A stretch of DNA of 64,000 nucleotides from Ignavibacteriales bacterium (GTDB lineage Bacteria; Bacteroidota; Ignavibacteria; Ignavibacteriales; Melioribacteraceae). Positions 1 to 64,000 of this stretch are shown here, piece by piece. The stretch covers positions 2,108,001-2,172,000 of the forward strand of contig JAPLFG010000003.1 in the NCBI GenBank assembly GCA_026390795.1. The letters are read 5' to 3'. The notes below the pieces were generated by a model. The model was given only the letters and a program-made list of their open reading frames with translations. It was not told the origin of the DNA and searched no databases. Numbering within the stretch: the stretch's first letter is position 1; every line of letters starts with the position of its first letter. Made by a program: the position numbers and the translations under genes.

Positions 1-2
1 TG

Positions 3-1238
3 ATGCCCAATACGGCCGGGTTTGTTCTTACATTCCATGAAAGTAATTATAAATTATTCCGGAATACCGAAGTTAAATCAAAATACGATGTGCCAGAAAG
101 AATTTACCGTTTGACAAAATTAATTTATGATGTTTTAAAAGAATATAATAAAAAGCTGATCCTTAGAAGCTTTTTTTACGAACCCAAAGAGATGCAGTAT
201 TTTAAAATCGCTCTCTCAAGACTGCCCGATGATATTATAGTTATGAGTAAAACCACATTCCATGAATTCGATCCGTTCTATCCGCCGGACAGCATGCATG
301 GAGAAGTGGGGAATAAAAAACATATCATCGAAATCGATCTCGGAGTTGAAAAGGCATTAAGTTCCGAAGGTGCGTATGCTCAAACTGAATATATCCAAAG
401 ATTTGCAAGACGGGCAGCTGATAAAAAAATGGCAGGTATGGTGGGACGTGCAAGATTTCTCTGGGACAAACCGTTTGAAAATAGCCACGAAATAAATCTT
501 TATGCGTTCTCCCGCTTCATGAAAGATCCCGCTTTGAGTGAAAATGAAGTTGCTGTTGACTGGGCACGGAAAAGATATAATGAGGCTGCCGCACCGTACA
601 TTGCTTCCGCGCTTATCAGAACCCAATTTATAAATCATCACTGCAGATATCATCTGGGAGTATGGCTGACTAAATCAATCGGTTCTGAATGGGATGACTA
701 TAAATACTACTTCGGTCATCCTACGGAAAGATCTATTTATAAATGGACTCTGGATCCGTCCGATAAGGAACTCGAGGATAAAATCTATCACCCGGATTTG
801 GAATTTTACAATAAACTCATTGAAGAGAAAGAAGAAGTCATTAGACAAATAAATGAATCGTTTTCCGACATTGCAAAAGCTGAACTGCATCTGAAAACGG
901 AACAGATTATGCCCCTGAAAAAGGAATTCGAATTTCTGATCGATGCCGCCCGTTTGTCCGCAGAATGGACTAAGGCTTATTTTGCACAGCGTTTATTCAT
1001 GGATAACCCGAAATCGGAGTATAGGATATGGGTTGAAAATGCTCTTAACGTTTTGGACAAAATGAACAGAATGCCGGGCGTAATTTATGGGATGAATAAT
1101 GAAACCGGGCACAGATATAATATCAACAAATTTATACTTGAAATGAAATGGCGCATTGCAAACAGGTCGCGGGCAATTAACGAAGACAAAAATATTCTGA
1201 GTAATATAAAAAATAAATTGGCTGTTGATATTAATTAA
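3..1238 (+). CDS. Probable TIM-barrel glycoside hydrolase, C-terminal part (5' truncated)
   Basis: The reading frame is open at the window edge and begins in mid-domain, so the true start lies upstream. The first residues (GFVLTFHES) read like a barrel strand. They are followed by a segment of the LILRSFFYEP type and later KTTFHEFDPF, an alternation that resembles the catalytic barrel of GH67 alpha-glucuronidases. The remaining 250 residues are helical and rich in Trp, Tyr and charged residues, like the C-terminal helical domain of such enzymes. The next gene is a GH67-like protein, so a role in hemicellulose or other polysaccharide breakdown is inferred from both content and context. The family assignment is uncertain, and nothing upstream can be seen. 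Confidence 0.5.
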   Translation: MPNTAGFVLTFHESNYKLFRNTEVKSKYDVPERIYRLTKLIYDVLKEYNKKLILRSFFYEPKEMQYFKIALSRLPDDIIVMSKTTFHEFDPFYPPDSMHGEVGNKKHIIEIDLGVEKALSSEGAYAQTEYIQRFARRAADKKMAGMVGRARFLWDKPFENSHEINLYAFSRFMKDPALSENEVAVDWARKRYNEAAAPYIASALIRTQFINHHCRYHLGVWLTKSIGSEWDDYKYYFGHPTERSIYKWTLDPSDKELEDKIYHPDLEFYNKLIEEKEEVIRQINESFSDIAKAELHLKTEQIMPLKKEFEFLIDAARLSAEWTKAYFAQRLFMDNPKSEYRIWVENALNVLDKMNRMPGVIYGMNNETGHRYNINKFILEMKWRIANRSRAINEDKNILSNIKNKLAVDIN

Positions 1239-1313
1239 CACAATTTTAAAAATAATTACATTAATATTTATTCAATAACGGATTTATGATTTAACTAAAA
1301 TTTCGGAGAATGT

Positions 1314-4058
1314 ATGGGAAAGAGTAAGGTGATTATCGGTCTTATCTTTTGTTTTATTTTGAGTGTCCCTATATCAGCTCAGGATAAGAGTGGGAATGGA
1401 TTGGTTGGATGGTGGAGTTTTGATCAGAACTCTAGTGCGGATCTAAGCGGTTCGGGAAATAATGCAGTGATAAACTCAAAAAATTTTTATGATATGGGAA
1501 GCGGCAAATATTGTATTAAAATGATGCCGAAGGATAAACCCTTTTCAATTCCAGCAGACTCAAAATCAACACTGGCCATAAAATCGGGAACAATCAGTTT
1601 TTGGGTTAATTCCAGTACGGTGGACAATTACACACTGATTGATTATGACAACGGTGCGTTTGCACTTAGAAGTTATCGCGGTTATCTGCAGCCGAGATTT
1701 AAAGGCGAAACTAAATTTAATTTTGCAGGCGGAATACAAAATGAAAAATGGATTGACCACCTTATGCGCGAGGACGCATTTTATCCGCACGATAAAGCGT
1801 TGATTGAAGAGAATAAATGGCATCAATTTGCGGTAGCATACGATTATGAAAACAAAAAGTTCACCGGTTGGCGTGACGGAGAACTGATCGCAGTTATAGA
1901 TTTATCCGGAACAGACGTTGAATCTTTAAAAACCGATGAGCTGAAAGAAATATTAATCGGCGAAGGATTCACCGGGTTTATTGATGACTTAAGAATTTAT
2001 GACAAAGTTCTTAACGATGCTGATATTTCAAAGTTATATAAAGAAACCAACTCAATATATAAAGATAGGGATGATGTTATTAAACCGGATAAAAAATTAA
2101 ACGTATATCAGTACAACGATTCGGATAAAGTTCTATACAACGCATGGCTAAATAATTCCAAAATTGTAGATAATAAATACGCAGATCTCTTTAAACAGAT
2201 TATTATCCAAAGCAATAACCCGACGATAAATACAGCAGGTAAAGAATTTAAAAAAGCTGTTAATGAATTGTTCGGGACAATTCTCCCGGTTAAATCTACA
2301 AATGAAAGTACAGGTAACATTCTTTTCGGAACGCCGGCAGAATCGGAATTGATAAAATCAATGTCCTCGCAATTAGGATTAAGTAATGTTACAAACGATG
2401 GATATGTGATTAAGTCTCTTAATTTTAATGGTAATTCCTTTCTAGTAATTGCCGCGAATGAACCGGCCGGAGTAGTTTTCGGTACATTTGAATTAATTAA
2501 GAAAATTAAACAGCAAGAAGATCTTACTAATCTAAATGTCCTCAGCAATCCAAAAGTTAAAATCCGCATTGTTGGTCATTGGTCATGGTTCCGCGGTACG
2601 GATGGGGATGATTGGAATGGCGGTAAAATCAACCCGTTCAATCGGGAAGGCAACCGTTACAATTCCATTTATAGTTGGGAAGATTTAAAAACCGGGAATA
2701 CAAAATTAATTGAAGATTGGGCCCGGCTTTTAGCTTCTGCCGGTTGGAATGCCGTTTGTCCAACAGAAATTAATTGGCAGGAACAAAATAATTTTCTACA
2801 TCATTTAAATGAAGTTATTACTCTTGCAAGAATTTTTAGAAACTACGGAATAAAACTGTATTGGTCCCCCAACTATCTTTTGGCTTTGGATAAATCAACT
2901 GCAGATTCTCTGTATGCAAGAGTGCCGGACTTTGGTGGCTACCTACTCAAACTTGGATCAGAGGCGCAACTTGGAAATCCTTTGCCAAAAATGGTCAATG
3001 AGATCGCTAAAAACCTTTTGCCTTATCATGGCGAAATACTTTTGAGAGGATTCGTTTACGGCAAATACCGATATACATTTATCACCGAAGAGTATAGAAA
3101 TACAATGCAATATGACATTTATAAACCGAACGACGGAAAGTATCTTGAGAACGTGACAATTGTAGGTAAATCAAATCCGCTTGATTGGGATCTCGCAGCG
3201 CCTATCTCTCCGCTTGACGGCGCGATACAAAAAACAGCATACGGAACTGAAATGGTTATCGCAAAAAGCTGGCCCGCGTCTTGGCTTGAAAAATGGAAAT
3301 GGTGGCTCGATTATGATAACTACCATAATGGGAAAGGAAGTTATAACAAAAACTATATTAAATGTCTCCTCGGTGTATCAATGATCAGCCCGTCGCCTGC
3401 ATGGACATCAAACCCGCTTAATATGGTTAATTATTACGGATTGGGAAGACTTGCTTGGAATCCGGATTTGTCATTAGAACAAGTGTATGACGAATGGATT
3501 AGTTTGACTTTTGGAAATGATAAGATGATACATGATAAAATAAAAGAGATACTTTTTATGTCTGATGATGTACTTAAAAATCAATATATATATCGTGGGT
3601 ACCGCGGTGTTTGGTTTGATACTTCACAGGATGACCTAATAGAAAAGAAAACAACTCATTGCATGAATACAGAAGGTATTGGAATCGTCAGTCCTGAGTT
3701 GGAAAAAAAAGTTATGGAGGAGTACACTCCCGAATTACAGAAAATTTTTAACGACCCCATTAAAGGTGAAGAATTTCTCCCGTACTTCCACTTTGTGAAG
3801 TATGATTACAAACTTACAAATGGAAGAACTGTTATTCAGGATTTATTCATGAATCTTGATGACGCAGTTGCCGGGGCAGAAAAAATGCTGGTTTACTGGA
3901 ATGATCTTAAGAATAATATAAATGCGAAAATGTTCAAGTACACTCAAGATAATCTGGTAAATTATGTTGAAGATGTGAAAGACAGCAGAAGCAAAATGAT
4001 TAAGATAATTGAAAAACTTAGCGGCAGGAAGTACAGTTTGGAAGTCGGAGGCAAATAG
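1314..4058 (+). CDS. LamG domain plus GH67-like (alpha-glucuronidase family) secreted protein
   Basis: The start has GGAG five bases upstream and is followed by a signal peptide (about residues 1-22, ending ISAQ). Residues about 27-240 form a LamG/concanavalin-like domain (GLVGWWSFD, FTGFIDDLRIYD). Residues about 290-400 resemble the N-terminal domain of GH67/GH20 enzymes (AANEPAGVVFGTFELI). The barrel follows from about 415, and the C-terminal motif YGLGRLAWNPDLS is typical of GH67. GH67 enzymes remove glucuronic acid from xylan oligosaccharides. The Glu in GSEAQ (E550) and the Asp in NDGKY (D607) are kept. The Glu of the family's R-E-P-x-S-P-L segment is Ala here (A629). Activity may therefore be altered or absent, and binding or a different substrate is possible. 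Family membership is fairly sure; catalysis is not. Confidence 0.75.
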   Translation: MGKSKVIIGLIFCFILSVPISAQDKSGNGLVGWWSFDQNSSADLSGSGNNAVINSKNFYDMGSGKYCIKMMPKDKPFSIPADSKSTLAIKSGTISFWVNSSTVDNYTLIDYDNGAFALRSYRGYLQPRFKGETKFNFAGGIQNEKWIDHLMREDAFYPHDKALIEENKWHQFAVAYDYENKKFTGWRDGELIAVIDLSGTDVESLKTDELKEILIGEGFTGFIDDLRIYDKVLNDADISKLYKETNSIYKDRDDVIKPDKKLNVYQYNDSDKVLYNAWLNNSKIVDNKYADLFKQIIIQSNNPTINTAGKEFKKAVNELFGTILPVKSTNESTGNILFGTPAESELIKSMSSQLGLSNVTNDGYVIKSLNFNGNSFLVIAANEPAGVVFGTFELIKKIKQQEDLTNLNVLSNPKVKIRIVGHWSWFRGTDGDDWNGGKINPFNREGNRYNSIYSWEDLKTGNTKLIEDWARLLASAGWNAVCPTEINWQEQNNFLHHLNEVITLARIFRNYGIKLYWSPNYLLALDKSTADSLYARVPDFGGYLLKLGSEAQLGNPLPKMVNEIAKNLLPYHGEILLRGFVYGKYRYTFITEEYRNTMQYDIYKPNDGKYLENVTIVGKSNPLDWDLAAPISPLDGAIQKTAYGTEMVIAKSWPASWLEKWKWWLDYDNYHNGKGSYNKNYIKCLLGVSMISPSPAWTSNPLNMVNYYGLGRLAWNPDLSLEQVYDEWISLTFGNDKMIHDKIKEILFMSDDVLKNQYIYRGYRGVWFDTSQDDLIEKKTTHCMNTEGIGIVSPELEKKVMEEYTPELQKIFNDPIKGEEFLPYFHFVKYDYKLTNGRTVIQDLFMNLDDAVAGAEKMLVYWNDLKNNINAKMFKYTQDNLVNYVEDVKDSRSKMIKIIEKLSGRKYSLEVGGK

Positions 4059-4143
4059 ATAAAATTATATTTCGGAATACTGGATTAAATAGTAAAATGT
4101 GGAAAATATTCCGTCAATTATGATATTGATACGGAAGGAAGTC

Positions 4144-5889
4144 ATGAAAATAAAATTAAATTTGCTGTTACTGGTTGGTTTAATAATGTGCTTTTCTTAC
4201 TCTCCTTCCATTGCGCAGGATTTGAAACTCGACCTGAATCGAGTTCCCTTCAGTATTGCCGGATCTTATTTTGCATTATCTTCTTTGAATAACCGGATTC
4301 CGCAGGATACGCTTTTTATCAATCACTTCATTGGATATGATACCAGGCAGGTCTTCAAAATCATTCCGCTTGGAATTAATGATAAGCCCATGGAGTATTC
4401 TATTAACGCGGCTCCCTGGCTTACTACATTGCATGCAAAAGAGAACGAATTGAAAATATGTTTTGAGAATCCCAAAACGATAAGAATACAAGGCAATCCC
4501 CACGGTTTCAAACTGCTATCTAGCATGATTAAGTATCCCATAGCAATGCCAGACGGAAAACAATTCAGGATCATCGGTAGAGACAGATACGACCGGTTTA
4601 TGATTACCTGTCTGAAAGGGAATATCGAGATTTCAAAATTGAATTCCGAGTACGAAATTAAAATTATTCCGGTTGACAATATATGCGAACTTTCCATTGA
4701 AGAATATGTTTCCGAATGGGAACCCCGCGACTATGCTTCATCATTTGACGAATGCGTAACAAAAACCAAAAATGATTTTGAAGCTTTCACAGGTAAATCA
4801 CCGGTAGTCAATGCAAAATATGAAGATGCGAAAAACCTGGCTTTGTATATTAATTGGTCGAGCATAGTTTATCCGAGAGGATTAATGCATCGTCCGGGAA
4901 TTCTGATGTCAAAAAACTGGATGAACTATATCTGGAGTTGGGACAATTGTTTTAATGCTATCGGCATGGCTTCAGCATATCCCGGTATTGCCTGGGATCA
5001 GATTATGGTTGTTCTCGAAAACCAGGACGAACTAGGAATACTGCCCGATCGGTTTCGGGATGTCTTCATACATTATGGGTTTACAAAGCCGCCTGTTTAC
5101 GGCTATGCTATCGGTCAGCTTGAAAAAATTAATGGTGTAATGAATCCGGACCGGTACCGCGAAGTTTATCCTTATATGGCAAAATTAACAGACTTCTGGC
5201 TTAAGTACAGAGACGATAATAAAAATTTTATTCCTGAATATCATAACGGAAATGATTCCGGCTGGGATAATGCAACGGTTTTTGATACCGGTTTTCCCGT
5301 TGAGGGACCTGACCTGAGCGCATTCCTCGTAATTCAGATGGATAAACTCTCTGAAATAGCTATGAAATTAGGAAGGACTGATGAGTCGGCAGAATGGAAA
5401 ATAAAGGCGGATAAATTATACAAAAGAATGATGGAAGAATTCTGGATTGATGAGAAATTTGTTTATAAAAATTCTATTACTAATAAATATGTTGAAAACA
5501 GCCAGAGCTTGTTGCCGTATATTCCGATAGCATTGGGCAAAAGACTTCCTGAAAATATTCGCAAGAAATTAGTAAACGATCTGAAAAACAGCGGGCTTTT
5601 AACTCAATATGGACCGGCTACGGAAAATCCGTCAAGCCCTAAATATGCATACGACAGTTATTGGCGCGGACCGGTTTGGGCTCCGTCCACTTATATTATC
5701 GTCGAAGGTTTAAATGAGTGCGGTGAAAAAGAACTTGCAAAAGAAATTGCAAAAAGATATTGTGATTTATGTCTTCAAAACGGATTTGCCGAAAACTTTG
5801 ATGCAGTTACAGGTAAACCATTCCGCGATCAATCGTATACTTGGACTGCCAGTGTATTCCTGACTTTTTTGAACAAATATTTGGAATAA
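4144..5889 (+). CDS. Secreted GH63/trehalase-like alpha-glycosidase
   Basis: I place the start at 4144, where AGGAAG precedes ATG and a clean signal peptide begins (ending near SIAQ). A GTG at 4099 is in frame but adds a hydrophilic leader. The body is an (alpha/alpha)6 barrel of the GH63/GH37 type. It shows WSWDNC (D267), GNDSGWDNA (D371, likely general acid), YWRGPVWAP and AENFDAVTG (E550, likely base). Family members hydrolyse alpha-glucosides, mannosylglycerate or trehalose, and the substrate cannot be read from sequence. It follows the GH67-like gene by 85 bases and probably shares its transcript, which points to extracellular or periplasmic glycan processing. Confidence 0.8.
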   Translation: MKIKLNLLLLVGLIMCFSYSPSIAQDLKLDLNRVPFSIAGSYFALSSLNNRIPQDTLFINHFIGYDTRQVFKIIPLGINDKPMEYSINAAPWLTTLHAKENELKICFENPKTIRIQGNPHGFKLLSSMIKYPIAMPDGKQFRIIGRDRYDRFMITCLKGNIEISKLNSEYEIKIIPVDNICELSIEEYVSEWEPRDYASSFDECVTKTKNDFEAFTGKSPVVNAKYEDAKNLALYINWSSIVYPRGLMHRPGILMSKNWMNYIWSWDNCFNAIGMASAYPGIAWDQIMVVLENQDELGILPDRFRDVFIHYGFTKPPVYGYAIGQLEKINGVMNPDRYREVYPYMAKLTDFWLKYRDDNKNFIPEYHNGNDSGWDNATVFDTGFPVEGPDLSAFLVIQMDKLSEIAMKLGRTDESAEWKIKADKLYKRMMEEFWIDEKFVYKNSITNKYVENSQSLLPYIPIALGKRLPENIRKKLVNDLKNSGLLTQYGPATENPSSPKYAYDSYWRGPVWAPSTYIIVEGLNECGEKELAKEIAKRYCDLCLQNGFAENFDAVTGKPFRDQSYTWTASVFLTFLNKYLE

Positions 5890-6023
5890 CTTTTATAATA
5901 AGATAATATTTTTGTGTTTTTATTTCTCAATCGTTCACAACAATTAATAGGGCAATGTCTAAAATTATCAGGCAAATATTTTAACAAACCTATTATTGAA
6001 TCTGTTCTCTGATGGAGCTGTTT

Positions 6024-6878
6024 GTGCGAACCAACGTAATTATAATATCGTTTTCATTAGTCCTTCTTTTAATATCATGTAAAAAAGATACAATTGTTCA
6101 AACGGAATATAATTCGGACGGATATAATTTAGTCTGGTCGGATGAATTTGATGAGGACGGACAGCCGGATCCTAAGAACTGGGGTTATGAAATTGGATTT
6201 ATCCGCAACCAGGAATTGCAATATTATAAACCGAGTAATGCCTCTTGCGAAAATGGATTTCTAATCATTGAGGCAAAGCGCGATAGCATTATAAATCCTA
6301 AATATAAACCTGGAAGTTCAAAATGGCAGGAGCAAAGAAAATATTCCGAATATACTTCTGCAAGTCTGCATACACAGAACAGGAAATCATTCAAATTTGG
6401 GCGGATTGAAATTCGTGCTAAGATTGATATTGGTGCGGGACTCTGGCCGGCATTTTGGACTCAAGGCGTAAGTGGCGGGTGGCCGTATAACGGTGAAGTT
6501 GATGTGATGGAATATTATCAGGAAAAAATTCTTGCAAACTTTGCCTGGGGAGCCGCACAGTCGGGGAAAGCAATATGGGATTCTTACAGAAAGCCTGTTT
6601 CGGAATTGGGAGGAGAGGAATGGGCGAAGAATTTTCACATCTGGCGTATGGATTGGGACAGCACTCAAATCCGTATTTCGCTCGATGATTTACTTTTGAA
6701 TTCAGTTGATCTTTCCGAAACTATTAATAAAGATGCCGCAGGTAAAAATCCTTTCCTGCAGCCGCATTATCTGATTATAAATCTTGCGATCGGAGGAACT
6801 GCCGGCGGTGATCCGAAACCAACACCTTTTCCAGTATTCTACGTAATTGATTATGTCCGTGTTTATCAAAAATTATGA
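6024..6878 (+). CDS. GH16 beta-glucanase-type lipoprotein
   Basis: GTG at 6024 is preferred because GGAG lies six bases upstream and a compact lipoprotein signal follows, with lipobox LLIS-C at Cys19. An ATG at 6012 in the same frame lacks a site. The catalytic signature GEVDVMEYY has the two GH16 glutamates (E158, E163) around D160. WSDEFDEDG and NWGYEIG at the N-terminus and YVIDYVRVYQ at the end are also typical. GH16 enzymes cleave beta-1,3/1,4-glucans or galactans with retention. The protein is likely anchored in the outer membrane. It is the last plus-strand gene of the glycan cluster. Confidence 0.9.
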   Translation: MRTNVIIISFSLVLLLISCKKDTIVQTEYNSDGYNLVWSDEFDEDGQPDPKNWGYEIGFIRNQELQYYKPSNASCENGFLIIEAKRDSIINPKYKPGSSKWQEQRKYSEYTSASLHTQNRKSFKFGRIEIRAKIDIGAGLWPAFWTQGVSGGWPYNGEVDVMEYYQEKILANFAWGAAQSGKAIWDSYRKPVSELGGEEWAKNFHIWRMDWDSTQIRISLDDLLLNSVDLSETINKDAAGKNPFLQPHYLIINLAIGGTAGGDPKPTPFPVFYVIDYVRVYQKL

Positions 6879-7317
6879 CCAAAGTCGTTCAAAAATTGTT
6901 CATCGAGAGAACGCAGGAAAGTTAAAATAATTCATCATTACACACCCCGTCACTTGAAGGATGACCTGTTAACAGACTCCTCGGTACGTAATCCCTACTT
7001 AAGAAAGAATTTTGATGCAACAAAAGTTTTGATTGATGATGAAAAAGGATTTAAAATACTTTTCCACCATTCTTCATTCAATCGAACTAATGGAAGCTTT
7101 TACAAAATCGGTAACTAGGCAAAATGAAAACGTAAGTAATCTTAAGTCTCAGACTGTTGTTTAGAATTGATACCGAAAGGACGTTTAAGATGAATCAGTC
7201 GTTGATGTGAGGGATAATTATTAGGAGTGCCCCTCAAATATACTCCCCATAAATTCAAACAAATAAGCAGACCCTTCTTGTAATTTCTATACTTGTGCAA
7301 AGCAGATAGGCATTTTT
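6879..7317. other. Intergenic stretch with a possible decayed coding fragment
   Basis: No intact gene is present. A plus-frame stretch of about 50 codons (about 6967-7118, ending TAG) reads like protein, for example GFKILFHHSSFNRTNG, but has no start or ribosome site. It may be the tail of a lost gene. The rest shows short broken frames and no clear terminator. Confidence 0.3.
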
Positions 7318-8112
7318 TTATTTTAAAAGTTTTAGCATTTCAACAGCATAGCGTTCACCAAGCAACCGCTGACTGGTCGAATTAAAATGAGTACCTTCCT
7401 TTGTAATGGTACCTTCAGTGGTTATAATACCTGTGTGAGAAACCAAAGAAGGCAAAGTCAAAATCATTTCGTTGAATGCATGTCTTTCTGGTTTGTCTTC
7501 AGAAAGTTGTCCGGCAATAAATGGCAGATTCGGAATTCCAAGATCGATTCGAAGTGACTGGATAAACTCAGTAATTTTTTCAAGGTAGGTATCTGCTTTT
7601 GAAACATCAGATTCACCCTGATGCCAAATTACCCCTTTTAAAGTGCCACTTTCCGTAGCCATTTTTGCTCGTTTTACTGCTTCATTGTAAAATGTGGTTC
7701 CTGGCTTCCATTCTGCAATGGCTGTTCCTCCTCTTGCATTAACGACCAGCCCAATTTGTTTTCCAACGCAGGCTTTAGCTATTTCGCGGGCAAAAGTATA
7801 ACCAGGTCCAAGTTTCTGCATCGACAGATCCTTTCGCACCGTAGAATATTTATTCAATGGATTAGCAGCTCTTTCCCATTCTTTTCCAATGATACCAGTA
7901 AACAAGTAAACATTTTCAAGAGTGTCTTGATCCTGTATTTCAATATCGGCTCTTCCAGCCATATTTGATTGGCCTATCAGCAAATAAATTTCCAGATTAA
8001 GCGACTGGTTTTTCTTAACTGCTGAATCAACAGGTAAGTCCGCCTGGCAGTCAACGCGGCCACCAAATATTAATGTTAGACAAAAAATTATTCCAGTTTG
8101 TATAAGTATCAT
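7318..8112 (-). CDS. Secreted carbohydrate acetyl esterase, CE6/SASA family
   Basis: The nucleophile motif GQSNMAG (Ser49 from the start chosen here), the block GVIWHQGESD and the C-terminal EGTHFNS (His242) define the SASA/CE6 family. These are SGNH-type esterases that remove acetyl groups from xylan or sialic acid. The start at 8112 follows AGGA and opens a signal peptide. The in-frame TTG at 8130 has no ribosome site. The gene faces the GH cluster convergently, and with the GH67-like and GH16 proteins it supports acetylated hemicellulose or glucan processing. The precise substrate is unknown. Confidence 0.85.
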   Translation of the reverse strand: MILIQTGIIFCLTLIFGGRVDCQADLPVDSAVKKNQSLNLEIYLLIGQSNMAGRADIEIQDQDTLENVYLFTGIIGKEWERAANPLNKYSTVRKDLSMQKLGPGYTFAREIAKACVGKQIGLVVNARGGTAIAEWKPGTTFYNEAVKRAKMATESGTLKGVIWHQGESDVSKADTYLEKITEFIQSLRIDLGIPNLPFIAGQLSEDKPERHAFNEMILTLPSLVSHTGIITTEGTITKEGTHFNSTSQRLLGERYAVEMLKLLK

Positions 8113-8212
8113 TTTTCCTGAGCTTTTCAATTAACATTGTTTATTTAATATCACCAGAATTCCTTTATTAAAGAATACGGTCGTATGAAACAATTCATTT
8201 CCATTAGTTGTT

Positions 8213-9220
8213 CTAAATCGAGTTTAATTTTAGAAGAGACCGGGCATTCTCCATACATATTTTATTCCTCACATTACCAGGCAAATCAATGTTATTAAAA
8301 AAATCAAAATGCGATTGAGATGATTTATCAGAGCCTCCAAATGTATCGGTTCCAAAAAGCAATTTATGTGAATAGTCGATTAAAAACTTTCTTCCAAATT
8401 CAGGGTCACGGGTAATGGCATTTAATCCGCTCCCAGCGGATAAATCAGCATACATATTTGGATATTTCTCAAGCAGCCTCATGGCCGCACCGCCCCGAGC
8501 TATTTTTTCTTTAGGATAACCTTTAAAGTCTTTGACATCATCTGAAATTGAATTCCACCAACCGGTTGCATGGCCTATGAAATTTACTTCCGGGAATTTT
8601 TTAAGAACCCCTTCCAAGGCAGGTAATCCAGGAACATCAACAACGAATGAGCTGTCAATGTGGAATAAGACTGGAAAATCAACTGCTGCACAAGCCTCAT
8701 AAATTCTCACCATTTTTTTATCGTCAAGCGCGAATTTCATTGATTTCCCCTCTGCATTTTTAGGTTTTAATTCGCCAAACCCGATGACCCCTTTTTCCTT
8801 AAATCTCTTCAGGATTTTTACAATTTCTTCTGTTGAATTATAAGCATCGGGATGGACAACACAAAAAGGCAAAACTCGGCCATTTGTTTCTTCAAATTTT
8901 TCGAAAATTTCATCACTTGAAAAAATACTTTCACTTTGGTTTGTTAAATGATTTTCGGGATATTGAATTAGCGCTTGCACAACAGTTTGCGAAACACTGT
9001 TTCTATCCATCCAATCCATGATTGGTGCTAAAGTGAATTTGTCTTTACTGGTCAAAAATTCACGATCCAGATGATGGTGCGCGTCAATATAATTTCCTTT
9101 GAAACTTCTATTTTGTTTTCCGATTACCAAGGAGGGAACAGCACTCGCAGAAAGTAATCCAACTCCGATTTTTGCAATCCTACAATTAAATTCCCTTCTT
9201 GATATTTTATTCTTTTCCAT
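8213..9220 (-). CDS. Tat-exported amidohydrolase (amidohydrolase family 2)
   Basis: The protein starts with a twin-arginine signal (SRREF followed by a hydrophobic stretch). A metal-dependent hydrolase barrel follows: YIDAHHHLD near the N-terminus, PVLFHID, FIGHATGWW and LLFGTDTFGG near the end. The His and Asp positions fit metal ligands of the PF04909 type, whose members hydrolyse or decarboxylate lactones, amides or aromatic acids. ATG at 9220 has AGGA five bases upstream of it. The ATG at 9226 and TTG at 9247 look weaker. It lies 100 bases upstream of the CE6 gene on the same strand and may be co-transcribed. A lactone or uronate-derived substrate is possible but not shown. Confidence 0.75.
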   Translation of the reverse strand: MEKNKISRREFNCRIAKIGVGLLSASAVPSLVIGKQNRSFKGNYIDAHHHLDREFLTSKDKFTLAPIMDWMDRNSVSQTVVQALIQYPENHLTNQSESIFSSDEIFEKFEETNGRVLPFCVVHPDAYNSTEEIVKILKRFKEKGVIGFGELKPKNAEGKSMKFALDDKKMVRIYEACAAVDFPVLFHIDSSFVVDVPGLPALEGVLKKFPEVNFIGHATGWWNSISDDVKDFKGYPKEKIARGGAAMRLLEKYPNMYADLSAGSGLNAITRDPEFGRKFLIDYSHKLLFGTDTFGGSDKSSQSHFDFFNNIDLPGNVRNKICMENARSLLKLNSI

Positions 9221-9522
9221 TTCCATCCTAAACGTTTTTAAAAACAATACAAATTAAGAATTGCACTGAATCAATCAAAAATATTTTTCGTTTTAGAAAA
9301 GAAGCCGTTGAATCTAATTCTCCCGAAGTGCTTCATTGATTATCTCAAAGGGTTTATCAATCCATTGTTGAAGATTTATTTTCACAAACATATTTAAGCG
9401 TATAAATGCTACCAGATTGGAAAGATGCCACTTCACCTAGAGAGCGGATTAACATTTACATTGGCACAACAATAAGGGGCAGGTCAGTAAGAAAGCAACT
9501 GGAAATTCATCTTAAAATGCTA
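9221..9522. other. Intergenic stretch, no intact gene
   Basis: About 300 bases between the amidohydrolase and the small membrane gene. On the minus strand a short protein-like run (NLQQWIDKPFEIINEALREN, about 9321-9390) stops quickly and has no evident start context. I see no hairpin with a T-run. Confidence 0.3.
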
Positions 9523-9726
9523 CTATTGACATCGGATTGAATAATGAATAGGCACACTCATAATCGATATCAATGTAATTATTATCCCTATAATTAAAGA
9601 TCCCATAATTCCAGAATCTTGATTCATCCATGATATTCTATCAAAAATCATCCAGAGACTCCTAAATATTAACACAGAAGAAAAAACAAGAAGGAATTCA
9701 TAAATAATAATTTTATATAATCTCAT
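9523..9726 (-). CDS. Small two-helix membrane protein
   Basis: A 67-residue protein with two predicted membrane segments (about residues 8-28 and 43-60) separated by a short polar turn containing WMNQDSG. AAAGGTG lies six bases before the ATG, which supports translation. No enzymatic motif is visible. It stands alone between two gene-poor stretches on the same strand as the downstream-lying amidohydrolase. The function is unknown. Confidence 0.55.
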   Translation of the reverse strand: MRLYKIIIYEFLLVFSSVLIFRSLWMIFDRISWMNQDSGIMGSLIIGIIITLISIMSVPIHYSIRCQ

Positions 9727-10049
9727 TATTCACCTTTACGATAATCCAATCACAGATTTTTATCTAACTATTAGTTGAATTAAAAATCAAACAAATCTCC
9801 AAGGAATGATTTTCTTTTATTCTTATAATGCCCTTGAGATTTATATTTGTAATCATCATCGCGGAAGTTATTATTCATATTTGTATTTCTTTCGATTTAT
9901 AACCCTCTTCAATTTCTGAAGGCCTATCAATAATTTTCTAACGCTCACGCCTATCACACCAAATGCCTCTGCATTTAGGTCAGTAATCAATTTCGATCCC
10001 CTGTTTTTCACTTAGAGATAAATCAACATTACATATTGGGCATTACATG
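9727..10049. other. Intergenic stretch downstream of terC
   Basis: This 323-base gap carries a short hairpin (9959-9979, arms CCAAATGC and GCATTTAGG with one bulge) that could mark the end of the terC transcript, although no T-run follows on the minus strand. Otherwise I see nothing coding. Confidence 0.3.
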
Positions 10050-11060
10050 TTATTCTCCTTTTTCTTTCTTAAATAATGAAATGAATATTGAGATACTTAT
10101 GATGGATATAATAATTATTAAAGACCAGCTGATAGGAAATTTTCCACCGAAAGCTTCATTTAACCAGGCCATCTTCAATCCAACAAAGACAAGCACAACA
10201 CCAAGCCCATATTTTAGATAGCGGAACTTATGTATAACACCGGCAAGCATGAAATAAAGAGCTCTTAAACCTAGAATGGCAAATACATTTGAAGTAAATA
10301 CAATAAGCGGTTCCTTTGTAATTGCAAATATTGCGGGAACGGAGTCAACAGCAAAAATTATATCCGATACTTCGATGAAAAGAAGAGCGACCATTAAAGG
10401 TGTTGCATAAAGCATTCCCTCTTTACGTATAAAGAATTTTTGTCCTTCAATTGTTGGTGTCACCGGAAAGAATTTTCTAAACAATTTTATAACAGGATTC
10501 TTTTCCGGATCTATTGGCTTTTCCGGCGCGAAGATTATCTTAAGACCTGTTAGAATAAGAAATGCACCAAAGAAAATTACAATCCATTGATACTGAAGAA
10601 GTATGGAGCCCATTGCAATAAAGATTATGCGGAAGATTAATGCTCCGATAATTCCAAAGAATAATACTCTGTGCTGATATCTCAATGGTATTGCAAAAAA
10701 ACTGAATACGACAACAAAGACAAATATGTTATCAATTGCTAAAGTCTTTTCAACAATAAAGCCAGTAAGGAATTCAAGCCCAACTTGTTTGGCGACAGCT
10801 GCACCATCAAACCCGGGAATTGCAAGAAGGCGTGCGTCGGTTTCAAACTTCCAGCCGGCATATTTAAAGAAAAGAAAATTGAATATAAGTGCGAGGGAAA
10901 TCCAAACAATACTCCAAGTTAACGATTCTTTAAATGTTACTTCGTGGGCCTGGCGGTGAAACACACCTAAATCCAAAGCAAGCATCATTAAAACAAAGAC
11001 AATAAAACCCACATAAAACATCCAGTAATCAGCAAAAGGGAAAAGAATAATATTCTCCAT
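10050..11060 (-). CDS. TerC/Alx family integral membrane protein
   Basis: A 336-residue protein with about nine membrane segments and the TerC family pattern, including the acidic pairs in MMALDLGVF, KTLAIDNIF and FAVDSVPAI. Members are linked to tellurite resistance, to pH-responsive manganese export (Alx) and to metalation of exported proteins. The conserved in-membrane Asp residues fit metal binding. It lies 47 bases after nhaA on the same strand, with TspO before that, so a membrane or ion homeostasis operon is plausible. Transport of manganese is inferred from the family, not seen. Confidence 0.88.
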   Translation of the reverse strand: MENIILFPFADYWMFYVGFIVFVLMMLALDLGVFHRQAHEVTFKESLTWSIVWISLALIFNFLFFKYAGWKFETDARLLAIPGFDGAAVAKQVGLEFLTGFIVEKTLAIDNIFVFVVVFSFFAIPLRYQHRVLFFGIIGALIFRIIFIAMGSILLQYQWIVIFFGAFLILTGLKIIFAPEKPIDPEKNPVIKLFRKFFPVTPTIEGQKFFIRKEGMLYATPLMVALLFIEVSDIIFAVDSVPAIFAITKEPLIVFTSNVFAILGLRALYFMLAGVIHKFRYLKYGLGVVLVFVGLKMAWLNEAFGGKFPISWSLIIIISIISISIFISLFKKEKGE

Positions 11061-11107
11061 TTTTATATCTCTTTTTTTATGTTAAACTCAATATCAAAAT
11101 AATCAGT

Positions 11108-12265
11108 TCAAGAAATTTCCGTCATACTATTTTTATTTGGCAATGAAAAATGTAACCAAAGAAATCCTAATGTACCGGCTAAAACTGATGCTGCCAAAAC
11201 AGAAATTTTTGAATTAATAATTAAATTATTATCACTGAAAGCTAAAAGTGAAATAAAAATAGACATCGTAAAACCAATACCTGCAAGAAATCCAACACCT
11301 ATAAGATGTACTTTCTTTATACCTTTTGGAATAGAGCATAAGCCCAAAGCCACGCCGGTAATAGAAAAGACAAATATTCCTAAAGGCTTACCAATTAATA
11401 ATCCCAAAATAATACCGTAGCTGTTTGAATTGGCAAATGAGTTAAGATAAGATGAAGGGAAAAGAATTGCGGTATTAGCCAATGCAAAAAGAGGAAGGAT
11501 AAAAAACGCAACCGGTTTGTGCAAAAGATGCTGCAAATTATATGAAGGAGATTTTTCATTGCCATTGCCGAATGGAATTGCAAATGCTAAAAGCACTCCA
11601 GCAATTGATGGATGAATTCCCGTGTTATATAAACCAAACCACATAACGCAACCGAGTATTAGATAGACCCAGATTCTATAAAATTTAACTCTATTTAAAA
11701 TGAGCATTAATGCAAAAATAAAAACCGCTAAAGCAAAGTATGCAATTGAAAATCCTTTTGAATAGAACAACGCAATAATTAATATTGCTCCTAGGTCATC
11801 TATGATTGCCAACGCTGTTAGAAATACTTTAAGATAGGTTGGAACCCGTTTGCCTAATAAAGAAAGTATCCCTAAAGAAAAGGCAATATCGGTTGCCATA
11901 GGAATGCCAAAACCTTTATGATAAGCAGTGTTTTGATTTAACAAGAAGTGAATTAAAAATGGGAATAGCATTCCGCCGGCTGCAGCAAAAATTGGCAGTA
12001 AAGATTTTTTAATATTTGATAACTCGCCGATGTAAATTTCCCTCTCAATTTCTAAGCCGACAAGAAGAAAAAATATTGTCATTAATCCGTCATTTACCCA
12101 GAACTCTACAGATTTAGAGAAAACATCACTATGCCAGATTTGCAGATACCCTTGCCCAAAATTTGAGTTTGTAATTAAAATTGATATTATGCTGCAAAGC
12201 AATAAAACTATGCCAACAGATTTTTGACTATTAAAAAATTCCTTAAATAATTTTGTCAGTTTCAT
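11108..12265 (-). CDS. nhaA: Na+/H+ antiporter NhaA
   Basis: A full-length antiporter (385 residues) with the NhaA hallmarks: the adjacent aspartates in AIIDDLGAIL, the pair VNDGLMTIFFLLVGLEIER near the N-terminus and GIHPSIAGVLLAFAIP in the middle. It exchanges sodium for protons across the inner membrane. It sits 44 bases downstream of tspO and 47 upstream of terC. Nothing is missing compared with the family. Confidence 0.95.
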   Translation of the reverse strand: MKLTKLFKEFFNSQKSVGIVLLLCSIISILITNSNFGQGYLQIWHSDVFSKSVEFWVNDGLMTIFFLLVGLEIEREIYIGELSNIKKSLLPIFAAAGGMLFPFLIHFLLNQNTAYHKGFGIPMATDIAFSLGILSLLGKRVPTYLKVFLTALAIIDDLGAILIIALFYSKGFSIAYFALAVFIFALMLILNRVKFYRIWVYLILGCVMWFGLYNTGIHPSIAGVLLAFAIPFGNGNEKSPSYNLQHLLHKPVAFFILPLFALANTAILFPSSYLNSFANSNSYGIILGLLIGKPLGIFVFSITGVALGLCSIPKGIKKVHLIGVGFLAGIGFTMSIFISLLAFSDNNLIINSKISVLAASVLAGTLGFLWLHFSLPNKNSMTEIS

Positions 12266-12309
12266 AATTTTATTTATTTGTATTTATCGGTAGTAATTTC
12301 ATAAAATTT

Positions 12310-12783
12310 TTAATTTAAGAAATAATAACCGGCATTTAGAATAGTTGCAAAACTTACCCAGAGCAAGTAGGGAATATTCAAATAAGCGGCAGCCGGTTTT
12401 ATTTTACAAAACAGATAAATCATTGCAGCAATGCTAATCCATAAAAGAATAATTTCTACAAGTGCAGTCCCAATTAAATTGAAATAGAAGAATAGGAAAC
12501 TCCATGAAAAGTTTAAGAGCATTTGAATTGAGAAAACCTTGATAGCCAAGTTTCTCTCTTTCGAAGCCGCCTCTTTCCAAATAAGGAAGAATGAAATTCC
12601 TAAAAGAATGTATAGAGAAGTCCATACCGGACCGAAAACCCAATTTGGAGGATTGAAGGAGGGTCTATTTAATGACGCATACCATGTCGGGACTGCTTGA
12701 GAAGTAAACATTCCTGCTACAGCACCAACGGATAGAGGCAATAATAATGATACTGCCAGTTTAATAATGTTCGATCTATTCAT
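12310..12783 (-). CDS. tspO: TspO/MBR family tryptophan-rich membrane protein
   Basis: A 157-residue, five-helix protein with the family block WYASLNRPSFNPPNWVFGPVWT and Trp-rich helices. TspO proteins bind porphyrins and are linked to light, oxygen and oxidative-stress responses in bacteria. It lies 30 bases downstream of an outer-membrane barrel gene and a few kilobases from the carH photoreceptor locus. A link to light response is attractive, but the intervening promoter gap at 13.6 kb suggests a separate transcript. Confidence 0.93.
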   Translation of the reverse strand: MNRSNIIKLAVSLLLPLSVGAVAGMFTSQAVPTWYASLNRPSFNPPNWVFGPVWTSLYILLGISFFLIWKEAASKERNLAIKVFSIQMLLNFSWSFLFFYFNLIGTALVEIILLWISIAAMIYLFCKIKPAAAYLNIPYLLWVSFATILNAGYYFLN

Positions 12784-12813
12784 AATAAATACTTCTCTTT
12801 TCTTTAAATTATT

Positions 12814-13563
12814 TTAAAATGTATAAGATATACCAACGGATAAGTAATGTAGTAAGGCAAAATTGTATACTTCATCATTATCTGCACCTCCTTCAAGAAT
12901 ACGATACCCGCCTTTAATTCCAATCTGTTTGGAAAGTTTATATGATGCGGCGAAAAGAACGTCAACTGCTCTTCCCTGTTTAGCCGCTAGGGCATCACCT
13001 TCTAAAAGAATACCCAAGTCTTCAGTACCGTGCCAAAGCAATCTGAAATTGATGATTGGGACAAAACCAACATTGTATTTCTCGGAAGATATTCCTGGAG
13101 ACGAAAGCGCAATTCCAGCATCCCTAATTTTAGCTGTAAATCCTAAACCAAATTCGATGTTAGGGTTTTGTACAAAATCGTAACGGTACGTTAACCTGTA
13201 CGAATTAAATTTATATAAACCACTTAAATCTTTATTTGCTAAAAATACCTTTCCGGCAAAGTTAACATCTTTATTTAATCGTCCTTCCGATTTTACAGTT
13301 AAAGGGGCGTATAATAAAGATAAAGTATGAGCAGAACTAAAAGTATAATTGAGTTTTATCCTGTAAAAAATATCAGAGCCTGGCTTCAAATCATCTTTTA
13401 AGGAAATAAATGTGCCTTCATTGCCCGGGATGCGTACGTCATTATATCCGGTGCTCACAAGACCGGTTTCAACTTCCAAACTTACTTGGGCATTTAAGGA
13501 TGCTGTTAGACAAACACTCATTAATAAAATTAATGATGCTGTAAGTGAAATTCTCTTTTCCAT
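12814..13563 (-). CDS. Outer-membrane beta-barrel protein, unknown function
   Basis: A signal peptide (about residues 1-25, ending LNAQ) is followed by alternating hydrophobic and polar strands with aromatic girdles and a final strand HYLSVGISYTF ending in Phe. This is the usual layout of small outer-membrane barrels (249 residues). No channel or enzyme family is recognised. It is the first gene of the run with tspO, nhaA and terC. Confidence 0.65.
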   Translation of the reverse strand: MEKRISLTASLILLMSVCLTASLNAQVSLEVETGLVSTGYNDVRIPGNEGTFISLKDDLKPGSDIFYRIKLNYTFSSAHTLSLLYAPLTVKSEGRLNKDVNFAGKVFLANKDLSGLYKFNSYRLTYRYDFVQNPNIEFGLGFTAKIRDAGIALSSPGISSEKYNVGFVPIINFRLLWHGTEDLGILLEGDALAAKQGRAVDVLFAASYKLSKQIGIKGGYRILEGGADNDEVYNFALLHYLSVGISYTF

Positions 13564-13718
13564 TTTTTATAAATCCGTTTTAGTTTTCAATACGCCCTTT
13601 ATTATAATCAACAAATACTGTTTTATATGGTTGAAAAAGTTTTGAATATTATATCCTTCACATAATAATTTAATTTTTCTCGGTCCATGTGTAACCATAT
13701 TATTTTATGTGTTCTTAA
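13564..13718 (-). promoter_or_regulatory. Likely promoter region for the OMP-tspO-nhaA-terC run
   Basis: The 155-base gap separates the CIA30 gene from the outer-membrane protein gene. On the minus strand a perfect TATAAT lies at about 13608-13613, some 45 bases before the start codon. No convincing -35 box was found, and the TATACA repeats seen near carH are absent here. Confidence 0.35.
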
Positions 13719-14273
13719 TCAGAAAAGTTTTATAAAATCAATTTCTACTTTGAATGATCCTTCCTGCTTCTCTCCAATTAGAAATGAGATTTCCTTTATT
13801 TCGTCCAAAGGTAATTGTGGATTGGAGTGGATCTGCTTTCCATAATAATAGAGGGCAAAACTTATAAAATGAATTTTTAAGGTTATCCATTCGTCATTTA
13901 CGGTTTGGAAATTAGAAGTATAAAATGAGCCGGTAAAATATGAAGTCTCTTTCATTGATATGCTGTACTGCTTTCCATCTCCTTTAATACGTATTTCAAT
14001 GCCAGAATATTTTTCGAATTTATAATCTTTTATAGGACTTCTTAAAGATGCAAAGCCGCCGTTATTCTTAAGAGAAACATTACCACTGAAAAAGATTTTA
14101 CCTTCATCATTTACACTAACTGCTGAAGAACTTAATCCTCCCATTACACTATCGTTAACGATACGCCATTTGCCATCACTTTTCATTATAGAGTTATTTA
14201 GAAGTGTTGCAGAATTGAACTGAGCAGAAATAGTTAACATCAGTGCTGAAACCATATTCATCAGTATAATCAT
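13719..14273 (-). CDS. CIA30-domain protein
   Basis: A hydrophobic N-terminus (possible signal or anchor) is followed by a CIA30-type jelly-roll domain: WRIVNDSVMGGLS, GGFASLRSP, GIEIRIKGDGKQYSIS, and a closing segment with SFLIGEKQEGSFKVEID. The name comes from a mitochondrial complex I assembly factor. Bacterial forms often accompany SDR/DUF2867 proteins, as here, where the start codon overlaps the stop of the preceding gene by one base. It is the last gene of the carH operon. The biochemical role is unknown. Confidence 0.8.
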   Translation of the reverse strand: MIILMNMVSALMLTISAQFNSATLLNNSIMKSDGKWRIVNDSVMGGLSSSAVSVNDEGKIFFSGNVSLKNNGGFASLRSPIKDYKFEKYSGIEIRIKGDGKQYSISMKETSYFTGSFYTSNFQTVNDEWITLKIHFISFALYYYGKQIHSNPQLPLDEIKEISFLIGEKQEGSFKVEIDFIKLF

Positions 14274-15727
14274 TATGATTTATATTCCTTATAGCTTTTT
14301 ATATTTCTCGCCATTCCATTAAAAACAAAATAGTGAATAGGTAAAACTGAATACCAATACAACCTTCCCCATAAACCACGAGGACGGAATGTTGCTGTCT
14401 GCTGAAGAAAAAGTTTTCTCTGTCTTTCGATAATCTTAAATTCGAGCCACGCCTCGCCTGGTAATTTCATCTCGGCGTAAAGCAAAAGACGCATGTTAAG
14501 TTTATCGGCTACTATTACACGCCAGAAATCAAGTGTATCTCCTGAATTAATTGTTTCAGAATTTGTTCTTCCTCTTCTTAAACCAACGCCTCCGAAAAGT
14601 TTATCTATAAATCCACGCAAATGCCATAACCAATTTCCATAATACCAACCACGCTCCCCGCCAATTGACCAGATGTTTTTCAAAACATTTTCAACATCAC
14701 ACAAAATTTCCTTCTCACGTTTATCAAAGAAACAGCCGTGAATGGGAACATCCAAATGTCCCTGCAAGGAATTTCCACCGGAACTTGATACAAGAGAATC
14801 TTTCCAGCTAGATACAACTGAATTATTATCAATCTTTTCAAATGCCATCTTTACTGCATCTTTGTACGATATCAATTTTATTTTCAACAGTTTTATAAGG
14901 TCATCATCTTTGGCGATTATCTCAATTTTCATACTGTTAACAAGATTAACAGCTAACTTGTAAGAAGTTGCAGTTACAAAATAAAGCCAATAAGAGGACA
15001 GGCGGGGAGTCATTACCGGCACAGCTATTATTAATCTTTTTAATCCTCGCACTTCGGCAAACTGCAATAACATTTCTTTATAAGTAATTATATCCGGTCC
15101 GCCAATATCGAAGGCGGCATTAAAAGTTTTTTCATTTAACAGAACTCCAGTTAGGCACTCAACAACATTTCTAATTGCGATTGGCTGATGTTTGGTTCTT
15201 AACCACTTTGGCGCAATCATTACGGGAAGTTTTTCCACAAGGTCACGAATAATTTCAAATGAAGCACTGCCTGAGCCAACAATTATTCCTGCCTTGAGAA
15301 TAGTCACGGGCACTTTTCCTTTTCTAAGAATATCTTCAACATTTTTTCTCGAAGCCAAATGTCGCGAAAGTTTATTTTCGTTTGTTATCCCGCTAAGAAA
15401 TATTATTTGCTTTGCTGTTGTCTGTTCTATCAGATTCAAAAAATTACGCGCCGATGTTTCCTCCAACCTTTCAAAATCATTTATTCCCGAGCTCATTGAA
15501 TGAATGAGATAGTATGCGGCATCAATTCCATCTAATGATTCATTATATTTTATTTCGTTTAGAAAGTCAGCCTCGAAGAGAGAAATATTAGGATGAGCAA
15601 AAAGTCCCTCTTTTGGAAATCTATTTTTATCGCGAACACTGCAAATTACAGTGTGCCCTTGTTCAAGTAGAACTGGTAAAATGCGCTTACCTATGTACCC
15701 TGTTGCACCAGTTAATAGAATTTTCAT
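14273..15727 (-). CDS. NAD(P)-binding SDR with C-terminal DUF2867 domain
   Basis: The N-terminal Rossmann fold has the nucleotide motif TGATGYIG (residues 7-14) and an extended or atypical SDR body to about residue 290. The C-terminal 170 residues match the DUF2867 type (RGWYYGNWLWHLRGFIDKLFGG, WRVIVADKLNMRLLLYAEMK, FRPRGLWGRLYWYSVLPIH). Such two-domain proteins are often found near light- or singlet-oxygen-regulated lipid genes. Here it lies between SRPBCC and CIA30 genes in the carH operon. It is probably a cytoplasmic or membrane-associated oxidoreductase; the substrate is unknown. Confidence 0.85.
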   Translation of the reverse strand: MKILLTGATGYIGKRILPVLLEQGHTVICSVRDKNRFPKEGLFAHPNISLFEADFLNEIKYNESLDGIDAAYYLIHSMSSGINDFERLEETSARNFLNLIEQTTAKQIIFLSGITNENKLSRHLASRKNVEDILRKGKVPVTILKAGIIVGSGSASFEIIRDLVEKLPVMIAPKWLRTKHQPIAIRNVVECLTGVLLNEKTFNAAFDIGGPDIITYKEMLLQFAEVRGLKRLIIAVPVMTPRLSSYWLYFVTATSYKLAVNLVNSMKIEIIAKDDDLIKLLKIKLISYKDAVKMAFEKIDNNSVVSSWKDSLVSSSGGNSLQGHLDVPIHGCFFDKREKEILCDVENVLKNIWSIGGERGWYYGNWLWHLRGFIDKLFGGVGLRRGRTNSETINSGDTLDFWRVIVADKLNMRLLLYAEMKLPGEAWLEFKIIERQRKLFLQQTATFRPRGLWGRLYWYSVLPIHYFVFNGMARNIKSYKEYKS

Positions 15728-15766
15728 GTTATCTCATTTTATCTTTATTAAAAAATACAGCCAGTA

Positions 15767-16219
15767 TTACTTGAAGAATGTTTCCAAATAATTTTTGCGG
15801 TATCTAAATATTTTATCTAATCTCGCTCCAATAAATATTGAATTTGCCAATCTCCCTAAAAATCCCAACGGTATTGCATAGTGAACAATATCTTGAACTT
15901 CCATACCGTTCTCAACTTCTTTAAACAAGTGTTGATGGTGCCAGAATTTGTATGGTCCAAATCTTTGTTCATCCACAAAATAATTACCATAAGTACGAGT
16001 TATTTCTGTTACCCAGTTGATTTTTATTCCTGGCAACAATTTGATACGGTAGATTATTATCTGCCCTTCATACATTGCGGGAGGTAATTCAGATTTAATT
16101 TCGAAATCCATATCCGGTGGAGTAATTTTCTGTAAATTCTTTGGATTCGAAAAAAACTTCCAGCATTCTGTTCTCGTTATTGGTAAAATTTGTTTTCGGT
16201 CTATTCTATATATCTTCAC
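15767..16219 (-). CDS. SRPBCC-fold protein (polyketide cyclase/lipid-binding type)
   Basis: A 150-residue helix-grip protein without a signal peptide. The pattern TECWKFFSNPKNLQKITPPDM and the strands ending in WVTEI and VQDIVHYAIPLG are typical of SRPBCC proteins annotated as cell-division-inhibitor- or cyclase-like. They bind hydrophobic ligands in a deep pocket. It sits two bases after the DUF1295 gene and 39 before the SDR gene, so it is probably co-translated. A lipid or isoprenoid ligand is inferred from the neighbours. Confidence 0.78.
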   Translation of the reverse strand: MKIYRIDRKQILPITRTECWKFFSNPKNLQKITPPDMDFEIKSELPPAMYEGQIIIYRIKLLPGIKINWVTEITRTYGNYFVDEQRFGPYKFWHHQHLFKEVENGMEVQDIVHYAIPLGFLGRLANSIFIGARLDKIFRYRKNYLETFFK

Positions 16220-16221
16220 TA

Positions 16222-16995
16222 CTATCCCTTCTTTCCGACAAGTGGAACGAACATCGGAGTGATCTTCTTATAATCTTCCCACTCTTTATTGCCCTCATAT
16301 TTTTTTTCGAGCAGCGGGACACCTGAAACAAAAACAAGCAATAGATTCAATATTAATGTTCCAACAAAGGAAATTATCCATAAGTCGGAACCGATAGTAA
16401 AGATGCTAATTCCCCACCACAGCACTGCTTCACCAAAGTAATTCGGGTGGCGTGTAAATTTCCAAAGGCCGGATTTAATAATCCTTCCTTTGTTCTTAGG
16501 GTTTCTCTTGAAGCAATACATTTGAAAATCGCCAATGCTTTCAAAGAGAAGTCCAAATAAATAAATTAACACACCAATAAATGAAAACAGATTTAGCTCG
16601 TCGTTGTTACTGCTAAATTCAACCATTATTGGAAGTGCGATGAAGATCATTATTAGTCCTTGCAGGAGAAATACTTTTACGAAGGCATAGAGAACTGCGT
16701 TTTTGCCCCAATCTTTTCTCCATTGAGCATATCTAAAATCTTCACCTTTACCGCGGGCTCTAATGAAAATATGAAGTGATAATCTTACACCCCAAACCAA
16801 GATCATTGCTGTGAGAACAATTTCTTTTAGATCAGCAGAGTCTTTGGTAAAAAGTAAAACAGAAGTGATTAGAATAAAACCAATACCCCAGCCGATATCA
16901 ACTATAGAATTGTTTTTCAGTAGTTGAGCTAAGATGAACATTAAAATCATAAATGACAAAACTGTTACTGCGGATAAAGCTATTATATGAAACAT
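16222..16995 (-). CDS. DUF1295 membrane protein, steroid 5-alpha-reductase/ICMT-like fold
   Basis: A 257-residue multi-pass membrane protein. The C-terminal block with SGLWKFTRHPNYFGE and VPLLEKKYEGNKEWEDYKK is the signature shared by DUF1295, steroid 5-alpha reductases and isoprenylcysteine methyltransferases. These enzymes act on lipid-like substrates with NADPH or SAM. It lies nine bases downstream of the glutathione peroxidase gene and two upstream of the SRPBCC gene, inside the carH operon. A reductase role in fatty acyl or isoprenoid metabolism is inferred. Confidence 0.85.
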   Translation of the reverse strand: MFHIIALSAVTVLSFMILMFILAQLLKNNSIVDIGWGIGFILITSVLLFTKDSADLKEIVLTAMILVWGVRLSLHIFIRARGKGEDFRYAQWRKDWGKNAVLYAFVKVFLLQGLIMIFIALPIMVEFSSNNDELNLFSFIGVLIYLFGLLFESIGDFQMYCFKRNPKNKGRIIKSGLWKFTRHPNYFGEAVLWWGISIFTIGSDLWIISFVGTLILNLLLVFVSGVPLLEKKYEGNKEWEDYKKITPMFVPLVGKKG

Positions 16996-17004
16996 GTATA
17001 ACCC

Positions 17005-17496
17005 TTATAAAATATTTTCAATATAGTTTTCTAAACTGATTGGATCCTTTGCGGGACTAAATCTTTTTACAACACTTCCTTGTCGGTCAACCAAAAATTT
17101 TGTGAAATTCCATCTAATTTTCTTGAACAAAAATCCGGATGATTTTGCTTTGAGAAATATGAATAGTGGATGAGCGTTCTCACCATTTACTTCAACTTTA
17201 GAAAACATGGGAAATGTAACACCATAATTCAAACTGCAAAAAGATTTTATCTCTTCATCAGTTCCGGGATCTTGTTCCCCAAATTGATTGCATGGAAAAC
17301 CGAGCACAGAGAATCCTTTATCGGAATATTTATCGTATAACTTTTGAAGAGATTCGAATTGAGGCGTAAAGCCGCATTTGCTAGCTGTGTTAACTATTAA
17401 CAATACTTTACCTTGATAATCAGATAGCTGAATTTCTTTCCCGTTCATAGACTTAACTGCAACGCTGTAAATAGATTCAATCATTGTTGTACTCAT
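17005..17496 (-). CDS. Glutathione peroxidase family peroxidase
   Basis: A 163-residue thioredoxin-fold peroxidase with the motifs NTASKCGFTPQ (active Cys), LGFPCNQFGEQDPG (Gln) and WNFTKFLVDRQG (Trp and Asn). A Cys replaces selenocysteine, so it likely works with thioredoxin as a lipid- or organic-hydroperoxide reductase. The start overlaps the end of carH by 20 bases, which indicates co-expression with the photoreceptor and fits defence against light-driven lipid peroxidation. Confidence 0.93.
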   Translation of the reverse strand: MSTTMIESIYSVAVKSMNGKEIQLSDYQGKVLLIVNTASKCGFTPQFESLQKLYDKYSDKGFSVLGFPCNQFGEQDPGTDEEIKSFCSLNYGVTFPMFSKVEVNGENAHPLFIFLKAKSSGFLFKKIRWNFTKFLVDRQGSVVKRFSPAKDPISLENYIENIL

Positions 17497-18433
17497 TATT
17501 AGGGTTAATCTGCTTTCTTATTGACATCAGGATTTCTCTGAAATGATTAGGGGAATCGGTGGTGAGAATATCCAATTCTGATAAAGTATTTTTGTAACCA
17601 ATTACACCATTGCCGCTTGCAAAAATGAATACTTTATCGCCAACCATCTCTCGTAATTTTCTTAGCTGAATATTTAGGGAAAGGTCATCAGCAGGATATA
17701 CGATACTCAAATAAAGAGTGCGGGCTTTTAATTGTATGACTGCTGCAGCAATATCTTCTGCAGGTAAACTAGCGCCGAGATATGTTGTCCTCCATCCATC
17801 TGAAGAGGCAAGTGAAGAACCAATCAAAGCCCCAACCTCGTGATATTGTCCCTCGGGAGTTGTAATAATAATTCTTGGTGCATTATCATGGATTTGAAAT
17901 CCATCTGTTATAGTATTGAGAAATTTTATTATGACTGCGCTTGTAAAATGTTCATGAGATACTCTGAGCATTCCGCTCTCCCAATATTTTCCAATCTTGA
18001 ACATTAATGGCAGCAAAATATTTTCGATTAAATCAGGACGGCTGTATTTTACCGAAGCATCGTTCAGAAGCGATACTAATTGTCTATCATCAAAACTTCT
18101 GATAACCTCAATACAATTATTAACAATTCGATCCTCCTCGGACAACTCGCTGTCTATTGCTGATTTATTTTCGGAAGATTTTGTTAAATCAACTTTAAGA
18201 AGCATCTCTGTAAGAACCGGGATTGATAAACCGGCAAGATTGCCAATGCTGTGCCCATGCTTAGTTAATTTTTTCAGCAGAACTAATTTTTCGATATCTG
18301 AATCGGAATAAAGACGTCTGTTGCTTTCCGTTCTGTTGGGATTAACAGCAGAATATCTACCTTCCCAGGATCTGATGGACAATTCCGATACTCCGGATAA
18401 TTTGGCGGCAATTTTAATATTGTAGTTGCTCAA
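17477..18433 (-). CDS. carH: CarH/LitR-type B12-dependent photoreceptor repressor
   Basis: A MerR-type helix-turn-helix (about residues 1-70, KIAAKLSGVSELSIRSWEGRY) is followed by a four-helix bundle and a Rossmann B12-binding domain. The bundle has W151-x9-E161-H162, the motif that in CarH caps the upper face of adenosylcobalamin. His198 in QYHEVG is the expected lower ligand, with Gln in place of the usual Asp/Glu two residues before it. Known family members bind DNA as tetramers in the dark and fall apart in light. I choose TTG at 18433, since AGGA lies eight bases upstream and the protein then begins MSNYNIKIAAK like homologues. The ATG at 18472 lies inside the TATACA repeats. Repeats upstream suggest autoregulation. 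Confidence 0.9.
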   Translation of the reverse strand: MSNYNIKIAAKLSGVSELSIRSWEGRYSAVNPNRTESNRRLYSDSDIEKLVLLKKLTKHGHSIGNLAGLSIPVLTEMLLKVDLTKSSENKSAIDSELSEEDRIVNNCIEVIRSFDDRQLVSLLNDASVKYSRPDLIENILLPLMFKIGKYWESGMLRVSHEHFTSAVIIKFLNTITDGFQIHDNAPRIIITTPEGQYHEVGALIGSSLASSDGWRTTYLGASLPAEDIAAAVIQLKARTLYLSIVYPADDLSLNIQLRKLREMVGDKVFIFASGNGVIGYKNTLSELDILTTDSPNHFREILMSIRKQINPNNEYNND

Positions 18434-18452
18434 TTCCAGATTCCTTTCTAAT

Positions 18453-18471
18453 ATTATACAAATATTATACA
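18453..18471. promoter_or_regulatory. Predicted CarH operator A: two 11-bp direct repeats
   Basis: TATACA occurs at 18455-18460 and again at 18466-18471, exactly 11 bases apart, within the longer match ATTATACA. Thermus CarH is known to bind tandem 11-bp repeats of the form nnTnTACAnn, which both copies fit. Read on the minus strand each copy is TGTATAAT, so the repeats overlap -10-like boxes 20-40 bases before the carH start. This would suit dark autorepression. Confidence 0.75.
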
Positions 18472-18568
18472 TGTTTGAATTTATAACGCGTAATAAACAG
18501 TTTTAGTTCCGAAATAGCAAGATATTTCACATAAAAATAAAAATATATGCAAATTGAACTTTTCTTTT

Positions 18569-18585
18569 TATACAAAAGTTATACA
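18569..18585. promoter_or_regulatory. Predicted CarH operator B: two 11-bp direct repeats
   Basis: TATACA occurs at 18569-18574 and 18580-18585, again with an 11-base period and within TTATACAA. The orientation is the same as operator A. It lies about 50 bases before the desaturase start. TTGAAC at 18554-18559 may be a -35 box whose -10 region would fall on the second repeat. This places the plus-strand lipid operon under the same predicted light control. Confidence 0.72.
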
Positions 18586-18632
18586 AGGGTAACTGAAGAT
18601 ATTTTAAGTAATTGTTACTAAAAGGTGTAAAA

Positions 18633-19376
18633 ATGGCAATTCTGATATTTTTTCTTGTTCACTGGTTTGGATCTCTCTTTTTCCAGACATTCTTTCTACA
18701 TAGGTATGGTGCTCACGGAATGTTTAAGATGAGCAAGTTTTGGGAAAAAGTATTCTACATAGGAACCTACATTTTCCAGGGATCATCTTTTTTGAATCCG
18801 AGAGCATACGCAATAATGCACAGAATGCACCATGCATTTAGCGATACTGAAAGAGATCCTCATTCACCAAAATATTTTAAAAGTGTTTTTGGATTAATGT
18901 GGAAAACTAAGAACGTGTATTTGGACTTGATCAACAATAAAATAAAACCCGGTGAAAATTTTGCAAAGAATATTCCAGACTGGTCGAAGTTTGAGGAATT
19001 TGGAAACGGCTGGGCACATAGAATATTGTGGGGGGCCGGTTATACCGCTTTCTATGTTGTCTTTGCAACACAGTGGTGGATGTTTTTTCTTCTACCGGTT
19101 CATTTTCTGATGGGACCAATTCATGGTTCGATAGTCAATTGGATGGGACATAAATACGGTTACAGAAATTTTAAAGACACAGATGATAATTCAAAGAATA
19201 CATTATTAATAGACATGTTAACAATGGGAGAGTTATTTCAGAACAATCATCATAAATATCCAAGCAGAACAAATTTTGCGGTTAAGTTTTTCGAGTTTGA
19301 TCCGACTTACCCAATAATAAAACTTCTGAGTTGGCTTGGAATAATTCAACTAACGACAAATACTAACAAACATTGA
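18633..19376 (+). CDS. Membrane fatty acid desaturase (acyl-CoA/acyl-lipid type)
   Basis: Three His boxes of the di-iron desaturase family are present: HRYGAH, HRMHH and NNHHKYP, with four membrane segments between and around them. The 247-residue length fits a short delta-9-type enzyme that places a double bond in an acyl chain using O2 and an electron donor. ATG at 18633 has AAAGGTG five bases upstream; the TTG at 18612 has none. It is the first gene of the plus-strand operon, downstream of operator B. The double bond it makes could be the substrate of the downstream cyclopropane-synthase-family enzymes. Confidence 0.88.
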   Translation: MAILIFFLVHWFGSLFFQTFFLHRYGAHGMFKMSKFWEKVFYIGTYIFQGSSFLNPRAYAIMHRMHHAFSDTERDPHSPKYFKSVFGLMWKTKNVYLDLINNKIKPGENFAKNIPDWSKFEEFGNGWAHRILWGAGYTAFYVVFATQWWMFFLLPVHFLMGPIHGSIVNWMGHKYGYRNFKDTDDNSKNTLLIDMLTMGELFQNNHHKYPSRTNFAVKFFEFDPTYPIIKLLSWLGIIQLTTNTNKH

Positions 19377-19383
19377 GGCATAA

Positions 19384-19719
19384 ATGAAAAATTTCTTAAT
19401 CGCAGTATTCAGCATTCTGTTTATATATATAGTTTACACGGTAATCTCAACCAGCATAGAATCCAATCTGTTCAAGGAATGGGATTTTCTTGCATCTATT
19501 CCATGGATGAAAGCAACTTTGATTGACTTCTATATCAATACTGTTGTCATATTTGTCTGGATGGCGTTCCGGGAAAAAAGCTGGTTGGCTAGAATTTTAT
19601 GGCTCTTAGGATTTGTTCTACTAGGAAGCATTGCAACAACATTTTATGTATTGGTTCAACTGTTCAAACTTGATAAGAACGAGCCGGTCATCAACGCATT
19701 TCTATTAAAAAAGGCATAA
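19384..19719 (+). CDS. DUF1475-like small membrane protein
   Basis: A 111-residue protein with three or four membrane helices. The pattern PWMKATLIDFYINTVVIFVW, then WMAFREKSWLARILW and LGSIATTFYVLVQL, resembles the DUF1475 family, which often lies beside cyclopropane-synthase-like genes. It is seven bases after the desaturase and five before the methyltransferase, so it belongs to the same operon. The role is unknown; help in a membrane lipid reaction is inferred. Confidence 0.75.
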   Translation: MKNFLIAVFSILFIYIVYTVISTSIESNLFKEWDFLASIPWMKATLIDFYINTVVIFVWMAFREKSWLARILWLLGFVLLGSIATTFYVLVQLFKLDKNEPVINAFLLKKA

Positions 19720-19724
19720 CATAA

Positions 19725-20762
19725 ATGAACATTGATAAATTACTCACAAGAGATTTATTGCCCGACTTTGCAATAAGATTTGGAATAAGAAGGTTATTAG
19801 CAGAACGGCTAAGAAGCGAAAAAAAATCCAATGTTGAAGAACAGCATGAAAGTATGATGAAGCTTGTTAATCAACTTAAGGAAAGTCCGATAGCTTTAAA
19901 TACTCATGAAGCAAATGAACAGCACTATGAGGTACCAACGGAATTTTTCAAAACAGTTTTAGGTAAAAATCTTAAATACAGCAGTGGTTACTGGAAATCT
20001 GAAAATGTCAGCCTTGATCAATCAGAAAATGATATGCTTGAAATTACATGCAAAAGAGCAGGAGTGAAAAATAATGAAGAGATACTTGAACTTGGCTGCG
20101 GTTGGGGCTCGCTTACATTATTCATGGCTGCAAAATTTCCCGGTTCAAAAATAACGGCAGTCTCAAACTCGAAAACTCAAAAAGAATATATAGACAGCGA
20201 AGCAAATAAAAGGAGATTAAATAATGTTTCGGTAATTACATCAGACATCAATCATTTTCATGTTGATAAAAAATTTGACCGGATCGTTTCTGTGGAAATG
20301 TTTGAACATATGAGAAACTATTCCACTTTATTCAGTAAAGTGCATGGCCTACTTAATCCGTATGGCGAATTATTCATTCACATTTTTACGCATCACAAGT
20401 ATGCTTACTTGTTTGAAGTGAAAGATGAGACAGATTGGATGGCTAAATATTTTTTCACCGGCGGCATAATGCCGAGCGATCACCTTCTGCTCTATTTCAC
20501 GGAAGGATTCAAAACAATTAATCATTGGATAGTAGATGGCCGCCATTATGAAAAGACCTCAAATGCATGGCTGTCAAATATGGACAGAAACAGAGATTCG
20601 ATATTGAAACTATTTGCTAAAACGTATGGCGAGGAAAACAAAATTAAATGGTGGGTTTACTGGAGAGTATTTTTTATGAGCTGTGCTGAGTTGTGGGGAT
20701 TCAACAATGGCGAAGAGTGGTTTGTAAGTCACTATTTATTTAAGAAGAGGGAATTATGTTAA
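19725..20762 (+). CDS. SAM-dependent methyltransferase, cyclopropane-synthase family (CFA-like paralogue 1)
   Basis: The SAM motif is ILELGCGWGSLTLFMA, preceded by the CFA-family block NEQHYEVPTEFF and followed by VSVEMFEHMRNY. The C-terminal half (GGIMPSDHLLLYF, WLSNMDRNRDSIL) is closer to the coclaurine N-methyltransferase-like branch than to classical Cfa. It could methylate or cyclopropanate an unsaturated lipid. The operon context with a desaturase and a second Cfa supports a lipid substrate. It overlaps the next gene by seven bases. Confidence 0.85.
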   Translation: MNIDKLLTRDLLPDFAIRFGIRRLLAERLRSEKKSNVEEQHESMMKLVNQLKESPIALNTHEANEQHYEVPTEFFKTVLGKNLKYSSGYWKSENVSLDQSENDMLEITCKRAGVKNNEEILELGCGWGSLTLFMAAKFPGSKITAVSNSKTQKEYIDSEANKRRLNNVSVITSDINHFHVDKKFDRIVSVEMFEHMRNYSTLFSKVHGLLNPYGELFIHIFTHHKYAYLFEVKDETDWMAKYFFTGGIMPSDHLLLYFTEGFKTINHWIVDGRHYEKTSNAWLSNMDRNRDSILKLFAKTYGEENKIKWWVYWRVFFMSCAELWGFNNGEEWFVSHYLFKKRELC

Positions 20763-21481
20763 ACATGCTTTTAATTATTACGTCTCTAATAGGTTTCAAC
20801 AACTTTGGTAATTCCAATTCTGATGTGAAGACATATTCAAGCAAAGCGTTCGATCTGAAAGACGGCAAGTTTCTGTATAGTGAATTTCATGAAGAGAAAT
20901 TCAACGGTGACAAGATCACTGAAAGCGTAACAAAGTATAAAGATCCTAAGAATAATCTGCTTTCTGAACGGATTATGACTTTTACGGATGATCTAACTAA
21001 ACCCAAATTTGTTCTTAAAGATTTGCGGTCAGGTTATATCGAAGGTTCTGAATTACTGCAAAACAACCGAGTGCGTGTTTACACAAGAGAAAGTTTTGAT
21101 GATAAACTTGAAGAGAAGGTATTGAAGGTGGAGGAGCCTTTTGTAATTGATGGCGGATTAACTTATTTCTTTAGAGAAAACTGGGAACGTTTACTAAATA
21201 ACGAGACAATCGAATTTAATTTTATTGCCCCCGCAAAACTAGATTACTTCAGGTTCCGTGTTTCTAAAAATTCGATTGTCTCTGTTGGCAACAAAAAAGG
21301 AATGCAATTAAAGCTGGAGATAAACAGTTTTATTCTGCGTGCTTTCGTTGATCCAATCTTGATTACTTATGCGTTGGATAATAAAGAAATTCTATCATAC
21401 AAAGGGATATCTAATGTAAACGATGAGAACGGTAAAAGTCACTCGGTAGAAATTGATTTTACTGTTAAAGGTGATAAGTAA
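20756..21481 (+). CDS. Hypothetical exported protein of the lipid operon
   Basis: I do not recognise the family with certainty. The 241-residue protein has a short hydrophobic start and then beta-rich sequence with repeated charged strands, such as KTYSSKAFDLKDGKFLYSEF and RFRVSKNSIVSVGNKKGMQL, suggesting an exported lipid-binding or barrel-like fold. It overlaps the upstream methyltransferase by seven bases and its stop shares one base with the next start. This tight coupling implies a role in the same lipid pathway. Confidence 0.6.
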   Translation: MLNMLLIITSLIGFNNFGNSNSDVKTYSSKAFDLKDGKFLYSEFHEEKFNGDKITESVTKYKDPKNNLLSERIMTFTDDLTKPKFVLKDLRSGYIEGSELLQNNRVRVYTRESFDDKLEEKVLKVEEPFVIDGGLTYFFRENWERLLNNETIEFNFIAPAKLDYFRFRVSKNSIVSVGNKKGMQLKLEINSFILRAFVDPILITYALDNKEILSYKGISNVNDENGKSHSVEIDFTVKGDK

Positions 21482-22743
21482 TGGAAAAGCTAGCGATAGT
21501 TGGAACGGGCATTGCCGGTATGGGTGCGGCATACTTCTTAAACAAGAATTATGATATTACAGTTTTCGAGAAAGATAGTTATGTGGGCGGACATACAAAT
21601 ACAGTTACCGTTAAGGAAAGCGATAAAGAGATATTTATTGATACAGGTTTTATGGTGTTCAACAAAGTAACATATCCAAATCTCACAAAGTTATTTGAAA
21701 AACTGGATGTGGCGATTAAACCAACAGATATGTCATTCAGCGTATTTCATCTTGAGAGCGGTTTGGAATATTCGGGCTCCGGTTTAAATGGATTGTTTGC
21801 GCAGAGAAAAAATATTTTCAATCCCAAGTTTGTGAAAATGCTTTTCCAAATAAATAAATTTAATAAAGAATGCCTGGAAACGTTGACCAATCCAAAGTAT
21901 GCTGATTACTCTCTTGCTGATTATGTAGAAGAAAAAGGATCCGGAAAAGATTTTTTATATAAATATTTAATTCCTATGAGTTCAGCAGTTTGGTCATCGC
22001 CGCCGGATTTGATGCTGAAATTCCCGGCTAAAACTCTTGTAAGGTTTTTCCATAATCATGGTTTTCTTGGCTTGGATACACAGCATCAATGGTATACTGT
22101 TGTTGACGGAAGCCAGAGTTATCGTAAAAAAATCACCGCACAGTATCAGGATAAAATTCACGTTAACAACGGAGTTAAGTCCGTATCAAGAGAAAATGGA
22201 AAAGTAAAAATCTCAACAGTTGACAACACTGAATATCTATTTGATAAAGTAATATTCGCATCTCATGCCGATGAGACTTTGAAGATGCTTACTGATCCGA
22301 CTGACTTGGAAAAGAATATTCTTACCAAATTTAAATATCAGTTAAACAAGGCAACTTTACACACGGATTCTACGATTATGCCGAAGAATAAAAATGTATG
22401 GTCATCTTGGAATTACAGAATTGAGCCGAAAAATGGAGAGGTTAAGACATCTACAATTTATTATATGAACAGTCTTCAGCATGTTTCTAAAAGTCAGGAC
22501 TACTTTGTTTCGATAAACGATCCGGGGAATGTTGGCAAGGATAAGATAATAAAGGAGATTGATTACGATCATCCTCTGTTCGATCTTGACTCGATAGAAG
22601 CGCAGGAAAACATTCAGCAAATTAACAAGCAGGGGAACAACACATTTTTCTGCGGAAGTTATTTCAAGTATGGTTTTCACGAGGATGCTTTTGCAAGTGC
22701 GCTGGAATTAAGTTTTCACTTACTGGGCAATCTAAAATGGTAA
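21481..22743 (+). CDS. FAD-dependent amine oxidase/desaturase-like flavoprotein
   Basis: The N-terminal dinucleotide motif AIVGTGIAGMGAAYFL (residues 5-20) and GGHTNTV are typical of the amine-oxidase/phytoene-desaturase/protoporphyrinogen-oxidase group. The C-terminal FCGSYFKYGFHEDAFASALE is the usual FAD-contacting end. In many bacteria this flavoprotein sits next to DUF1365 and Cfa genes, as here, often in light- or singlet-oxygen-induced loci. It could dehydrogenate a lipid product. It overlaps DUF1365 by seven bases. Confidence 0.87.
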   Translation: MEKLAIVGTGIAGMGAAYFLNKNYDITVFEKDSYVGGHTNTVTVKESDKEIFIDTGFMVFNKVTYPNLTKLFEKLDVAIKPTDMSFSVFHLESGLEYSGSGLNGLFAQRKNIFNPKFVKMLFQINKFNKECLETLTNPKYADYSLADYVEEKGSGKDFLYKYLIPMSSAVWSSPPDLMLKFPAKTLVRFFHNHGFLGLDTQHQWYTVVDGSQSYRKKITAQYQDKIHVNNGVKSVSRENGKVKISTVDNTEYLFDKVIFASHADETLKMLTDPTDLEKNILTKFKYQLNKATLHTDSTIMPKNKNVWSSWNYRIEPKNGEVKTSTIYYMNSLQHVSKSQDYFVSINDPGNVGKDKIIKEIDYDHPLFDLDSIEAQENIQQINKQGNNTFFCGSYFKYGFHEDAFASALELSFHLLGNLKW

Positions 22744-23519
22744 TTAATTCACGTTTATATGAATGCACTGTTTCGCACAGCCGTAAGGTAATAACCGAAA
22801 ACAAATTCTATTACAAGTATTTTATGTTTTATCTGGATCTTGATGAAATTGATAATCTCTCTTCCAGGCTCGTACTGTTTAGTCGGAACCGGTTCAATGT
22901 ATTCAATTTCCGTGATCAAGATCATCTTGTATTTGATAAACCGGATGTCAAGCGAAACATATTAAAATATATTCGAGAGAATGGCGTTGAAGAAGAGATA
23001 AAAAGAATTCAGCTGCTTACAAACGTGGCGACTTTTGGATATAATTTCAACCCGGTTTCATTTTATTTCTGTTTCGATAAAGACGATAAACCAATTTGTG
23101 TGGTTCCCGAAGTCGGTAACACGTTTGGCGAATTGAAACCATTTTTCATTGATAAAGAAAATTTACACGATGGACAGTTTCGTGCAAGAATGCAAAAGAA
23201 TTTTTATGTGTCTCCATTCATTAATCATGATGTGTTTTTTGATTTTCAGTTATCTGTTCCCGATAACAAATTGAATATTAAGATTGATGACTACAAGGAA
23301 GGGAATCGGATTTTTACCACTCATCTTTCAGGTAAAAGTAGTGCTCTAACGGATTTGAATCTAATGAAATATGCTGTGAAGTATCCGTTGGTGACATTAA
23401 AAGTAATAGGTGCAATTCACTGGCAGGCAATTAAGTTAATTCTAAAGAAAGTACACTACTTCAAAAAAAATGAATATTTAAATCTACAGAAAGGAGCTTT
23501 AACAAAATGGAAAAAGTAA
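22737..23519 (+). CDS. DUF1365 family protein
   Basis: A 260-residue protein with the DUF1365 pattern: SRLYECTVSHSR at the N-terminus, DHLVFDKPD, LLTNVATFGYNFNPVSFYFC in the middle and the KNFYVSPF block. The biochemical role of DUF1365 is not established. It almost always sits between the FAD oxidase and Cfa, as here, and overlaps both neighbours. A role in unusual fatty-acid formation is inferred from this context. Confidence 0.9.
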   Translation: MVINSRLYECTVSHSRKVITENKFYYKYFMFYLDLDEIDNLSSRLVLFSRNRFNVFNFRDQDHLVFDKPDVKRNILKYIRENGVEEEIKRIQLLTNVATFGYNFNPVSFYFCFDKDDKPICVVPEVGNTFGELKPFFIDKENLHDGQFRARMQKNFYVSPFINHDVFFDFQLSVPDNKLNIKIDDYKEGNRIFTTHLSGKSSALTDLNLMKYAVKYPLVTLKVIGAIHWQAIKLILKKVHYFKKNEYLNLQKGALTKWKK

Positions 23520-24772
23520 TATCAATGAAAAATAGTGCGGCGGTAGAGAGAGCAAACTGGACGACTGCTTTATATAAAAAAATAGTTTTAGAGCTCTTAA
23601 ACAAAATGAAAAAAGGTCAGCTTAATGTTACTTTTCCCAATGGGGAAACAGAAACCTTTGGCGGCAATGATAAAACGATCATTGCTAACATCAAAATTAA
23701 CAATACAAGATTCTTCAAAAAGATTGTGATGTTTGGAGATGTTGGATTTGGTGAAGCCTACGTTGATGGAGATTGGGATACGGATAATATTACAAATGTA
23801 ATTTCATGGATGATATTGAATGTGGAAAATAATCCCGCAGTTTCCGGTTCCGGCAGAAAATTTTCTCCAATTAGTTTATTAAAAATTATTAATCGCGCTT
23901 ACCATAAATTCAATATCAATTCTAAAAGCGGCAGCAAGAAAAATATCTCAGAGCATTACGATCTGAATAATGATTTTTTCAAATTATGGCTTGATGAAAG
24001 CATGACGTACTCTTCTGCAATATTTGAGGGAGATACAACAGATCTGCGAAAGGCTCAGATTGCTAAATATGATAGGTTATGCCGTCAGCTAAAAATAAAA
24101 TCAACGGATAATGTGTTAGAGATTGGTACCGGATGGGGTGGATTTTCTATTTACGCCGCTGAAAACTATGGATGCAAGATAACTACAATTACAATTTCTA
24201 AAGAACAATATGATTACGCTAAAAATTTAGTCGCAGAAAAAAATCTAGATAAACAAATTGATGTTCAACTGAAAGATTACCGCGATATTTCCGGTTCTTA
24301 CAATAAAATTGTTTCGATAGAAATGCTTGAAGCGGTTGGTCATGAATATTTACCAACATATTTTTCAAAAGTGAATGAATTGTTAAAGCCGGACGGAGCC
24401 GTTGGACTCCAGGTTATTACTTCTCATGATTCCAATTACGATCAATTACGAAAAGGTATCGACTGGATTCAAAAACATATCTTTCCAGGGTCTTTACTCC
24501 CATCAATCGCGGCAATAAATTCTGCGGTTAATAAAACTAGTAATTTATATCTACACGATCTAAAAAACATTGGATTAGATTATGCCCTCACTTTGAGAGA
24601 ATGGAGAACCAGCTTTAACTCAAGATTGAATGACATTTTCAAATTGAATTTCAGTAATTTATTTGTCCGCAAATGGAATTTTTATTTCAGTTATTGTGAA
24701 GCCGCATTTGATATGAGAAATATTAGTGTCGTTCAGATGATCTATACCCGCCCTAACAATAGGAATTTGTGA
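23507..24772 (+). CDS. cfa: Cyclopropane-fatty-acyl-phospholipid synthase family protein (paralogue 2)
   Basis: A 421-residue Cfa-type protein with ISEHYDLNNDFFKLWLD, the SAM loop VLEIGTGWGGFSIYA, and VSIEMLEAVGHEYLPTYF. The N-terminal 130 residues form the usual lipid-binding region, including GFGEAYVDGDWD. It transfers a methylene or methyl group from SAM to a cis double bond of a phospholipid acyl chain. AAAGGAG precedes the ATG and lies inside the end of DUF1365. Whether it forms a cyclopropane ring or a branched methyl product cannot be told here. Confidence 0.92.
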   Translation: MEKVISMKNSAAVERANWTTALYKKIVLELLNKMKKGQLNVTFPNGETETFGGNDKTIIANIKINNTRFFKKIVMFGDVGFGEAYVDGDWDTDNITNVISWMILNVENNPAVSGSGRKFSPISLLKIINRAYHKFNINSKSGSKKNISEHYDLNNDFFKLWLDESMTYSSAIFEGDTTDLRKAQIAKYDRLCRQLKIKSTDNVLEIGTGWGGFSIYAAENYGCKITTITISKEQYDYAKNLVAEKNLDKQIDVQLKDYRDISGSYNKIVSIEMLEAVGHEYLPTYFSKVNELLKPDGAVGLQVITSHDSNYDQLRKGIDWIQKHIFPGSLLPSIAAINSAVNKTSNLYLHDLKNIGLDYALTLREWRTSFNSRLNDIFKLNFSNLFVRKWNFYFSYCEAAFDMRNISVVQMIYTRPNNRNL

Positions 24773-24773
24773 C

Positions 24774-25253
24774 ATGACTTTGATTGAAAAAATAAAAAAA
24801 CTTTTTAGTAGCAAATATGTTGTGCCGATAAAAAAACTACTGATGCAGGGAACATCACCAAAGATGATTGCAATCGGAGTTTCCGGCGCACTGGTAATAG
24901 GATTGTTTCCTGTGCTTGGATCTACCACCTTGCTCTGCACTTTGTTTGCATTAACTTTTAGATTAAATTTACCGTTGGTTCAACTGGTTAATTTTTCTGT
25001 TTATCCACTTCAATTAATTCTGATAATACCATTAATGAAATTAGGAACAATGGTATTTGGTTTCGAAAAACTGAAGTATGGATTTAATGATATAGTTAAT
25101 ATGATAAGCCATGATACACTTCATGCAGTTGCAGTTCTTTGGAATGTGACAATGCAGGCAATAGGAGTATGGTTGCTTATTGCTCCAATCTTTGCATTTT
25201 TAATCTATTTAATTTTGCACCCCATTTTGAAAAGTTTAAAATATGACAAATAA
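24774..25253 (+). CDS. DUF2062 membrane protein
   Basis: A 159-residue protein matching DUF2062: GTSPKMIAIGVSGALVIGLFPVLGSTTLLC, then a second hydrophobic pair and the NFSVYPLQL segment. Two to four membrane helices are predicted. DUF2062 proteins often close lipid or sugar-modification operons; the function is unknown. The gene begins two bases after cfa and is followed by a terminator, so it is the last gene of the light-locus plus-strand operon. Confidence 0.82.
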   Translation: MTLIEKIKKLFSSKYVVPIKKLLMQGTSPKMIAIGVSGALVIGLFPVLGSTTLLCTLFALTFRLNLPLVQLVNFSVYPLQLILIIPLMKLGTMVFGFEKLKYGFNDIVNMISHDTLHAVAVLWNVTMQAIGVWLLIAPIFAFLIYLILHPILKSLKYDK

Positions 25254-25355
25254 GTATTGGGACACTTTTAGGAGATCATTTTCAAATAAATTCGATTTTG
25301 GTCTGATAACGGATAGAATTCACCGACTGCAACGAATCCCTGACTCTTCGCAAAT

Positions 25356-25390
25356 GGCTTAAGACAAATTGTTTTGAGCCTTTTTTATTT
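25356..25390 (+). terminator. Rho-independent terminator after the lipid operon
   Basis: A 25-base hairpin (arms GGCTTAAGAC and GTTTTGAGCC with two G-T wobbles) is followed by TTTTTTATTT. It lies about 100 bases after the DUF2062 stop. Confidence 0.8.
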
Positions 25391-26100
25391 TAAAGGGGTT
25401 TGTGTAGCTTGCCTATAGGTGTGGATTCTATCTAATTGGTCGCTTTTTGGTAATCGTCTTTTTTTAATATATTGAATTCATTGAGGGAGAAGCGAACGAC
25501 GGAGAATATATTTTTTTTAAGAATCTAATTTTATTGATTATAAAAAGTGCAGTGAAATTCCAATTGTTTCGTTAGGAGAAAAAATTCCAGTTGCAGTTAT
25601 ACTTTTGATTTGAGAAGACAAAAACAAAAATTGAGTGAAGATTTATTCATAGTGATTTTTACATGCTAATTTGTGGAGTGTAAAAATAGCGCCTTGAGTC
25701 TAAACTGAGTGATTTCAATGCGGATGAGATTTTGAGCATGGACATTCAATCACGATTTCAAACCAAACCTATCATAATCTGCAGCTATGCCAACATACAA
25801 CATTTTTCTTCTGTATTCAGTTCTTCGAAATTTGAGATTGCATCGAACAGTTTCTAGTCTTTACCACTCTGACGTAAACGATGAAATTTACTATTGAGAT
25901 CAACAAGCAATTTTTAAACTACCGGTAGCTTCTAGCCGGTTGCAATCCGTAACGCTTTTTCCAAATAGTCGAAGATTTCTAACATTGTAATCAATATTTC
26001 CCGTTTTTTCCCTCGGCAATATTTTTATCGTCATACTCAATACAGCGGCGTTAATTCTTGAAGTCTGCGATTGCGCTAATACAGTGGTCAAGCTCATTTA
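25391..26100. other. Gene-poor stretch between the light locus and ppk2
   Basis: No supported gene. A 65-codon minus frame directly after the ppk2 stop (25900-26097) has no family resemblance and is judged spurious. An imperfect inverted repeat (ACCGG to CCGGT, 25921-25940) lacks a clear T-run. A segment at about 25600-25740 resembles one at about 44990-45130 (see findings). Confidence 0.35.
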
Positions 26101-26958
26101 TTAGCTCTTCTTCTTATTACCTTTTTTCCCATCCTTTGTTGCCCTGTGATATTTTTTTCGTATGTCGGCAATTTTCACTTTCGGCTCCGGAAATTCGATA
26201 TGAAGTTTTCTCATAGTTTCAACAATGATCTGTGAAATAGCGAGATTGCGGAACCATTTGTGATCGGATGGAATCACAAACCACGGAGCTTCGTCGGTAC
26301 TGCATTTACTGAGAGCATCTTCATAGGCTTCCCCATAACTTTCCCAATATTCTCTTTCAGCATAATCCGCTTCACTAATTTTCCAACGCCGTGTTGGATC
26401 TTCAAGCCGCTGTTTGAACCGGTGAAGTTGTTCTTCCTTACTGATGTGCAAAAAGAATTTCAAAATGTGAGTACCGTTCGCAATTAAACGTTTCTCAAAA
26501 TTGTTAATCTGCTCATAACGATTCGACCAAACTTGTTTCGGAACAAGATCGTGAACGCGTACAACGAGCACGTCTTCGTATTGTGAACGGTTGAAAATTA
26601 CTACCTCACCGGGTTTTGGAACCTGACGTTCAATCCGCCATAAAAAATCATGCGCAAGTTCATCCGGTGTTGGTTGTTTGAAACTGACGACTCGGCAACC
26701 TTGCGGATTCATCGAGCCTATAACATGTCGGACTACACCATCCTTTCCGCCAGCATCGGGAGCTTGGAGAACAATCAATAGCGATCGTTTCTGTTCTGCA
26801 TAAAGACGATACTGTAATGCATCAATCTTTTGCTCGAGGTTTTCGGTTTCCTTTATCAAGGATTTTTTCTTCACAAGTTTTTTTTCAAACTTCGGATTGA
26901 AATCATCAAGTTTAATACTACTTCCAGGCTCCACAATAAATTTCTTACTATAGTTCAT
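26101..26958 (-). CDS. ppk2: Polyphosphate kinase 2 family protein
   Basis: A 285-residue PPK2 with the Walker A-like loop APDAGGKDGVVRHV, the lid and Walker B segments FNRSQYEDVLVVRVH and RFKQRLEDPTRRWKISEADY. These enzymes move phosphate between polyphosphate and nucleotides. The PDAGGKD form is found in variants that make ADP or ATP from AMP or ADP using polyphosphate. It is the last gene of the minus-strand energy and stress block, 70 bases after the H+-ATPase gene, and could regenerate ATP when respiration stops. Confidence 0.92.
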   Translation of the reverse strand: MNYSKKFIVEPGSSIKLDDFNPKFEKKLVKKKSLIKETENLEQKIDALQYRLYAEQKRSLLIVLQAPDAGGKDGVVRHVIGSMNPQGCRVVSFKQPTPDELAHDFLWRIERQVPKPGEVVIFNRSQYEDVLVVRVHDLVPKQVWSNRYEQINNFEKRLIANGTHILKFFLHISKEEQLHRFKQRLEDPTRRWKISEADYAEREYWESYGEAYEDALSKCSTDEAPWFVIPSDHKWFRNLAISQIIVETMRKLHIEFPEPKVKIADIRKKYHRATKDGKKGNKKKS

Positions 26959-27028
26959 TCTTTCACTCCCAAAACCGACTCCGTCGATTTAAAATTGTTA
27001 TCGAAATTATTTTTTCCCTCGTTTAATT

Positions 27029-29623
27029 TTACTTCTCATTGGATTTATTTTCCCGAATATTCTTTTCCGCACTTAACCAATCCTCATCCGCATGACCATC
27101 TCTATGTCCTTGCTGCTCGTATAATTCATACGCGCTCTTAGCAATCTGTGATGTCAAATCTGGCGGTGTCTTAATTTTGATTGGATCAAAAATCCTATAC
27201 GCAAGAAGTTTTATACGATCATTTAAGAGAAACCACAGCAACGCATAGCCCCAAACGAATCCGGCCCAACCCCAGCCGAGCGGTGTCATAAAAAATCCAT
27301 AAACCGCTATCAAGGTTGCCACTATTTGTGTACCGAGTACTGCAGTCCATAAAATCTTTGCCGGGCGAATTGACCAGAACTGACGACGTGTGCGAGTAAG
27401 GAAAATTGTTAAATGTCCGGCAACGGATAGCTTCAAATACATCAGAGTCTGGATGTGTGCACGATCAAGATGAAAGACACGCACGCCAAGATAAAACAAA
27501 CCAAATGCGGAAACGACACCAATGACACCGAGAACTGTGGATATCCCCAGCACCATACGCATGTTCCATGCTTCGGGTTGATCCTGATAATGAACGTTGT
27601 CGAAGGCAATTGAAAGGATGGCTCCGTCATTAAGCAGCGCCAGCATTACAATCATCACAGCAGTCAAGGGATAAAAGTTAAAGATTAGTATCGCCAGGGT
27701 CATGAAAAAAAGTACGCGCAATGTTTCGGAGATACGATAGATTGCATAACTATTCATCCGCTGGAAAATTCTACGGCTCTCTTTGATTGCGTCAATAATC
27801 ACCGATAGTCCCGGTGTTGTCAGAACTATAGCAGCAGCTGCACGCGCCGCGTCTGTCGCGTCTGATACTGCAATACCACAATCGGCTTTCTTCAATGCCG
27901 GAGCGTCATTCACTCCATCGCCTGTCATTCCTACGATGTGCCCGCGCTTCTGCAATACATCCACAATATGAAATTTATGTTCTGGAAATACTTGTGCAAA
28001 GCCATCTGCCTTTTCAATGGACTCAGACACTTCTGCAGTCTCTTTCTTTTTCGAATCTCCTAAGCCACCGGCATCAAGAATATTTGTTCCCAAGTCTAAT
28101 TTTTTCGCGGTTTCTTTGGCGATTGCTAGTGCATCACCGGTAACCATTTTAATCTTCACACCCATTTGCAACGCAGTCGCAATAGTTGCCTTTGCATCTT
28201 CGCGCGGCGGATCGAACAAGGGCAGCACTCCTACAAACTGCCACTGTCCATCACCCTCAGCTTTCGCTACACCTAACGAACGAAAACCGCGCTCTGCGAA
28301 TTCATTCACGGCCTTCTCAACTAACGGTTTTACTTGTTCAACATTTGCTGACAATTTCAATATAACTTGTGGTGCACCTTTCGTCACTTTAAATGTCTTG
28401 CCGTCTTTGGTTTTTACTGTGGCTTCAGTGCGTTTATGCACAGGGTCGAACGGTTGAAAATGAACTACTTCATAATCCTTTAACGAATCCTTGTTTTTCA
28501 GTCCATCTATCACAGCCAGATCAATGGTATCGTTGTTTTCCGCACGTGATGCAAGTGCACCATTAAGGATGACTTGTTCGGCAGGAATATTATTAACACT
28601 GAACGGATCGCCAAGTGTAAGTTTGTTTTGAGTAAGAGTACCCGTTTTGTCGGCACAAAGTACATCCACGCCTGCTAGTTCTTCGATAGCTACCAATTTG
28701 CTTACAATAGCTTTTTTCTTTGCAAGCAGTCGTGCACCAACTGCCATGGTAACCGACAATACCGTAGGCATTGCAACCGGAATCGCTGCAACTGTCAAAA
28801 CCAAAGCAAACTGCAACGTTGAGATAATTGAGTCACCGCGGTAAATAGCGATTGCAATAATCACCGCCACCAAAGCAACCGCAAGGATGATCAGGTAATT
28901 ACCAATCTTCAATACTGCTTTTTGAAAATGACTTACTGTATGCGCCTCTTGCACAAGCTGTGCTGTCTTACCAAAGTAGGTGTTTCCTCCGGTGGCATAA
29001 ACTAGAGCGCCAATTTCACCTCGACGAATGATCGAACCGGAAAACACAGCCTCACCGGATTTGCGTTCGGCAGGCAACGACTCTCCAGTCAATGCAGATT
29101 GATCAACTTCCACCGGATCACCATCCAGCAAACGAGCATCCGCGGGAATGATGTCGCCCAGGCGCAATCGAATAACGTCCCCCGGCACCAATTCACGCGC
29201 TGCAGGATTGATCCATTTCCCATCACGTTTTACCCGTGCCTTGATTGCAAGTTTTGCTTTCAGTGCAGCGATGGCATTACCCGCTTCCCGTTCTTCCCAG
29301 AATCCAACTACCGCATTAGCAACAAGCAAAAGTAGAATGATAAAAAAATCCGGCCAGTGTTTTACCACACCCGACAGTATTACGGCTCCTTCAATCATCC
29401 ACGGAATTGGACCCCAAAAGTACGTGAGAAATTTAAAGAACATATTGGTTTTCTTTTCTTCAATCTCATTAGGTCCATATTGAGTCAACCGTTTCTCTGC
29501 TTCGGCTTGAGTAAGACCATCTGGTGAAGAACCTAATTTTTTCTCTACTTCTGAAAGAGGTATCGATTTCAAATCGTCCTTTGCAGTAGATTTGGGCTGG
29601 TCAGAATCTGGTTTCATATTCAT
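27029..29623 (-). CDS. P-type H+-ATPase (type III) with C-terminal DUF2934-like segment
   Basis: The P-type core is complete: TGESLPAERK, CADKTGTLTQNKL with the phosphorylated Asp, and MTGDGVNDAPALKKADCGIAV. The spacing, the N-terminal LTQAEAEKRLTQYGPNEIEE and the transmembrane end resemble plasma-membrane proton pumps of plants and archaea. The last 40 residues (IAKSAYELYEQQG, then EDWLSAE) match DUF2934, which is normally a separate small domain. The start at 29623 is favoured by GGAG four bases upstream; ATGs at 29617 and 29644 are alternatives. It would use ATP to expel protons under acid or energy stress. Confidence 0.9.
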   Translation of the reverse strand: MNMKPDSDQPKSTAKDDLKSIPLSEVEKKLGSSPDGLTQAEAEKRLTQYGPNEIEEKKTNMFFKFLTYFWGPIPWMIEGAVILSGVVKHWPDFFIILLLLVANAVVGFWEEREAGNAIAALKAKLAIKARVKRDGKWINPAARELVPGDVIRLRLGDIIPADARLLDGDPVEVDQSALTGESLPAERKSGEAVFSGSIIRRGEIGALVYATGGNTYFGKTAQLVQEAHTVSHFQKAVLKIGNYLIILAVALVAVIIAIAIYRGDSIISTLQFALVLTVAAIPVAMPTVLSVTMAVGARLLAKKKAIVSKLVAIEELAGVDVLCADKTGTLTQNKLTLGDPFSVNNIPAEQVILNGALASRAENNDTIDLAVIDGLKNKDSLKDYEVVHFQPFDPVHKRTEATVKTKDGKTFKVTKGAPQVILKLSANVEQVKPLVEKAVNEFAERGFRSLGVAKAEGDGQWQFVGVLPLFDPPREDAKATIATALQMGVKIKMVTGDALAIAKETAKKLDLGTNILDAGGLGDSKKKETAEVSESIEKADGFAQVFPEHKFHIVDVLQKRGHIVGMTGDGVNDAPALKKADCGIAVSDATDAARAAAAIVLTTPGLSVIIDAIKESRRIFQRMNSYAIYRISETLRVLFFMTLAILIFNFYPLTAVMIVMLALLNDGAILSIAFDNVHYQDQPEAWNMRMVLGISTVLGVIGVVSAFGLFYLGVRVFHLDRAHIQTLMYLKLSVAGHLTIFLTRTRRQFWSIRPAKILWTAVLGTQIVATLIAVYGFFMTPLGWGWAGFVWGYALLWFLLNDRIKLLAYRIFDPIKIKTPPDLTSQIAKSAYELYEQQGHRDGHADEDWLSAEKNIRENKSNEK

Positions 29624-29633
29624 AATTCTCCAT

Positions 29634-29999
29634 TCATTTTTCACTGATCCATTTTATTGCTACATCCAATTCAGAATTTCTAAAGATGCGTAGTTCACAG
29701 GAAAGCATGTAACCAAAGAATTTTGCAAAAGTATTTATTAACTCATGATCAGATACAAATGCAACTCTTTCCCATGCAGATAAATGTTTCATTCCCATCT
29801 TCGCATCATCCAGCATAGCATTTAGATCAAATCCGGTAAAGCTGCTTCCAAGATGGTACAGCATCCGGATTTTTTTGTTTGCTTTCAATTTTTTCTCTAC
29901 GGCAGGAATTAAAACAGCTTCATAATCTGTTCCCGTTATATTACCTTCTGCAGAAACGCCCAGAACATTGTCAGGTAAATCATTCATTATTTTTAACAT
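29634..29999 (-). CDS. SpoIIAA-like (STAS-fold) protein
   Basis: A 121-residue protein of the PF11964 type: NVLGVSAEGNITGTDYEAVLIPAVEKKL, the central RMLYHLGSSFTGFDLNAMLDDAKMG and the ending IFRNSELDVAIKWI. Such proteins resemble anti-sigma antagonists and lipid-binding STAS domains but lack the phosphorylatable Ser motif. It lies just upstream of the H+-ATPase gene and overlaps its 5' region, so joint expression is likely. The role is unknown; regulation or membrane association is possible. Confidence 0.75.
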   Translation of the reverse strand: MLKIMNDLPDNVLGVSAEGNITGTDYEAVLIPAVEKKLKANKKIRMLYHLGSSFTGFDLNAMLDDAKMGMKHLSAWERVAFVSDHELINTFAKFFGYMLSCELRIFRNSELDVAIKWISEK

Positions 30000-30181
30000 A
30001 TTTTTTATCTCTTTTGTTATTGATTTAATCAGCTATTTCAGGTATTTGAAATGGAATAAAAATCTACCAACCCAACGCCGGGATTATTCATCACAAAGCT
30101 TTTTTTAAAGTGACCACTTTATCATCTGGCAAAAAATTCTCTAAACTTTAACAGTTTTTCAATTAATGCAGCCGCATTTTA

Positions 30182-30364
30182 TCAACAGCATCCCCCAGAC
30201 TTTTCATTAGGTTTAGTATTGGCGGGTGCGGACAGAAACTTTTGACGACAGTGTTCGCAGCAAAAGTAGTATGTCTTTCCATCACGTTCTGCATGGATAG
30301 CAGTTGTTTCGTCCACGGTCATTCCGCAGACTGGGTCTTTGGTTAGAGATTTAGATTCATTCAT
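30182..30364 (-). CDS. Small YHS-domain metal-binding protein
   Basis: A 60-residue protein with DPVCGMTVDETTA and YYFCCEHCRQKF, the YHS fold whose cysteines bind metal, and a C-terminal GGCC tail that adds two more thiols. It starts two bases after the CopB-type ATPase stop, so it likely passes copper or another soft metal to or from that pump. YHS domains are often fused to heavy-metal ATPases; here it is a separate small protein. Confidence 0.88.
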   Translation of the reverse strand: MNESKSLTKDPVCGMTVDETTAIHAERDGKTYYFCCEHCRQKFLSAPANTKPNEKSGGCC

Positions 30365-30366
30365 GA

Positions 30367-32604
30367 TTATGTTCCTTTTTTTATTGTTGTTGTTTCTTGG
30401 TTCTTGTTTTCATTTGAATTAGAGTCATTCAAAACTTCTTGTCCTTGTTTTTCAGTCGCTTGACTTTTATCCATTCTCAAAAGTCTGGCGTTGACGGCTA
30501 CAATTACCGTACTTACCGACATCAACACTGCACCCATTGCAGGACTTAAAACAATTCCTACTGAATACAAAACTCCTGCAGCAAGAGGAATTGCTATAAC
30601 ATTATATCCGGTAGCCCAGATTAAATTCTGAACCATTTTACTATAAGTTGCTTTTGAAAATTTTATTAATGTAACCACATCTTTAGGATTACTTCTTACA
30701 AGAATTATATCAGCAGTTTCAACTGCTACGTCTGTTCCAGTACCTATTGCAATCCCGACATCAGCTTGTGCCAGTGCTGGGGCATCGTTCACACCGTCGC
30801 CGGTCATCGCCACAATCATTCCGCGGCTCTGCACTTCTTTTATCTTCTCTGCTTTTTTACCGGGCAGCACTTCGGCAAAATAATCATCGAGTCCTAGCTC
30901 ATCGGCAACCCATTTTGCGACCTGTTTGTTATCGCCGGTAAGCATCATCGTTTTTATACCTAACTCTTTAAGTTGTTTTATTGCGTCCTTGGATTCATCG
31001 CGGATAATATCTCCTAACGCTATTGCGCCGGTTAGTTTATTATCAACGATGACAAAAACAACAGTTTTACCCTGAGCAGATAATTTTTCAATCTTATCTT
31101 TTTCTTGTAATTCAATTTTATTTTCTTGGAGATAACCCGGGCTAACAACTTTGACATCTTTACCATTTACTTTCCCTTCAGCACCTTTGCCGGGAATTGA
31201 ATTGAAATCTTTCAACGGATATTTATCTTCTGAAGATTTAACTATTCCTTGAGCAATCGGATGCTCTGATTCGGATTCAACCGCGGCGGCATATTTCAGA
31301 ATTTCTTTTTCATCATATTTATCATCAAATGAAAACGTTTCCGTTACGCCGAATTCACCTTTAGTTAATGTCCCGGTTTTATCAAAAATAATGGCCTGAA
31401 TATTTCTTGCCTCTTCAAATGCATTTCTATTTCTAATTAGTAAACCGCTCTTTGCAGAAAGAGCGGTTGAAACTGCGACAACAAGCGGTATTGCAAGACC
31501 CAGAGCGTGCGGACATGTAATAACCATTACAGTTACGGTTCTGGATAATGCAAAGTTGAAACTTTGTCCGGTAAACACAAGCCATACAAACATTGTTACT
31601 GTGCCGGAAGTAATTGCAACAATAGTTAACCAGAATGCGGCTTTGTTGGCAAAGTTCTGAGTTTCGGATTTACTTTCCTGTGCTTCTTTCACCATCTTCA
31701 CAACTTGTGAAAGAAAAGTTTCATCACCGATTTTCTCAACTTTAATCTTTATAGAGCCCTCACCATTTATTGATCCGCCGACTACATTATCACCTTCTTT
31801 TTTGGAAACAGGTTTTGATTCACCGGTAATCATTGCTTCATTTATGGAACTTTTACCTTCAAAGATTTTTCCATCGGCAGGAATTTTTTCGCCGGGTTTA
31901 ATTAATAATTTAGCTTCGTGTTTAAGTTCGGAAACCGGAACATCAGTAACATTTCCTGCATCATCAATTTTATGAGCTGTATCCGGCATAAGTTTGGCAA
32001 GTTCTTCAAGCGCTTTTGAAGCGCCCATTACAGATTTCATTTCTATCCAATGACCGAGAAGCATAATATCAATCAAAGTCGCAAGTTCCCAGAAAAAGAC
32101 TTCCCCTTTAACACCGAACACGACAGCACTGCTGTAGAAATATGCAATCGATATTGCAAGAGCAATTAACGTCATCATTCCGGGCTGCTTCTTTTTCAAT
32201 TCATCAAATAGTCCTTTTAGAAAAGGAAAACCGCCGTAGAAAAATGTAAAAGATGATAGCGCAAACAAAACATAGATGTCACCACTGAAACGAAAAGTTT
32301 CTTTGAGACCAAGAAATTGTTGTACCAAAGGCGAGAGAAGAAGAATTGGAATTGTAATCACGAGTGAAATCCAGAACCTCTTCCTAAAATCTGCGATCAT
32401 ATGACCATGGTGATCGTGATGATCATGTTTGTGCGAATGATCGGAACCGGCATGCATTAATTGTGCTTCTGCATCTGACCAATTCTGTTTTGCGTGTCCT
32501 TTTGGACTTCCTTCTTTCAAATAAATGTCGTAGGCTTTCTTGGCTATCTCGTCTTCAGCAGGCTTCGATTCGGATACCTTGGGTTTATCGTCATTATGTT
32601 TCAT
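30367..32604 (-). CDS. copB: CopB-type copper-transporting P-type ATPase with N-terminal DUF2934-like and His-rich region
   Basis: The membrane metal site is VITCPHALGLAIP (CPH type), typical of CopB copper/silver exporters rather than the CPC type. DKTGTLTKGEFG and MTGDGVNDAPALAQADVGIAI complete the pump. The N-terminus has a DUF2934-like helix (IAKKAYDIYLKEG, then NWSDAE) and a cluster of histidines (HSHKHDHHDHHGH) that could bind copper, and no CXXC domain. It is followed by the YHS gene and preceded by the GH130 gene. The role is export of copper from the cytoplasm. Confidence 0.92.
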   Translation of the reverse strand: MKHNDDKPKVSESKPAEDEIAKKAYDIYLKEGSPKGHAKQNWSDAEAQLMHAGSDHSHKHDHHDHHGHMIADFRKRFWISLVITIPILLLSPLVQQFLGLKETFRFSGDIYVLFALSSFTFFYGGFPFLKGLFDELKKKQPGMMTLIALAISIAYFYSSAVVFGVKGEVFFWELATLIDIMLLGHWIEMKSVMGASKALEELAKLMPDTAHKIDDAGNVTDVPVSELKHEAKLLIKPGEKIPADGKIFEGKSSINEAMITGESKPVSKKEGDNVVGGSINGEGSIKIKVEKIGDETFLSQVVKMVKEAQESKSETQNFANKAAFWLTIVAITSGTVTMFVWLVFTGQSFNFALSRTVTVMVITCPHALGLAIPLVVAVSTALSAKSGLLIRNRNAFEEARNIQAIIFDKTGTLTKGEFGVTETFSFDDKYDEKEILKYAAAVESESEHPIAQGIVKSSEDKYPLKDFNSIPGKGAEGKVNGKDVKVVSPGYLQENKIELQEKDKIEKLSAQGKTVVFVIVDNKLTGAIALGDIIRDESKDAIKQLKELGIKTMMLTGDNKQVAKWVADELGLDDYFAEVLPGKKAEKIKEVQSRGMIVAMTGDGVNDAPALAQADVGIAIGTGTDVAVETADIILVRSNPKDVVTLIKFSKATYSKMVQNLIWATGYNVIAIPLAAGVLYSVGIVLSPAMGAVLMSVSTVIVAVNARLLRMDKSQATEKQGQEVLNDSNSNENKNQETTTIKKGT

Positions 32605-32647
32605 AATGTTTATCCTTTCATGATTTTAATTTTGCGAATCTTGCACG

Positions 32648-33760
32648 TTACACTTTTTCACCCGGTGGGTCTGCGACTTTCCCCGGCGGCAATAAATCCG
32701 GCACATCAAGACGCGCCACACCAATCCGGCTATCTGCCATTCCATAATAGACATCGATACGATCCGGTGAGCCAAGATCATCGCGCCTGTCAATGCCGGT
32801 AGGAAACACAACGTTGGGAACAGTTCCGTGTCGTTCTTTTGGTAACGACGGAGTAAGCACCGGCTCAACCGAACGGTATCGAATTACGCGCGGATGTTCT
32901 TCCGATAGTACCATCACTCCGGCAGAGTACCGCAAATGATGTTCATCGTTACCTTGTTCCATTATTTCACTCACACCGTGATAAATGATAAGCCAACCAT
33001 GCCGGGTTAGAATGGGTGGAGTACCTCCTCCAACTTTTAACCGTTCCCACGGTGATACCGGAGTTGCCAACCGATGATGTGAATTAAACAATCCAAGGTG
33101 ATGTGGTTCGAGTCCATCCAATTCCATAGGGCAATAGGAAATCCAAATACTTTCATGATCGAGGTCAACCAAACGTATCTTAGACTGGCAAGCGGTTTCT
33201 TCAGGACGAGTGCCTGGAAAAAGTGGTCTATGAAGTAGGGCCATTTGCATTTTTCCATCGTGATTGGGAACAGCAATCGGAAAAAGACTGGCATCTTTAT
33301 CATCTACCGTGTCGAACTCAATCCCATCATACGGTTCAAAGGTTGCCAGCCCTAAACGCTTCCAGTGAAACAAGTCCTCTGAAACAGCCATTGCGATGCG
33401 CGGTCCAATGGGTGAATGCGCAGTATAAGTCATTACATAGCGTTTGAATCGTTCCACAAAAGTGATGCGCGGATCTTCGCATCCGCCGCTTCCGTCGGAA
33501 CGAAGTTCATAATCTGCTTCCGGTTCAAGCGCAATACCTAGCCGCTCGACACCGGATGGATCACCTGATTCATTAAACAGAACACGCGCGATTCCGATGC
33601 GCGAATAATTTCCCTTTGCTACAAGTCGTGGAAATAAATATAATTTTCCATCAGGACCGCGAACCGCAGCTGGATTTAAGACGCCTTCAACTTCCTGCGG
33701 ATTGCCAGACTCCGGTTCCATAATTTGTCCCAAACGCTGCAACTTAAATCCACTCATCAT
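32648..33760 (-). CDS. GH130 family beta-mannoside phosphorylase/hydrolase
   Basis: A 370-residue five-bladed propeller protein with NPAAVRGPDGKLYLFPRL, the GGCEDPRITF segment carrying the proposed catalytic Asp, and LIIYHG near the end. GH130 enzymes mostly split beta-mannosides with phosphate, releasing mannose 1-phosphate; some hydrolyse. No signal peptide is seen, so it acts in the cytoplasm. The next genes on the same strand encode a phosphomannomutase-type HAD protein and ManA, which fits use of the released mannose 1-phosphate. The residues that separate phosphorylases from hydrolases were not resolved. Confidence 0.85.
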   Translation of the reverse strand: MMSGFKLQRLGQIMEPESGNPQEVEGVLNPAAVRGPDGKLYLFPRLVAKGNYSRIGIARVLFNESGDPSGVERLGIALEPEADYELRSDGSGGCEDPRITFVERFKRYVMTYTAHSPIGPRIAMAVSEDLFHWKRLGLATFEPYDGIEFDTVDDKDASLFPIAVPNHDGKMQMALLHRPLFPGTRPEETACQSKIRLVDLDHESIWISYCPMELDGLEPHHLGLFNSHHRLATPVSPWERLKVGGGTPPILTRHGWLIIYHGVSEIMEQGNDEHHLRYSAGVMVLSEEHPRVIRYRSVEPVLTPSLPKERHGTVPNVVFPTGIDRRDDLGSPDRIDVYYGMADSRIGVARLDVPDLLPPGKVADPPGEKV

Positions 33761-33789
33761 TTCCTCTTATTAGGTTTTGTTTGGCTATC

Positions 33790-34533
33790 TTAATCTAAAC
33801 AAGCGATGATCGTTTCGGTAACTCTTTTAGTTTCTTTAGGACCTTGAACCGGGATAGAAATAACACCTGCTTCCTCAGCCGGATAATCATTCCCGCCGGG
33901 GAACAAAGCATCACCAATGAAAATCATCTCTTTTATTGAAATACCAAGAATGTCCCGCAGCTTTCCGATTCCGTATGCTTTATCAATGCCGGGTTTGGTG
34001 ACATCGATGGATGTCGCGCCACCCATTCGAACAGAGAATCCGGAAATTAAAGGATCAAGAATTGACTTTATTTTTTTCCGTTTTGTGAAATCAGGATCCC
34101 ATTTTTTCTTTTCTTCTAATGGAGCTTGTTGACCTAGTGCAGAATATGTTATCTGGCTTCCGCGATCTTCAATTATCTCTCCCCAAACTTTTTCAACTTT
34201 GAATCCCGCTTCTTCGAGCGACTTCTTAAAAGCATCGATAATTTTTTTTCTTTCATCTGCTGTGAAATCTTCTGAATAAATTTTTTCCCATTCCCCAGTA
34301 TATTTAAAAAACTTTGTTCCACACGTTGGAAGAAGCGATAGATTCTTCAGATGCTCATCTTGCGGAAGATTAGAGAGGAGTTGTTTTTCGAACTGCGGCC
34401 AACCACCTCCGGAAATTACAGCCACTTTAACAATACCTAGAAGGTCATGCAGCAATGAAGACATTTCTTTATCAAGAGACGATTTACTTTCGGCAAGCGT
34501 ACCGTCCAGATCATAGACAATTAGTTTTTTCAT
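33790..34533 (-). CDS. HAD-IIB protein resembling eukaryotic-type phosphomannomutase
   Basis: The 247-residue protein begins with YDLDGTLAESK (HAD motif I). It has VAVISGGGW in the second position, MGGATSIDVTKPGIDKAYG and the metal loop GDALFPGGNDYPAEEAG. The last two resemble the GGQxSxDVxPxGxDK and GDxxxPGGND segments of eukaryotic phosphomannomutases. It may therefore interconvert mannose 1- and 6-phosphate, although a phosphatase role is also possible. It lies between GH130 and manA on the same strand. Confidence 0.78.
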   Translation of the reverse strand: MKKLIVYDLDGTLAESKSSLDKEMSSLLHDLLGIVKVAVISGGGWPQFEKQLLSNLPQDEHLKNLSLLPTCGTKFFKYTGEWEKIYSEDFTADERKKIIDAFKKSLEEAGFKVEKVWGEIIEDRGSQITYSALGQQAPLEEKKKWDPDFTKRKKIKSILDPLISGFSVRMGGATSIDVTKPGIDKAYGIGKLRDILGISIKEMIFIGDALFPGGNDYPAEEAGVISIPVQGPKETKRVTETIIACLD

Positions 34534-34595
34534 AATCGTTCTACCTATTAAATCATTCTATCACGACAAATTTTAAAAATGTTTTTGTTTCTTAA

Positions 34596-35588
34596 CTATA
34601 CAGGCAACGTAATTTCCAACAAACACACTTCATTAAGGGGCAGAAAATCGCACACACCGACAACAGCCGGTAAGAGCAGCACATCGCCTTTATCGACGGA
34701 ATAATTTTCACTACCATGTTTCAACTGACCGTTACCGTAAATACATACCAGCACACGGGGCATTCCAACTTCACCAACTTTTAATTTCGATTCACTGGTA
34801 AGTCGCCACAAACCAAAATGTTCACAGAGAAAAAGCCGTTCCCGCAGAGCTGGTTTTACTTCCTCCACCTTCGGCACCACCGGGCCCACGGCACCTTGCG
34901 AAAAGTCAATACATGAAATTGCTTGTTCAACTTGTAGCTCTCTTTGTTTACCTGTTTTTGTATCAACATGGTCCCAGTCGTACAAGCGAAAAGTTACATC
35001 ACTGTTCTCCTGAATCTCAAATACAACGACATCGCCTCCCAATGTGTGAACTGTTCCGGCTGGTATGAATACACCGTCACCGGACTTCGGAGTAAAGTAT
35101 GTTAGTTTGTCCGCAACATTTCCGTCAGTTATTGCCTTCCGGAAATTGTCAACTGTAGTACCTGGTTTCAAGCCAGCATAGATGCGGCTATCTTTCGATG
35201 CCTCCAACACAACCCATGCTTCGGTCTTACCTGTTTCACCTGCAGGCAGTAGATCTATATGTGAATCATCTGGATGCACCTGGACTGAAAGCATTTCTTT
35301 TGCATCGAGAAATTTCAAAAGTAGTGGGAACCTGCTGAAGTGCCCAGCCAAGTTTCCCAACAATTGTTTCTGAAATTTTTCAAATAATTGACCTAAGGTT
35401 TCTCCTCTCAGCGGACCATTTGCAATGCAACTCATATGGTCATCGCGGTCGCTTAGTATCCATGCTTCACCGATTGGACCATCGATACTTAAGGGTGATG
35501 AGAGAACTTCACCTAAACGCCGTCCACCCCATATTCGATACTGATATATCGGTTCGAATTTCAGAGGATACAAATCAATTTCATTCAT
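34596..35588 (-). CDS. manA: Mannose-6-phosphate isomerase, class I
   Basis: A 330-residue zinc isomerase with FEPIYQYRIWGGRRL, the metal site LSVQVHPDD and GKTEAWVVL, and GVFIPAGTVHTLGG. It converts mannose 6-phosphate to fructose 6-phosphate in the cytoplasm. The length fits the short bacterial type. Neighbours are the phosphomannomutase-like gene downstream and the pgi region upstream, so it links mannose use to the central pathway. Confidence 0.94.
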   Translation of the reverse strand: MNEIDLYPLKFEPIYQYRIWGGRRLGEVLSSPLSIDGPIGEAWILSDRDDHMSCIANGPLRGETLGQLFEKFQKQLLGNLAGHFSRFPLLLKFLDAKEMLSVQVHPDDSHIDLLPAGETGKTEAWVVLEASKDSRIYAGLKPGTTVDNFRKAITDGNVADKLTYFTPKSGDGVFIPAGTVHTLGGDVVVFEIQENSDVTFRLYDWDHVDTKTGKQRELQVEQAISCIDFSQGAVGPVVPKVEEVKPALRERLFLCEHFGLWRLTSESKLKVGEVGMPRVLVCIYGNGQLKHGSENYSVDKGDVLLLPAVVGVCDFLPLNEVCLLEITLPV

Positions 35589-35648
35589 TGGTGTTCCTTT
35601 GCAGTCATGTTCACGTTTAATTAATTACTACTTTATTTTCATTACCAA

Positions 35649-35837
35649 CTAATAAGGGACTTTCTGTTGCATCTGTTTGTTAGGCCTCATTGACAAGTCG
35701 TTCGACTTCACATAAATAAACATTGCAACAAGCATCAATAAAATTGCGACCCAGAATTTCCAGTCGTGATGAGCTCGTTTCCAATATGGTTTTTCGTTTT
35801 TCTGTTTAGTTATATGTTGAGGGATATTTGTATTCAT
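35649..35837 (-). CDS. Small single-span membrane protein
   Basis: A 62-residue protein with a basic, aromatic N-terminal stretch (YWKRAHHDWKFW), one membrane helix (about residues 29-45) and a short outer tail. AAAGGAA lies a few bases before the ATG. No family name is assigned; similar short HHDWKFW-type proteins are expected in related genomes. It sits between manA and the aldolase remnant. Confidence 0.65.
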   Translation of the reverse strand: MNTNIPQHITKQKNEKPYWKRAHHDWKFWVAILLMLVAMFIYVKSNDLSMRPNKQMQQKVPY

Positions 35838-35851
35838 GTTTCTTTCCTTTC

Positions 35852-35960
35852 TATTAAAGAATTACTTTCGCCACTTCGTGCGGCGCGATTTTAAATAGCT
35901 CGATGATACAGAACTTGTTGAGCTGCAAAATGTGGATTGTCTTTAAAACGATGTTCATTG
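35852..35960 (-). pseudogene. 3' remnant of a second class I fructose-bisphosphate aldolase gene
   Basis: Directly after the pgi stop, the minus strand reads NPHFAAQQVLYHRAI, a stop codon, then NRAARSGESN. This matches the C-terminal end of the intact aldolase ([24 protein letters not shown]) almost residue for residue. An in-frame TAA interrupts it, and nothing upstream of the last 30 codons survives. It is a relic of a duplicated or replaced aldolase gene, not a functional gene. Confidence 0.8.
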
Positions 35961-35968
35961 AACAGGTT

Positions 35969-37618
35969 TTATTGCCCATGCAACAACTCCTTGGATTTCA
36001 AATATCGCCGGATTAACGTGTTGGTTGAACTATCATGCTTGAGTTGGTGCTTGGTCAAAGTCTCAAGTTCCGGGATGATTCTCCCGGCAAGCGCTTTACC
36101 GAGTTCGACTCCCCACTGGTCAAATGAATCAATTCCCCAAATTGCCCCTTGAGTGAAAACACTATGTTCATATAGTGCGATGAGCTTTCCCAACGACTCC
36201 GGAGTCAATCGATTCATTAGGATGATGCTTGACGGACGGTTGCCTTCGAAGGTTTTGTGAGGTGCCAGCCATGCCGGTGTGCCATCAGCTATAACCTCTT
36301 GTGGCGTTTTGCCAAAGGCCAATGCCTCTGCCTGTGCAAATACATTAGCTAAAAGTAAGTCGTGGTGACGACCAATAGGATTAAGCGGTTGAAGAAAAGC
36401 GATAAAGTCGCAAGGGATGAGTTTAGTCCCTTGATGAATTAATTGATAAAAAGAGTGCTGTCCATTAGTACCAGGCTCACCCCAATAAATAGGTCCGGTT
36501 TGGTAAGTTACTTCTGCCCCATCAAGTGTGACGTGCTTACCGTTGCTTTCCAAAGTTAACTGCTGGAGGTAAGCTGGAAAGCGCTTCAAGTACTGTTCAT
36601 ACGGCAAAACAGCAATGGTCTGTGTATTGAAAAAATTGTTGTACCAAATACCCAGCAGTCCCATTAGTACCGGCAAGTTACGCTCAAACGGGGCAGTGCG
36701 GAAATGCTCGTCCATCTGGTGAAAACCGTCGAGCATAGCGCGAAAATTTTCGGGACCAATGGCAATCATAGTTGAAAGTCCAATCGCTGAATCCATTGAG
36801 TAGCGCCCGCCGACCCAATCCCAAAACTCGAACATATTTGCTGTATCGATGCCGAACTTTGCTACTTCATTGGCGTTGGTTGAGACCGCTACAAAATGCT
36901 TGGCAACGGCTGAGTGATGTTTCAAGCTTTTGAGCGCCCAGTCGCGGGCAGTGTGCGCATTGGTCATGGTTTCAAGCGTTGTAAATGTTTTCGAAGAGAT
37001 GATGAACAACGTTTCCTCGGCGTCGATGTCACGCGTGGCTTCGGCGAAATCGGTACCGTCAATGTTAGAAACAAATCGAAAGGTTAGATCACGTTGGCTG
37101 TAATGCCGCAATGCTTCGTACGCCATCACCGGTCCCAGGTCAGACCCTCCTATACCGATATTAATGATATTGCGGATCGGCTTGCCGGTGTGACCCTTCC
37201 ACTCACCGCTACGTATTCGGATGGAAAAGTTGGCCATCTTTTCGAGCACGGTATGAACTTTAGGCACAACGTCTTCACCGTCCATGATAATGGATTGCTC
37301 TTTAGGAGTGCGAAGGGCTACATGTAGAACTGCTCTCTGCTCTGTGACGTTGATCTTCTCACCCAGGAACATGGCATCGATGCGAGTCCGCAAACCGGAC
37401 TCCTCCGCCAATTGTAAAAGAAGTTTTAATGTCTCTTCAGTTATACGATGCTTTGAATAGTCAAAGTAGATGCCGACTGCCTCAGCCGTCATTCTCTCCC
37501 CGCGCATTGGATTATCTTCGAAGAGTTTCCGGAGATGTAATTCCCGGACTTCCGTATAATGGTTTTCGAGTGCCTGCCATGAAGCAAGTTTAGCGAGTTG
37601 TGGGATGCTTATTTTCAT
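35969..37618 (-). CDS. pgi: Glucose-6-phosphate isomerase
   Basis: With ATG at 37618, preceded by AAAGGA, the protein has 549 residues, like the Escherichia coli enzyme. It carries GIGGSDLGP, the [12 protein letters not shown] segment and the signature [20 protein letters not shown]. An upstream start inside the aldolase gene is possible in frame but not supported. It interconverts glucose and fructose 6-phosphate. The start lies next to the aldolase stop, so the two genes are translationally close. Confidence 0.96.
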
Positions 37619-37619
37619 T

Positions 37620-38642
37620 CTAATTCCTTTCAATTGTGGTATTGTATTCTCCACGTCGCGCAGCGTGATTGCACATAGCTCTATGATATAGAGCTTGTTG
37701 TGCAACTAATACGTTGGACTCTTCGCCATGCCAAATCTCTAATGCCGGTTGCTGTATGGCTCGGGAAAAAGAAAACGTCAATGCCCAGGGCAGTCGTGAT
37801 CTGAATCTAACATTCATCGCATTCAAACGTGCCGATGCAAGTTCAGAAGGTTGACCGCCGGACAAAAACGCAATACCGGGAACACAAGCGGGAACAACAC
37901 GCAAGAGACAATGCACTGTTGCATCAGCAACTTCGTCCATCGTTTCCTGCTTAGGGCAATTCAATCCTGGAAGCACCATATTAGGTTTCAGTATTATACC
38001 TTCCAGCATAACTCGTTGTGTATAAAGCTGGTTGAAAACTGTTCGTAGAACTTTCTCTGTTACGTCGTTGCAACGTTCCAGAGTATGATCGCCATCCATT
38101 AGCACTTCCGGTTCTACGACAGGAACGAGTCCGGCTTCTTGACACAATGCTGCATAGCGTGCCAATGCATGCGCGTTTGCTTCAATGCATCCTTGACTGG
38201 GAATTTTATCATCCACTGCAATTACTGCGCGCCACTTGGCAAAACGTGCGCCAAATTGAAAATATTCCTTTAGTCTTTCGCGCAATCCGTCCAGACCTTC
38301 TGTGATTTTCTCACCTGTATGATTCGCTAAATCTATTGCACCTGTGTCTACCTTGATACCCGGAATGATACCAGCGTCAATTATAACTTTGACAAACATA
38401 GTACCGTCTTTTTTGGATTGATGGATGGTCTCATCGTAGAGAATCGCTCCACTAATAAATTCACCTAGACCGGGTGTAGTCATAATCAATTCACGGTAGG
38501 AACGGCGGGCTTCTTCTGTTTGTGGAATTCCCAATTTGGCAAATCGTTTGTTGCATGTTGGATTACTTTCATCCATCGCCAGCAGACCCTTGTCATTAGC
38601 GACCAGCATTTTTGCGGTATCTATAATCTGTTGTGAATTCAT
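37620..38642 (-). CDS. fba: Class I fructose-bisphosphate aldolase
   Basis: A 340-residue Schiff-base aldolase of the animal/plant type: [36 protein letters not shown] and the lysine loop [12 protein letters not shown]. It splits fructose 1,6-bisphosphate or works in the reverse direction. The start at 38642 has GGAG upstream; an ATG at 38657 adds five residues without a site. The C-terminal tail is the sequence that recurs as a remnant after pgi. Confidence 0.94.
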
Positions 38643-38753
38643 CTCTGTTAACTCCATAATTATATCAATTAATAATTAATCAGTCATTTGCACTTTTAAC
38701 ACATAACCACCAATGTCTTTAACAAGCCAATGCAAATCATTTATCCATTGCGA

Positions 38754-39122
38754 TTACTTCTCCTCCGGAAATTCTATTTCAGGTGCTGGTTGTTTAGAAT
38801 CGTGACTTCTTTTATCTTTTTGGCGTCCTAGAATGCTTTCAATCATATTTATTAATTTATTAATAGCATTGTCGAGGGCTTCGTTTAATGTGTCCGAATG
38901 GTCTGTGACAACAATTGGCTGACGTCCTTCGAGACGTGCCTCAATCATGCAGCGTTTATCGTTCTTACCTTTCTTGGCACCATCTTCATCTTTCATGTGG
39001 ACTTCAACACTAGTAATGTGATCGCTAATCCGGCTTAATGAATTTTCAATTATGCTTCTGAACTTGGCAATTAATGTCTCATTACTTTGGATATTATGGC
39101 CTGTATTTATTTGGATATTCAT
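38754..39122 (-). CDS. HPF/RaiA-type ribosome hibernation factor
   Basis: A 122-residue protein of the sigma-54 modulation/S30AE type: a beta-alpha-beta fold with [30 protein letters not shown] and [20 protein letters not shown]. Short HPF proteins bind the decoding centre of resting ribosomes. Its start overlaps the phosphoketolase stop by four bases (ATGA), so it is coupled to acetyl-phosphate metabolism. This suggests that the block is expressed in slow growth or starvation. Confidence 0.88.
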
Positions 39123-41593
39123 ATTTTTCTCCTTTTGTTATTGTTATTATTCCATTTCCAATTTCTAATTTCCGGCATATCCTGCCCATATTTGTTTATA
39201 TATTTTTTGTGGTCCAATAGTTTGTCGCGGAGGAATTGTTTAACATAAGCCGCCTTCGAACCTAAACCCGGCACTCGGTCAATCACATCGCCAACCAAAT
39301 GGAAACGATCCATCTCATTCAACACCACCATGTCAAATGGCGTTGTGGTTGTTCCTTCTTCCTTATATCCGCGTACATGAAACCGATCTTGATTGGATCT
39401 TCGATACGTTAAACGATGGATCAGAAGCGGGTAACCGTGAAATGCGAAGATAACATGTTTGTCTTTCGTGAAGAGTGTATCAAAATCCTTATCACTAAGT
39501 CCGTGGGGATGCTCGCTCTTTGGTTGAAGTGTCATCAGATCTACCACGTTGATGACTCTGACTTTAAGTTCAGGAAAATTCTTACGAAGAATTTCAACGG
39601 CTGCCATTGTCTCCAATGTTGGAACGTCACCGCAGCAAGCCATGACAACATCCGGGTCTCCACCTTTGTCATTGCTTGCCCATTCCCAAATACCGAGTCC
39701 GGCTGTGCAGTGTTTAATGGCAGAATCCATGTCCATCCATTGCAGCGCCGGTTGTTTTCCTGCAACAATGACATTGACATAATCACGGCTTCGTAAGCAA
39801 TGATCTGTTACCGACAGCAATGTGTTTGCGTCTGGTGGCAGATAGACGCGAATAACATCCGCTTTTTTATTTACCACGTGGTCAATGAAACCTGGATCTT
39901 GATGACTAAATCCATTATGATCTTGTCGCCAAACATGAGACGAAAGCAAAATGTTCAATGAGGCTACCCGACTTCGCCATGGAATATCGTGAGCTACTTT
40001 GAGCCACTTTGCGTGCTGGTTAAACATCGAATCAATGATGTGGATGAATGCTTCGTAACATGAGAAAAAGCCGTGTCTGCCAGTAAGTAAATAACCTTCG
40101 AGCCAGCCTTCACATTGATGCTCGCTCAGCATTTCCATTACACGGCCATCAGGCGCAACATCCTCGTCGATGGAAATAATTTCAGCGGTTGAGCAGCGGT
40201 TCGTTACATCGAATACATCTCCCCATCGATTGGATGCAGTTTCGTCCGGGCTGAAAACACGAAAGTTGGTTTGGTTAAGTTTCACTACATCACGAATGAA
40301 CTTACCCTGAACGCGCGTGGCTTCTCCTTCATCAACGCCGGGATTATTTATCTTCAGAGCGTAATCACGGAAATCCGGCATCTTTAATTCTTTAAGAAGA
40401 AATCCTCCGTTAGCATGCGGATTCGCTCCCATACGTCTTTCACCAATAGGTGCTAACTCAGCTAGTTCGGGAATTAGTTTTCCGTTTTTATCAAATAACT
40501 TTTCTGCTTTGTAACTCTTCATCCAATGTTCAAGAATTTTTACATGTTCAGGCTTTTCCACAAAATTTGTAATCGGTACTTGATGTGCTCGGAATGTACC
40601 TTCGATGGGCAGACCATCAACCACTTTCGGGCAAGTCCATCCTTTAAGAGTTCGAAAAATAATCATTGGCCATTTCGGTCGTTCCCTAAAGCCGTTGTTA
40701 CGCGCGTTTGTTTGTATCTGTTTAATTTCAGCAACAATCGTATCGAGTGTGGCCGCCATGATTTGATGAAGTCTGTCGGGATCATCTCCCTCTACAAAAT
40801 ATGGTTTGTATCCGTAACCACGGAAGAGCTGATCTAATTCTTCGTGACTGATACGCGCCAGTACAGTTGGTCCGGCTATCTTATAACCGTTCAAATGTAA
40901 GATGGGAAGTACAGCTCCGTCGCGAACCGGATCGAGAAATTTGTTCGAGTGCCAACTTGTAGCCAGCGGACCCGTTTCCGATTCACCGTCGCCAACGACA
41001 CATGATACTATCAGATCGGGATTGTCGAACGCCGCGCCATAAGCATGGGACAGAGAGTAACCGAGTTCTCCGCCTTCATGAATAGAACCCGGCGTTTCAG
41101 GCGCAACATGACTCGGAATTCCGCCCGGAAAAGAAAATTGAGTGAACAGTTTTTTCATGCCCTCTTCATCCCGGGTGATATTAGGATAAACCTCGCTGTA
41201 TGTTCCTTCCAAATATGTATTGGCTACTATTCCGGGTGCACCATGACCCGGTCCGATAACATATATCATATTCAGGTCGTATTTCTTTATGATACGATTG
41301 AGATGAACATAGATAAAATTAAGTCCGGGAGTTGTACCAAAATGACCGAGCAGCCGCGGTTTTATATGTTCTAATTTCAATGGTTTCTTTAACAACGGAT
41401 TATCAAACAAATAAATCTGCCCGACCGACAGATAGTTTGCAGCGCGCCAATAGGCATTCATCTTTTGCAGAAGTTCTTGAGATAATGGTTTATCCTTTGC
41501 ACTCTTCTTTTTAGATTTCGTGATAATGTTCTCTTCAAGTCCTTCTCTTACTTCTTTAACCAATTTCTTCTTCGACACTCTCTTTGTTTTCAT
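39119..41593 (-). CDS. xfp: Xylulose-5-phosphate/fructose-6-phosphate phosphoketolase
   Basis: A full-length (824-residue) thiamine-diphosphate enzyme with [39 protein letters not shown] and the C-terminal [15 protein letters not shown]. It splits xylulose 5-phosphate or fructose 6-phosphate with phosphate into acetyl phosphate and a smaller sugar phosphate. ATG at 41593 has AGGG eight bases upstream; a nearer ATG at 41599 and a TTG at 41611 are less well placed. It lies ten bases after ackA, which uses its product. Confidence 0.96.
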
Positions 41594-41603
41594 GATCATG
41601 TCC

Positions 41604-42818
41604 CTATTCAATATTAAGATTTATAATTTGATTTACAGTCTTCGCTATCATCCATTCCTCGTCTGTGTGAATAACACGGACTGTTGTCTTCCCGTTTTCT
41701 ATTGATACAACGTGAGCGTTTGCGATGTTTCGTTTTTCATCAAGCTCGATTCCAAGAAATCCCAGTCCTTCACAAATACGAGAGCGGATGACCGGGCAGT
41801 TTTCACCGATGCCGCCGGCAAAAACCAATGTGTCCAACCCGCCAAGTGCAGCTGAGAAAGATCCTATCCACTTCTTCACCTGATAGCAAAATAATGCAAT
41901 GGCTTCTGAAGCCCGAATGTCATCATTTTCTTTTGCGAGTAAATCCTTCATATCGGAACTTGTTTCAGAAATACCTAGCAAACCTGATTCGTGATTTATT
42001 AGTTTGTTGAATTGTTTGGGTGTGAGATTTTCCGACTTCATCATATACCACACAACTCCCGGATCTAAATCACCAGGACGAGTGCTCATCGTAATTCCTC
42101 CGGCAGGTGTGAATCCCATGCTCGTATCAATACTCTTACCTTCATGGACGGCAGCTAAGCTTGCACCGCTGCCGAGATGAGCAAGTATAACACGACCTTG
42201 CGCAACTTTTTCACCGGCGACACGAGCGAGTTCTTCGATGAGATAAGCATAAGACAAACCATGAAATCCATATCGCTGTATTCCCATTTTGTCGAAGCGG
42301 CGGGGAATCGGAAATAATTTTGCAACCCGCGGCATGGTGCGGTGAAACGTAGTATCATAGCAAGCGACTTGATGTAATTTAGGATACCGCTGCAGTAATA
42401 CCTCGATCAATTCAATCTCTACAGGTAGATGATCAGAATCGTAAGGACTGATTCGGTGTAATTCATCGAGTAATTCTTTTGTTATGAGTTCAGGTTCTGT
42501 GTGTTTCATACCAAAAACCACACGATGTCCTACGCCAGTAATCAAAGAAAAATCGATTTGTTCTTCGAGCCACTCGATCAAAATATTTGATGCTGTACGA
42601 GTATCAGATGACTCGATAAGGAAGCTATCTTTTTCATTTTTTTTTGAGTCAGTGGATGTTAAGACCATACCAGGCAAACCAATACGATCAATACTTCCAT
42701 GAAAACTTTTTTCCAGATCTTCGCCAAATCTATATAGAGCGAATTTAATGCTCGATGAGCCGCCATTGATTGCCAGTACATTAGCCTGAGTTGGTTTTAT
42801 GGATGACTGCTTTGTCAT
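41604..42818 (-). CDS. ackA: Acetate kinase
   Basis: A 404-residue ASKHA kinase with [13 protein letters not shown] at the start, the ACK signature [12 protein letters not shown] and [22 protein letters not shown]. It converts acetyl phosphate and ADP to acetate and ATP. The ATG at 42818 has GGAGG seven bases upstream and overlaps the preceding gene's stop by four bases. Together with xfp it forms the ATP-yielding end of a phosphoketolase pathway. Confidence 0.96.
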
Positions 42819-43456
42819 TCTGCAACCTCCAACCCGAATGAAGCCAGTTTCGCGCATGTGGATTTGTAATCTGTATGATGAATGCTTCGAATCCCCAATT
42901 CTTCCGCTATCTCTACGAACATAGGTGTGTTTTCGATATAGATTACTTGTTGTTTTGAAACTTGAGTAGTATCGAGCGCAAGCTGAAAAATATCTGCATC
43001 AGGTTTTCGCAAATGCACGTAACATGATGAAATAAAAAAATCTACAAACTCATTCAATTTGAATTTCCTAATACGATGTGCATTAAGTTCCCTAGCTTCG
43101 TTGCTGACAACAATAATCTTCAATCCATACTTTTCCTTTAGCCGGCGGATCAACTCGATCATTTCGGGATATGGTTTCGACTGGTCGAACATGAATTTCC
43201 GAAACTGGGCATGAGTAAACGAACGCTTCTCGTAGAATACAACACGGTTCAAGTATTCTTCAATAGTGAGTTTATCCAACTCGTAAGTATCGAACGATTG
43301 GTTATGTCTTTTTTCCATCTCTTCGGCATCAAGGTCGAACTTCTTGGCTGCCAATTTGCGAAACTCATGAACCCACCCGTCGGAGAGCAAAACGCCGCCG
43401 ATATCTACAAATAATATTGTAATAGGAATTTCTCTTTTCAATTTATTCCCTTCCAT
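42815..43456 (-). CDS. HAD-superfamily hydrolase, subfamily IA
   Basis: A 213-residue HAD protein with motif I FVDIGGVLLSDGW, motif II VVSNEARELN, motif III around RKPDADIFQLAL and IYIENTPMFVEIAEELG. The first Asp is kept, but DxG replaces the usual DxDG pair, which is common in alpha-haloacid-dehalogenase/HAD-IA phosphatases. The start at 43456 has AGGAG eight bases upstream. It is the first gene of the minus-strand block and is coupled to ackA; a sugar-phosphate phosphatase role is possible. Confidence 0.8.
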   Translation of the reverse strand: MEGNKLKREIPITILFVDIGGVLLSDGWVHEFRKLAAKKFDLDAEEMEKRHNQSFDTYELDKLTIEEYLNRVVFYEKRSFTHAQFRKFMFDQSKPYPEMIELIRRLKEKYGLKIIVVSNEARELNAHRIRKFKLNEFVDFFISSCYVHLRKPDADIFQLALDTTQVSKQQVIYIENTPMFVEIAEELGIRSIHHTDYKSTCAKLASFGLEVAE

Positions 43457-43685
43457 TATTTCATCTCCTTCTATTCCAACACCGCGATTTTTGTAAGGCG
43501 GCTTTATTCTATCTATTGTTTTCATTTACTTTGTTTTGTAATTGATCACCTTTATTTTTCATTTTCTCTTATTCAGTTGCCACTCGTAATGAGTGTGCTG
43601 ATTTAATAATTATATTTACTAGTAAATTTTCATCACCATTAATCTTCGTTTTTCGAAAAAGTTGTTATAATAAAACTTGACCTGA

Positions 43686-43904
43686 TTATTTTTTCTTTCT
43701 AAAGAGAAGCCAGCCGATAAAGACACCAACAACGAGGGTAGCAATGGTGGGGAACCACCTCCAGTTGTTGCCGCTCATCCAACCGTTTTCATGCATACCT
43801 TCATTCATTCCGCCATCCATAAGTGTTCCGCTGCCGAAATACAAAAAGAGCACTGCTATAACTACCAGCGCTATGACTAAGTATCTATTATTTAATTTAT
43901 CCAT
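43686..43904 (-). CDS. Small two-span membrane protein
   Basis: A 72-residue protein with two hydrophobic helices (residues about 7-24 and 47-66) separated by a Met-, Gly- and Asn-rich loop (MDGGMNEGMHENGWMSGNNW) and ending RKKK. GGAG lies nine bases before ATG 43904. The Met-rich loop could bind copper, but this is a guess. It follows the PAP2-like gene. Confidence 0.55.
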   Translation of the reverse strand: MDKLNNRYLVIALVVIAVLFLYFGSGTLMDGGMNEGMHENGWMSGNNWRWFPTIATLVVGVFIGWLLFRKKK

Positions 43905-43939
43905 TTGATTTATCTCCATTGAATAATTGATATTGCTTA

Positions 43940-44557
43940 TCATGAATGTTTCCGTAGAGTTACTTCAAAGCGCAATCTTAATCGTTTAAGGTATGTTGGA
44001 GACATTCCAAAAATTGAATTATTATTATTCTCATGATGATCAACAACCCACGTTGCAACAAAATAACCTAGCGCAGCTCTAGTAAAAGCATCTGTTACCC
44101 AGTGCTGACCCTGATATACTCTTGAAATTAAAATGAGCTCTGCCGGTAAGTAAACAAGCGTTTTCCAATCAGGCGACTTAATATTTCTTGAAAGCACAGT
44201 TGAAAGTATAAACGCGGCTGTAGAGTAACCACTTGGTAGTGTTTTGTTGTCTTGATTAAAAATAGGTGAATATATTCCTTCCCACATTCGGCTAAATACA
44301 ATAGGGGCACTTTTGTAATATCTTTGATCTTTTAAAACAGTATCGCAAATTGGTTGATCTGCAGTTTCCATCATTAAAAATGTTGCCGTACTTACAACGC
44401 CTAATTTTAACCAATCACTTCCATCCCAGTTAATCGGTTGTTTGATGAAGTCGCCAGTTTCTCTAAAGAACTGAGGAAAAGCATATCCAAATTGTCCAAA
44501 GAGAGAAGATCCAGATATGATGATTAGAAAGAGTGATAAATAAATTTTGCGTTTCAT
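43940..44557 (-). CDS. PAP2-like protein with an altered PSGH motif
   Basis: The 205-residue protein has a signal peptide (about residues 1-22) and the PAP2 blocks LPSGYSTAAF and SRVYQGQHWVTDAF. The second has the catalytic His and Asp. In the first, the usual His of PSGH is Tyr, and the upstream K-x6-RP block is not recognisable. Lipid-phosphate phosphatases need these residues, so activity is doubtful. It may be a secreted or membrane-bound phosphatase relative of changed function. Confidence 0.75.
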   Translation of the reverse strand: MKRKIYLSLFLIIISGSSLFGQFGYAFPQFFRETGDFIKQPINWDGSDWLKLGVVSTATFLMMETADQPICDTVLKDQRYYKSAPIVFSRMWEGIYSPIFNQDNKTLPSGYSTAAFILSTVLSRNIKSPDWKTLVYLPAELILISRVYQGQHWVTDAFTRAALGYFVATWVVDHHENNNNSIFGMSPTYLKRLRLRFEVTLRKHS

Positions 44558-45128
44558 TCCGCAAACTTTATTTATAAATGAAAAGTAAATCCAGACCATT
44601 TAAATCTTCAAAAAGATTCGAATCTTTATTTTAATTAGTAAATGAATGCCTAAAGCAATAGTATCTCTTGAATCTTACTTTATGTTATACATGTTCAGTT
44701 AATTGTGCAATCAATCAAAAGGATGAAAAAGGGACTACATCTTTTGTTTAGTTCACGTAAAGGATTTACTACCAAATTATTCTGATCGCAGATTTTTGTT
44801 AAGCCGAGACATAAGGACCTATCAATATTCTATCATTTCAAGGATTTTGTAATTCAATTTCTTAAAAGATGGACTTGAATATTTTTTTGAATAGATAGAA
44901 AAAATTTAAGCTTAGCAATAAAATGGTTACAACATTTGAAAAAGTAGTGATCATAAGCAAAAAACGATTTATTATGGTTATGGAAGAAAGTTGTGTCTTT
45001 GATTTGAAGATACCAAGACAAAAATAGAGTAAAGACTTAGGCGTGATAAATTTTACAATTTATTTTTCTGAGAGCAAAAATCGCGATACTAGTAAAGAAA
45101 CACTGAGATTGGGGCGGATAGAATTTTG
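44558..45128. other. Intergenic stretch with decayed-looking sequence
   Basis: No gene with a start and ribosome site. A plus-frame run of about 30 codons near 44790-44885 (KPRHKDLSIFYHFKDF) is protein-like but isolated. The end of the stretch leads into the STAS pseudogene. Confidence 0.3.
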
Positions 45129-45426
45129 AATACGTACTGATATCACTGGTTCGGCAAAAGATAACGAGTTTAGTGACACACTAAAAAAACTTATTTCAGA
45201 AGGAAAGAAAAACATAATTATTGACCTGAAAGAAACCGGATTTATGAATAGTTCTGGATTAGGAATCTTGATTGCAGGATACACAGCTGTTAAAAATGGT
45301 GACGGTGAACTAAAACTTGCTAATCTAACTGACAAAATTGAAAGTTTATTATTAATTACAAAACTTAATACAGTCTTTTCAAATTTTGAATCTGTAGAGG
45401 AAGCAGTAAATAGTTTTGCTAAATAA
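45129..45426 (+). pseudogene. STAS-domain (anti-sigma antagonist) pseudogene
   Basis: From about 45129 the frame reads TDITGSAKDNEFSDTLKKLI, then GFMNSSGLGILIAGYT and a matching end, very close to the intact STAS gene at 61662-62000. The first 17 or so codons are not recognisable. There is an in-frame TGA at 45126-45128 where the intact copy has Glu, and no start codon precedes the conserved part. The only ATG in frame lies in mid-domain. I judge it a broken duplicate. Confidence 0.8.
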
Positions 45427-45673
45427 TAAAAGCAAAAAATTTAATAAAATATTCTTATCACGTTAAAATAGAAAACTCATCATTAGCCTTGACTTGAAGA
45501 ACCAACACCAAGTGCTTCCGGAAAAATATTAGTTGTAGCAACTATGCATGGAAACACAACAACACAGTGAATGATTAATGGTAAAGATCTAGTGATAGGT
45601 TTAAATGTATACATCAAAAATAGTTTTTGCGAGTCAGTTTTTATTCAAAATCTTTGATCTCCAAACCGGTTAA

Positions 45674-46024
45674 TTATTCGTCCGCAACAAGCCAGTTAAC
45701 TGCTTCCTTAACGTTATCAAAATATTTAGATTCGCTCCACCGGCTATTCTGACTTACCGTCTCGAATGAATGGCTATGCTTAATGACTATCGCTATTCTA
45801 TCAGTAATTTGAAATCCAAATTGTTGAAGCTCTTCTCCGGTTGAGTGAATGTTTACGGAAGCGTCTGTATCGGTATGATTTATTAAATATCTACTACAGC
45901 TGTGTTCATGAGCAACTTTTATAGCATCTTTTGAATATAGCTCGGCAGTCTTAAAACACGTTCTTCCTACAGACTTTATTTCCACTATTTTATTGTCATC
46001 AAGATAACGTATCGAATATTCCAT
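45674..46024 (-). CDS. Hypothetical SpoIIAA/STAS-like protein
   Basis: A 116-residue protein starting at an ATG with AAAGGA six bases upstream. It alternates strands and helices (EYSIRYLDDNKIVEIKSVG, RIAIVIKHSHSFETVS, YFDNVKEAVNWLV) in the manner of small STAS or SpoIIAA-like proteins, but no family signature is firm. The ending resembles the FDNVEEAVNWL ends of such proteins. It lies near the STAS pseudogene. The function is unknown. Confidence 0.6.
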   Translation of the reverse strand: MEYSIRYLDDNKIVEIKSVGRTCFKTAELYSKDAIKVAHEHSCSRYLINHTDTDASVNIHSTGEELQQFGFQITDRIAIVIKHSHSFETVSQNSRWSESKYFDNVKEAVNWLVADE

Positions 46025-46722
46025 TATAAATCCTTTTGTTATGAAGTAATTCAAATATAGAAATTTAATTACCTCATTATCGAAGAAATTGAAAAATTTT
46101 TAAGTGATATGATTGCGTTAAAGAAAGCTTGAATATTCCAAAGCTCTTTTGAGATATAAATAAATCACTATTTTGATTGAGTTCTTCGAGAAAAGAAACT
46201 AGGATTCGTTTTCATAATGAAATGATTGGCTAAGAATAATAGATTATTTCTCCTACAAAAAAAGAAAGGTGTCTCTATTCATTATTCAATCTGAGCCTCA
46301 TAATTAGTATGGAATAAGTGAAGTGGAGTGATCACTAACAAAGAGTTCAGTGTAGATGGTATATTTGTAGGTATTTGGAAATGGCCTGGTCACAAAATGG
46401 TCGTGACAATTCAAAAAGCAGTGATTATCGACAAATTTCAGAGGCGTTTCTCCGAGGCAACGAATCCCTTATTATCCATACTAAAAATAAATCTTCGATT
46501 GCAAAAATTGAACAATTTTATCGAGGTTTTTATTTTATAAGGGCTAAATATAGATTGAGAAATATTGTACATCTGCCCCATACAAAATATAGGATCTTCG
46601 GTTTAATACATCATAAGTGTATTGACCACTGCTTTTTAAAACTACTAGAGAATTTAATTTACACTTACTTACTATTCCAATTAGACATATTTTTGATTTA
46701 AAATAGACTGTAAGGAAAATTA
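46025..46722. other. Gene-poor stretch before the esterase gene
   Basis: Two overlapping plus-frame runs (46328-46540, 46375-46701) have no ribosome site or family resemblance, and they conflict with each other; I treat them as chance. TAAGGA at about 46711-46716 serves the next gene. Confidence 0.35.
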
Positions 46723-47610
46723 TTGTATTTATTAACCGGTAAAAAAATAATTTCGGTTTTGTTTTTCGCTGTAGTTACTATAAGCTGTAATTCGGGTGAT
46801 GCGGGGATTATACCGGAATCCAGAACAAGTGTTAAAAACGATTCTCTTTTTTTAGATAGAACCTATCATATCTTTGTCCCTGAATCATATACAGTTCAAG
46901 GAGATCCGGCACCTCTTGTGTTCGTATTTCATGGCGCAGGTGATACAGGGATTAATTTTGAAAATTATTCCGGACTTGATAATGAAGCGCTAAATTTTGG
47001 AGCAATAGTTGTGTATCCGGATGCTAAAACAGCTAATTGGAACGAAGGTTGTGATTGTAATATTGCTTCAAGGTTGCAAATCGATGATTTAGGTTTTGTA
47101 AAATTTCTTGTCAATAAAATAAAAAAAGAATATAAGATTGATTCATCAAGAATCTATGCAGTTGGCTTTTCTCAAGGAGGCTTATTTGCTCAATATATTG
47201 CTTGTGCTGCGTCAGATTTATTCGCAGCAGTGGCAATTGAAGCAGCTACTTTTTCAGTACCGTTATCAGAGAATTGTTTTCCAAAGCAATCAAAAAACAT
47301 CTTAATGATAAACGGTACAACTGATCACGTTTTACCTTATGAAGGGAATTTAAATGACGGTAAATTTTCTCTTCTATCAGCTAATGCTGCAATAAAATTG
47401 TGGGCGGCTAAAAATAGTTGTAGTTCAACGCCAGTTGTAGAGTATTTTCAAAATTCCACTGGGTTTAAAATTAGGAAGGAAATTTATGGCAACTGCAGAG
47501 ATGCTGTGGAAGTGGTTATCTATATTGTTGAGAATGGTGGTCATGATTGGTTCCTAAGTCCGGAATTATACGCACCAAAAGTGATTATGGATTTTTTCAA
47601 AAGACATTAA
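46723..47610 (+). CDS. PHB depolymerase/feruloyl-esterase-like lipoprotein
   Basis: An alpha/beta hydrolase of the LpqC/PHB-depolymerase type (CE1-like): PLVFVFHGAGDTG at the oxyanion loop, nucleophile GFSQGG, an Asp in NGTTDHVLPY and the final His in ENGGHDWF. The N-terminus carries a lipobox (TIS-C), so it is a lipoprotein. TTG at 46723 is the start: AGGA lies seven bases upstream and no ATG fits the signal peptide. The substrate (feruloylated xylan or a polyester) is unknown; the carbohydrate theme of the window favours the former. Confidence 0.82.
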   Translation: MYLLTGKKIISVLFFAVVTISCNSGDAGIIPESRTSVKNDSLFLDRTYHIFVPESYTVQGDPAPLVFVFHGAGDTGINFENYSGLDNEALNFGAIVVYPDAKTANWNEGCDCNIASRLQIDDLGFVKFLVNKIKKEYKIDSSRIYAVGFSQGGLFAQYIACAASDLFAAVAIEAATFSVPLSENCFPKQSKNILMINGTTDHVLPYEGNLNDGKFSLLSANAAIKLWAAKNSCSSTPVVEYFQNSTGFKIRKEIYGNCRDAVEVVIYIVENGGHDWFLSPELYAPKVIMDFFKRH

Positions 47611-48461
47611 TAAGAATTCAATAATAATCTGGTTCCGTTTATTTTTTTACTATAGATGTATTTAAAGATTACCAAAACCTCAGAAGAGATCATAATCCAA
47701 ACTTCGAATTAGTCCTTCCCAAAAAGCACTCACGATTTAGGTGGATAATAAGTTTAAACACTAATTCATCTATTAATAGAAAAATCCATATTAAAATAGT
47801 AATGAAATACCGGTCATGTAAGATTTGTCTTCAAAGACATGAAGAATAAACAACAAGTTTAATCCGGACCTAATGAATGGGACGAAGCTGAGTATTAAAT
47901 GGGTTAAAAGACTTTATCTGATTCAACTCCATGTTGAATGTTTTACCGTATAATAAATAAAAACCGCTAATGATGTGTGCAGGTTAATCATGCAATCGGT
48001 GAACTCAGATTGACTGATTATAGTCTTAATGGGTTTAGTCATATTCATTCATATTGCACCTAATTATATATTCAAATAATGAATTTGAATCGGTTCTGAT
48101 ACAAGCGAATTAAATCAGATAAGTAATTTATCGCCAGTCAATTTGAGCAACCGGAAGAAAATAATTTAATTCAAAATACTCTGAACTAAACTTTTAAAAA
48201 AATTTTATTTGATAAGAATAGACAGTAGTTGACAAATCCTTTTTTGAATGATCCTAGTTAACTTTTTGGTAACAAAAAGAGTAATCACCTTATCTTTTTT
48301 TACAAATAAACTTGCTGCTAACCGTTTATAAAACGATCAAACCGCTTAACACACAATGGTTTTTGTCTCCGACCGGAAAATATAAATTGCACCCAAAATT
48401 AATTTGCAGAGAATGTCTAGTTACGGAAATGAAAGAACATTTTTTCTTACCTGGAGGAAAT
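47611..48461. other. Long untranslated stretch before the TonB receptor gene
   Basis: No gene is supported in these 850 bases. The last 150 bases are in frame with the receptor but lack a signal-peptide start, so they are probably a leader. TTGACA at about 48229-48234 is a possible -35 box without a clear -10. No known riboswitch was recognised. Confidence 0.35.
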
Positions 48462-51419
48462 ATGAAAAAAACCCTAACCTTTTTTATCTTACTATTTATT
48501 ACGGCATCGTCCATAGCAGTTGCAGCAACCGGGAAAATCAAAGGACGAGTGGTTGACATTGCCACCCGTGAACCATTGATAGGTGCTAATGTAGTTGTTA
48601 TCGGGACGTCATTTGGCGCTGCTACGGATTTGAACGGCGAATATGTCATTTCAAATTTGGAAGCTGGTACCTATGAAGTTAAAGCTTCGTTCATTAGCTA
48701 TACCTCAAGCTCAGTTACAAATGTAAGAGTATCTTCCGATTTAACGACAGAATTAAATTTCGAATTATCCTCGCAAGATGTTTCAATGGGTGAAATTACA
48801 ATTGTTGCTCGAAGAGAATTAGTTAATAAGAGTAATACAAATGCAATCCATGTTACATCGCGTGAAGATATCGAAAATCTGCCTGTGAGAGGAATGAATA
48901 ATATCTTTGGACTTTCGGCAGGAGTTGTTCTTCAAGACAATACCGTATTTATCCGCGGCGGACGAATTGATGAAACAGGTTTTTATCTGGAAGGAGTCAA
49001 TGTAAGAAACCCAATGACCGGTAATAATGCGGTTCGAGTTGTCCAAGATGCTGTTGAAGAAGTTGAAGTTCAAGTAGGCGGTTATACCGCAGAGTACGGT
49101 GGGGCTAATGCAGGCATAATACGCCAGCAACTAAAATCTGGTACAAGTAGTTTTAAAGGTACATTAGATTATGCTACCGATAATATTACATTCAAGAGTA
49201 AAGATAATGCATACGATGGAAAACAACGTCTAGGAGCGTACTGGTATGGATATGATGAATTAACAGGATCGTTAAGCGGACCATTGCTTAGTGAAAAAGT
49301 AAAATTTTTTATTCTTGGAAATTACAATTATCAAAGGGACCCAAATCCCCAGCGCTACCCCGGTATAGATTTGGGAATGTACAGAGATGCTTCAACTCAG
49401 GATTCCATAAATTTAGTTTACCCAGGAGGAGCTCTATTAGATAATCAAAATAGAGCGGTTACATTTTCTTCAACAATATCTGTAGATCTAAATCCAATTC
49501 AAATTCGGTTTGCCGGAACATATACAAATCAATCTTTCCAAAATCCTATGAACTCAAATCGCGTAGCCGGAAGTATCAGCAATATGCTTAACACATCAAG
49601 AACAGAACAACGCGATGCGAATAACGGTTCCGGTAGTGTAAAAATCACACATGTGCTTAGTAATAAAATGTATTACGATATAACTCTTGGTTATTTCTTT
49701 CAATCACAAAAATTTTATGATCCTTTCCTAAAAGACAATTTCATGGCATATGGCGATAGTCTTGCAAATGCTCAGTTTGGATTCACAAATTTCCAGAGCA
49801 TGTATGTCAGACCGAGTCAGGTTAGCGTCTATGGATTTGCTTTTAGTAAACCAGGAGATCCTTTAGCCGGATATGGAAAATTCCGTAGAGAGAATTTTAC
49901 TTTGAGCGGAACATTCTCATGGGATCCAAATAAAATTCATTCAATTAAAATCGGCGGTGAATATCAAAAATATGTAATGCGAAATTACAGTTGGGCAAAC
50001 GGAACTGCTGTTGCTCTCGCCGGCTTGATAAGTGCAAGAGGTACCAAAACAATTGAACAGGTAATGCAAACGAGAGGAGTGAATAATTACGGTTATGATG
50101 TATTAGGAAATGAACTTAATGATGATCCATTTTTCGGTCCGCATCGCCCTGTCTTTGCTGCCGCATTTATGCAGGATAAAATAACATTCGAAGATATAAT
50201 CTTGAATTTAGGACTGCGGTTTGATTACATAGATACTGATACTTACGAATTTGTAGATCCAACATTCCCGGATGCAGCATTTAATTTTAGCAGCAACTAC
50301 GATATCATTCCAGAAGGTCTAAAGAGAGTACCATCTTATTCATATCTCAGTCCGAGAATTGGCGTTTCATTTCCTGTTACAGATGTTACAATGTTTCATG
50401 CTCAATACGGAAAATTTATACAGCAAACTCGCCTAGCGGATATCTATCAGGGCTACTATGCATCTGCGCGTAATTTGGTCGGGGGTAATTATCTTCCGCA
50501 GCCTATCGCATTCAGTTTACAGCCGACAAAAACTATCCAATATGAATTAGGGCTTACGCAGCAGATTGGAGACTTCGCTTCGTTTGATCTTACCGGGTAT
50601 TATAAAGACATAAAAGATCAAGTAACGTATCAAATGGTCATTGCTAGTAAAGAATCTCAAACAAAAAATTATCCTGTTTATGCAAACGGAGATTTTTCTA
50701 CTACAAAAGGAGTCGAATTATCTTTCCAGATGCGCAGGATAAATAGAATTGCTATAAATGCATCTTTGTCATTTCAGGATGCTCAGGGAACAGGCTCTTT
50801 CCCAAATTCAAACAGTGGCATGGTTGCAGGAGCAGAAGGTGTAACATTTTTACCGAATTATGTTTCGCCACTTGTCTTTAATAATTCTTATAGAGGAAGC
50901 ATCAATTTTGATTATCACTTTGGTATTAATGATGGTCCATCACTTCTTCATGAATTTGGCGCTTCATTATTAATGAATTTTTCCAGCGGACATCCTTTTA
51001 CAAGAGGAGTTGGTGCCGCAGATCTGGAAGGAAATCCCAGAGGAAGAGTTCCTGTCGAATCATTAAATGCATCTGTTACGCCGTCTTCATTCCAGGTTGA
51101 CCTTCGTGTAGATAAGACAATCCACCTTTTCGATAAGATGAAACTGAATATTTATTTATTTGTAATCAATCTCTTCGATAGAAAAAATGTTGAAAATGTA
51201 TTCTTAAGAACCGGTTCCAATACTGATGATGGTTATATAAGTAATCCTCAATTAAGCGGACAGCTTGTTAACCAGTTGGGATATGCCGATATGTACAGAG
51301 CAATCAATATTGATTATTACCAACAATACCAGCAAGTGGCGAACACTTATTTAATGACTAACCCATATTTCTGGGGTCCACCTCGGCAGATTCGCTTAGG
51401 CCTCAGGCTGGAATATTAA
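48462..51419 (+). CDS. TonB-dependent receptor with N-terminal carboxypeptidase-regulatory-like domain
   Basis: ATG 48462 follows GGAGG and a signal peptide (ending VAAT). Residues about 25-105 form a carboxypeptidase-regulatory-like fold (GKIKGRVVDIATREPLIGANVV). The plug follows (NLPVRGMNNIFGLSAGV, VFIRGGRIDETGFYLEG, EVEVQVGGYTAEYGGANAG). The barrel ends in RQIRLGLRLEY. Such receptors take up large ligands with energy from TonB. It lies 39 bases before a giant surface-type protein and then a PorV-like protein, a triad treated in the findings. No ligand can be read from the sequence. Confidence 0.9.
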   Translation: MKKTLTFFILLFITASSIAVAATGKIKGRVVDIATREPLIGANVVVIGTSFGAATDLNGEYVISNLEAGTYEVKASFISYTSSSVTNVRVSSDLTTELNFELSSQDVSMGEITIVARRELVNKSNTNAIHVTSREDIENLPVRGMNNIFGLSAGVVLQDNTVFIRGGRIDETGFYLEGVNVRNPMTGNNAVRVVQDAVEEVEVQVGGYTAEYGGANAGIIRQQLKSGTSSFKGTLDYATDNITFKSKDNAYDGKQRLGAYWYGYDELTGSLSGPLLSEKVKFFILGNYNYQRDPNPQRYPGIDLGMYRDASTQDSINLVYPGGALLDNQNRAVTFSSTISVDLNPIQIRFAGTYTNQSFQNPMNSNRVAGSISNMLNTSRTEQRDANNGSGSVKITHVLSNKMYYDITLGYFFQSQKFYDPFLKDNFMAYGDSLANAQFGFTNFQSMYVRPSQVSVYGFAFSKPGDPLAGYGKFRRENFTLSGTFSWDPNKIHSIKIGGEYQKYVMRNYSWANGTAVALAGLISARGTKTIEQVMQTRGVNNYGYDVLGNELNDDPFFGPHRPVFAAAFMQDKITFEDIILNLGLRFDYIDTDTYEFVDPTFPDAAFNFSSNYDIIPEGLKRVPSYSYLSPRIGVSFPVTDVTMFHAQYGKFIQQTRLADIYQGYYASARNLVGGNYLPQPIAFSLQPTKTIQYELGLTQQIGDFASFDLTGYYKDIKDQVTYQMVIASKESQTKNYPVYANGDFSTTKGVELSFQMRRINRIAINASLSFQDAQGTGSFPNSNSGMVAGAEGVTFLPNYVSPLVFNNSYRGSINFDYHFGINDGPSLLHEFGASLLMNFSSGHPFTRGVGAADLEGNPRGRVPVESLNASVTPSSFQVDLRVDKTIHLFDKMKLNIYLFVINLFDRKNVENVFLRTGSNTDDGYISNPQLSGQLVNQLGYADMYRAINIDYYQQYQQVANTYLMTNPYFWGPPRQIRLGLRLEY

Positions 51420-51458
51420 TAAACAATGTTGAAAACAAATTAATGGGAGTAAATAAAA

Positions 51459-54400
51459 ATGATTATAAAGAAAAGTGTTATGCTGTTACTAATTGTTTTT
51501 TCCTTTCTGTTTTTACCTGCTAAGCAGTATGCAGAGGGGAAAGAAACAAAAAAACGAGTAAGTAAAACAACATTGGGTTCGCCAAACACTACAAGACTTA
51601 ATATAAATAACATTTCAACATTTTTTAGGAGTGATGGCGATTCCGATGATCTGGATTCAAATAATGCAGGATTCTTTTTCCCAAAAGGTAGTGGTAAAAC
51701 TGCAGCTTATGAATCCGGACTTTTGTGGGGAGCTCGAATTAATGGAAGTGCAACTGACATTAAAGTGGGAGGGAATGCGTACGTTGCCGGACTTCAACCA
51801 GGCAAGATACTTTCTCCAGGTGTAGCTGAAAGCCCTAACCTACCAAAAAATAGAATTTACCGTGTAAGACCGGATTATAAAACTGCAGATCTTACTATGG
51901 AATCCAGAGATGAAGGAGTTCCGGTTGCCGAAATATATAATCAATATGATTTGGATTGGAAAGAATGGCCATGGCAAGATGGCGCTCCATTCGAAGACAA
52001 AGACGGAGATAAAAGATATAATCCCGATGTTGATATTCCAGGAGTTCCCGGTGCCAGTCAATCAATTTGGTATGTAGCGAATGATTTGGATGCAACAAAA
52101 ACAACAGCTCTCCATGGCTCTCAACCGATGGGAATCGAAGAGCAAGGGACTATGTGGGCATATTCTCAAGCCGGCCCATTAGGCAATATGATATTCCGCA
52201 AATACTTATTGATTAATAAAAGTACAGATACTTTCAGAGATATGTATGTAAGTATGTTTTCTGATATCGATTTAGGATTCTCAGATGATGATATGGCCGG
52301 TTGTGATACTACTTTAAGCCTAGGCTATGTTTATAATTCTTCGAATCACGATTCAAAGTATGGGACAATGATTCCACCTGCAACTGGTTTTGATTTTTTT
52401 CAGGGCCCGATAGTAAATGGATCGGCAACTGATACAGCAATATTTAGAGGAAAGAAAATTGCCGGTAAGAGAAATCTTCCAATGACGGCATTCTATTATT
52501 TTGCCAAAGGAGATCCGGCAGTTTCAGATCCGCCCAATGGAACATATCAAGGAACTACTGAATTTTATAATTTCTTCCAGGGTCGAATTGGAAGAAGCGG
52601 TGAACCTTTTAGAACGCCTGCGAGACTAGGTGCAACAGCTACACCATTTACACTATCGGGTGATCCTGTTGCGGGAACAGGTTGGCTCGATGGTGAAATT
52701 ATTAGTACTAGCGACAGAAGAATTGGATCTGCTTCCGGACCTTTTAATATGGCACCTGGAGATACACAAGAAGTTGTTGTTGCTCAAATTTGTGCTATGG
52801 GAACGGATTATCTTAATTCTGTTACTCTCTTAAAAGCATATGATAGAGTGGCTCAAGATGCCTATAATAATTTCTTCCAAATTCCCAGCGGCGCTGCATT
52901 ACCAATCGTAACAGCTTCGGGATTAGATAAAGAAGTAATTCTTTCTTGGGGCGATCCAACAGCTGCGGCACAAACTGAAAACTATTCTCAAAGAGGATAC
53001 AATTTTGAGGGATACAACGTTTATCAATTACCATTGTCATCTTCATTAAAAACGGACGCAAAATTAATTGCCACTTACGATTTAGTGAACAATATAAAAG
53101 TTTTATATGATTATGTTTTTGATAGCAGAACTGGGACCGATGAACGAGTACCGGTTCAGTTTGGTAAAGATTCCGGAATTTCTAGATCAATTGATCTAAC
53201 TCAAGATTATGTGAGAACAGGCCAACCTCTATATAATGGATCCGAATATTATTATTCAGTAACATCGTATTCCTACAACCCTGATCCCCTTGCAATTCCT
53301 CAAGTTCTGGAAAATCCTATTACCTCAATCAGAGTTACACCAAAGAGTCCAAACCCTGGTGTTCGATACACTAATACTTATGATAATTCAGTTAGCGGTG
53401 TAACGCATACATCCAAGACATCGAGTAAGTCGGATGGAAATGTAATCGTATCGGTTAAAGACCCTTCAAGAGTAACCGGTCATACTTATAAGGTCACATT
53501 TGAAAAAGTTGGGACCACCAATAATATTGTCTGGAATGTTACTGATATTACTACCGGTGCTAAAAAGGCAAGTAATATTACTAACCAATCCGGTGATAAT
53601 TCTTATCCTATTATTGACGGACTAGAAATTAAAGTAACAGGTCCGCCAAATGATTTTACCGCATTCAAAGTAACTGCTAATGCTAACGGTTCATTGAATC
53701 CACCGGAAATTGGTACATATGCATTTAACAGTAATGGCTTTCCGCTTTATAATGATGAAGACCGGCCTGCGGCAAGGCAACAAATACATGCAGGAGTCTG
53801 GGGCATAGCAACAGGTATGACTGCTGCAAATGACGGAAGCTATGCATACTTCTTAACCCGGTCTCCGCGTGAGGACAACTTCACAAGAATTATTCCTTAT
53901 GATTTTGAAATTCGTTTTACCTCAACAGGAAGTAAAGCCAACTTTGCATGGACCGATGGAGTTACAAAACAAATTCCGTTTGAAATATGGAATACCGGCA
54001 TTGGAACGCCAAGCGATCCAACAGACGATTATAAACTTTGCGCTTTAATCTATGATATAGATGAAGATGGTGTTTTTAGTTTGGATAAACTTGACCATGG
54101 ACTTTCAGGCGGTAATGATGATACGGAAACAGATTGGATTTATATCTATGATGTTGCCGATCATACACCGGGAACTAAAGGATACGATGCTGTCATTGCA
54201 GCAGATTATGACGCTGGTGCAACATCTACTATGGGTGGAGAAATTCTAGCTCGTTTAGTTCTTGTTTCCTGGAATAATGGATCTGTAAGTGCAGCGGACT
54301 ACCCGGCTAACTTGCGAGCAACTATGCCCGAACAAGGGACTATATTCAGAATTGAAACAACAAAACCAAATTCAGTAAATGACGAGTTTACTTTTACTGC

Positions 54401-54758
54401 ACCCGCAAATAGTAACGATGTTGATCTTGCTAAAGATGATGTTAAGAAAATTAATGTCTTTCCAAATCCTTATTACGGAGTAAATACACAAGAACAGAAT
54501 AAATATTTCCGTTGGATTACTTTCAGTCATTTGCCAAATAGAGCAACAATAAGAATAGTAAATATTGCTGGTGAAATGATAAGGGTAATTGAGAAAGACA
54601 ATAATTCACAATTTGAAAGATGGGATTTGTTGAACGGTTCTGGTTTACCGGCCGCAAGCGGGCTTTACATTGCTTTTATTGAAATGCCTGATCTCGGTGT
54701 TACTAAAACTCTAAAGTTTTCAATAGTCCAAGAACAGCAAATACTAGATAAATTTTGA
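51459..54758 (+). CDS. Large secreted protein with type IX-like C-terminal sorting domain
   Basis: A 1099-residue protein with a signal peptide (about residues 1-26), acidic Asp-rich loops (DGDSDDLDSNN, EDKDGDKRYNPDVD) that could bind calcium, and a fibronectin-like part near residue 490. The C-terminal 90 residues (KINVFPNPYYG, RIVNIAGEMIRVIE, AASGLYIAFIE, TKTLKFSIVQ) follow the T9SS type A sorting pattern. No enzymatic motif is recognised. It probably sits on the cell surface beside the TonB receptor, possibly as a ligand-capturing partner like SusD, although it has no SusD resemblance. Confidence 0.78.
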   Translation: MIIKKSVMLLLIVFSFLFLPAKQYAEGKETKKRVSKTTLGSPNTTRLNINNISTFFRSDGDSDDLDSNNAGFFFPKGSGKTAAYESGLLWGARINGSATDIKVGGNAYVAGLQPGKILSPGVAESPNLPKNRIYRVRPDYKTADLTMESRDEGVPVAEIYNQYDLDWKEWPWQDGAPFEDKDGDKRYNPDVDIPGVPGASQSIWYVANDLDATKTTALHGSQPMGIEEQGTMWAYSQAGPLGNMIFRKYLLINKSTDTFRDMYVSMFSDIDLGFSDDDMAGCDTTLSLGYVYNSSNHDSKYGTMIPPATGFDFFQGPIVNGSATDTAIFRGKKIAGKRNLPMTAFYYFAKGDPAVSDPPNGTYQGTTEFYNFFQGRIGRSGEPFRTPARLGATATPFTLSGDPVAGTGWLDGEIISTSDRRIGSASGPFNMAPGDTQEVVVAQICAMGTDYLNSVTLLKAYDRVAQDAYNNFFQIPSGAALPIVTASGLDKEVILSWGDPTAAAQTENYSQRGYNFEGYNVYQLPLSSSLKTDAKLIATYDLVNNIKVLYDYVFDSRTGTDERVPVQFGKDSGISRSIDLTQDYVRTGQPLYNGSEYYYSVTSYSYNPDPLAIPQVLENPITSIRVTPKSPNPGVRYTNTYDNSVSGVTHTSKTSSKSDGNVIVSVKDPSRVTGHTYKVTFEKVGTTNNIVWNVTDITTGAKKASNITNQSGDNSYPIIDGLEIKVTGPPNDFTAFKVTANANGSLNPPEIGTYAFNSNGFPLYNDEDRPAARQQIHAGVWGIATGMTAANDGSYAYFLTRSPREDNFTRIIPYDFEIRFTSTGSKANFAWTDGVTKQIPFEIWNTGIGTPSDPTDDYKLCALIYDIDEDGVFSLDKLDHGLSGGNDDTETDWIYIYDVADHTPGTKGYDAVIAADYDAGATSTMGGEILARLVLVSWNNGSVSAADYPANLRATMPEQGTIFRIETTKPNSVNDEFTFTAPANSNDVDLAKDDVKKINVFPNPYYGVNTQEQNKYFRWITFSHLPNRATIRIVNIAGEMIRVIEKDNNSQFERWDLLNGSGLPAASGLYIAFIEMPDLGVTKTLKFSIVQEQQILDKF

Positions 54759-54780
54759 AAAAAAAGGTTTGAGGATAAAA

Positions 54781-55809
54781 ATGAAAAATAAAATCAAAAT
54801 AATATTAATAGTACTTCTTGTGGTCATGCAAGCTATAACATTTGCCAGCGGAGGATCTAGAAATGGAACCGGTGGAGCTTCACAACTACTAATTCCCGTT
54901 GGTGCGCGCGGTATCGGTTTAAATGGTGCCAATATTTCTTCTCTTACGGGATTAGATGCTCTTTATTGGAATCCTGCTGGGTTATCACGTGGCAGCCAAT
55001 CGGTTGAAGCTTCGTTTTCTTATATGTCACATATAGCCGATATCGGTATAAACTATGCTGCTATTTCTGTTCAACTTAATAGTATAGGTTCCTTAGCATT
55101 TGCTATAAAATCACTTTCAATGGATGATATTCCGGTAACAACTGTTGAAAATCCTGATGGGACCGGACAAACATATAATCCTCAATTGATGACGATGGGT
55201 TTAACATTTGCTAAAAATCTCAGCGATAGAGTATCTGTAGGAATAACGGCAAATCTAATTAGCGAAACTTTAAATCTTGTTAGTACAACAGGTATTTCAT
55301 TCAATCTTGGTGTGATGTATTCAGGATTAGCCGGTGTTGATGGTTTGTCTTTTGCAATGGCTATGAAAAATCTTGGGCCTCAAATGAAATATGGAGGCTC
55401 CGGATTAAATATTCAAGCTGAAGCCCCGGATTTGACAAGACCTATACAGTATTATAAAATTGATCCGGCTCCATTTGATTTACCTTCATCATTTGAGATT
55501 GGATTGGCATACAAACCAGTGATAAGCGGGTCCAGCACTATTAATCTCTCATCCTCTTTTCAGAATAACAATTTTTCCAGCGATCAATACAAGATTGGGG
55601 CAGAATACTGTTACAATGATTTACTCTTTATAAGAGGTGGTTATACATTCGCACCCGAATACGAAGCCGGTACGTTTTTATATAGGTACACTGTAGGATT
55701 CGGTCTTAAGTATAATATTGGGAATGTTGATGTTAAATTTGATTATGCCTATAGAGATGTAAAGTACTTCGATTCAAGTCATATGTTCGGAGTGACACTA
55801 AGCTTCTAG
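54781..55809 (+). CDS. PorV/UPF0164-type outer-membrane protein
   Basis: A 342-residue FadL-like barrel with signal peptide and the PorV/UPF0164 hallmark: QLLIPVGARGIGLNGANIS, then GLDALYWNPAGLSRG and TFAKNLSDRVSVGIT. The last strand ends FGVTLSF. PorV shuttles T9SS cargo to the attachment complex in related bacteria; UPF0164 paralogues often accompany single secreted proteins. GAGG lies six bases before ATG 54781. It closes the triad with the T9SS-like protein just upstream. Confidence 0.85.
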   Translation: MKNKIKIILIVLLVVMQAITFASGGSRNGTGGASQLLIPVGARGIGLNGANISSLTGLDALYWNPAGLSRGSQSVEASFSYMSHIADIGINYAAISVQLNSIGSLAFAIKSLSMDDIPVTTVENPDGTGQTYNPQLMTMGLTFAKNLSDRVSVGITANLISETLNLVSTTGISFNLGVMYSGLAGVDGLSFAMAMKNLGPQMKYGGSGLNIQAEAPDLTRPIQYYKIDPAPFDLPSSFEIGLAYKPVISGSSTINLSSSFQNNNFSSDQYKIGAEYCYNDLLFIRGGYTFAPEYEAGTFLYRYTVGFGLKYNIGNVDVKFDYAYRDVKYFDSSHMFGVTLSF

Positions 55810-55820
55810 AACTAAATATT

Positions 55821-55872
55821 GAGGCAAGTGGAGAAGAAAGGGCTCCACATCTTTCGATGCATAATTTGCCTC
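55821..55872 (+). other. Nested hairpin in the 3' region of the receptor triad
   Basis: Outer arms GAGGCAA (55821-55827) and TTGCCTC (55866-55872) enclose an inner hairpin GTGGAG (55828-55833) with CTCCAC (55843-55848). It lies between the PorV-like stop and the terminator and may protect the 3' end of the transcript. Confidence 0.5.
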
Positions 55873-55878
55873 TCTTTG

Positions 55879-55917
55879 AACTTCTCCCGAGTATGCCCAA
55901 CCCGGGAGAAGTTTTTT
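55879..55917 (+). terminator. Strong rho-independent terminator after the receptor triad
   Basis: Perfect 11-bp arms AACTTCTCCCG (55879-55889) and CGGGAGAAGTT (55903-55913) with a 13-base loop run directly into six T residues (55912-55917). It ends the TonB receptor, T9SS-like and PorV-like transcript. Confidence 0.93.
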
Positions 55918-55999
55918 ATATTATATGACAAATGTAAATCTTCAGCATATGCTTCGGAAAACTCATCTTGAAATGATAACACTATTGGTTAAAAATTAT

Positions 56000-56500
56000 T
56001 TACTGAATATTTTCGGGATTGTTGGCTGGTAATATAATTGAGATAATTCTGTGGACAGGAGATAGCTTGTAGATACTCATTTTCGAACGATTCTGCTTTA
56101 GTGTATTGTATATGAAAAATAATTTTGTTGCTTGTGTTCTCCAAGCAAATTTTTGAGAGAAAATTTCTTCTATGCTGCAAATTGCTTCGTATGCTATTTC
56201 AAATTTCATCAGTCCATAAGCATTTATTGTGATTACCACTTGATGGCATTCATTCTGTGAAAATAATTCAAGCTTACCACCCATTTCGAATTCTTTAATT
56301 AGTAAATAGAGTAACTGTTTGAATACAGTTCTTAACTGGAAATCATTTCCGCTAACCCCGACTGGAGGAATAATAGTTGAATTAATAACAACATCTTTTT
56401 CTTTAGCATAAATCTTAAGTACCGGAAGAGTTTTCTCCAGTATGATACCAAGATCACAAATATCTAAGCTGTATTCTATGGATTGTTCAAATGAGTTCAA
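56000..56500 (-). CDS. Degenerate histidine-kinase ATPase-domain protein
   Basis: The 166-residue frame contains LGIILEKTLPVLKIYAKEKD and NDFQLRTVFKQLLYLLIKEF, which follow the HATPase_c pattern around the N-box, but the Asn residues that bind Mg-ATP are absent. No dimerisation/His domain precedes it. The only start in frame is a TTG without a ribosome site. It may be a remnant of a kinase or a dead ATPase-domain protein. I am unsure that it is translated. Confidence 0.35.
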   Translation of the reverse strand: MNSFEQSIEYSLDICDLGIILEKTLPVLKIYAKEKDVVINSTIIPPVGVSGNDFQLRTVFKQLLYLLIKEFEMGGKLELFSQNECHQVVITINAYGLMKFEIAYEAICSIEEIFSQKFAWRTQATKLFFIYNTLKQNRSKMSIYKLSPVHRIISIILPANNPENIQ

Positions 56501-56664
56501 TTCAATTAGAAATTTAATTGTTTTCTAAATACTATTAACTTATCATTTCCAATCATCCGGAGAATGATTTTCTTTATACAGGCAATGATAGATCAACACC
56601 GATAAAGCATACACTAATGTAAATTTATTGTTCGGATCCATTTTTTCGATCTCTGAATAGAAAG

Positions 56665-56690
56665 CTGCCTCTTAATATATTTTGAGGCAG
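56665..56690 (-). terminator. Hairpin after the HEAT-repeat gene
   Basis: CTGCCTC (56665-56671) pairs with GAGGCAG (56684-56690) across a 12-base AT-rich loop. On the minus strand it is followed by CTTTCTATTC. It lies 75 bases past the HEAT gene stop and probably ends that transcript. Confidence 0.6.
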
Positions 56691-56765
56691 TTTCCTATAC
56701 TTCATAATGAATGTTAATAATTAGTCTAACTGAGCATTATTAATTAAAATTAAAATCACGAACAA

Positions 56766-57230
56766 TTATTGATTCTTAATCTCTAAATCCATCGTCAATT
56801 CTTCAATTGAGTCATCGGACAGCTTAGCCAAACTTTCTGAAAATAAATGATAAGAATAGAATTTTGAACAAACGTTTCTAACGCGTTCCGAGTCATTAAA
56901 TTTTGCCGAGCGCCCTACTAGATAGATTCCCCGGGGATCACCAATTTCAATTAATGCTTGTGCGGCAACAATTCGTACCGCTTCACAAGGATCTTCTCGT
57001 AGCATTTTCATTAATGGGATGACGGCTTTTTCTGATTTCATCTTTCCTAAGGCGAAAGCACAATTAAGACGCAAGGCTTCATCGGTACATTTTAAACCCT
57101 TTAGCGGACTCTTTTGAATAATCTTAAGTTTTAATTCATCATCTAAATTATTGTTGCTTTGTGAAAAAGCCGAAGTTGTGATTAGTAAAACTGCGATGGC
57201 TATAGACGATATAATGAATCTCGGTTTCAT
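56766..57230 (-). CDS. Exported HEAT-repeat protein
   Basis: A 154-residue protein with a signal peptide (about residues 1-23, ending AFSQ) and two to three HEAT/PBS-lyase-type helical repeats (LRLNCAFALGKMKSEKAVIPLMKML, then VRIVAAQALIEIGDPRG). GGAGG stands five bases before the ATG. HEAT repeats bind protein partners. The role is unknown; it is probably periplasmic. Confidence 0.75.
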   Translation of the reverse strand: MKPRFIISSIAIAVLLITTSAFSQSNNNLDDELKLKIIQKSPLKGLKCTDEALRLNCAFALGKMKSEKAVIPLMKMLREDPCEAVRIVAAQALIEIGDPRGIYLVGRSAKFNDSERVRNVCSKFYSYHLFSESLAKLSDDSIEELTMDLEIKNQ

Positions 57231-57688
57231 TTGGCCTCCTGAGATTTTGTTAAAAAATATTTAAAAACATAATCGGTAGCTGATAGAATAATTTTATTTT
57301 CTGTCACTTAGCATCTATATATTTCGTTTTTATTCAATACATAAGACTGTTAAAAAGTGCAATCTGTTCGCCCGTTTATTAATCAATACAACCACTTAAA
57401 ACATTTTATAAATCTGATAATTACACTAAAAGATTAGCAGCAATCTTTAGAGAGAATTAAGATGTCCAAATTGCATCGATTAAAGAGCAGCATTCCTTTA
57501 GATCGCACTTAAAACTTCTCTGATATTTATTCAGAATTCTCACTATCATATCAAAACGAGGTCTCTGATTTTTTTGTTTATAAGATGGAATTATTTTTGA
57601 AAAAATTGAATTGAATTGTGATTAGAGGTAAATTCGTTAAGCGAGAGGTTATATTCTGCTTTAAGATTACTTTGAAAAATTCTAAAAT
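57231..57688. other. Intergenic stretch between the HEAT gene and the LytTR regulator gene
   Basis: No gene, RNA or strong hairpin recognised in 458 AT-rich bases. It must hold the promoter of the HEAT gene, but no clear boxes stand out. Confidence 0.35.
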
Positions 57689-58414
57689 CTATACCATTTT
57701 ATCTTTCAATTTAGATGCATATCTCCTGCTCATCACAAATGGTTTTTCAAGTCCCTTTAGAAATACTTGGTAAGAATAACTGAACCAATCTTCAGTACGT
57801 TCCAAGAATTCGAGATTTATAATAGCATTTCTATGGATTCTTATAAAAAAATTGTTAGGAAGTCTAGATTCCCATTCTTTCATCGATTTCAGAACTAGAC
57901 CTTTTAATTTTGTATTTGTCAAAATTTCTGAGTAGTTGCCCGCAGAAGTAATGACAATAATAGAACTAACCTTTATAAACTGATATGTATTATTGACCAT
58001 AAGGAAAACGTTATCATTATATTCAAGTTTTTTAAAAGGGGTATTCTGAATTTCGCCTTCAAGTTTTAAATGCTCAATGGCTAATGCAAGTCTCTCTTTG
58101 TTAACTGGTTTTAATAAATAATCTTGGGCATTAACTTCGAACGCTCTAATTGCATATTCATCGTAAGCAGTAACAAAAATAATTTTAGCATCAGTTTGAA
58201 TTTCAGTTAAAAGCTCGAAGCCCGTCCTCCCGGGCATTTGGATATCAAGAAAGATCAAATCCGGGTTTAAATTATCAATTAACTTTTTCGCTTCAATATT
58301 GTTACTTGCTTCACCAATAATTTCAATTTCCTCAAATCCTTTTGCAATTGCCTTGATGTCTTCTCTTGCGAGTTTTTCGTCGTCAACTATTATAGCCTTA
58401 AATATTTTATTCAT
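57689..58414 (-). CDS. LytTR-family response regulator
   Basis: The receiver domain (residues 1-120) has the acidic pair D11-D12, the phosphorylated D57 in FLDIQMPG, Thr in FVTAYDE and Lys in LLKPVNK. The C-terminal LytTR DNA-binding domain (about 140-241) has RIHRNAIINLEFLE. It is the partner of the sensor kinase encoded just before it; the two genes overlap by four bases with AAGGAG before the start. Targets are not known from the window. Confidence 0.92.
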   Translation of the reverse strand: MNKIFKAIIVDDEKLAREDIKAIAKGFEEIEIIGEASNNIEAKKLIDNLNPDLIFLDIQMPGRTGFELLTEIQTDAKIIFVTAYDEYAIRAFEVNAQDYLLKPVNKERLALAIEHLKLEGEIQNTPFKKLEYNDNVFLMVNNTYQFIKVSSIIVITSAGNYSEILTNTKLKGLVLKSMKEWESRLPNNFFIRIHRNAIINLEFLERTEDWFSYSYQVFLKGLEKPFVMSRRYASKLKDKMV

Positions 58415-59514
58415 TTCAGCTCCTTAAAAATTTTTACGGTTGCACAAACTTTGCCGTCTTGTTCATTGATTTCGAACTTGTTTTTGTAAGGGTAGCTGTA
58501 CTCTAATCTATTTTTTATGTTTAATAATCCATTTCCAGTTCCTACATGGTTATTATCACTGCCTTGCTTAATATATTTACCGGTATTGATGATTCGAATA
58601 ATTAACCAATTATTTTCAACTTCAGCAATGATCCAAATCTTTAGAGGCATTTCGCTAGTTTTCATACCATATTTTATTGCATTTTCTACAAGAGGGTGAA
58701 TTAAAAAACTTGGAATAGGATATTCTTCAGCAAGTGTATCTATTTTGAATTCAAATTCAATTTTATCTTCGAAACGGATTTTCTCAATCTCTGCATAATT
58801 TGTTATAGCTTCAACCTCTTCTATAAGAGGAATTTCGGTATGACTTTTCGTTACGAGTGTGTATCTGTAAAATTCTGATAATTTACTCAACATATTTTCA
58901 GCTTTAATCTGATCAATGCGTATAAGCGCGCGTAGCGAGCTGAAGGAGTTAAACAAAAAATGTGGGTTAATCTGATATCTTAACATTTGAAGTTGTGCGC
59001 TTTGCGCAAGAAGGCTTGCTTTCTGAGCCTTTTCCCGCTCCTCTAATAAATCAATCCAAAATTTAATTCCGAAGTAAAGTAAACTCCACGTTGTAAATAA
59101 AGGTACGATATAAATTAAAAATAGAATAATGTGTTGAAAACTAAAAATTGTTTGTAAGCTTTCCTTTTGAAACGGAGGGCTATATACCCAACGTGCAAAA
59201 TTAACCGTTAGATAAAACAAACATGAGGCAAAAAATGAGATTGTAAAAATAAATCCGCCTATGGTAATAATAGATTTGGACCTGTATGGGAAATCCTTAT
59301 ATAAACGTCTAAGATAAATCGTTATTAAATAACCTGTTGACCATGCTATTGTATTACTTATAAAAAATGTAATGCTTGTGGCATTTTGTTGCGGGCTTAC
59401 AATAATGCAGTCTACGGCAATAAGAATGCTCCATCCTATAGTATTTATAAAATGGAATGAAGGATGCTTGTTGACGAGAAATTCTTTTTCAAAATATTTT
59501 CTAATGAATCGCAT
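58411..59514 (-). CDS. LytS-type sensor histidine kinase
   Basis: The N-terminal part has four membrane helices (residues about 22-150). The kinase part has the phosphorylated His185 in QINPHFLFNS, the N-box SFLIHPLVENAIKYG and the G-box GTGNGLLNIKNRL typical of the His_kinase (LytS/YehU) family. There is no large outer sensory domain, so the signal is likely sensed in the membrane. It is cotranscribed with the LytTR regulator. Confidence 0.92.
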   Translation of the reverse strand: MRFIRKYFEKEFLVNKHPSFHFINTIGWSILIAVDCIIVSPQQNATSITFFISNTIAWSTGYLITIYLRRLYKDFPYRSKSIITIGGFIFTISFFASCLFYLTVNFARWVYSPPFQKESLQTIFSFQHIILFLIYIVPLFTTWSLLYFGIKFWIDLLEEREKAQKASLLAQSAQLQMLRYQINPHFLFNSFSSLRALIRIDQIKAENMLSKLSEFYRYTLVTKSHTEIPLIEEVEAITNYAEIEKIRFEDKIEFEFKIDTLAEEYPIPSFLIHPLVENAIKYGMKTSEMPLKIWIIAEVENNWLIIRIINTGKYIKQGSDNNHVGTGNGLLNIKNRLEYSYPYKNKFEINEQDGKVCATVKIFKELK

Positions 59515-59833
59515 TAATGGACCATTATGGAATATTATTTCCGGAATTAATATCGCTATTCAAAATACTAAAATTGCATAGAATTATTTAAGTGGTTTTA
59601 TGAATCCGTGAACGGTTGGATTATAATTTATCAGTTTTATCGGGCAGAATGTCTGAGTTGATTTGCCAAATAAAATTGCTAATAGCCAATTTATGCGGGT
59701 AACATTTTTTGTGCACAACCTTTTATATTATTAGTCGTCTATATGAGTAGCCAATAAATAAATTTTTTTTCGAATCGGTGAATAAGAATATTTTCGTAAC
59801 ATGAAATAAAAACAACTTATGCTGGAGGAACAA
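59515..59833. other. Divergent intergenic region
   Basis: It lies between the sensor kinase (minus) and a small membrane gene (plus), so it should hold both promoters. Only the ribosome site GGAGG at 59824-59828 is clear. Confidence 0.4.
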
Positions 59834-60061
59834 TTGAAAAACAAAACTGCAAACTCTTTGGTTGTTGTATTTGGTATTATGTTATTTTCAGCACCGAATT
59901 GGATAGCTGAAAAATCAGTTGCAGCTGGCACAAATAATCTGCTAGAATTATCCGGTATGATAGTAATTTTTGGTGCAATTCTTATCTTATTTGCGATAAT
60001 TAATATTACGTCAATAATATTTTATAAATCTTTCGATGTAAATGTTACACCATATAAATAA
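59834..60061 (+). CDS. Small two-helix membrane protein with TTG start
   Basis: A 75-residue protein with two hydrophobic helices (about residues 10-27 and 36-60). TTG at 59834 follows GGAGGA with a five-base gap; the ATG at 59819 lies before that site and would be poorly placed. No family is recognised. Its position next to the LytS/LytTR genes may be chance. Confidence 0.55.
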   Translation: MKNKTANSLVVVFGIMLFSAPNWIAEKSVAAGTNNLLELSGMIVIFGAILILFAIINITSIIFYKSFDVNVTPYK

Positions 60062-60407
60062 TAAATCCTTTACCTATTTAAAACATTCATATTTCTCATT
60101 AACAAATCAGATTCTCATCCAAGAGCAAACAATAGAAGAAAATTTGAAATTATATTTTGATAAATCACTTTAATAGAATAAGAATATTCATCTATAAAAT
60201 TCAAAAATAAATTTAAATCTGCATTTGCCTCTCTGTCCTATATAAGTTCCTCTTTTCAGTTCATGGGAGTATATTCCACTACGAAGATTATTCTGCTGTT
60301 TTATTAAAACCAAATCAAATGAAAATAATGTAATTTTCGCCATCGGTTTTTAGTATTAAATCTTATGCAGTACAATTTGCTATTTAAATTAGTGGAGCTA
60401 AACAATA
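60062..60407. other. Intergenic stretch before the homocysteine methyltransferase gene
   Basis: AT-rich and without a gene or clear hairpin. No SAM riboswitch or other methionine-linked RNA was recognised. Confidence 0.35.
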
Positions 60408-61295
60408 ATGGATTCATTCAGAGATTTGTTATATAAAAAAAAGATTCTATTTGACGGCGCCATGGGAACTTCAATACAGAAATTGAAATTGGAGAATTCC
60501 GATCCGCCTGAACTATTGAACTTGTACCATAAAGATGAATTAAAAGAAATTCATAAAAGTTATCTTGATGCCGGATCAAATATAATTGAGACAAATACTT
60601 TCGGTGCTAATAGAAAAAGATTAGAATTAACCGCATGGGCTGGCAAAATAGAAGAAATAAATTCTTCTGCGGTTAAAGCTGTGCGTGAAGTTGTTGGTAA
60701 TAGAGCTTTAATAGCAGGATCAGTTGGACCGTTAGGCGAAGTGATTGAACCATTTGGAGATCTTTCACAAGAAGAGGCGAAAAACATATTTTATGAGCAG
60801 ATAAAATTCCTAAATGATAGCGGAGTCGATCTGATATTAATTGAAACAATGATATCACTTGATGAAGCTTTAATTGCTTTGGCTGCTGCTAGAAAAGCAA
60901 ATAGTAAAATTGTAGGGGTTACATTAACATTTGAAAATGGTGCTCAAGGATTAAGAACTCCGTATGGAGAAACCCCGGGACAAGCAGCGAAAGCACTTGA
61001 AAAAAACGGTGCTGATTTCATCGGATCAAATTGTGGACATGGCGTTTCTGACATCTTACTTGTCGGGCGAGAAATGAAAATTGTTTCAAAACTTCCAATA
61101 CTACTTCAACCTAACGCGGGAATACCTCGAGTTGAGAACACAAAAATTATTTACGACGAATCACCAGAAAATTTTGCGCGTTTTGTTAAATCAGCCGTAG
61201 ATCTTGGTATTGAAATGGTTGGCGGATGTTGCGGGACAACTGAAGAACATATCCGCCATGCAGACAAAATATTAAGTGAAATGAAAAATTTTTAG
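60408..61295 (+). CDS. Homocysteine S-methyltransferase family protein
   Basis: A 295-residue TIM barrel with FDGAMGTSIQKL, ETNTFGANR, and the zinc ligands C209 (SNCGHG) and C274-C275 (GGCCGTT). It corresponds to the homocysteine-binding domain of cobalamin methionine synthase or to stand-alone enzymes that use S-methylmethionine or betaine. It lacks the folate and B12 domains. It might work with separately encoded corrinoid proteins, or alone. GGAG lies ahead of the ATG. Confidence 0.9.
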   Translation: MDSFRDLLYKKKILFDGAMGTSIQKLKLENSDPPELLNLYHKDELKEIHKSYLDAGSNIIETNTFGANRKRLELTAWAGKIEEINSSAVKAVREVVGNRALIAGSVGPLGEVIEPFGDLSQEEAKNIFYEQIKFLNDSGVDLILIETMISLDEALIALAAARKANSKIVGVTLTFENGAQGLRTPYGETPGQAAKALEKNGADFIGSNCGHGVSDILLVGREMKIVSKLPILLQPNAGIPRVENTKIIYDESPENFARFVKSAVDLGIEMVGGCCGTTEEHIRHADKILSEMKNF

Positions 61296-61661
61296 CTTAT
61301 AATATTCCTATATATGGAAGATATTTTTGGAGAGATGAGAATTTGTCACAAGATCCCAAATGCAAATCCATTTGATTTACTCCAAATGGTTATGACAATT
61401 TCTAAATTTTTCTGATCAATTCTTTTTAATAGAATTTACTATTCTTAGTGAATTCAACTAATATTAATTTTTTAAGTAAGCTCCATTAAGCCGTATATTC
61501 CCATCAACAAATTAGTCCATGAAAGCAAAAAATTAAAGCAACTTGAAATAAGCAATTGAGATTCTATATTTAGGATTTCCTTGAGGACAATATAATTTTG
61601 TTGTGCTAAAAATAAAATGATATATTAGCGAAAGTTTAATCACAAATATACCGGAGGAATT
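61296..61661. other. Intergenic stretch before the STAS gene
   Basis: Nothing coding is supported. CCGGAGGAATT directly before 61662 is the ribosome site of the STAS gene. Confidence 0.35.
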
Positions 61662-62000
61662 ATGAAAATCAATTTAGTGGAAAAATACACTGCTGTTGTT
61701 CTTGAACTCAAAGGTGACATAACCGGAACAGCAAAAGATCAAGAGTTCAGCGACACTCTTCATAAGCTTATTGCGGAAGGGAAGAAAAATATAATTATAG
61801 ATTTGAAAGAGACCGGTTTTGTTAATAGTTCCGGTTTGGGAATGTTAATAGGCGGTTACACTACAATAAAGAACGGCGGCGGTGATCTAAAACTCGCAAA
61901 CGCAACTCAAAAAATTGAAAGCTTACTCGTAATTACTAAACTCACTTCGATATTTACGAATTATAATTCTGTTGACGAAGCAGTTAAAAGTTTTAGCTGA
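61662..62000 (+). CDS. STAS-domain anti-sigma factor antagonist
   Basis: A 112-residue single-domain STAS protein with the family core IIIDLKETGFVNSSGLGMLI. Ser56 or Ser57 is the site normally phosphorylated by an anti-sigma kinase, here preceded by Asn instead of Asp. CGGAGGA gives a strong ribosome site. Such proteins control partner-switching sigma circuits or surface signalling. It is the intact relative of the pseudogene at 45.1-45.4 kb. Confidence 0.92.
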   Translation: MKINLVEKYTAVVLELKGDITGTAKDQEFSDTLHKLIAEGKKNIIIDLKETGFVNSSGLGMLIGGYTTIKNGGGDLKLANATQKIESLLVITKLTSIFTNYNSVDEAVKSFS

Positions 62001-62014
62001 ATAGAATGAATGAA

Positions 62015-62092
62015 AATCTGCGGGAATCTCCAGTCTTTAAGTATTATACTAATTTTGTAGTTAACATAGTTGCCCACGAAGATTCCCAGATT
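62015..62092 (+). repeat. Inverted repeat downstream of the STAS gene
   Basis: AATCTG plus GGGAATCT (62015-62029, one extra C between) pairs with AGATTCCCAGATT (62080-62092) across a 50-base loop. It begins 14 bases after the STAS stop. It could act as a 3' structure, but no T-run follows directly. Confidence 0.45.
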
Positions 62093-62299
62093 AGATAAAA
62101 AAGTACCGGTGTTATCGAAGCAATAACAAACGGATGGACGGATCGTAAAGTCGGATTAGGACCTTAAATCATCCTTTGATGAATTTTAAAGAGAAATTAA
62201 ATTACTTGCCGCCTTTTCTACAACTGCAATTCCAAATTTTAATATCTTTGCATTCGATATTCAATCATAAAATTTTATTTGAACTTGGAGCATATGAAA

Positions 62300-64000
62300 A
62301 TGAAAAGAAAAATCTTCTCAAGTATTTTAATCATGACGATAATAGTTGGCCTTTTGATTCAAACTATTTCAGCACAAGAGAAAGTTCAAAAAGACGGTCA
62401 AAAGCAATCTGTTCCGGCATTTCCAAAAGGAGTTTCGATCTATCAACTTGATAACGGAATTCAAGTTCTTTTGATTGAAAATCCGGCATTACCGATGATC
62501 GGCGCGAATATGGTCATAAAAGTCGGATCTGCATATGAATCATTTTCGACGAGCGGTATGAGCCATATGCTCGAACATCTTCTATTCAACGGAACAACAA
62601 CCCGTCCTCAGAAACAATTGTACGACGATGTTGATATGATCGGCGGATACAATAATGCCCACACGGATACTTATTATACAGATTTTATGATGGTAACTCC
62701 GACCGAAAATTTTAGAAAAGGAATGGAGATTCAAGCCGATATGATTTTCAATTCAACTCTTCCGAATGAGAAGTTTGAAAAGGAAAAGGGGATTGTGCTT
62801 GAAGAAATCTCTAAGAGCTTAGTAAATCCAAGCGAACAGATGGAACGGAATACAATTTCAATTTTATACGGCGGGCATGCACTTTCGCTTCCGACTCTCG
62901 GGACATATTCAACCATTCAATCCATGAAACGAGATGATGTTAACGCATTCTATAAAAATTATTATGTACCGAACAATATGATATTAAGTGTGATAGGAAA
63001 TTTTCAGACAAAGCCGATGCTTGCGATGATTAAAGAAATTTATGGTAAGGCAAATCCCGGCTCGGTTAAGTACGATTCGAATCCGGAATGGGCAACGGGA
63101 TTTCAAATTCCAAACTTAAAATCCGGTGATGATGAAAATGTTTATTACCGTTTTTATGACGGCAAGGATAAAGTGGTTCAGATGTTTTATCAGATTCCGC
63201 AGAATGGATCCGATGAATATTTCCAATTGATGGGCATCGTTCTCGATAAGAATCAAGATGCTGTTCAATCTGCGGTTAAAGCAGAATTCGAGCAGAATAT
63301 AAAATCGGTAAAATTGAGTACGAGACTTTCTCCATTGAAAAATTATATCGAAGCCACTGTAATTCTTGCTAAGGATGTTGATCTGAGTGCTTTGACTAAA
63401 TTTGTATCCGAGAAGTTAGCTAACTTAAATTTTGCTCTTCCAACCGAGACTCTAAAGTTCGAGGCGACAAAAGCCCGTACTGAATTTGTTAAAAATATCG
63501 AAAAACCGCATATGTTCGGAATTTATAATTCCTACTCGATAGTTATGAATGGAATTGAATCCGTACTTTCTTCATTTAGCGGAAATGAATTTTATAAAGC
63601 AGCAATAGAACTCGGACCGCTTAAAATAAATTCCAAACCATTAACTCTTGTCCAAACTCCTTTTGCGAAAAATGAAAAAGAGAATTCAGAAGTTGTTAGT
63701 AATGTAAAGCAATTTAAGGATGATGCGACGGGGAAAAATTTGATTGTTGTTCAGAATGAAAACAGCAATCTTCTTGCTATTCATTACCTGGTAAAGCACA
63801 AAGCGGTTTATGAATCTAAGTATGGTAAAGACGCATCAAAAATTCTTCATGACTGCCTGGGTCAACGGTTAAATTCACCGGAGAATCAGAAGATCAGCAG
63901 TCAATACGGATTTACTTTTACTGTTAATGATAATCCAATGATTCCAATGGATGATATCTATCTTCATCCCGATTTCGGGTATATAAGAGTTGAAGGACTT
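62300..64000 (+). CDS. M16 family zinc peptidase (pitrilysin-like), exported, 3' truncated by window
   Basis: A signal peptide (ending ISAQ) precedes the inverted zinc motif HMLEH in MSHMLEHLLFNGT, with the third ligand Glu in GIVLEEISKS about 70 residues later. The frame is open to the window end. ATG 62300 is nine bases from GGAG; the ATG at 62294 is only three bases away. Bacterial exported M16 proteins degrade peptides in the periplasm or on the surface and often occur in pairs. A second M16 half may lie past the window. Confidence 0.92.
   Translation, partial: MKRKIFSSILIMTIIVGLLIQTISAQEKVQKDGQKQSVPAFPKGVSIYQLDNGIQVLLIENPALPMIGANMVIKVGSAYESFSTSGMSHMLEHLLFNGTTTRPQKQLYDDVDMIGGYNNAHTDTYYTDFMMVTPTENFRKGMEIQADMIFNSTLPNEKFEKEKGIVLEEISKSLVNPSEQMERNTISILYGGHALSLPTLGTYSTIQSMKRDDVNAFYKNYYVPNNMILSVIGNFQTKPMLAMIKEIYGKANPGSVKYDSNPEWATGFQIPNLKSGDDENVYYRFYDGKDKVVQMFYQIPQNGSDEYFQLMGIVLDKNQDAVQSAVKAEFEQNIKSVKLSTRLSPLKNYIEATVILAKDVDLSALTKFVSEKLANLNFALPTETLKFEATKARTEFVKNIEKPHMFGIYNSYSIVMNGIESVLSSFSGNEFYKAAIELGPLKINSKPLTLVQTPFAKNEKENSEVVSNVKQFKDDATGKNLIVVQNENSNLLAIHYLVKHKAVYESKYGKDASKILHDCLGQRLNSPENQKISSQYGFTFTVNDNPMIPMDDIYLHPDFGYIRVEGL

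Follow-up and report, generated by a model that had tools for sequence, protein, structure and literature searches.

Does a single B12-dependent photoreceptor control two divergent operons, one its own and one for membrane lipids, in a bacterium of the Ignavibacteriales? The question is raised by a 64,000-nucleotide stretch of its genome (the window), in which a gene for a CarH-like regulator faces away from a lipid operon and the gap between them carries two pairs of short direct repeats. The best-known role of CarH is to switch carotenoid genes. An earlier note, made from the sequence, had predicted that one photoreceptor represses both operons in the dark through these repeats.

Two repeat pairs of the CarH operator type in the gap

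The hexamer TATACA begins at 18455, 18466, 18569 and 18580, every copy on the + strand, as the earlier note had placed it. The 11-base period that it gave for each pair is equally exact: TATACA-N5-TATACA occurs twice in the 64-kb window, against a shuffle mean of 0.00, and both times in the carH/lipid gap. Across the whole genome, G000 (4,078,173 bases), these are the only two matches, and a reversed-pattern control gives 0. Single TATACA hexamers stay at background (28 in the window, shuffle mean 34.4), and thus the signal is the 11-base spacing. One pair lies at each of the two divergent promoters, as had been proposed:

18450..18471, + strand: carH-side operator-like pair, two exact 11-bp copies of AATATTATACA, with TnnACA at 18455 and 18466
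18569..18585, + strand: TATACA-N5-TATACA, the operator-like pair on the lipid side, where it overlaps an ECF-like promoter in its spacer and -10

Both sites are tandem 11-bp TnnACA repeats close to carH and a putative target promoter. They fit the 11-bp form nnnnTnnACAn described for CarH operators (PMC9304148), and such pairs are kept upstream of carH homologues, in line with the assignment to the CarH operator type; the consensus quoted before, nnTnTACAnn, differs from the described form. No TnnACA is kept in the 11-mers flanking either pair, leaving two canonical repeats per site and not three to four. Three repeats are found in T. thermophilus and four in B. megaterium, a number that is not universal in CarH operators, and a CarH dimer of Cystobacter needs two tandem repeats (PMC9304148). 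Binding as a tetramer, which had been carried over from Thermus, is doubtful for two-repeat sites of this kind, to which a dimer would be suited no less than a tetramer.

A looser pattern, TNKACA-N5-TNKACA, shows no excess across the genome (28 matches vs 25 for the control), and 20 of its 26 matches outside the gap lie under an open frame of at least 200 codons. On these counts a wider CarH regulon in G000 was considered and set aside. Six loose-pattern sites outside such frames (L058, L068, L071, L072, L078 and L079) are the remaining candidates.

A CarH-like regulator with a glutamate at the His132 position

The regulator gene and its putative ribosome-binding element are as follows:

17477..18433, - strand: carH-like gene, likely TTG start, with MerR_1, B12-binding_2 and B12-binding matches
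18442..18449, - strand: Shine-Dalgarno-like AGAAAGGA of carH, read from the sequence

The longest carH open frame begins at an ATG at 18472 and overlaps the carH-side repeats. Translation probably starts at the TTG at 18433-18431, which follows AGAAAGGA. This start is favoured because in the homologue L004 (76% identical) the frame comes after a stop and its first start candidates are TTG.

Pfam matches give the protein the domain set of CarH: a MerR-type DNA-binding domain, a four-helix B12-binding_2 domain and a Rossmann B12-binding domain, the last (PF02310) at 29.9 bits, slightly below its cut-off of 32.1. By sequence, its best relatives in the PDB are T. thermophilus CarH entries (E about 2e-20). 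The top PDB fold matches of its AlphaFold2 model (mean pLDDT 89.2, pTM 0.65) are again T. thermophilus CarH structures, the DNA complex 5c8e included, with an rmsd of about 3 Å for the B12 domain alone and above 11 Å at full length, where the domain arrangement of the model differs. The score against NCBIfam NF052513, the equivalog of T. thermophilus-type CarH, is 84.8 bits against a cut-off of 400, and we therefore file the regulator as CarH-like and not as an NF052513 equivalog.

Light-responsive cobalamin domains carry the motifs GxxW, EH, GxxH and GxxxP (PMC11796333). Compared with a stretch of TtCarH, the regulator has all four, as GKYW, EH, GQYH and GASLP, the last placed by hand after GxxH. 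His132 of TtCarH, the upper ligand in its bis-His light state, is tied to light-driven disassembly (PMC10442372), and its equivalent here is Glu. Since this position varies among photoreceptors (PMC11796333), we did not count it as defining. The structure alignment comprised the window and 19 of 28 other homologue loci; in the motif scoring of homologues L009 was left unscored (its extracted frame ended early) and L031 was omitted. The homologue at L028 (G030) lacks W, EH and GxxH and is perhaps B12-independent, yet repeat pairs lie upstream of it.

Because the His132 ligand switch is missing, the regulator might bind its sites but sense the adenosylcobalamin level or the cobalamin redox state in place of light. 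Besides the Glu itself, this reading can draw on the H132A variant of TtCarH, which is mostly tetrameric in the light, though an earlier report that H132A disassembles is noted in the same source (PMC10442372). However, CtMerR, a MerR-type protein with Arg at that position, is light-responsive, photoreceptors vary at this site (PMC11796333), the signature motifs are retained in the regulator, and the lipid operon resembles light-induced LitR targets of Pseudomonas (PMC9758184). We thus regard cobalamin sensing as unlikely, and light sensing as the preferred reading.

The divergent operons and their gene content

Behind carH, its operon continues with three genes:

17005..17496, - strand: glutathione-peroxidase-family gene, overlapping the end of carH (domain match and synteny)
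16222..16995, - strand: DUF1295 gene (domain match and synteny)
15767..16219, - strand: conserved gene with no Pfam match (synteny), provisionally labelled SRPBCC

Further along the same strand, the window has a TspO/MBR-family gene at 12310-12783; TspO is linked in other bacteria to tetrapyrrole and photo-oxidative regulation. On the opposite strand the lipid operon reads:

18633..19376, + strand: fatty acid desaturase gene, first of the operon (domain match)
19384..19719, + strand: DUF1475 gene (domain match)
19725..20762, + strand: CMAS-type methyltransferase gene (domain match)
20756..21481, + strand: conserved gene with no Pfam match (synteny), provisionally labelled DUF3833
21481..22743, + strand: ufaD-like FAD amine-oxidase-family gene (domain match; order compared with PMC7380195)
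22737..23519, + strand: ufaO-like DUF1365 gene (domain match; UfaO contains DUF1365, PMC7380195)
23507..24772, + strand: ufaM-like CMAS gene (domain match)
24774..25253, + strand: DUF2062 gene, end of the syntenic lipid run (domain match and synteny)

The operon thus appears, at the domain level and by synteny, to carry the furan-fatty-acid set of adjacent ufaD-, ufaO- and ufaM-like genes, which the earlier note missed. UfaM is a SAM-dependent methylase, UfaD a desaturase with an NAD/FAD domain and UfaO a DUF1365 protein; the R. palustris counterparts of UfaD, UfaO and UfaM are RPA2571, RPA2570 and RPA2569 (PMC7380195). In a domain-level comparison, the three genes of the window follow the order RPA2571-2570-2569 and match the ufaD, ufaO and ufaM content of Rhodobacter sphaeroides and R. 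palustris.

The pairs are conserved beside carH homologues

Among 146 genomes searched, 26, the window's own included, have a regulator homologue at E <= 1e-20. A tandem TNNACA pair lies upstream at 24 of the 29 homologue loci, against 0.75 expected, and a TNKACA pair at 22, against 0.12 expected; the 29 include the window, the partial gene L031 and close sister genomes, and the counts ignore kinship. Expectations come from 300 first-order resampling shuffles of each locus. Not all of the 24 pairs are strong: some match TNNACA weakly, with L016 and L022 lost under TNKACA, and five of the 29 loci are without any upstream pair.

The carH/lipid arrangement is present, whole or in part, in seven genomes. 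Contig ends cut it in G077 and G131, an ECF gene precedes the desaturase in G023, and G088 has no desaturase match. All seven gaps have the lipid-side pair, its first repeat reading TATACA or TAGACA 11 bases upstream of the second, and six have a strict carH-side pair. The carH side of G056 has a degenerate pair only, that of G023 has three repeats on the other strand, and G019 has one further pair, also on the other strand. When four of these gaps are aligned, GAACT, TANACAA and GTTNTACA are among the invariant columns. Missing conservation beside carH homologues had been named in advance as grounds for giving up the prediction; pairs are present at most of the homologue loci and in the syntenic gaps, so that the prediction passed this check.

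DUF1365 occurs in six of the 146 genomes, within 5 kb of carH in five; the remaining one is G001, whose contig breaks off within the operon, short of the carH position. No DUF1365 match was found in 21 of the 26 carH-bearing genomes, two of which (G077 and G131) have their syntenic contig cut short. The lipid link is therefore a minority arrangement, and the other carH homologues adjoin other genes. Eleven genomes of the same genus gave no carH match at E <= 1e-20. Absence of carH from the genus was considered and not adopted, as the lipid operon of G001 runs off the contig end and absence there is not established. A wider contig scan for the regulator gave two loci; the regulator at L032 is 75% identical and apparently lies on the same contig as G077:C114, the two being of equal length (3,652 bases).

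Several homologue loci differ in their surroundings. G056 has a second carH-like gene (L006 and L084, G056:C144) with no upstream pairs and no lipid operon in the neighbouring stretch. At L016 and L018 (G051 and G028) the gene divergent from carH resembles, by eye, GTP cyclohydrolase I (FolE). A recurrent neighbour pair is seen at L013 and L014 (G116 and G144), where a fasciclin-domain gene (a Pfam match at L013, alike by eye at L014) is divergent from carH and followed by an ECF-like gene. L010, L011, L016 and L023 have a TTGA-type -33 and TAnnTTTG -7 before carH, which is the Bacteroidota-type promoter consensus; at L010, L011 and L023 a TTGACA-N5-TAGACA pair takes in the -33 TTGACA, an operator design unlike that of the window.

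Both pairs lie at putative ECF-type promoters

A GGAAC-type -35 is the consensus of ECF-sigma promoters. Both promoters of the gap look to be of this type, [GT]GAAC-N18-GTTA, a feature overlooked by the earlier note:

18555..18585, + strand: lipid-operon ECF-like promoter, TGAAC-N18-GTTATACA, a form shared with an ECF sigma gene of G000
18480..18510, - strand: carH-operon ECF-like promoter, GGAAC-N18-GTTATAAA, with the operator pair starting 8 nt downstream of the -10

The elements are a GGAAC-type -35, a fixed spacer and a -10 matching the ECF gene's own promoter. On the lipid strand of all seven syntenic gaps, [GT]GAAC stands 8-9 bases before the pair, and GTTATACA or GTTGTACA, which follows GAAC by 17-18 bases, includes the second repeat. 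The carH strand has [GT]GAAC-N18-GT in 7/7 gaps and GTTA in 4/7, the boxes being imperfect in G019 (GTAT), G023 (GTTC) and G077 (GTTG). [GT]GAAC-N17-18-GT is thus present on both strands of every gap. The GTTA form occupies 10 of the 14 positions on both strands together, against 0.008-0.019 expected per gap, an estimate for the GTTA form alone.

G000 has 19 matches to a carH-adjacent ECF sigma factor, three of them close relatives. The gene at G000:C1:137593-138138 has sigma-70 regions 2 and 4, and its own promoter reads GAAC-N18-GTTATACA. A search of G000 for KGAACT-N17-GTTATA gave six sites, against 3 for the control: this C1 gene, both gap promoters and three others, two of which lie inside ORFs while C3:513204 lies outside any ORF of at least 80 codons. 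A separate ECF-like promoter search also gave six matches in G000 (2 for the control), one each at the ECF gene and the lipid promoter, two within ORFs and two more. Assignment of a single ECF orthologue was abandoned, since four of the seven inner branches stayed open in a tree built from ten ECF proteins; the C1 gene, picked by its promoter, is therefore only a candidate. In the relatives G023, G042, G021 and G128 carH is divergent from a gene that encodes an ECF factor.

We scored the combination of box and repeats as GAAC-N9-TNKACA-N4-T-TNKACA, a composite drawn from carH loci already seen. It occurs at 12 places in 11 of the 146 genomes, against 4 matches in 3 genomes for a control pattern, and is found in 10 of the 26 carH-bearing genomes vs 1 of the 120 without carH (Fisher 5.9e-8). 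Ten of the 12 places are directly upstream of carH, one is about 2.2 kb off (G085), and one is inside an ORF of G020, a genome without a carH match. Because the pattern was written after those loci had been viewed, its presence at carH loci is partly circular, and the informative part of the result is its rarity elsewhere. With one mismatch allowed, G000 has one match to the composite and four to the control. The site about 2.2 kb from carH, L107 (G085:C325:1980-2009), is a second site with ECF box and repeat pair and ends 35 bases before a DUF4397 gene; its layout suggests a further target in G085.

The second lipid-side repeat coincides with the -10, and the lipid-side pair could therefore be mainly an ECF promoter whose GTTATACA resembles TnnACA by accident, with CarH regulating only its own gene. 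The ECF gene's own promoter indeed has GTTATACA but lacks a TnnACA 11 bases before it, and GGAAC-N19-GTTA is kept at L020 and L021 without any pair and at L022 with none on that strand. Such a reading is improbable, however, given a first repeat 11 bases upstream in 7/7 gaps and a composite nearly restricted to carH-bearing genomes.

Action by way of a DNA loop between the two pairs, or by activation, in place of simple steric repression is about as improbable. The sites share one orientation, and their first repeats are 114-117 bp apart in G000, G077 and G019, but this distance grows to 238 bp in G131 and to 204 bp in G088, and the carH-side repeats of G023 are on the other strand. DNA looping was rejected because the pair spacing is not maintained in G131 and G088. 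Chance repeats in A+T-rich intergenic DNA, which would fit a lone TATACA at background and a loose pair pattern without genome-wide excess, can be dismissed almost entirely, as they are contradicted by conservation in seven syntenic gaps and at 24 of 29 loci and by only two strict pairs in 4.08 Mb.

A model for light-gated transcription of both operons

We then propose a mechanistic model, which we consider probable, in which the CarH-like regulator controls both pairs, is released by light and so permits ECF-driven transcription of both operons toward a protective lipid product. Both tandem pairs would be operators of the adjacent regulator. In the dark, the regulator with adenosylcobalamin would bind both. 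On the lipid side, the pair overlies spacer and -10 of the ECF-type promoter, and its occupation would block the lipid operon, from the desaturase to the ufaD-ufaO-ufaM-like genes; on the carH side, the pair follows the -10 of the second, divergent promoter at a short distance, in the start region, and its occupation would block the regulator's own operon (carH, gpx, DUF1295). Light would cleave the Co-C bond and release the regulator from DNA, and an ECF sigma factor, for which G000:C1:137593-138138 is the candidate, could then transcribe both arms. The product may be furan or related protective membrane lipids.

A more specific version, which we offer tentatively, is a two-key promoter pair, in which the ECF sigma factor is needed to open both operons and a B12 photoreceptor without His132 vetoes both operons in the dark, through two-repeat operators within or upon ECF promoters. 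Lipid protection would then require light and the ECF signal together. CarH-family regulators and ECF factors are reportedly joined elsewhere: in Streptomyces coelicolor, LitR, a regulator of this family, and the ECF sigma factor LitS are said to act in one light response, on carotenoid genes, unlike in the window.

The operators of T. thermophilus, B. megaterium and myxobacteria are likewise tandem 11-bp nnnnTnnACAn repeats over promoter elements, often beside carH, and S. cellulosum, too, has two CarH operators per genome (PMC9304148). The H. ochraceum operator has two full repeats and two pseudorepeats, whereas the window sites have no recognisable pseudorepeats (PMC9304148). These operators serve carotenoid genes, and at the M. 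xanthus promoter it is the main sigma factor that acts (PMC9304148); in contrast, the window has ECF-type boxes and a furan-fatty-acid-like operon.

Light control of ufaM by the LitR/CarH family is already known from the class II LitR proteins of Pseudomonas (PMC9758184). PplR of P. putida and PmlR of P. mendocina are MerR-type members of this family, and ufaM, phrB and folE are light-induced there; unlike in the window, where the regulator itself carries B12-photoreceptor motifs, light sensing there falls to short LOV proteins, and the promoter that was tested is of a sigma70-like type (PMC9758184). In the blue-light response of V. cholerae, a MerR-type regulator and ChrR act and a CFA synthase gene is induced (PMC5241685). 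No CarH-type repressor appears in the passages of PMC7380195 on the furan-fatty-acid genes of R. sphaeroides and R. palustris, unlike what we propose here. The furan-fatty-acid product rises in a chrR mutant of R. sphaeroides (PMC7380195).

Our literature searches, in which subscription journals are thinly covered, found no paper joining CarH with Ignavibacteria or LitR with DUF1365, and in a search on CarH, photoreceptor and furan fatty acid, furan fatty acid was absent among the matches listed. The ECF factor RpoE has a role in the R. sphaeroides chrR mutant effect.

If the model is true, a membrane-lipid pathway linked to defence against photo-oxidation is also under the control of B12-type photoreception, on ECF-type promoters, in a group apparently related to Ignavibacteria. 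The gap would further offer defined DNA sites of 17-22 bp for studying how a CarH-like protein binds and is released with two repeats and no His132.
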